Virus record (IMG/VR): IMGVR_UViG_3300042381_000088
Span: 1-20,463 of that record
From: a virus
Strand: one strand, 5' to 3'
Length of the DNA stretch: 20,463 bases
The notes under the pieces are model-generated. The model had not been told where the DNA came from. It was given only the letters and a program-made list of their open reading frames with translations, and ran no database searches. Position 1 is the stretch's first letter. Each line of letters starts with the position of its first letter. This document shows positions 1 through 20,463 of this stretch, piece by piece. The position numbers and the translations under genes are program-made.

Positions 1-249
1 CCACCATTTCGCTGTGGTTACTGCTATACCAGATGGCTTCCAGCCTGCGTTTCGTGGGTTCTGTTCGAACTCTACAAAGATTCTTCCGTTACGGAATCTG
101 TCGTACTTTACTTCGAATGCTCCGTCGCTCAAGTCGGAAAGAAACTGTTTAACAATCTCTTCGCCTTGATGTCCGAATGCTAAATCTTTTTTGAAGTCAT
201 GCGGATTGATGTCGTGTGATGGTTGGTATCCTTCGGTGCGTTCAATCAT
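1..249 (-). CDS. PD-(D/E)XK nuclease-like protein, C-terminus cut by window edge
   Basis: Open for 83 codons from ATG 249 to the first base of the window, so the C-terminus is missing. The visible part has GHQGE at residues 26-30, EVKYD at 46-50, VEFE at 59-62, then GWKPSGIAVTTAKWW at 69-83. This arrangement of an early Glu, a strand ending in Asp, a second acidic strand and a Trp-rich end is typical of a small PD-(D/E)XK-fold family often seen in phages and usually left unnamed; here the last motif is E-x-E rather than E-x-K. It overlaps the preceding gene by 8 nt and is the latest visible member of the recombination cassette, so a DNA cleavage role is plausible. The nuclease assignment rests on motif pattern only and the substrate is unknown. 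Confidence 0.6.
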   Translation of the reverse strand, partial: MIERTEGYQPSHDINPHDFKKDLAFGHQGEEIVKQFLSDLSDGAFEVKYDRFRNGRIFVEFEQNPRNAGWKPSGIAVTTAKWW

Positions 250-397
250 TGGTTGCTACTGTCTCGTAGCCACGGTTCAAGAAAGCATCCATCGCTTGAC
301 GTTCACGTGGTGACGCCCCAAGTTTTACTGGTGCTTGGTTCAGACCGTAGATGCGTTCCATTAAACATTCGTATAGTTCTCGTGCTATGTCTTCCAT
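242..397 (-). CDS. Small hypothetical protein, 51 aa
   Basis: This short ORF starts at ATG 397, whose A is also the last base of the resolvase-like gene's TAA (TAATG), and ends with TGA at 244-242, overlapping the next gene by 8 nt. A CAGGA ribosome binding site lies 6 nt before the start. The protein begins MEDIARELYECLMERIYGL and continues with a helical, charged sequence (SPRERQAMDAFLNRGYE). No known domain was recognised. The exact fit between two cassette genes, the coupling overlaps and the ribosome binding site make it very likely translated. It may be an accessory subunit of the neighbouring nucleases, but nothing in the sequence shows this. Confidence 0.72.
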   Translation of the reverse strand: MEDIARELYECLMERIYGLNQAPVKLGASPRERQAMDAFLNRGYETVATND

Positions 398-732
398 TAG
401 TATCCTGCTTTCTTTAGAATGGTCATCAAGTCTTCTAGTCTTAAGACCGCATACTGGTCTGCTGGGTTGCCGTAACTGCGACGTTTAGCCACAACTATTC
501 CAAGTTCTGCTTTAGCGTTGTCACGTTCAACTTGTGCTTCATGTAACCATGTTGAGAAGTTGAGAACCTTTTGGTTTTTGCATTCCCAAACAAGTCGCGG
601 GTCTGTGCCAGCGATGTCACCTTTGTCGTGCACTCCGTGTAATGTTCGCCGTTCCACATGAGGGTAGAACTGTGCGAGATAGTTCACGATGAACGTTTCG
701 AAACTGGTTCCTTTAGCGCGTTCCTTTGACAC
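397..732 (-). CDS. Holliday junction resolvase-like PD-(D/E)XK nuclease
   Basis: 111 aa, a typical length for small archaeal Hjc-like and actinophage resolvases. Visible motifs are an N-terminal basic stretch with FE at 11-12, RRTLHGVHDKGDIAG at 28-42 (Asp39) and WECKN at 49-53 (Glu50, Lys52), followed by a KRR segment at 83-85. Together these form the E...D...E-x-K active site of the PD-(D/E)XK fold. The expected role is cleaving branched DNA left by recombination or replication before packaging. The start is GTG 732, supported by a GAGGAG ribosome binding site 8 nt upstream; the gene overlaps the ribbon-helix-helix gene by 20 nt. It lies downstream of a YqaJ exonuclease and an annealing protein, a classical phage recombination set. 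Another structure-specific or endonuclease activity of this fold cannot be excluded. Confidence 0.82.
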   Translation of the reverse strand: MSKERAKGTSFETFIVNYLAQFYPHVERRTLHGVHDKGDIAGTDPRLVWECKNQKVLNFSTWLHEAQVERDNAKAELGIVVAKRRSYGNPADQYAVLRLEDLMTILKKAGY

Positions 733-898
733 GAGCCGACTCCTCTGCTAATAGTTGGCGGAACAGAAGGCTTCTGCTGACACCACGTTTCTTGCATAGT
801 TGTTTGATTGTTTCCATTTGGTCTGCTGTTAAACGCAAAGCGACTATGGCTGTTGAACGGGTTTTACCTGTCGGGTCTACTGTCCGATAGTTAGCCAT
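713..898 (-). CDS. Ribbon-helix-helix (CopG/Arc-like) DNA-binding protein, putative
   Basis: 61 aa. After a polar N-terminus comes a strand with alternating residues, STAIVALRLTADQ at about 15-27, then two predicted helices (ADQMETIKQLCKKRG and SRSLLFRQLLAEESARVK). This strand-helix-helix pattern is that of MetJ/Arc/CopG repressors, in which dimers place the strand in the major groove. The start is ATG 898 with AAAGG 9 nt upstream; the gene overlaps the annealing protein gene by 8 nt and the resolvase-like gene by 20 nt. It could autoregulate the recombination operon or be an accessory DNA-binding factor; the near-palindromic site in the promoter at 2493-2521 is a candidate operator. The fold call comes from pattern, not from a database match. 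Confidence 0.62.
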   Translation of the reverse strand: MANYRTVDPTGKTRSTAIVALRLTADQMETIKQLCKKRGVSRSLLFRQLLAEESARVKGTR

Positions 899-1505
899 TG
901 GTTACGCCTTTCATTTCGGTGAACGCTGTGCGTAATGTTGATAGGTCTTTTTGTAGGATTTGTCCAGCCCAGTTCAAGCCTGCTTTTTCGGCGACTGCGC
1001 TAGGTGTTAGCCCTGCTTTTTCGCAGGCATCAACGAACTGTTTTACTTGTGCTTTGGTTAAGGGTGCTGTGTCGTCAGTCACGGTGGAAGCCACAGCCTT
1101 GCCTGCTTGTGGCTTCCCCGCTACTGCTGACTTGTCATCCCATTCTGATTTAGACCAGAGTGACAAACAGATACCGAAGCGCATAGATGCGTTGCGTAGG
1201 AAATCTCCGACAAGTTCTTTATCTAGGTCAGGTTTATCTGCACGCACCGAACCAACACCGAGGATTGATTTGCCAAGGATGGTGAGGTGTGCCCACATGA
1301 CTGCCATGCCGTTTACTTCTACGATTGCTGGTCTGCCGTTCACCCATCCGCATGGTTCCCATGACCACATCGGGTCGATGGCGATGAGGATGCGTGTGAT
1401 TTCTGCGTGACCTACGAAGTCAAGTTGTATTCCGCCTTTCGGTAGTTTGCCTACGATTGATGGGTCTGGTACTGCGTATTCGGTGAGGATATCTTCTAGT
1501 TTCAT
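891..1505 (-). CDS. Rad52/Sak-like single-strand annealing protein
   Basis: 204 aa. Residues 20-50 (KGGIQLDFVGHAEITRIL, then DPMWSWE), a glycine-rich central strand region (VNGMAVMWAHLTILGKSILGVG) and the helix at 99-117 (VGDFLRNASMRFGICLSLW) match the pattern of phage Rad52-superfamily annealing proteins, where the conserved helix carries DAxxRAxxxFG. The C-terminal part (about 145-204) is a separate charged helical domain after a low-complexity linker. The expected role is coating single-stranded DNA made by the exonuclease and annealing it to complementary strands. The start is ATG 1505, overlapping the exonuclease stop as ATGA; a longer reading to 1685 lies inside the exonuclease gene and was rejected. 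An Erf- or RecT-type assignment is less likely. Confidence 0.74.
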   Translation of the reverse strand: MKLEDILTEYAVPDPSIVGKLPKGGIQLDFVGHAEITRILIAIDPMWSWEPCGWVNGRPAIVEVNGMAVMWAHLTILGKSILGVGSVRADKPDLDKELVGDFLRNASMRFGICLSLWSKSEWDDKSAVAGKPQAGKAVASTVTDDTAPLTKAQVKQFVDACEKAGLTPSAVAEKAGLNWAGQILQKDLSTLRTAFTEMKGVTNG

Positions 1506-2461
1506 GCTCGTTCCCCTTTCAAGAGAAGTGTTCTGTTGGTTACTTTCCTGCTGTATTTTTCTGTTATTGCTGGTTCCATTGCTTTGATTCCTTTGATGTC
1601 TAGGCTCGCCCATGTTCTGCCTTTCCATGTGGCGATGACTGTGCCGTTCACGGTGGCGTACTCGTTCGCACCTATCATGTCGCACAGTTCTGCTTTCAAT
1701 CTGTCTTCCATTTCTGTGTATGCTTTCAACTCCTTCTTCACATGTTTCAACTGCTCCACTAGTTCCGATGCTGTTGGTGGCAGTTCTATCGTTGTCCCTG
1801 TCGGCTTCTGATATCGGGTGCTAATCGTTTCATACGACCAATGCACACCATCTGGGGTAATGCCAAGGTCGATGGATGTCAGCCATTTTGCTACGGCGTC
1901 GCAATGCTCCTGCTTTTCGGCTTCGGTTATCTTCTGCTCATGGATGTAAAGAACCATTGTTGAGTCAAATATTGCCCATGTGATGAAGTTCACACCAGCG
2001 CAGATGGCTTGTTGGATTCCTTGCAGACGCCAATAGTCGGGCAGTTCGCCTTCCCATTCACGTGACATCGTTTTGATTTCCAACACTTTGCGTTCATCAC
2101 CGTTCTCGTAGAGTCCGTCGAGGGTGGCTATCATGCGTGCACCTTCGGGTGTTTCTGCGATGAACATTTCCTCTGGTGTGAGATACGGGATACCTGTTTT
2201 GTCTACAGCCCATTGCAACACGAACGGTTCCAGACGGTTCCCTCGTTCCATTGCAGGGTTCGGTGGTATCGGTGATGGTGGTACGTCACCTAATAGTTCG
2301 GCTGCATATTTGTCTGCTGGCACGAACGGGTGTAGCCCGTAGATGGCGGCGACTGCTGATGCGGATACCCGTTTGCGTTTCTGGTCATCCCAAAATCTGA
2401 GGTCTAGCCAGTCTTGTTCCCCGTGTGTAGGTTTAGTAATGCGTTGCAATGTGATGTTCAT
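1502..2461 (-). CDS. YqaJ/lambda Exo-type recombination exonuclease
   Basis: 319 aa. The YqaJ domain spans about residues 10-215: VSASAVAAIYGLHPF at 32-46, ERGNRLEP at 72-79 (Glu78), ATLDGLYE at 112-119 (Asp115), LEIKTM at 127-132 (Glu128, Lys130) and the Gln-containing LQGIQQAICAG at 146-156. Glu, Asp and E-x-K are the metal-binding active site of this 5'-3' exonuclease family. A helical coiled-coil-like segment (about 215-260) and a small C-terminal domain follow. The start is ATG 2461 with AGAAGG 6 nt before it, rather than the longer in-frame reading to 2521, which would run back through the promoter. With the annealing protein it should form a Red-like two-component recombination system. 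Confidence 0.9.
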   Translation of the reverse strand: MNITLQRITKPTHGEQDWLDLRFWDDQKRKRVSASAVAAIYGLHPFVPADKYAAELLGDVPPSPIPPNPAMERGNRLEPFVLQWAVDKTGIPYLTPEEMFIAETPEGARMIATLDGLYENGDERKVLEIKTMSREWEGELPDYWRLQGIQQAICAGVNFITWAIFDSTMVLYIHEQKITEAEKQEHCDAVAKWLTSIDLGITPDGVHWSYETISTRYQKPTGTTIELPPTASELVEQLKHVKKELKAYTEMEDRLKAELCDMIGANEYATVNGTVIATWKGRTWASLDIKGIKAMEPAITEKYSRKVTNRTLLLKGERA

Positions 2462-2465
2462 ATGT

Positions 2466-2473
2466 TCCCTTCT
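2466..2473 (-). promoter_or_regulatory. Ribosome binding site of the exonuclease gene
   Basis: AGAAGGGA on the minus strand, with the AGAAGG core ending 6 nt before ATG 2461. It decides the exonuclease start against an upstream in-frame ATG at 2521, which has no such site and overlaps the -35 element. Confidence 0.75.
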
Positions 2474-2492
2474 CGTATTTGATACTTGTAAT

Positions 2493-2521
2493 ACTGTATA
2501 GCAGATTGGGGTGGCTGTCAA
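2493..2521 (-). promoter_or_regulatory. Promoter for the recombination cassette, with possible operator
   Basis: On the minus strand there is a perfect -35, TTGACA (2521-2516). The -10 is TATACA (2500-2495), 15 nt away and preceded by TGC as an extended -10, or TACAGT (2498-2493) at the ideal 17 nt. Transcription would start near 2486 and give a leader of about 25 nt holding the exonuclease ribosome binding site. The -10 region contains ATACAGTAT, a 9-bp near-palindrome, inside a 12-bp block that recurs at 2905-2916. This sits in the 63-nt gap between the 81-aa gene and the exonuclease gene, so the cassette can be transcribed separately from the late genes. Confidence 0.75.
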
Positions 2522-2524
2522 CCC

Positions 2525-2770
2525 CTAAGACAAGATTTTTATTTGCTCAACCATCTTCAACGGGACAGCAAGAATATGGTCTGATGATTCATCAACATAC
2601 GATTGGGCGATAACAATATGGTTTGGTTTAGCGTCAGGCAACAACCAACCCAGAGAGTGAACTATGGCGGGGTCAGGTTCGATGTCTGATGTTGGCATCC
2701 AGCCTGTACTCACCGAGTGTGCGTCATGCCAGACGATTAGCACCATTGTATGTTTGTACCCTTCGGTCAT
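2525..2770 (-). CDS. Conserved small phage protein of unknown function
   Basis: 81 aa. The core reads VLIVWHDAHSVSTGWMP, then DIEPDP, VHSLGWLLPD, HIVIAQSY and ILAVPLKMVEQIKIL. It resembles a widespread but unnamed phage family that opens with a W-x-DAHS motif, carries a central GWLL and a VIAQS strand, and closes with an IP-K-M helix; this is recalled by pattern. The protein looks soluble with a mixed strand and helix fold. The reading shown starts at ATG 2770; the family's usual N-terminus would better match the internal ATG at 2746, which has GAAGGG about 12 nt upstream. It is the last gene before the recombination promoter. No function can be assigned. Confidence 0.72.
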   Translation of the reverse strand: MTEGYKHTMVLIVWHDAHSVSTGWMPTSDIEPDPAIVHSLGWLLPDAKPNHIVIAQSYVDESSDHILAVPLKMVEQIKILS

Positions 2771-2774
2771 AGCA

Positions 2775-2930
2775 TCAGTTTACTTGCTGAGGTATCCGCT
2801 GTGAAGGTGCTGTTTGAATCATTTGGTCTAGTTCTGCTAGGGTTTGGAAGAATTCTTGTTCTTCTGTGTGGCTTGCGACCCTTGCTTTTACCAAGAATTT
2901 TCTTATACTGTATAGCGTTTCTCTTGTCAT
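2775..2930 (-). CDS. Small hypothetical protein, 51 aa
   Basis: A short ORF from ATG 2930 to TGA 2777-2775, ending 4 nt before the next gene. The protein starts MTRETLYSIRKFLVKARVA and continues with an acidic helix (TEEQEFFQTLAELDQMI) and a polar tail. Only helices can be predicted. It fills the gap between two genes almost exactly, which supports it, but there is no clear ribosome binding site before the ATG. The start codon also lies at the edge of an inverted repeat and the 5' end contains a possible promoter. The region could therefore instead be a leader with little or no translation. Confidence 0.55.
   Translation of the reverse strand: MTRETLYSIRKFLVKARVASHTEEQEFFQTLAELDQMIQTAPSQRIPQQVN
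2902..2930 (-). promoter_or_regulatory. Possible second promoter inside the 51-aa gene
   Basis: On the minus strand ATGACA (2930-2925) and TATAAG (2907-2902) are separated by 17 nt. Between them lies GCTATACAGTAT (2916-2905), the same 12 bp found in the exonuclease promoter. It could drive the 81-aa gene and feed into the recombination cassette. The -35 overlaps the start codon of the 51-aa ORF and matches the consensus only partly, so the call is tentative. Confidence 0.35.
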
Positions 2931-2943
2931 AGGACTTGACAAG
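2923..2943 (-). repeat. Inverted repeat over the start of the 51-aa gene
   Basis: Perfect 7-bp arms, CTTGTCA at 2923-2929 and TGACAAG at 2937-2943, with a 7-nt loop that includes the T of the ATG complement. No T-run follows on the minus strand, so it is not a normal terminator. It may be an operator or a hairpin that hides the start codon. Confidence 0.45.
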
Positions 2944-2962
2944 ATAGCAGGTCGACGAATTG

Positions 2963-3127
2963 TTAGTCGGTTGTTTCCGAATAATTTGCGTGACTGAAAG
3001 CCATTAATTTTCCGTCTGGTTTATACGCTATCCATGTTGGGGCGTCTGGGTCGCAACGGCATCCGATTGTTTTGTCTGGCTGATGCGTAACTAGCGTGTT
3101 ACATTTGTTGCAGAATGCTGTCGGCAT
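2963..3127 (-). CDS. Small cysteine-rich (zinc-ribbon-like) protein
   Basis: 54 aa. CNKC is at residues 6-9 and CRC at 23-25, followed by TWIAYKPDGKLMAFSH. The CxxC plus CxC pair suggests a small zinc-binding knuckle, but a classical second CxxC is missing, so metal binding is inferred. The start is ATG 3127: AAAGGA lies 6 nt upstream, and the ATG comes one base after the TGA of the glycosyltransferase gene. An upstream in-frame start at 3157 has less support. It lies between a glycosyltransferase and small unknown genes; no role can be assigned. Confidence 0.68.
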   Translation of the reverse strand: MPTAFCNKCNTLVTHQPDKTIGCRCDPDAPTWIAYKPDGKLMAFSHANYSETTD

Positions 3128-3128
3128 A

Positions 3129-3857
3129 TCATCCTTTACTTTTTTCAAGCGAAACACTCACAAAATTCCATCCATTTGCTTGACTCGAAAAGTCTATCGG
3201 GTTCGCACCCACAGTATTACTCCATGCCCTAATGTATTCATCCATTACCAAAGGGAAGTACGTAAAATAGTTATCTTGATGAATGTAACCGACAGTAATT
3301 GTCGGTACTGGCATCACCTTAATGGTATCTATGGTTAACCCAGCCCAAGCCAAAGGATACCTTGTATCCAATTTGTTTAATCCCGAACCGAGATTCATGG
3401 CATCCCTACGCCACACAGTAGAAGTAATCGTTGTCGAAGCAACAAGAATAGATTTGTCACCAAGACTATTCATATAGTCACACAGTTTTCCCGAAAACCC
3501 TGCGTTCACTTCACGACTGTTTGCAGTCCAATGCAATACTCGACCGACGCCATCCAACATCGGTAACAACATTTCAATAGTGTTGGGCAACATGGTGTCG
3601 TCGTCTCCGAAAACCCAAACATATTTACCTTCGCCCTGTGTGATACCACGAAGTATGTTCGGGTCGCCGTCAATGTTTTTTAATCTTTTGCTGTATTGAA
3701 CCTGCGTATACCGTTTAACGAACTGTTCCGCATACCCGTTAGGGTCATTGTCGCTAACGATAACTTCAACATCGTCAACAATTTGTGGCACTATCGATTC
3801 CAAACACGCAAGTATGTCAGGTCTATTAAACGTAGGAATATAGATTGTTAACAGCAC
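3129..3857 (-). CDS. Family 2 (GT-A) glycosyltransferase
   Basis: 242 aa. The N-terminus TIYIPTFNRPDILACLESI (4-22) with EVIVSDNDPNG at 31-41 is the nucleotide-sugar binding half of the GT-A fold, and FGDDD at 83-87 is the DxD-type metal and nucleotide binding motif. The C-terminal half is less conserved and no acceptor domain was recognised. It has no signal peptide or membrane segment, so it should act in the cytoplasm. Donor and acceptor are unknown: it might modify phage DNA, a virion protein or a host surface glycan precursor. The start is GTG 3857, sharing its first G with the TAG of the membrane protein gene. It sits after the lysis genes, away from the other glycosyltransferase at 13881-15014. 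Confidence 0.85.
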   Translation of the reverse strand: MLLTIYIPTFNRPDILACLESIVPQIVDDVEVIVSDNDPNGYAEQFVKRYTQVQYSKRLKNIDGDPNILRGITQGEGKYVWVFGDDDTMLPNTIEMLLPMLDGVGRVLHWTANSREVNAGFSGKLCDYMNSLGDKSILVASTTITSTVWRRDAMNLGSGLNKLDTRYPLAWAGLTIDTIKVMPVPTITVGYIHQDNYFTYFPLVMDEYIRAWSNTVGANPIDFSSQANGWNFVSVSLEKSKG

Positions 3858-4075
3858 TACTTCTTATGTTCTTTAAGATGGCTTTCTAAACCGTTAGCAA
3901 CTTTATCAACTTTATGCTCAACCCTGTTCACACTACTGAACACGTGTTGCAACATACCAGAAACAACAGCGTGGTCTTCCTGATTTTCTTTACGGAACTG
4001 GGCGATGATTGTAACAATCACACCACCTACCGCTGTCACTACAGCAGACAGTATTAAAGCCCACCCGCCATCCAT
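3857..4075 (-). CDS. Small membrane protein with C-terminal coiled coil, holin-like candidate
   Basis: 72 aa. One hydrophobic segment (about residues 5-26, WALILSAVVTAVGGVIVTII) is followed by a charged heptad-patterned helix (VNRVEHKVDKVANGLESHLKEHKK). This layout of a short exterior N-terminus, one membrane span and a cytoplasmic coiled coil is common for small proteins next to phage lysins, either holins of the XhlA-like type or accessory membrane proteins. It starts at ATG 4075, overlapping the endolysin TAA by one base, which couples their translation. Either this or the two other small membrane proteins upstream could be the holin; the sequence does not decide between them. Confidence 0.65.
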   Translation of the reverse strand: MDGGWALILSAVVTAVGGVIVTIIAQFRKENQEDHAVVSGMLQHVFSSVNRVEHKVDKVANGLESHLKEHKK

Positions 4076-4614
4076 TATGCGGGCTTAACTTTCGCTTCGA
4101 AATCCAACACCGCTTGCGGCAAATTGTCGCCACATACATAGCGGATATGCCACGGCTCAGATTGAACTTCCCAACTGAATCCAAACTTTTCGCAGTTCTG
4201 TAGCATCCAATCTAAACGTGCGCCGTTCGCTGACCAAACATCAACAGCCAAACCCCACCCATGATTCGATGTGCCTGGGGATGCCATCGGAGCCATACCT
4301 TTTTTAAGGAACCATTTCTTGCCTTGATAGGTACGTGTTGTGTTAGTCCCTGTGTCCTTTAACACGAACCGTGACATGAACCCTGCTAGTTGCTGGTCGA
4401 AAGAACGGTACGCATCTGCGCTCGAAGTCGGTTTGAACGGTTTGGTTCCTTCAACCTGCATAGCGGCGTCATGTAACGCTTCCCATGCCCGTGCCGCGAG
4501 ATGATGTAACTTCCCTGAAGGTGTGATAGAGCGCATGATGTCGGCAGATAGTTTGCCGTTCTGCGCTCCCTTCAAATCTTTCGGGAGTACAAGTTTAGCG
4601 ACAGGATACTTCAT
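4075..4614 (-). CDS. Endolysin, M15 family peptidase (VanY/D-Ala-D-Ala carboxypeptidase-like)
   Basis: 179 aa, a single catalytic domain. AYRSFDQQ at 68-75, SNHGWGLAVDVW at 116-127 (His118, Asp125) and SEPWHIRY at 152-159 (Glu153, His156) give the His-x6-Asp...Glu-x2-His zinc and catalytic set of the VanY/L-alanoyl-D-glutamate peptidase group. It should cut peptide cross-links of host peptidoglycan at lysis. There is no signal peptide and no recognisable separate cell-wall binding domain, so release would depend on a holin. The gene is flanked by small membrane protein genes, coupled on both sides by TAATG overlaps. The exact bond cleaved cannot be read from sequence. Confidence 0.92.
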   Translation of the reverse strand: MKYPVAKLVLPKDLKGAQNGKLSADIMRSITPSGKLHHLAARAWEALHDAAMQVEGTKPFKPTSSADAYRSFDQQLAGFMSRFVLKDTGTNTTRTYQGKKWFLKKGMAPMASPGTSNHGWGLAVDVWSANGARLDWMLQNCEKFGFSWEVQSEPWHIRYVCGDNLPQAVLDFEAKVKPA

Positions 4615-4859
4615 TACTTTTTCTTAGTCTTGGTTCCGAACGCTGCTGAGATTTCTTCTGATGTAAGTTCGCCGTCAACTGATGCGGCTGCGAGTTTCTG
4701 TACGACACCGAACAGGGCTGTGAGTCCTGCAACACCAGCGGACTTGACCACATCGACACCGAGGATTGCTCCACCTGTGATGATAGGTAGGGCTGATGCA
4801 ATGAACAGCGACACGAGGCGTTGTGTGAGGTCTAAGGTTTTGGCAATCATGGAGTTCAT
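4614..4859 (-). CDS. Small membrane protein, holin candidate
   Basis: 81 aa. A long hydrophobic region (about 16-60) contains LVSLFIASALPIITGGAIL and AGVAGLTALFGVVQKLAAA, probably one or two membrane spans, followed by a charged tail ending KTKKK. This resembles small actinophage membrane proteins located beside the lysin. The start chosen is ATG 4859, with AAAGGA 6 nt upstream and an ATGA overlap with the 55-aa gene; a longer in-frame reading to 4988 would cover that gene almost completely and was rejected. The stop overlaps the endolysin ATG by one base. The acidic segment GELTSEEISAAFG just before the basic tail is similar to the ends of some phage holin-like proteins. Confidence 0.68.
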   Translation of the reverse strand: MNSMIAKTLDLTQRLVSLFIASALPIITGGAILGVDVVKSAGVAGLTALFGVVQKLAAASVDGELTSEEISAAFGTKTKKK

Positions 4860-5023
4860 TCTGTGTCCTTTTGTGTTAGGGATATCAACGAGTGTATCAA
4901 AATACCTGCACCTGTTAACAGTAATGCCTGTCTTAAGGTAGGACCTGACAAGGTAATTAAAACCATGCCTGTACCTACCCATGTCCAAGTGTTATCCATT
5001 ACGTAGTTGATGATGCGTTTCAT
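4856..5023 (-). CDS. Two-span small membrane protein, holin candidate, 55 aa
   Basis: Starts at ATG 5023 (TAATG overlap with the PA14-like gene) and ends in an ATGA overlap with the 81-aa membrane protein gene, filling an otherwise empty stretch. Two hydrophobic segments are visible: about 13-26 (TWVGTGMVLITLSG) and about 33-50 (ALLLTGAGILIHSLISLT), separated by a short loop with Pro and Arg, and the protein ends in a charged tail. This is the shape of a small class II holin. Together with the neighbouring membrane proteins and endolysin it forms the lysis cassette. Pore formation is an inference from shape and position. Confidence 0.7.
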   Translation of the reverse strand: MKRIINYVMDNTWTWVGTGMVLITLSGPTLRQALLLTGAGILIHSLISLTQKDTE

Positions 5024-6729
5024 TATCGTCTGATTCTAGTAGGTGGTATTGCGGCGAGGAGTGCGCCTGCGGCTACTAGGGTTCGGCGTTCACCGACGGG
5101 GATGTTTGACCCTGTTGGTACATAGTTGTCGAATTGTGAGCCGAAGATGTCAATGGTTTTTTCGAACGCTTGTTTGACTTTGGTTGGGGCTTCTTGGATG
5201 GCTTCGGTGAAGGCTTCTAGTTGGGTGTCGGATAGTTCTTCTACGACGATTTGTTCAAAGAGTTCTTCAGCCTGAGTTTCGGTGATAGCAGCCAAAACTT
5301 CGGGGCTTGACGCTATTTCGGTGGCTTGGTCTGAGGTGATGTCTGCGGCTAGGACTTGGGTGATGGCTTCAACAATCTGTTCAGGTGCGGCTTCGCTGAG
5401 GGTTTCTAGGATTTGTTCTACTTGTTCGTTGGTGACGGGTTCATTTTTGATGACTTCTTGTAGGGCTTCTGTTATTTGTTCGTCGGTTACAAGTTCGGGT
5501 AGGGTTGTGGTTGATGAATCCTGTACTTCTAATAGTGTTGTTTCTGGTATATATTCCTGCGGCTGTGTTGTGTCTGTTGGCTGCTCTTTTTCGTCAAGAA
5601 CAATCTCAACTTCGTCGTCGGGAACGAATGTCTCAGGAATCGTTGTCTCAACAGTATCTTCAGGAAGACCGTCAGGATAGGTTGTAGTTGTTTCTGGTTC
5701 GGTGGTGTCGGGTACGGTTATGGTTTCGGGTAGTGTCACGAATGTTTCAGGTACGGTGGTTTCGGGTACGGTTATGGTTTCAGGTTCGGTTGTAAATGTT
5801 TCGGGTTCGGTTGTCTCAGGCACGTAAACTGTGGTTTCGGATACGGTTATGTTGGTTACGGGCTGAGTCCAAATGGTGGGGATAGTCGTTGATGTTTGAG
5901 TCGGCGTATAAGGGGGTTCAGTTGTTGTGGTCGTGGTTGGAACTGTCGTTGTCGTTGTTGTGGTTGTTGATGTTGTGGATGTGGTTGTTGATATCTGAAC
6001 TGGCTCTGTGGTTGTGGAACTTTCTGTGGGTGGGGGTACTGTAGATGATGTCATTGTTGATATCTGAACTGGCTCTGTGGTTGTGGTCGTTTCTTCAGGA
6101 AGGGTTGTTGTAGATGAAGTGGTTGTTGTTGACGACGATGTTGTTGTGGTTGTCGTTGTACTCGTACTGGTCGTTGAAGAAGAAGTAGTTGTGGTCGGGG
6201 TGGCTTCTTGAGTGAACGCCTCGTCTGGCACTATCGCCCAGCCTTCGTTGTCTATGTTCCATGCAAGCATGATGCACGAGTTCCCGCCATGCTCATACAT
6301 CCACACATTGAAAGCGTTGCTACCAGACTCTAAGGTTAGTTCGCCTGACTCCATCCATGAGCAACCTTGGTCGTTCCAGTTGCCGAATGTGTTGCCGTCA
6401 ATCTCCATCTCGCCACCATCATCTGTGGCAAGCATAAACTCAATCGTGTCGTGTTCAGGTATGTCAATAAAGCCTGCCATGTGAACCATAAACAAGTCAC
6501 CCGTGCAATCCTCAAATAACTCGTAGTCGTAGTTGCGGTTGATGTTGTTCTCAACCTCTGTTCCGCAAACTAGATATTCGGTGTCGGATTGTGTTGGCGG
6601 TATTTCGTCAATCGTGTAATAGACGGTTTCGATTCCTGGGATTGGTTCAGCGTTGGCGTTCTGTGGTATTAACGCAAACAGGATTGCTGGTAGCGGTATC
6701 AGCCAGCGTGTTAGACGAGTTCTATCCAC
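5023..6729 (-). CDS. Secreted PA14-like, Thr-rich (mucin-like) protein of unknown role
   Basis: 568 aa. A signal peptide (RLTRWLIPLPAILFALIP then NANA-EP, cleavage near 27) is followed by a PA14/GLEYA-like region at about 36-172, with EFMLATDDGGEMEIDG and later WNIDNEGWAIVPDEAF. A Thr/Ser-rich linker (about 175-290) contains a duplicated EPVQIST unit; Pro-Glu-Thr repeats (about 300-400), an acidic helical region (about 425-535) and a short C-terminal hydrophobic segment before a basic end (PPTRIRR) complete it. PA14 domains bind glycans; Thr-rich linkers are usually extended. The start is GTG 6729 with no clear ribosome binding site, overlapping the previous gene by 19 nt. A phage protein with a signal peptide just before the lysis genes is unusual; it may act at the host surface or come from a host gene. 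Confidence 0.78.
   Translation of the reverse strand: MDRTRLTRWLIPLPAILFALIPQNANAEPIPGIETVYYTIDEIPPTQSDTEYLVCGTEVENNINRNYDYELFEDCTGDLFMVHMAGFIDIPEHDTIEFMLATDDGGEMEIDGNTFGNWNDQGCSWMESGELTLESGSNAFNVWMYEHGGNSCIMLAWNIDNEGWAIVPDEAFTQEATPTTTTSSSTTSTSTTTTTTTSSSTTTTSSTTTLPEETTTTTEPVQISTMTSSTVPPPTESSTTTEPVQISTTTSTTSTTTTTTTTVPTTTTTTEPPYTPTQTSTTIPTIWTQPVTNITVSETTVYVPETTEPETFTTEPETITVPETTVPETFVTLPETITVPDTTEPETTTTYPDGLPEDTVETTIPETFVPDDEVEIVLDEKEQPTDTTQPQEYIPETTLLEVQDSSTTTLPELVTDEQITEALQEVIKNEPVTNEQVEQILETLSEAAPEQIVEAITQVLAADITSDQATEIASSPEVLAAITETQAEELFEQIVVEELSDTQLEAFTEAIQEAPTKVKQAFEKTIDIFGSQFDNYVPTGSNIPVGERRTLVAAGALLAAIPPTRIRR
5985..6086. repeat. 33-bp exact direct repeat in the Thr-rich linker
   Basis: The same 33 bases occur at 5985-6017 and 6054-6086, a period of 69 bp (23 codons). 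They encode the EPVQIST segment with flanking threonines. Exact identity over 33 bp within drifting ACC/ACT codons points to a recent in-frame duplication. Confidence 0.85.
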
Positions 6730-7055
6730 ACTCGGTTCGGTTCAAACCATGCATAGCGTTTGCCTTCAACGACTGGCATTGGTGTTGGTGGTTGCCAATC
6801 GAAGTTGTCGTCTAAAGTCCATGAGCCGTATGGTTGTGGGCAGATGAACACATCGTTCACCGCATCGTAGGTGTATCCGATTCCTGCGTACTGTTTGCGT
6901 ATGTTGCCGTTGTAACTTGTGCGTACACAGGTTTGGTTACGGAATGTGCTGTAGAACTCTTCAGGTGTTTTGCCGTCTATGAGTTCTGTTTCTTGTACGC
7001 CGACTATCACTTCGGTGACTCGGTTGTTTGTGTCTAGAAATGCGTAATGTGCCAT
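6711..7055 (-). CDS. Conserved phage virion-associated protein of unknown function
   Basis: 114 aa. It opens MAHYAFLDTNNRVTEVIVG, has a central TSYNGNIRKQYAGIGYTYD, then PQPYGSWTLDDNFDWQPP, and ends in a Trp-rich strand. This pattern (AxLD...N.V..VIV; TSYNGN..KYAGIG; PQPY.SW.LD) is well known in marine phages such as cyanophages, where it is found among structural and appendage genes without a proven role. The start is ATG 7055 with AGGAG 8 nt upstream. It lies directly after the two glycine-rich adhesin-like genes, so an attachment to tail fibres or a chaperone role is plausible. Confidence 0.78.
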   Translation of the reverse strand: MAHYAFLDTNNRVTEVIVGVQETELIDGKTPEEFYSTFRNQTCVRTSYNGNIRKQYAGIGYTYDAVNDVFICPQPYGSWTLDDNFDWQPPTPMPVVEGKRYAWFEPNRVWIELV

Positions 7056-7070
7056 AAGTATTCTCCTATT

Positions 7071-8027
7071 CTATGCCCACGACACATTGCCTGTGCCTGC
7101 GGTAATCGTTGTAACTTTGTTTGAACCATCTGTGGCTGTTGAACCTGTGAGACCGCCACCGATAGTGATAGTGAAAGTGTCTGCGTATCGCAAGATGACT
7201 ACACCACTACCACCGTTACCGCCTGCTGTGTTTGTACCACCACCACCAAGACGACTACCGCCACCACCACCGCCACCAAGATTTACCGTGCCGTTATTGC
7301 CAACATTGTTTCCGCCTGCCGTGCCACCAGCACCACCACCACCAACACCACCTGCGCCTGCCGTGCCACCAGCATAAGTTCCTGCACCACCGCCACCGCC
7401 GTAAGTCACCGACGAACCACTAATGCTTGACGCTGTGCCTGCACCGCCAACACCTGCAAGACCTGACGATGCGTTACCGCCCACCGCCAATGTGCCACCG
7501 CCACCGCCACCACCTTCGTTAGTTGCGTTCGTGCCTTGACCACCATCTTTACCTTGATTGACTGTGCCTGTACCTGCGGTGTGTCCTGTGTATGAAGCAC
7601 CGCCACCGCAACCACCGTTCAAACCATCTGAAAATGATGCGCTGTTACCTGCACCACCAGCACCGCCACCAGTAGAAGTGATTGTTGAGAAAACCGAATT
7701 GCTACCGCTAGTCGCATAAGCCTGACCTGTACCGCCAGCATTCGGTGTTACGCCTACACCACCAGCACCAACAGTCACCGTACAAACAACACCAGTTTCT
7801 ATAGACAACGGAGTTTCTAAACTGCCACCGCCACCCGTAGCCGTGACTGTGCTGCGCATACCGCCAGCACCACCACCCGTACCACCAGTATCGGCTGCAC
7901 CACCACCAGCGCCACCACCAGCGACCACAAGAAAATCAACAACAACAGGCAAACTATATGTTGCTGCAGGGATAGACACATGACTAGAAACATACCCACG
8001 GTCACGAACACGACTATTCCTAGACAT
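7071..8027 (-). CDS. Glycine-rich tail fibre/adhesin protein, copy 2
   Basis: 318 aa. A short N-terminus with RDRGYVSSHVSIP and FLVVAGGGAGG is followed by a long polyglycine-rich core with GGGG runs interrupted by variable loops, e.g. STGGGAGGAGNSASFSDG. The last 50 residues (TITIGGGLTG...NVSWA) are less Gly-rich. This is the layout of the glycine-rich domain family found at phage tail tips, comparable to the polyglycine II sandwich of T4-like gp38 adhesins. It is adjacent to and clearly homologous with the 295-aa protein upstream (shared GYVS N-terminus, VVAGGG, GGGGSLETP block). ATG 8027 overlaps that gene's TGA by one base. Receptor binding is inferred. Confidence 0.82.
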   Translation of the reverse strand: MSRNSRVRDRGYVSSHVSIPAATYSLPVVVDFLVVAGGGAGGGAADTGGTGGGAGGMRSTVTATGGGGSLETPLSIETGVVCTVTVGAGGVGVTPNAGGTGQAYATSGSNSVFSTITSTGGGAGGAGNSASFSDGLNGGCGGGASYTGHTAGTGTVNQGKDGGQGTNATNEGGGGGGGTLAVGGNASSGLAGVGGAGTASSISGSSVTYGGGGGAGTYAGGTAGAGGVGGGGAGGTAGGNNVGNNGTVNLGGGGGGGSRLGGGGTNTAGGNGGSGVVILRYADTFTITIGGGLTGSTATDGSNKVTTITAGTGNVSWA

Positions 8028-8914
8028 CAGAAAGTAATCGTTCCACTAGCAGTAAAAGTATAAACAGTTCCCGACACGGTTGGTGAACCAGTCGTAGATG
8101 CAGCGACTTGTCCAGCGTCAATAATGACCACACCACTACCACCAGCACCACCGCTTGTTGAGCGACCACCACCGCCACCACCGCCAGTATTTGCTGAACC
8201 TGCTGTCGCTGCACTTCCGCCTTGAATTGACCCTGTGCCACCGCCACCGAGACCGCCAGCGCCTGCGACTGCAAATGCACCACCACCGCCACCGCCACCG
8301 TATGAAACACTTGAACCACTAATTGTTGTAGTTATTCCTGCACCACCAGCGCCACCCGTCAAAGGTGTTAATAAATTTGTGCCACCAACTGCACCAGCAC
8401 CACCACCACCAGCGCCAGCACCACCACCACCAGCCGAATAATCACCGCCAGCAAAACCTTGATTTGCTGTGCCTGCACCACCTGTAGTTTCGCCTGAATC
8501 GGAATGTGCGCCACCACCCGAACCACCAGTATTCGCTGCGCCTGTAGTACTTGTGTTGTTAAATGCGCCACGACCACCACCAACAGTTGAAATGGTTGTG
8601 ATATTGCTACCAGCAATAGAACTTGTTGAACCGTTCGTGCTTGCTTGTGGTGCTGTCGTACCGCCGACACCGCCAGCGCCAATCGTCACCGTGTAAGCCA
8701 CGCCTGCAACAACTGCAAACGGCGTTTCTAAACTACCGCCACCACCCGTTGCATCTTTTGTGCAACGCAAACCGCCAGCACCACCACCGCCGTCGCCTTG
8801 AGTACCGCCACCACCGCCACCACCAGCGACAACAAGATACTGTGCAACTAAAGGTTTATACACCGCTTCGACTTCGTACGCCGACACATAGCCCTGCGAC
8901 CTAGTGCGAGCCAC
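8027..8914 (-). CDS. Glycine-rich tail fibre/adhesin protein, copy 1
   Basis: 295 aa. N-terminus RSQGYVSAYEVEAVYKP and QYLVVAGGGGGGG, then a glycine-rich core (about 35-260) with GGGGSLETP, VTIGAGGVGG and several GGGG runs, and a short C-terminal strand region (TVYTFTASGTITF). It is a paralogue of the following gene. The start is GTG 8914, whose G is shared with the TAG of the 63-aa gene. Long runs of GGT/GGC codons make the DNA repetitive, which could favour recombination between the copies. The expected role is binding host surface receptors at the tail tip; the host ligand is unknown. Confidence 0.82.
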   Translation of the reverse strand: MARTRSQGYVSAYEVEAVYKPLVAQYLVVAGGGGGGGTQGDGGGGAGGLRCTKDATGGGGSLETPFAVVAGVAYTVTIGAGGVGGTTAPQASTNGSTSSIAGSNITTISTVGGGRGAFNNTSTTGAANTGGSGGGAHSDSGETTGGAGTANQGFAGGDYSAGGGGAGAGGGGAGAVGGTNLLTPLTGGAGGAGITTTISGSSVSYGGGGGGGAFAVAGAGGLGGGGTGSIQGGSAATAGSANTGGGGGGGRSTSGGAGGSGVVIIDAGQVAASTTGSPTVSGTVYTFTASGTITF

Positions 8915-9105
8915 TATGACCCCAGTAGCAGTTGTGCTTCTTGCTCAGTAATACCAAGTTTTGTTAGCAACGCTTCACGGGCAGCCTGTCTAACGACAAG
9001 TGCTTCAGCGTGTGCTTTTGCTTGGTCGCTAATAGTTTTTAGGTTCGCTATTTCGTCATCGGTCATATTGCGATTGATGCCGTTGTCGTTTATTTTTAGT
9101 GCCAT
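8914..9105 (-). CDS. Small helical protein between fibre genes
   Basis: 63 aa. Begins MALKINDNGINRNMTDDEIANL, then an almost continuous helix (ISDQAKAHAEALVVRQAAREALLTKLG) ending TEQEAQLLLGS. The segment MTDDEIANL plus an Ala-rich amphipathic helix is typical of short proteins next to tail-fibre genes in marine phages, where a chaperone or fibre-connector role has been suggested. It lies 3 nt after the 189-aa gene and overlaps the first glycine-rich gene by one base. Coiled-coil oligomerisation is plausible. No domain was recognised. Confidence 0.68.
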   Translation of the reverse strand: MALKINDNGINRNMTDDEIANLKTISDQAKAHAEALVVRQAAREALLTKLGITEQEAQLLLGS

Positions 9106-9108
9106 AAT

Positions 9109-9678
9109 TTATACCGTCTTTGCATATCCGTAAATAGCATAATTGCCTGTTGTCGTGCCTGCGGAAACTGAAACGATAAAACCGTCAAATTGTGTAGAAC
9201 TGTTTTGATTACCTGTAGTACCTTGCGCTAATGGCGATGCGTAAGAACCGTCAAAACGAAGATTAGTGGCGATAAGACCAGTTTGTTCCGCTATTTGTGG
9301 CGAATAAATATTCGCTTCACAATAACCAATCACACTTGAGCCGCCAGTCTGCGCCAATCTTAAAGATGATTGCGCAGCGTTATAACCGTAACTTTGCGCT
9401 GATGGCGCACCCGTCATTTGATAGCCGCTGTAATTGTAATTTGTAGTAGTTGTTACACTACTAGCACGAAATTGTAAATCTAAAACAGTGTCGTTTGTAT
9501 TAGCAAATTTAATTAAAATCAAATAATTTGTGTAACTGCTAGTAAAAACATTGTCAGCCGAAAAACTCGTTACAGCACTAAACGCCGTTTCTGCTTTAAC
9601 ACAAACTAGTGCAGAGTTGATGCCTGTAGGAACAGCCTGAACAACCTGCGCACTCGTATAGCCGTTAGGAACACCCAC
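9109..9678 (-). CDS. Virion/tail appendage protein, beta-rich
   Basis: 189 aa, polar and rich in Ser, Thr, Asn and Tyr. A short N-terminus (GVPNGYTSAQVVQAVP) resembles a phage attachment segment. A beta-sandwich-like body follows, with NVFTSSYTNYLILIKF at about 43-58, LQFRASSVTT and YNYSGYQMTG, ending in FDGFIVSVSAGTTTGNYAIYGYAKT. The pattern (F-ss-Y-xNY-l-i, l-x-R, G-x-i-x-vYGY) is seen in many marine and actinophage tail or appendage proteins. The start is GTG 9678, 2 nt after the previous stop and without a clear ribosome binding site, so translation is probably coupled. Carbohydrate binding is possible but unproven. Confidence 0.68.
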   Translation of the reverse strand: MGVPNGYTSAQVVQAVPTGINSALVCVKAETAFSAVTSFSADNVFTSSYTNYLILIKFANTNDTVLDLQFRASSVTTTTNYNYSGYQMTGAPSAQSYGYNAAQSSLRLAQTGGSSVIGYCEANIYSPQIAEQTGLIATNLRFDGSYASPLAQGTTGNQNSSTQFDGFIVSVSAGTTTGNYAIYGYAKTV

Positions 9679-9680
9679 GA

Positions 9681-10052
9681 TTAGACCGTGATTCTATTAA
9701 CGAAACCGTGAATCATAATTACATTCGCAGTACCAGCAAACGCCCTAACAACCTTCGCCGTAGCATTACCCTGCAACAACAAACCTGGAATCACAGTCAC
9801 CAAACCAGCCTCAGGCAAAACAGTCAACTCGATATTGCCATCAGGTGCATCAGCCTGACCCCACTCAATCGTCAACTTAACCGAAGAAGCCGACGAGTTC
9901 ACCGCATACAACCAAACCTCATCAATCGTTGTCGTAGTAGTCGACGCTGTATGAATCGCTGTACCAGCAGTTGCCGTAGCAGCAACCTTGACAGCCAAAC
10001 CCGTACCAGTAGTACCCGCTGGCTGTAAACATAATTTTGTAAAAGTTGCCAT
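9681..10052 (-). CDS. Small virion structural protein of unknown role
   Basis: 123 aa. Contains TTTTIDEVWLYAVNSSASSVKLTIEWG and later PGLLLQGNATAKVVRAF...NVIMIHGFVNRI, a strand-rich pattern like a small beta-barrel or jelly-roll decoration or tail protein; similar proteins occur in tail gene clusters of marine phages. No signal peptide or membrane segment is visible. The start ATG 10052 has a strong AGGAG ribosome binding site, with a 12-nt gap to the previous gene, so it may be expressed strongly. Its place between tail and fibre genes supports a virion role. The precise position in the particle is unknown. Confidence 0.68.
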   Translation of the reverse strand: MATFTKLCLQPAGTTGTGLAVKVAATATAGTAIHTASTTTTTIDEVWLYAVNSSASSVKLTIEWGQADAPDGNIELTVLPEAGLVTVIPGLLLQGNATAKVVRAFAGTANVIMIHGFVNRITV

Positions 10053-10064
10053 ATATCTCCTATA

Positions 10065-10574
10065 TTAACTAAAAACTTGCGAACCTAAAACCAACTGGTC
10101 ACTATCACCCGTAACACCACTCGCAGGCAAAACAGCCCAAGCAGCATCAGTACCATCAGAAGTTAGCACATAACCATTAGCACCGATAGCAATACGGGCA
10201 GGGTTCACAGACGAATTAATTGTCAACAAATCACCACGAGTAGTCATCGTCGACGTGAACTCGTTTGCCTCGTTAGCGTCAGTAGCAGTAAAAACTGGGT
10301 AACAAGTAGCGCCAGCAGAATGCGAAGCGGCAGTAGTGCCATCCACACCACGAGTCATCGAAGCCAACGATGAACCTGTGCGGGAACCAACCAAAACTTT
10401 TTCTTCAGTAACCAAACCTGGGTCAATCACCATGAAGAACGGACCGTTAGCGGTGTCATTCCACGCTGTGACAGTACCCGTCAAAAGTGCGGTGGTGTCG
10501 CCAGCGGTAATAGAGTTCGTGAGCGTACAAGCGGGAGCCGCACCTGCGTAAGACCGTCTAGTGACTGCTGACAT
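10065..10574 (-). CDS. Tail-associated protein with RGxxGTTAA domain
   Basis: 169 aa. The N-terminal half has TNSITAGDTTALLTG, FFMVIDPGLVTEEKVLVG and TRGVDGTTAASHSAGATCYPV, a small beta domain also present in the 295-aa connector-like protein at 12440-13327 (RGFNGTTAAAHTAGAIITV). Then comes TATDANEANEF, a common phage virion motif, and a C-terminal region (GDLLTINSSVNPARIAIGANGYVLTSDG) found in many tail fibre bases, which ends QLVLGSQVFS. The start is ATG 10574 with AGGAG upstream. It probably links fibres to the tail. The assignment comes from motif resemblance. Confidence 0.72.
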   Translation of the reverse strand: MSAVTRRSYAGAAPACTLTNSITAGDTTALLTGTVTAWNDTANGPFFMVIDPGLVTEEKVLVGSRTGSSLASMTRGVDGTTAASHSAGATCYPVFTATDANEANEFTSTMTTRGDLLTINSSVNPARIAIGANGYVLTSDGTDAAWAVLPASGVTGDSDQLVLGSQVFS

Positions 10575-10582
10575 CTATACTC

Positions 10583-12436
10583 CTAATCTTGAACCGAACG
10601 CATTGTAACAGTACAGGTTCCTTCCAAATCCCAGTTTTGCTGGAATCCGTCTACAACCTGAAATTCTAAATCTTCTACTACAACAGAATATGTTTCCATG
10701 TTCTCTTGGTAGTTTACCACTATAGGGTTCGTTACCAAATCCCGTAGCGCTTGTAGTTCTGATTCTACATCAAAATAATACTCGGTGTCATGTACCCGTA
10801 GTTTGTGGTGCATGAGGATAGGCACTCGGAATACTTGGCTTCGGGCTGGGGAAGCGTAGGCTCTAGCCATCCATCGGGTGAGGGTTGGGGCTGTGGTTGC
10901 TGACCCTCGGTTTAGTTCTAGTTTAAATTTGGCTTCAATGAATTTGCTTTGCGGACCTGTTGCTACTGCTTCTGTGGCGAGTTGTGTGTCGTGGGGTGTC
11001 ATCGAGGTGTATGCGCCGTCGTCTGATGATATGTATGGGGTGATTGTGCCTGATAGCGGGGTGGTTCGGATATCAAATTTGGCTACGAATTTGCGGTCTG
11101 GGATACCCCAACGGTAGATGCCTGTGACGATTTCTCCTTGTGTCACATAGTTCGCTGTGTCTTCCACATAGATACCTGCGCCTGATACTGCGAACACCCG
11201 TTTGTTATCGTAAGTAGCACACGATAGGACGTTTGCTGTTGAGGTGTGCATGAGGTCTGATGCGTGCGCTGGGGTGTTTGTCGCTATCAACGATGACAGG
11301 TCTAATCTGCCTAACCCTGTGGATGTGCTGTCGTATTGTGACCAGTTGTACCACACGAATTTGTCTTCGGCTGTGAACGATAAAACGTCGCCTGTGGTTG
11401 GGATTAGTGCGCCTGCTGTGAGGTTACCTGCGCTGTCTGGTGTCGAGTATCGGACGCCTTTGTTTGTGCCGATGAATATTCCGCCGAGGTATCCGTATAC
11501 AACTTTAGGGATTTCGCCTGTCGGTAGGTCGAGTGCTACTACTGGTTGGTCGAGTACACCCGCCGAGGTGATAGTAATTTTGTAGATTGCTCCACGGTCG
11601 CCTGAGTATCCTGCAACATAGATGGCGTTTTGACCTGAAGCAAAACTTACCCAATTCCATGTTGATATCGGGTGTGCGTAGTCGTCGCCGCCGACGTGAC
11701 CTGATGGGTCATAGTAGAGGTCTGTTGCGCCTGCACCTGAATCACCTGATATAAGCAAATGTCCTTTAACGAAATCAACATAATAGAATTCGTGACCGCG
11801 AGCAACGTTGGATGCGGTGTGGCTTGCGTTTACTTTCCAAAGCCCGAAACTGCTTGTTGTGCCAGGGTATGTGAGATAGATGTTTGTGCCATCTGATGCT
11901 ATGTCTCTCGGTGTGCCCGCAGGTAAACCTGTTACCGATGTCCATGTTGGTGACGAAGCAAAAGGGTTAGAAGAATAACGGACAGCGGAACCATCTAACA
12001 TATATAGTTCGCCGTTTGCTACAACCACCTGCAAGTTTGTGTTCGCCGACGAACGGGATTGTTTCGTAGCGTTCAACAAAGTTAACTGTCCTTTAGTCCA
12101 AGGGTTCACACCTTTGCTTGAGTTGTATCGGTAGTCTTGTGCGTCGGCTGTGTCCGCATATTTTTGACCAGCACCGAAATGCCATGATGATTCACCTCGA
12201 CGCCATAACCCTTGAGGGTTGATTGCTGCTTCGCCTGGGCTTGTTGATTGGTCCACAGAGTCACGTACACGTGGTTCGAAACCTCTAGTGAACGTGCCTG
12301 CTTTCTGGTCAACGAGATATGGTCTGCCGTTGATAGCCAGCGGGAAAATGTCTGGTACTAGTTGGGTGGTTGTTCCGCCCGCAAAAAATCTTGGTGCTGG
12401 GAAGAACGCATCGGTGAAACGTAGAAGCGTTGTCAC
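10583..12436 (-). CDS. Large tail protein, beta-propeller-like
   Basis: 617 aa, the largest protein in the window. An N-terminal segment (PEAINPQG-like GEAAINPQGLWRRGESSWHF at about 68-87) is followed by repeated short strands of the type GELYMLDG, TNIYLTYPG, QNAIYVAGYSGDRG, GGIFIGTNKGVRY and KRVFAVSGAGIYV, consistent with a beta-propeller. The last 100 residues (FRVPILMHHKLRV, then ELQALRDLV, VVEDLEFQVVDG, EGTCTVTMRSV) resemble a tail-tip domain. It may be the tail nozzle or tube of a short-tailed phage, or a minor tail protein of a long-tailed one. The start is GTG 12436 with AAGGA 7 nt upstream. The function is inferred from size, fold pattern and position. Confidence 0.75.
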   Translation of the reverse strand: MTTLLRFTDAFFPAPRFFAGGTTTQLVPDIFPLAINGRPYLVDQKAGTFTRGFEPRVRDSVDQSTSPGEAAINPQGLWRRGESSWHFGAGQKYADTADAQDYRYNSSKGVNPWTKGQLTLLNATKQSRSSANTNLQVVVANGELYMLDGSAVRYSSNPFASSPTWTSVTGLPAGTPRDIASDGTNIYLTYPGTTSSFGLWKVNASHTASNVARGHEFYYVDFVKGHLLISGDSGAGATDLYYDPSGHVGGDDYAHPISTWNWVSFASGQNAIYVAGYSGDRGAIYKITITSAGVLDQPVVALDLPTGEIPKVVYGYLGGIFIGTNKGVRYSTPDSAGNLTAGALIPTTGDVLSFTAEDKFVWYNWSQYDSTSTGLGRLDLSSLIATNTPAHASDLMHTSTANVLSCATYDNKRVFAVSGAGIYVEDTANYVTQGEIVTGIYRWGIPDRKFVAKFDIRTTPLSGTITPYISSDDGAYTSMTPHDTQLATEAVATGPQSKFIEAKFKLELNRGSATTAPTLTRWMARAYASPARSQVFRVPILMHHKLRVHDTEYYFDVESELQALRDLVTNPIVVNYQENMETYSVVVEDLEFQVVDGFQQNWDLEGTCTVTMRSVQD

Positions 12437-12439
12437 CGT

Positions 12440-13327
12440 TTAATCCTTAGATAGGAATGTTGGGTATGCTCTTGCTAGACGTGCTGCTTCTGCTTGGATA
12501 CGGTCTCGTCGTAAACGGATAAGACCTGCGGTGCTGTTTGCTACTGAACCCATCGCTACTTCGTCTGCTCGGCGTGTGTCGCCTTGTGATTCTGTGAAGT
12601 TTCGTTTAATTTCTCGTGGTGACATCAACCGTATTTGTGCGCCTAACGCAACGATGTCTGTGACTGTTTCTTGTACACCGCATGTGGTGTTGATGTCGGT
12701 TGCTTCTGTTGTGGCTGAACTGTATGCGGCTTTGTAGACGATGCGTAGACGCCCTGGGAATACTGCTTGGTCGAAACGGATAGCGAAACCTGAAGCGAAG
12801 TCGTCTGTTGGTACGTCACGTACTAAACGGATTTTGCGGGCTACAGGGTAGTCGTCTGTTTGGTATCTTACTGAGACTGTTAACAGGTCGATGATGCTTG
12901 TGACCGATGTGAGGTTTATCATCGCGTCTGAACCGTTGTAATCTTGGTTCAATGTTTTGACTTGGAACAGTCCGTGCATCGGAGATGACAGGTCTGCTAG
13001 TTCGTCGTTGATTGATTCTAATACTTGTGCTCGTGGGAATCTTGGGTTGACTGTGATGATTGCGCCTGCTGTGTGTGCGGCTGCTGTTGTCCCGTTGAAT
13101 CCTCGTTGAACTGTCAACGTTTTTGTTGGTACGTCTGTTGCCCAGATGTACATTAGTTCTGAGTCAATTTCTAATACTTGACCTGTTCGCAGTCCTTCAA
13201 GTGGATAGGTGACAACAACACTCGTACCGTTTGATGTGAGTGTTGTTGTCAGTAGGTTGCGGGCTTCTACCGTTCCAGATAAAAGTTGTCGCAACGTCCT
13301 ATCGATGACGACTGCTGCGGTTGTCAT
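12440..13327 (-). CDS. Head-tail connector or tail tube-like virion protein
   Basis: 295 aa. Residues 40-110 hold a small beta domain (VLEIDSELMYIWATD, then TVQRGFNGTTAAAHTAGAI), followed by PRFPRAQVLESINDELADLSS, strand-rich RKIRLVRDVPTDDF...RLRIVYKAAY, and a C-terminal helical part (VALGAQIRLMSPREIKRNF, then RLRRDRIQAEAARLARAYP). A helix-strand-helix layout with a C-terminal Arg-rich helix in this size range is common among tail-tube or adaptor proteins of phages. ATG 13327 follows the previous TAA with no gap. Its place upstream of the 617-aa tail protein would fit a tail tubular A/B pair by analogy with podoviruses, but no direct sequence proof is visible. Confidence 0.7.
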   Translation of the reverse strand: MTTAAVVIDRTLRQLLSGTVEARNLLTTTLTSNGTSVVVTYPLEGLRTGQVLEIDSELMYIWATDVPTKTLTVQRGFNGTTAAAHTAGAIITVNPRFPRAQVLESINDELADLSSPMHGLFQVKTLNQDYNGSDAMINLTSVTSIIDLLTVSVRYQTDDYPVARKIRLVRDVPTDDFASGFAIRFDQAVFPGRLRIVYKAAYSSATTEATDINTTCGVQETVTDIVALGAQIRLMSPREIKRNFTESQGDTRRADEVAMGSVANSTAGLIRLRRDRIQAEAARLARAYPTFLSKD

Positions 13328-13444
13328 TTACTTCTTTTTCTTAGCCTTCATTTTCATCGGTTTGCCAGTTTTCTTGGCTGCTTTTTTAGCGGCTGCCATA
13401 CCAGCAGCGCCGTATGAGAATTCTTTTTTTCCTACCATTGGCAT
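13328..13444 (-). CDS. Very basic small protein, 38 aa
   Basis: 38 aa with 13 lysines: MPMVGKKEFSYGAAGMAAA, then KKAAKKTGKPMKMKAKKKK. Proteins with the same opening (VGxKxF-Y...GMAAAKKAAKK) are recalled from marine phage structural clusters. A longer in-frame reading to 13612 is unlikely because it overlaps the 98-aa gene and has unlike composition; ATG 13444 follows that gene's stop by one base and has a GAAAGG site upstream. A lysine tail of this kind would bind nucleic acid or an acidic protein. It may be a minor virion component; this is inferred. Confidence 0.75.
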   Translation of the reverse strand: MPMVGKKEFSYGAAGMAAAKKAAKKTGKPMKMKAKKKK

Positions 13445-13445
13445 A

Positions 13446-13742
13446 TTATTTGCCTTTCTTGTTGCGTGTGGATATTGCTTTAGCCTTAGAACGTGCATCG
13501 GCTTTCGACGAAGCACCCCAAGCCTGTAAAGATAATAGCAGTCTTGTTGGTTTACCTTTGCTATCTCTTTCAGGTCCTGGCATGTTGCCCATGCGTGCGA
13601 GGAAAGATGCACGTCGAGGGTTGTCGCCTGCTTTGACTGGCGGTTTCAATGTGCCACCTTTGTATGAGGCACGTCCTTTTGCGTTCAGTCCGCCTGCAGG
13701 ATTCTTGCCTTCTTTGCGTTGCCACGCTGGTGTTTTAGCCAC
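13446..13742 (-). CDS. DUF6321-like basic phage protein
   Basis: 98 aa, strongly basic. The segments TPAWQRKEGKNPAGGLNAKG, RASYKGGTLKPPVKAGDNPR, RASFLARMGNMPGPERDSKG and KPTRLLLSLQAWG form the conserved pattern of a family (recalled as DUF6321) frequent in cyanophages and pelagiphages, of unknown function. The end is a Lys/Arg-rich tail (SKADARSKAKAISTRNKKGK). The start is GTG 13742, inside the end of the 49-aa gene with an 8-nt overlap. It sits in a run of three basic proteins within the virion module. A DNA-contacting or packaging role is a guess from charge. Confidence 0.82.
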   Translation of the reverse strand: MAKTPAWQRKEGKNPAGGLNAKGRASYKGGTLKPPVKAGDNPRRASFLARMGNMPGPERDSKGKPTRLLLSLQAWGASSKADARSKAKAISTRNKKGK

Positions 13743-13884
13743 GGCTTGCTTTCATGTTGTCAATCAGGTTCGGGTATGGTCGCCCCGCTTTTTTCGCTGA
13801 TGCTTTCGCCGCCGCTTTTTTTGCTGGTGACAGTTTCTTAGATTTCTTCTTAGGGTTCTTTGTTTCCCACACAGGCTTTTTCAT
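13735..13884 (-). CDS. Very basic small protein, 49 aa
   Basis: ATG 13884 overlaps the TGA of the glycosyltransferase as ATGA, and the TAA at 13737-13735 overlaps the DUF6321-like gene by 8 nt. The 49-aa protein has 14 lysines: MKKPVWETKNPKKKSKKLSP, then AKKAAAKASAKKAGRPYPNL and IDNMKASRG. The AGRPYPNLxDN end is recalled from small proteins of marine phages, often next to the DUF6321-like gene, which supports a real conserved gene. The Ala/Lys-rich middle is histone-tail-like. Function unknown. Confidence 0.8.
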   Translation of the reverse strand: MKKPVWETKNPKKKSKKLSPAKKAAAKASAKKAGRPYPNLIDNMKASRG

Positions 13885-15014
13885 AATGTCTCCAATAGGT
13901 ATCCCGATTGTTTTAATACTTCACGAACATTCAACACTACAGTATAGGTTACGTTCGGTTTCAAATCTATGATATGGGTTCCGATTGTGGCTTTGATGGC
14001 ACGTTTAACCCGTATTTCGCAGGTGGGTTCTAACGCCATCCAGTTCGATGGGACAGTTTTGTCGGATGGTTTAACTATCTGTAACAGTTGTTTTGCTGAT
14101 GTATCCCAGTTGAATGCTTCTGTTTGGGGTGCTGTGTGTGCGGCTTGTTTACGGTATTTGTCACGGTTGTTGTAGATGTCTTTAATGGCTTCGGCTGTTG
14201 CTTCTGGGTCTGGTTCATCCCAGTCGCCCACGTTTTGCCATACACCTTTTGCTGTTGGGACAGGTGTGGTTGGGATTCTGTGGGTGGCTAAATCTGAGAA
14301 TTCTTTGTGACCGTGGGCGTCGGACAGGATGGTGGGTATTCCTGCGGAGATTGCTTGTAGGGGCATCAGTCCGAATCCTTCGCCTCTGGATATGGATATG
14401 AATGCGTCGGCAGATAATACTAAATCTCGTTCTTCTTCAACGGTCATCCATTCACGGTGAACTATAACGTTTGGATATTCTAAATCTTTTGGTGCGAACA
14501 AATGTGGTGGAACTATTTTGATATGTAGTTCCGCGTCGGGTAGTTGAAGTTTGTTGAATACTTCTAGTACGACATCTAAACCTTTGCGATACCATTCGGA
14601 GCCGCCGCATAATAGTTTAAATTTTTTGTTTGGTTTGTGTGGTTGGGGATGCCAGATGGTGCGGTCTACTGCGAGTGGGATGACTCGAACGTTGTCATGG
14701 TATTCGGAGAACAGTTCCCAGTTATGTAAACTTGGTACTAAAATTGTTTTGAAACTGCTTAAATATAGAGAGAATTCTGGTGGTAGCCAGTTTGTTTCCC
14801 ACATTGTTAACAGGTGGGTGATTTGTTGTTGTTGCCAACCTTTAATCATGTTTGGTCTTAAAGCAAAAACTGTGTGTTCTGCTAAGTCGTCAAACGTGAC
14901 GTGTTTGGATAGCGCTTGGCGTAAGCCTTGAACCATTTTGCCGTACCCAACTTTAGGTATATCGACTCCGACAAGGTTCAGGTATTTGGTAGAATGCCTG
15001 TCTCCACTTGCCAT
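13881..15014 (-). CDS. GT-B glycosyltransferase (family 4-like)
   Basis: 377 aa. N-terminal Rossmann domain starts with LVGVDIPKVGYGKMVQGLRQ (14-33); the C-terminal domain has VIPLAVDRTIWHP (111-123), LLCGGSEWYRKGLDVVLE (134-151) and SISRGEGFGLMPLQAISAG (207-225). RKG and EGFGL are donor-sugar binding motifs of GT4. The usual E-x7-E reads Glu212...Gln220, so the second Glu is replaced. The last 60 residues (IRVKRAIKATIGTHIIDLKP, then YTVVLNVREVLKQSGY) look like an added beta-rich domain. The start ATG 15014 lies 37 nt inside the CxxC gene. Located among tail genes, it may glycosylate a virion protein; donor and acceptor are unknown. No membrane segment is visible. Confidence 0.87.
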   Translation of the reverse strand: MASGDRHSTKYLNLVGVDIPKVGYGKMVQGLRQALSKHVTFDDLAEHTVFALRPNMIKGWQQQQITHLLTMWETNWLPPEFSLYLSSFKTILVPSLHNWELFSEYHDNVRVIPLAVDRTIWHPQPHKPNKKFKLLCGGSEWYRKGLDVVLEVFNKLQLPDAELHIKIVPPHLFAPKDLEYPNVIVHREWMTVEEERDLVLSADAFISISRGEGFGLMPLQAISAGIPTILSDAHGHKEFSDLATHRIPTTPVPTAKGVWQNVGDWDEPDPEATAEAIKDIYNNRDKYRKQAAHTAPQTEAFNWDTSAKQLLQIVKPSDKTVPSNWMALEPTCEIRVKRAIKATIGTHIIDLKPNVTYTVVLNVREVLKQSGYLLETL

Positions 15015-15253
15015 GGTTCTTGTGCTCGCCTTTCTACTTCCGCTGCACCATCCACACGTTTAGGTTGCAGACCGTTAGCACGTAACCGTTTGTATGCGGG
15101 CATATCTTTTTTCCAACCTTGTTCAGTTGTGTTATGTTCCGCGACTTTAGAGCCACGTGAGGTGGTGCTGTTTGTTGCCATTCTGATTCCCGCTACCCTG
15201 CATCCGAAGCACCCTTCGACATCCAAGTTGGGATGTGTTTCCCTATGTTTCAC
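14978..15253 (-). CDS. Conserved phage protein with CxxC motif
   Basis: 91 aa. Opens MKHRETHPNLDVEGCFGCRV, a pattern recalled from many actinophages (HRETHP-L-VEGCFGC), then a polar linker, a basic segment (MPAYKRLRANGLQPKRVDGA) and an acidic-basic C-terminal helix. One CxxC with nearby His residues could bind metal, but four clear ligands are not visible. The start is GTG 15253, overlapping the stop of the 98-aa gene by 4 nt (GTGA); it overlaps the glycosyltransferase by 37 nt. The family is common in structural clusters but no function is known. Confidence 0.78.
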   Translation of the reverse strand: MKHRETHPNLDVEGCFGCRVAGIRMATNSTTSRGSKVAEHNTTEQGWKKDMPAYKRLRANGLQPKRVDGAAEVERRAQEPWQVETGILPNT

Positions 15254-15546
15254 GTAATGTAACTCCCGTATCCTGCGGCTGTTAACGCTGCTACTTCTTC
15301 TGCTGTGACTTCTGTTTGATGTCCACCATAATATATTTTAGAAATCCTTGTCGCATCTGATGGCTGGTTTTCGGTGATGGTTGTATCTGTTAACAGGAAC
15401 ACGTTGCGTCCACGTGGGCTTAACGCCACATGTTTACCCCATTGGTTCGCTAACCGTTCTGTGGCTGCCAAGTATTGTCCGTTCATGAATTCGCCTGCTA
15501 TCACAGGTGATACAAAGTTGTCTGTTGGTGGGCTGAATGTTGCCAT
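15250..15546 (-). CDS. Small virion protein with YYGGH domain
   Basis: 98 aa. N-terminal part: TDNFVSPVIAGEFMNGQYLA, RLANQWGKHVALSPRGRNVF, then the C-terminal 30 residues RISKIYYGGHQTEVTAEEVA and ALTAAGYGSYIT. The C-terminal domain is also the end of the preceding 320-aa protein (ISKVYYGGHDIF...ELTAAGFGANIT). Such a YxGGH...LxAAGYG-xIT ending is recalled from actinophage structural genes. ATG 15546 overlaps that gene's TAA by one base. It may be a truncated paralogue that shares a docking site with the larger protein. Confidence 0.75.
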   Translation of the reverse strand: MATFSPPTDNFVSPVIAGEFMNGQYLAATERLANQWGKHVALSPRGRNVFLLTDTTITENQPSDATRISKIYYGGHQTEVTAEEVAALTAAGYGSYIT

Positions 15547-16508
15547 TATGTGATGTTTGCTCCGAATCCTGCTGCTGTTAGTTCTGCTACTTCTGTGTCG
15601 TCTAAGAAGATGTCGTGTCCACCGTAATACACTTTTGATATTAGTTCTGGTCTGCGTGGGTCTGTTATCTGGTATGTGTTGTTTGTGAGTTTATACAGGT
15701 TGTATGCACGTATCCCTTGTGGGGTGTGAGCGAATAGCCTATCTGAATCGGTTTCTGGGTAGCGTGCAGCGAACGAGTAGTCGCTTGTGATGCCGACACG
15801 GAAGATGTGGGATTTAACCCAGTCGGCTGTTTGTGCGCTTGTGCCTGCACCTGTGGCTGTGCGTCGTTCAATGCGTGCCCCAACACCAGTTTGTGTTCCT
15901 GTACCTGCGCCTGTTGCTGTGCGAATAGATACCAGCAGCCAGTTACCTGTTTCTGTTCCCGCACCTGAACCTGTTGCGGTACGGATGTTGATAACCAAAT
16001 CGATTGCAGTACCTGAGCCAACAGCGGGACCCGTACCGAGACGTGCTTTAATTGGATTTGTTGACGCCGCACCCGAACCTTCACCTGAACCAGTAGCGGT
16101 GCGCGGTGCAATATGCAACCCCGTTGAATCCATTGTGCCGACACCTGAACCTGTAGCAGTACGAACAGCAACAAGGATTCCTACCGCAGTAGCACTACCA
16201 GTACCACCACCTGTCGCAGTTCTGAACCTAACAATGTTTATCGAAGAAGAAGCAGTACCTAAACCTGATGCTGTAGCAGTAACAGTAAGAACCGCACGAA
16301 CACCAAGATAGAAACGTCCGCCCGTAAGATACGGAAAACTAAAATCGGTTAACTGACCGAGACGTATTTGTGCTGCACCGTGCGCCACTTCAGATGTACC
16401 GCCACCTGACCCGACAGCGGTGCGTTGTACTGTACGAAAATATGTTTGCCGATAAAACGGGCTTGTGTCTACAAACGGTTCTTTAAAACCTGTTATTGCT
16501 GAAGCCAT
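15546..16508 (-). CDS. Tandem-repeat tail/appendage protein with YYGGH C-terminal domain
   Basis: 320 aa. Residues 1-75 form a head region that holds one separate repeat copy (RTAVGSGGGTSEVAHGAAQI, 29-48). Residues 76-235 are eight tandem 20-residue repeats of the form RTATGSGxGT followed by about ten variable residues ending in alternating hydrophobics. The C-terminal part (236-320) has SDYSFAARYPETDSDRLFAH and the YYGGH domain shared with the next gene. A regular 20-residue Gly/Thr repeat suggests an extended beta structure such as a fibre shaft. Start ATG 16508; the gap upstream has a small hairpin. A tail fibre or spike role is inferred from repeat architecture and position. Confidence 0.75.
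   Translation of the reverse strand: MASAITGFKEPFVDTSPFYRQTYFRTVQRTAVGSGGGTSEVAHGAAQIRLGQLTDFSFPYLTGGRFYLGVRAVLTVTATASGLGTASSSINIVRFRTATGGGTGSATAVGILVAVRTATGSGVGTMDSTGLHIAPRTATGSGEGSGAASTNPIKARLGTGPAVGSGTAIDLVINIRTATGSGAGTETGNWLLVSIRTATGAGTGTQTGVGARIERRTATGAGTSAQTADWVKSHIFRVGITSDYSFAARYPETDSDRLFAHTPQGIRAYNLYKLTNNTYQITDPRRPELISKVYYGGHDIFLDDTEVAELTAAGFGANIT
15804..16283. repeat. Eight tandem 60-bp repeats (20 codons each)
   Basis: Eight uninterrupted 60-nt units encode the RTATGSGxGT-type repeats. Spacing is exact with no insertions. Unit 5 is the most diverged (RLGTGPAVGSG) and unit 1 begins VTATASG. The conserved half of each unit is better preserved than the variable half. Confidence 0.85.
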
Positions 16509-16509
16509 A

Positions 16510-16523
16510 AGGGGTTATCCCCT
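16510..16523 (-). other. Small hairpin before the repeat protein gene
   Basis: AGGGG ATAA CCCCT on the minus strand, 5-bp arms with a 4-nt loop, between the stop of the 122-aa gene and ATG 16508. The GGGG arm is the only purine-rich ribosome-binding-like stretch before this start, so the hairpin could limit initiation. No T-run follows. Confidence 0.4.
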
Positions 16524-16527
16524 ATGT

Positions 16528-16896
16528 TTAATCTAGGGACAGGGTTAGTGTAGTGATTTGGAACGTGTCACCAGCAGTAACCGCCGCAGACGACGACAAA
16601 GCACCAGTCCACAAAGCGTTACCCGCAGTTGAAGCATCCCACAAAGACCAATGAGTAAGTGTTTCTGTTGAAGCAACGTTAGTCCATTCAAGAGTTGCAG
16701 ATGTCGCAATAGAACCAGATGCCGCGGAAGCCCATGATGCTTGCTTACGTGTTGTTTCTCCAGCAGCGTTAGATGTCGCAGCCTCACCAGGGTCGCCTGT
16801 GTGAAGTTTTACGTACACATTTGTTGGCATAGTCCACGCGGTTTTACCTGTGGTGTGTTCAAGAATTTTTAGTTCTGCGTAGTTAGAGATAGACAT
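16528..16896 (-). CDS. Conserved small tail/virion protein
   Basis: 122 aa. Pattern MSISNYAELKILEHTTGKTA, VYVKLHTGDPGEAA, then TRKQASWASAASGSIATSA, TLTHWSLWDASTAGNALWTG, and a final TFQITTLTLSLD. The LxTGDPGE, R-Q-xxxxAA and HxSLWDA motifs are those of a widespread phage family located among tail or fibre genes, variably annotated as tail fibre or minor tail protein. It has a beta-sandwich-like pattern and no signal peptide. The start is ATG 16896 with GAAAGG 7 nt upstream. It is the first gene after the capsid terminator and is served by its own promoter. Confidence 0.8.
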   Translation of the reverse strand: MSISNYAELKILEHTTGKTAWTMPTNVYVKLHTGDPGEAATSNAAGETTRKQASWASAASGSIATSATLEWTNVASTETLTHWSLWDASTAGNALWTGALSSSAAVTAGDTFQITTLTLSLD

Positions 16897-16916
16897 ATAA
16901 ACCTTTCAACGTGACG

Positions 16917-16925
16917 AGTATAGCA
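16917..16925 (-). promoter_or_regulatory. Extended -10 promoter upstream of the tail module
   Basis: TGCTATACT on the minus strand: TGC plus TATACT (16922-16917), an extended -10. No good -35 lies 17 nt upstream because that position is inside the terminator stem. Transcription would start near 16910, giving a leader of about 14 nt with a GAAAGG ribosome binding site. The same TGCTATAC occurs in the exonuclease promoter at 2493-2521. Confidence 0.55.
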
Positions 16926-16933
16926 AAAGCAAA

Positions 16934-16957
16934 AGCCCCCCGCCGAAGCAGGGGGCT
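16934..16957 (-). terminator. Intrinsic terminator after the major capsid gene
   Basis: On the minus strand a 10-bp stem (16957-16948 with 16943-16934; nine Watson-Crick pairs and one U-G) closed by a C-UUCG-G tetraloop, followed by TTTTGCTTTTGC. The GC-rich stem, very stable loop and U-rich tail are typical. It begins 27 nt after the capsid stop, so part of the transcription from the capsid promoter should end here. Confidence 0.93.
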
Positions 16958-16983
16958 AAAGCAATGTCTGATTTTACTAGACG

Positions 16984-17949
16984 TTAGTTTGTACCGATTG
17001 ACGATGCTGATTCAATTCGACGAAGCGAAGCCTCGCGGAAGCGACCGTAGCCACCAAGCCAGTACCAACCGACTGGTTGCAAGCGCATCAAAACGTCGGT
17101 CACGTTACCGCGAACGATTTTTGGTACAGCGCCGTTACCGTCTTGTGTTGCGTAAGCCTTAGCAAGAGCCTGACGACCCATTACGTGTGTGCAGTAGGCA
17201 TCAATCGTACCAGTTGAACTGGTTCCGTTTGAAGCGTTTGCGAACACTTTGGCTCGTGGTGTCTCAATGAAACGTACCGACTCAAACAAGCCGATTTCGC
17301 CATTGTAGATACCTTCTGGGTTTACGTAGTTCGCTGGTGTGCGCCATGCTGATACGTCTGTGTTCGAACGGAAATCGTACGACACGTCTGGGTGGATGTA
17401 GCCCATGTAAGAACCGTTGAAGGTTGCTACGTTTGCTCCACGGAGTTGTGCAACAACTCTGCGAACATCGTCAGCGTGAAGAATGTCATCTGTTGAGATT
17501 GATTCTCGGCTGGTTGGGGTTGTTGTGCCACCTGTGGCGTAAACGACGTTGGTTCCTGCTGCGAGAACTTCACGGATAACTTGGTCGATTGAATCGCCTG
17601 CGTTGTATCCGATGATGTTTGCTGCTGCTGAATCAACATCTGTGAATGCTGTTCCACGCAACTTCGCTGTGGTTACAACTGCGTTACCGTATTCGTTCAG
17701 AGTTACAGTTACCTGGCTGTCTGAGAGCGCTACTGGTGTTACGTCAGTTACTTCGTTCAGCGTTGATGTCGCTGCCGAAATGTCTGCGAAGATGGTGAAT
17801 GTGACGCCAGTTCCAGGCATTGCCTGTTGTACTGGTTGTACGTCTGCTGCTTGGTCGAAGAGGAGTTCTGAACGCAATGCGAAGTACGCAAGACGGTCGA
17901 ATGCTACCTGGTCTACCGAGAGAGACGAGAGTTGGGTTTCGCCTGCCAT
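16984..17949 (-). CDS. Major capsid protein, N4-gp56 family
   Basis: 321 aa, the size of an HK97-fold capsid protein without a long N-terminal scaffold region. Visible pattern: FDRLAYFALRSELLFDQAAD (17-36), VTFTIFADISAATSTLNEVT (49-68), VTVTLNEYGNAVVTTAKLRG (80-99), NIIGYNAG (111-118) and GYIHPDVSYDFR (183-194). These are the recognisable blocks of the N4-gp56 capsid group. The start ATG 17949 has AAAGGA about 11 nt upstream. The gene follows the scaffold gene and is closed by a strong terminator, as expected for a highly expressed capsid gene. Confidence 0.93.
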   Translation of the reverse strand: MAGETQLSSLSVDQVAFDRLAYFALRSELLFDQAADVQPVQQAMPGTGVTFTIFADISAATSTLNEVTDVTPVALSDSQVTVTLNEYGNAVVTTAKLRGTAFTDVDSAAANIIGYNAGDSIDQVIREVLAAGTNVVYATGGTTTPTSRESISTDDILHADDVRRVVAQLRGANVATFNGSYMGYIHPDVSYDFRSNTDVSAWRTPANYVNPEGIYNGEIGLFESVRFIETPRAKVFANASNGTSSTGTIDAYCTHVMGRQALAKAYATQDGNGAVPKIVRGNVTDVLMRLQPVGWYWLGGYGRFREASLRRIESASSIGTN

Positions 17950-17981
17950 GATTATTTATTCCTTTTGTTTTGAGGGGGATA

Positions 17982-18434
17982 TTAGTTTTCTTGTGCTGCC
18001 CGTGCCTCAGACAAAATTTGTTCTACTTCTCGTGGCGAAGTTGCTTCGTTCAACCTGCGTGTCCAGTCAACTGGTGGTTGAGATGTTTGGCTTCCAGCGG
18101 CGACCTTGTTGGTACGCTGCCATGCCTGCATCTCATCCGCAGATGGTTGGTTCTGGGGTGGACTAATCAATTGCGCCTCTACAGCAGCCTGACGAATCGC
18201 ATCTGGGGTTAGGTCGCCATCGTATGCTTTAACGAAATATTTTGTCATCGGTTGAAGCGGGTCTAAACCTGCTTTAACGAATGCTAACTCTCGTTTCGCT
18301 GACTCGGCTTCCGCTACTTGCTTTCGCAAATCTGCGGTTTCCTTTTCCAGTTGCTTCATCCTTGCCCTAACTGGGTTTCGGGTTTCGGATTCTTCTATCT
18401 GGTCTTCGCTGTCGTAGTTGTCAAACTCTGACAT
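17982..18434 (-). CDS. Capsid assembly scaffold protein
   Basis: 150 aa. An acidic N-terminus (FDNYDSEDQIEESETRNPVR) precedes a coiled coil (ARMKQLEKETADLRKQVAEA, about 25-55), a short folded segment (VKAGLDPLQPMTKYFVKAYD), a disordered Gln/Ser/Pro region and a C-terminal helix ending LNEATSPREVEQILSEARAA. Coiled coil, acidic composition and position immediately before the major capsid gene identify a scaffold. The start is ATG 18434 with GGAG 9 nt upstream; an in-frame start 8 codons earlier at 18458 is less likely because it lies in the leader hairpin and lacks that site. The scaffold would be removed or ejected during head maturation. Confidence 0.88.
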   Translation of the reverse strand: MSEFDNYDSEDQIEESETRNPVRARMKQLEKETADLRKQVAEAESAKRELAFVKAGLDPLQPMTKYFVKAYDGDLTPDAIRQAAVEAQLISPPQNQPSADEMQAWQRTNKVAAGSQTSQPPVDWTRRLNEATSPREVEQILSEARAAQEN

Positions 18435-18457
18435 ATGGCACTCTCCGTTTCTGCCCA

Positions 18458-18480
18458 CATCACATCAGAGGTATGTGATG
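18458..18480 (-). other. Hairpin in the leader of the scaffold-capsid transcript
   Basis: Perfect 8-bp arms CATCACAT (18458-18465) and ATGTGATG (18473-18480) with a 7-nt loop. It lies about 12 nt above the scaffold ribosome binding site, within a leader of about 120 nt. No T-run follows, so it may stabilise the transcript or affect initiation rather than terminate. Confidence 0.6.
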
Positions 18481-18563
18481 GCTGCTATTGATTTGTCACC
18501 CCGAATTGCTCCACACAGTTTGGGGGATTCCTGTGCAGGTTCCTACTTAACGTATCAAGTTGA

Positions 18564-18592
18564 ATAGTAGTGACCGTTTATGGTGTTGTCAA
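18564..18592 (-). promoter_or_regulatory. Promoter for the scaffold and capsid genes
   Basis: TTGACA (18592-18587) and TACTAT (18569-18564) on the minus strand, separated by exactly 17 nt. It lies in the 166-nt gap directly after the stop of the 407-aa gene, the longest non-coding stretch in the window. Transcription would start near 18557 and give a leader of about 120 nt. Confidence 0.78.
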
Positions 18593-18600
18593 CTATTTCG

Positions 18601-19824
18601 TTATTCGATTGTTTGTAGGCTGACTTTGCCGCCTGCTTCGAATGTGCCTTTGCGTCGTCGTTTGCGTGTGCCTATTCGTTGGGCTGCTTGTGCGCTTGTG
18701 CCGAGTGTGCCTGCTATGGCTTCTTCTTGGGTGAGTTCTTCTTCGCCCATTAGTGGTCGGTAGAGGCTTTCTTGTTGTTTGTATGTGGTGAATCCTGCTT
18801 GTGCTTCGGCTTCGGTTACGCCTTGGCGTACTAGTTCTTCGGCGGTTTCACGTGTGAGTCCGATGCCTGCTTGTTTGCGGGCTTGTGCACCAACTTCGGC
18901 GGCTCTGGCGGCTCGCAGGATATTGTCTTGGGCTTTGGCGGGGTCTACGAAGAATGCTGCGATTGACCCATCGTCAAGGTTGTATAACGTTTTGAGTTCG
19001 TTGATAACTGTTGGGTCTGCGTTGCGTACAGCCTGATAGCCCTGGGTTACTCTGGCAAGTATTTCATCTGGGGAGATGTCGTTGATAAGGAAGTTTTGTA
19101 ACGATGTTGGGTCGTCATAGAATCCTGGCGGCATTCCTGAATCACGCAAATTTTTGCGGTATTGGGATTCTAAGAGGAGTGTTTGGGTGACGGAGTAGAC
19201 AGGTTTGTTTGCTGCTCGTCGTGCTTCGTTCGCTGCGAATCGTCGTTTGAACGCTGGTGATTCTCGTAGTTGGATACCGATTTCGTCGACTGTTGATGAG
19301 CCTGTGATTAGTCGGCTGGCTAGGGCTGTGCGGATTTCGTTAACTAAATCTGGTTCGTCTAGTCCGTAGAACTTGAGGGTGTTTCTGAGGATGGTTGTTG
19401 CTGTTTCGTTGTCGTCTGCTGGAACAACATTTTTGTTGCCGCCACCACCACCGCCACCACCGCCACCGCCGCCACCGCCACCGTTGTTTACGGCGCTACG
19501 TGCTTGACCTTCAGCGATAAGTCTGTTTAATGCAGCCTGTGTATCTGTTGCGCCACCTAATTTGCCTGCTGCGAGGTCACGTATGTATTGTGCTGTGGCA
19601 GCATCTCCAGATAAACCTGCTGCTTGGTCCGCGGCATCTCGGATAGCGGCGGCTTGCTCGGCTGTAAATTGTCCGCCGCCGATTGTGCCAGTTGTGTCAG
19701 TTGTGCTACCTGTGCCGTAAGCCGCTGTTTTCGATGCGTAAGCCGCAGCAACCTCAGCAGCATAATCACGGGGGCGACCACGTGCCTCGGAAAGGGCTTG
19801 TAGGTCTTCTGGGGTCATTGACAT
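18601..19824 (-). CDS. Internal/virion-associated protein with polyglycine linker
   Basis: 407 aa. The N-terminal third is Ala/Gln-rich and helical (PEDLQALSEARGRPRDYAAE, then QAAAIRDAADQAAGLSGDAA). A 15-residue Gly run (about 115-129) separates it from a helical C-terminal domain with TATTILRNTLKFYGLDEPDL, SPAFKRRFAANEARRAANKP, YDDPTSLQNFLINDISPDEI and LVRQGVTEAEAQAGFTTYKQ, ending with a basic TRKRRRKGTF. The C-terminal domain pattern is recalled from marine phage and actinophage head-internal proteins. The start is ATG 19824 with AAGGA 7 nt upstream, overlapping the upstream stop by one base. It may be ejected with DNA; this is inferred. Confidence 0.7.
   Translation of the reverse strand: MSMTPEDLQALSEARGRPRDYAAEVAAAYASKTAAYGTGSTTDTTGTIGGGQFTAEQAAAIRDAADQAAGLSGDAATAQYIRDLAAGKLGGATDTQAALNRLIAEGQARSAVNNGGGGGGGGGGGGGGGNKNVVPADDNETATTILRNTLKFYGLDEPDLVNEIRTALASRLITGSSTVDEIGIQLRESPAFKRRFAANEARRAANKPVYSVTQTLLLESQYRKNLRDSGMPPGFYDDPTSLQNFLINDISPDEILARVTQGYQAVRNADPTVINELKTLYNLDDGSIAAFFVDPAKAQDNILRAARAAEVGAQARKQAGIGLTRETAEELVRQGVTEAEAQAGFTTYKQQESLYRPLMGEEELTQEEAIAGTLGTSAQAAQRIGTRKRRRKGTFEAGGKVSLQTIE
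19438..19482. repeat. 15-codon glycine repeat (GGC/GGT)
   Basis: Fifteen consecutive Gly codons, only GGC and GGT, between Asn codons. The tract is a near-trinucleotide repeat, so it may change length by slippage in steps of 3 without breaking the frame. It separates the two domains of the 407-aa protein. Confidence 0.9.
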
Positions 19825-20463
19825 TAGAGAATCCTTCCAAACGCTTGAGCGATATTAGCCGACAAAGAACGTGCCTCATCCTTAGCATTATTAGTTCTTT
19901 CCCAACCGTATTGTGGGTCAGAACGTAATAGTTTTTCCCATTCGCTGTTAGTCATCAAACGCTTCTTGCCTTCTTCACCGAAACTTACCGCTTGTTCAAA
20001 AGCGCCTGTGGACATATCAATAGCGTTTTCGTCAAGTTCTAAAAGTCGCGCTGCGCTTGTTTTGTAATTCGCGGCAATGCTTTTCATTGTCATGCCCTGG
20101 TCTAACAAATCTTTCAAATGCCCATAACGTTGCCCAGCAAATACTCTTTGTTGACGTTCGTAATCGGCTGGTAAAATTTGTCCTGTCAGAACTTGTTCAA
20201 TGTCGTCGTCTGATGGATTACCAAAGAATGATTTAGCAATGTTTTGTGTTCTGATGTAATCAGCAGATTCTTTTACACGTTTCAACGCTGTTGGGTTTAT
20301 GTAATTATTTGCGTCATCTTTTTGAAAGACTTGTTCGTAAACTTTTTGTTTGAGGATGTCGCCTTCATATCCAAAGTTAATGGAATCTGAAACAAATTTA
20401 GAAAAATCAGTGCCTTGAAAACCTAATGTGCCTACTAGGGATTGAATAGTTTTTAGTTGTTTT
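19824..20463 (-). CDS. Internal virion protein, N-terminus beyond the window
   Basis: The frame stays open from its stop at 19826-19824 to the window edge with no credible ATG inside, so this is the C-terminal 212 residues of a longer protein; a TTG at 20285 is not a convincing start. Visible sequence: TLGFQGTDFSKFVSDSINFG, TALKRVKESADYIRTQNIAK, SFFGNPSDDDIEQVLTGQIL, QRVFAGQRYGHLKDLLDQGM and TNSEWEKLLRSDPQYGWERT. The RYGHLxxLLDQG, W-xxLRxDPxYGWE and AKxEAxxLxxNIAxAFG blocks are recalled from actinophage and marine phage internal virion proteins in the same position before scaffold. A role in the internal core or in DNA delivery is plausible. Confidence 0.75.
   Translation of the reverse strand, partial: KQLKTIQSLVGTLGFQGTDFSKFVSDSINFGYEGDILKQKVYEQVFQKDDANNYINPTALKRVKESADYIRTQNIAKSFFGNPSDDDIEQVLTGQILPADYERQQRVFAGQRYGHLKDLLDQGMTMKSIAANYKTSAARLLELDENAIDMSTGAFEQAVSFGEEGKKRLMTNSEWEKLLRSDPQYGWERTNNAKDEARSLSANIAQAFGRIL

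Follow-up and report, generated by a model that had tools for sequence, protein, structure and literature searches.

Relation to described systems

In PA14 lectins, a pair of adjacent aspartates (DcisD) binds both calcium and sugar (PMC8092209). Lectins of this kind occur at the cell surface on Thr-rich stalks in RTX adhesins (MpPA14) and in the fungal Flo and Epa proteins. The surface protein considered here, encoded in a virus record of 20,463 bp (the window), shares the fold, the aspartate motif, the stalk and, by prediction, the surface location. It differs from these adhesins in that it is phage-encoded, lies in a lysis operon, has a head that can be swapped with other lectins and appears to be anchored by a bipartite membrane module rather than by RTX or GPI elements.

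A second comparison is with exported superinfection-exclusion proteins. The Llp protein of phage T5 is exported and blocks adsorption to infected cells and to the fragments left by lysis (PMC9586334). Like Llp and other proteins of this type, the window protein would be exported to the surface of the infected cell and would act there on receptors. Llp, a small lipoprotein, works by jamming a single outer-membrane protein (FhuA), whereas the window protein is large and stalked, with a putative lectin head, a predicted cytoplasmic-membrane anchor and a probable actinobacterial host.

The fibrillar adhesins and LPXTG proteins of Gram-positive bacteria have the same succession of signal peptide, adhesive head, stalk and C-terminal motif followed by a hydrophobic stretch and a basic tail. 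In the window protein, however, no LPXTG-like motif precedes the hydrophobic stretch of the anchor (the motif there is VPTGSxIxV..RRTL), the anchor is paired with a separate or fused domain of two transmembrane helices (two-TM), and the module is confined to one bacterial family and phages. Spanins, which serve diderm hosts, and class II holins are likewise small membrane proteins beside holin and endolysin. No significant match to holins or spanins was found for the surface protein or, by fold, for a related C-terminus, and the pair described here adds an exported head.

True relatives are found in the Actinomycetia phage DSL-LC01 (WJZ48438.1; same C-terminal module, fused two-TM tail, other ectodomain) and among BFVD proteins of uncultured Caudovirales (for example A0A6J5P167; same module, other ectodomains), all deposited as hypothetical proteins or under domain names. 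In the open-licence literature searched we found no description of such a device. Our preferred reading, held tentatively and with rather less than even confidence, is that it is a two-part surface-display device of the lysis module of Acidimicrobiia phages, mostly glycan-binding and most likely receptor-covering.

Gene and domain architecture

The main genes of the window, that of the surface protein included, lie on the minus strand. The coordinates of the original prediction (5023–6729) were right, and the gene and its parts are as follows.

6711..7055, minus strand: upstream gene (phrog_7759), function unknown; shares 19 bases with the start of the surface gene
5023..6729, minus strand: surface protein gene, 568 aa; GTG start at 6729, TAA ending at 5023
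6649..6729, minus strand: signal peptide, residues 1–27, MDRTRLTRWLIPLPAILFALIPQNANA followed by EP; called from sequence
6208..6648, minus strand: predicted PA14 carbohydrate-binding domain, residues 28–174; Pfam, model, fold and profile matches
6418..6423, minus strand: Asp103-Asp104, counterpart of the DcisD calcium/sugar pair in PA14 lectins; unchanged in all 34 aligned sequences
5491..6207, minus strand: stalk, Thr-rich then Pro-Glu-Thr, residues 175–413; site of ectodomain exchange
5131..5490, minus strand: acidic helical module, residues 414–533; MgtE_N/FliG_M-like in some relatives
5026..5130, minus strand: anchor DNYVPTGSNIPVGERRTLVAAGALLAAIPPTRIRR, residues 534–568; conserved motif, short hydrophobic helix, Arg tail

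The signal peptide has a basic start, a hydrophobic core and a cleavage site between ANA and EP. Its features were retained in 133 of 145 distinct N-termini of the family, compared with 95 of 500 control ORFs, as judged by a simple computation (not SignalP), as were the membrane calls. The linker is long (250 aa, residues 176–425) and contains 97 Thr, 31 Glu and 29 Pro residues, as the Thr-rich and Pro-Glu-Thr description had it. In the helical part, relatives match only MgtE_N and FliG_M above the Pfam cut-off; the matches of the window protein itself to FdhE, IreB and OSCP were discarded as low-score noise.

The C-terminus, RRTLVAAGALLAAIPPTRIRR, is hydrophobic and ends in RIRR, in agreement with the hydrophobic, Arg-ended terminus first noticed. 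The anchor is composed of the motif GSxIxVxxRRTLVAA, a hydrophobic helix and an Arg tail, and the helix with its tail is a predicted membrane anchor. A model of the fused C-terminus from a relative (locus L212) comprises a confident helical domain, which bears out the acidic helical region noted earlier, a long helix starting from RRTLIAA, a disordered linker, a β-hairpin and two long helices. A fold search with this model returned no match in the PDB at E ≤ 0.001, and its matches in BFVD were unnamed or domain-named proteins of uncultured Caudovirales. The likely topology places the head outside, the first helix into the membrane and the Arg tail inside. In fused proteins (for example L212:3806-4615), the linker between the anchor helix and the two-TM segment contains a conserved acidic stretch, EEExxGEIAGPEDDD, and a β-hairpin motif, NSIFKYY...KKF. 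This linker is probably cytoplasmic, and split forms lack it.

The gene lies between appendage-type genes and the holin/endolysin cassette, as described originally. Because it comes after the appendage-type genes, sharing bases with the final one, and tail fibres can contain lectin domains, it might be read as a virion or tail component with a chance signal-like start. We consider this very unlikely: the features of a cleavable signal peptide are kept across the family, there is a membrane anchor with a two-TM partner, and homologues occur in bacterial chromosomes. The signal peptide, fold, stalk and anchor instead agree with the earlier view of a secreted surface protein that is not an obvious virion part, and no result here points to its incorporation into particles. 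Further upstream, two adjacent glycine-rich fibre-like proteins of similar build (Pfam Gly_rich_2; 7071-8027 and 8027-8914, minus strand) are absent or different in several relatives and are probably a duplication.

The PA14 domain

The PA14-like domain of the original prediction is upheld by structure prediction. With Pfam PA14 (PF07691) the window protein scores 20.7 bits, under the 24-bit cut-off, which is exceeded in the relatives L014 (24.9 bits), L175 (28.9 bits) and L245 (33.8 bits). The AlphaFold2 model, built from an alignment of 34 sequences, is a β-sandwich of the PA14 fold (mean pLDDT 92.7, pTM 0.88). Foldseek aligned it with PA14 proteins in the PDB at E 1e-8 to 1e-6 (TMq ~0.8), among them the RsgI3 PA14 domain, the sugar-bound adhesins Epa1 and Flo5, and a Marinomonas PA14 lectin in complex with various sugars; the family profile matched PA14 chains among the PDB sequences with E 7e-27. 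The domain evolves with a dN/dS of 0.04–0.05, indicating strong purifying selection. Since close relatives of the protein are moreover encoded at 29 viral loci, the gene is more than a chance reading frame. The model and the conserved aspartates suggest that the domain binds sugar in a calcium-dependent manner.

A two-TM partner

A previously unlisted ORF of 55 aa with two hydrophobic helices lies between the surface gene and the holin gene. The ORF and the lysis genes beyond it are as follows.

4856..5023, minus strand: two-TM partner, 55 aa, MKRIINYVMDNTWTWVGTGMVLITLSGPTLRQALLLTGAGILIHSLISLTQKDTE; its start shares bases with the surface-gene stop (TAATG)
4614..4859, minus strand: holin, 81 aa; its start overlaps the two-TM stop (ATGA); Pfam Phage_r1t_holin E 0.0035, below cut-off
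4075..4614, minus strand: VanY-type endolysin; Pfam VanY E 8.9e-12; adjoins the holin end

The two-TM ORF is present at all 90 of the 90 close viral loci that contain the end of the surface gene, and begins between 4 bases before that end and directly at it. The surface protein of phage DSL-LC01 (OQ999401) instead ends in the two-helix segment itself, as do the surface proteins of many large viral contigs and the products of some host genes. A profile built from just five separate phage versions identified, at E < 1e-3, 100 fused tails, together with 147 downstream ORFs; among 39,316 ORFs it picked out no unlinked one. The viral loci partly repeat the same contigs; after deduplication, 92 viral genes are split, 73 are fused, five are cut by the contig and one (L254, at the locus edge) has no two-TM segment. 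The 13 host genes divide into eight fused and five split. Split and fused occurrence of this kind usually signifies joint action, which suggests that the surface protein and the two-TM protein cooperate, and they may form a complex.

Linkage to the lysis genes and mini forms

The holin ORF had been listed at 124 aa but most likely begins at ATG 4859, giving 81 aa. The PHROG labels 'nuclease' (holin ORF) and 'tape measure' (VanY) derive from partial matches, and the names were not adopted. The holin neighbours the surface gene and two-TM gene in most relatives, and in close relatives surface gene, two-TM, holin and VanY follow one another unchanged even though VanY drops to 45% identity. Of 150 distinct loci with sufficient sequence downstream, 138 have a holin or endolysin gene no more than 3.5 kb away; several of the remaining 12 have little upstream sequence. 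For the fused forms, contigs of more than 200 kb among them, the figure is 66 of 68. The surface gene is present once in 21 of 22 viral records of 32–268 kb and twice in the other, further weak matches falling inside the same ORFs. The partner, this fixed link and the ectodomain swapping described below are additions to the original picture.

When the search was started from VanY, most loci with upstream sequence contained the module. At several of the others, a mini form of ~80–90 aa occupies the same place (L330-L334, L343, L353, L356, L372, L373, L377), made up of a signal peptide, ~30 residues that include one or two Cys, and an anchor patterned like that of the long forms (GSRIPEEQRKTLNAVVLLTVVAPLSRQRR in L343); behind it come the two-TM gene and, in most cases, an identifiable holin. 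Because the profile matches them poorly (E 0.15 for L343), the mini forms are judged to be kin by pattern, position and partner. The C-terminal anchor pattern was present in 137 of the 147 split proteins and absent from all of 12,698 other ORFs; the profile searches were seeded by pattern scans and miss distant members. Apparent intermediates at L340, L342 and L348 still have a stalk and what is left of the helical module. Another conserved small membrane protein (LDARLKFVVGCVLAGVLTxTTxGVLYALVFVTQPIGAQAEND) occurs near the lysis genes of large phages (L145, L160, L215, L249, L154).

The mini forms may indicate that the core role resides in the membrane part and not in the lectin. One explanation in this direction is that the anchor helix and two-TM protein belong to the holin machinery (as a pinholin, an antiholin or an envelope-disrupting part), with the ectodomain as a handle or sensor. 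The lysis-gene neighbourhood is fixed in both small and very large phages and the two-TM gene overlaps the holin gene, yet in large phages the lysis gene can lie on the opposite strand, kilobases away. A lysis factor would also be risky in the host chromosomal copies, which have no phage genes nearby, and the strong conservation of PA14 likewise counts against it. We regard this role as rather doubtful but as a serious rival, because the mini forms, having lost the ectodomain, keep the anchor, the two-TM gene and the lysis neighbourhood.

Exchange of the ectodomain

Comparison of pairs of loci indicates that the ectodomain is exchanged while a near-identical anchor stays. The modules of L052 and L055 are 99% identical and their heads are unrelated; L237 and L245 differ in their heads, with both flanks ~85% identical. 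The reverse is seen in L025 and L026, with PA14 domains 98% identical and modules 47% identical. Within the same gene pairs, synonymous divergence is 0.46 for PA14, about five times the 0.08–0.10 of the module. The heads of the family include several kinds of PA14 domain, L-type lectins (E 1.6e-40 and 5.7e-43), SUEL lectins, fibronectin III domains, a small Trp/Cys domain (L051, L055, L066, L075, L084) and unnamed others; for many of the ectodomains no fold can be named. Heads and modules may plausibly be recombined within the repetitive Thr stalk, and the window phage encodes RecE-like and annealing-protein genes.

A Thr-rich stalk topped by a lectin, here PA14, L-type or SUEL, is also how fungal and bacterial adhesins are built, and host homologues with RCC1 and DUF4082 domains resemble surface adhesins. 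The displayed lectins could accordingly tether infected cells to neighbours or particles, such that progeny would be released among fresh hosts. Planktonic freshwater hosts are sparse, however, lysis soon after late expression would leave little time for adhesion, and the mini forms are almost without ectodomain. This second serious rival is, in our estimation, unlikely.

Homologues in host chromosomes

Acidimicrobiia are abundant in fresh water, few have been cultured, and knowledge of their phages comes from metagenomes alone. A search of genome contigs with the full-length surface protein gave no match; the C-terminal profile alone found host copies. Within one Acidimicrobiia family, chromosomal genes contain the module (13 of 150 genomes, a single copy per genome); it occurred in five of 296 genomes sampled across the class, all of the same family, and, among 396 genomes spread over Actinomycetota, in one member of that family plus one marginal match. 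This supports the actinobacterial style perceived in the original prediction. The heads of the host proteins are RCC1-like or DUF4082 domains, or only a Pro/Thr stalk is present. A host sorting signal borne by many surface proteins per genome is ruled out, since module-bearing genomes have exactly one copy.

The neighbours of the host genes are ordinary genes in an order common to related genomes, with no phage genes nearby. Some of the genomes are MAGs, and binning error may explain single cases, but the shared gene neighbourhoods make it unlikely for most copies. In two otherwise different chromosomal neighbourhoods a VOC/glyoxalase-like gene (MATIREIVIDC) lies near the host gene (L134-L136, L138, L141, L142).

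The restriction of the module to phages and a single Acidimicrobiia family suggests that phages with the surface gene infect this family. A search for prophages with the major capsid protein gave only marginal matches in the host family (E ~3e-4) and was of no help in host assignment. As for the direction of transfer, the host-to-phage route originally envisaged is not favoured. The host copies do not form one clade in a module tree of 77 rows and 143 columns, and they require at least four changes. The sporadic presence in hosts and the far larger diversity in phages favour repeated capture by hosts, which we consider at least as likely. Homologues in one bacterial family could also mean that phages had picked up a plain host gene without a specific phage role; with host copies rarer and polyphyletic, and the phage gene under purifying selection, essentially single per record (32–268 kb) and mostly beside lysis genes, this is highly improbable.

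Proposed function

The gene order, the split or fused partner, the lysis linkage and the exchange of heads rest firmly on sequence and models, and the function is deduced from them. The signal peptide features, the PA14 model with its adhesin matches, the invariant aspartate pair and the occurrence of other lectins as heads lead us to favour lectin display. The 568-aa protein would be exported and its signal peptide removed; the Thr-rich stalk would carry the calcium-dependent sugar-binding PA14 domain through the cell wall, and the anchor and the 55-aa two-TM protein, translated together, would both be lodged in the cytoplasmic membrane. The pair would be made late, with holin and endolysin, and the heads would coat the outside of the infected cell before lysis. 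By occupying surface glycans that serve as receptor, they could prevent the loss of progeny on the same cell or its fragments and keep rival phages off. This benefit is conjectural and drawn by analogy with T5 Llp.

T5 Llp and similar proteins are made early; the placement of the surface gene with late genes argues against receptor covering. An improbable variant is an outside-in sensor, in which anchor helix and two-TM protein couple the sugar-binding head to the holin and time lysis by what the cell touches (free host glycans, debris or a superinfecting phage). The head would then be exchanged as hosts or receptors change, and mini forms would be reduced sensors or anchors.

A single-copy, lysis-linked surface gene in phages of ~40 kb and of more than 200 kb suggests a general late-infection need at the cell surface, and the conserved anchor with exchangeable head points to a widespread and so far undescribed means of altering the dying cell's surface. 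The split or fused partner offers a directly testable protein complex, the swaps are experiments done by nature, and the combination of anchor and two-TM gene could serve as a specific marker for such phages and related host genes.

Other genes of the window

Two glycosyltransferases are encoded on the minus strand, one behind the lysis genes (3129-3857) and one among structural genes (13881-15014); in L013 the gene of the 3129-3857 type is itself located among structural genes. A structural-type protein with repeated RTATGSGxG motifs (15546-16508, minus strand; phrog_23524) is possibly a decoration protein.
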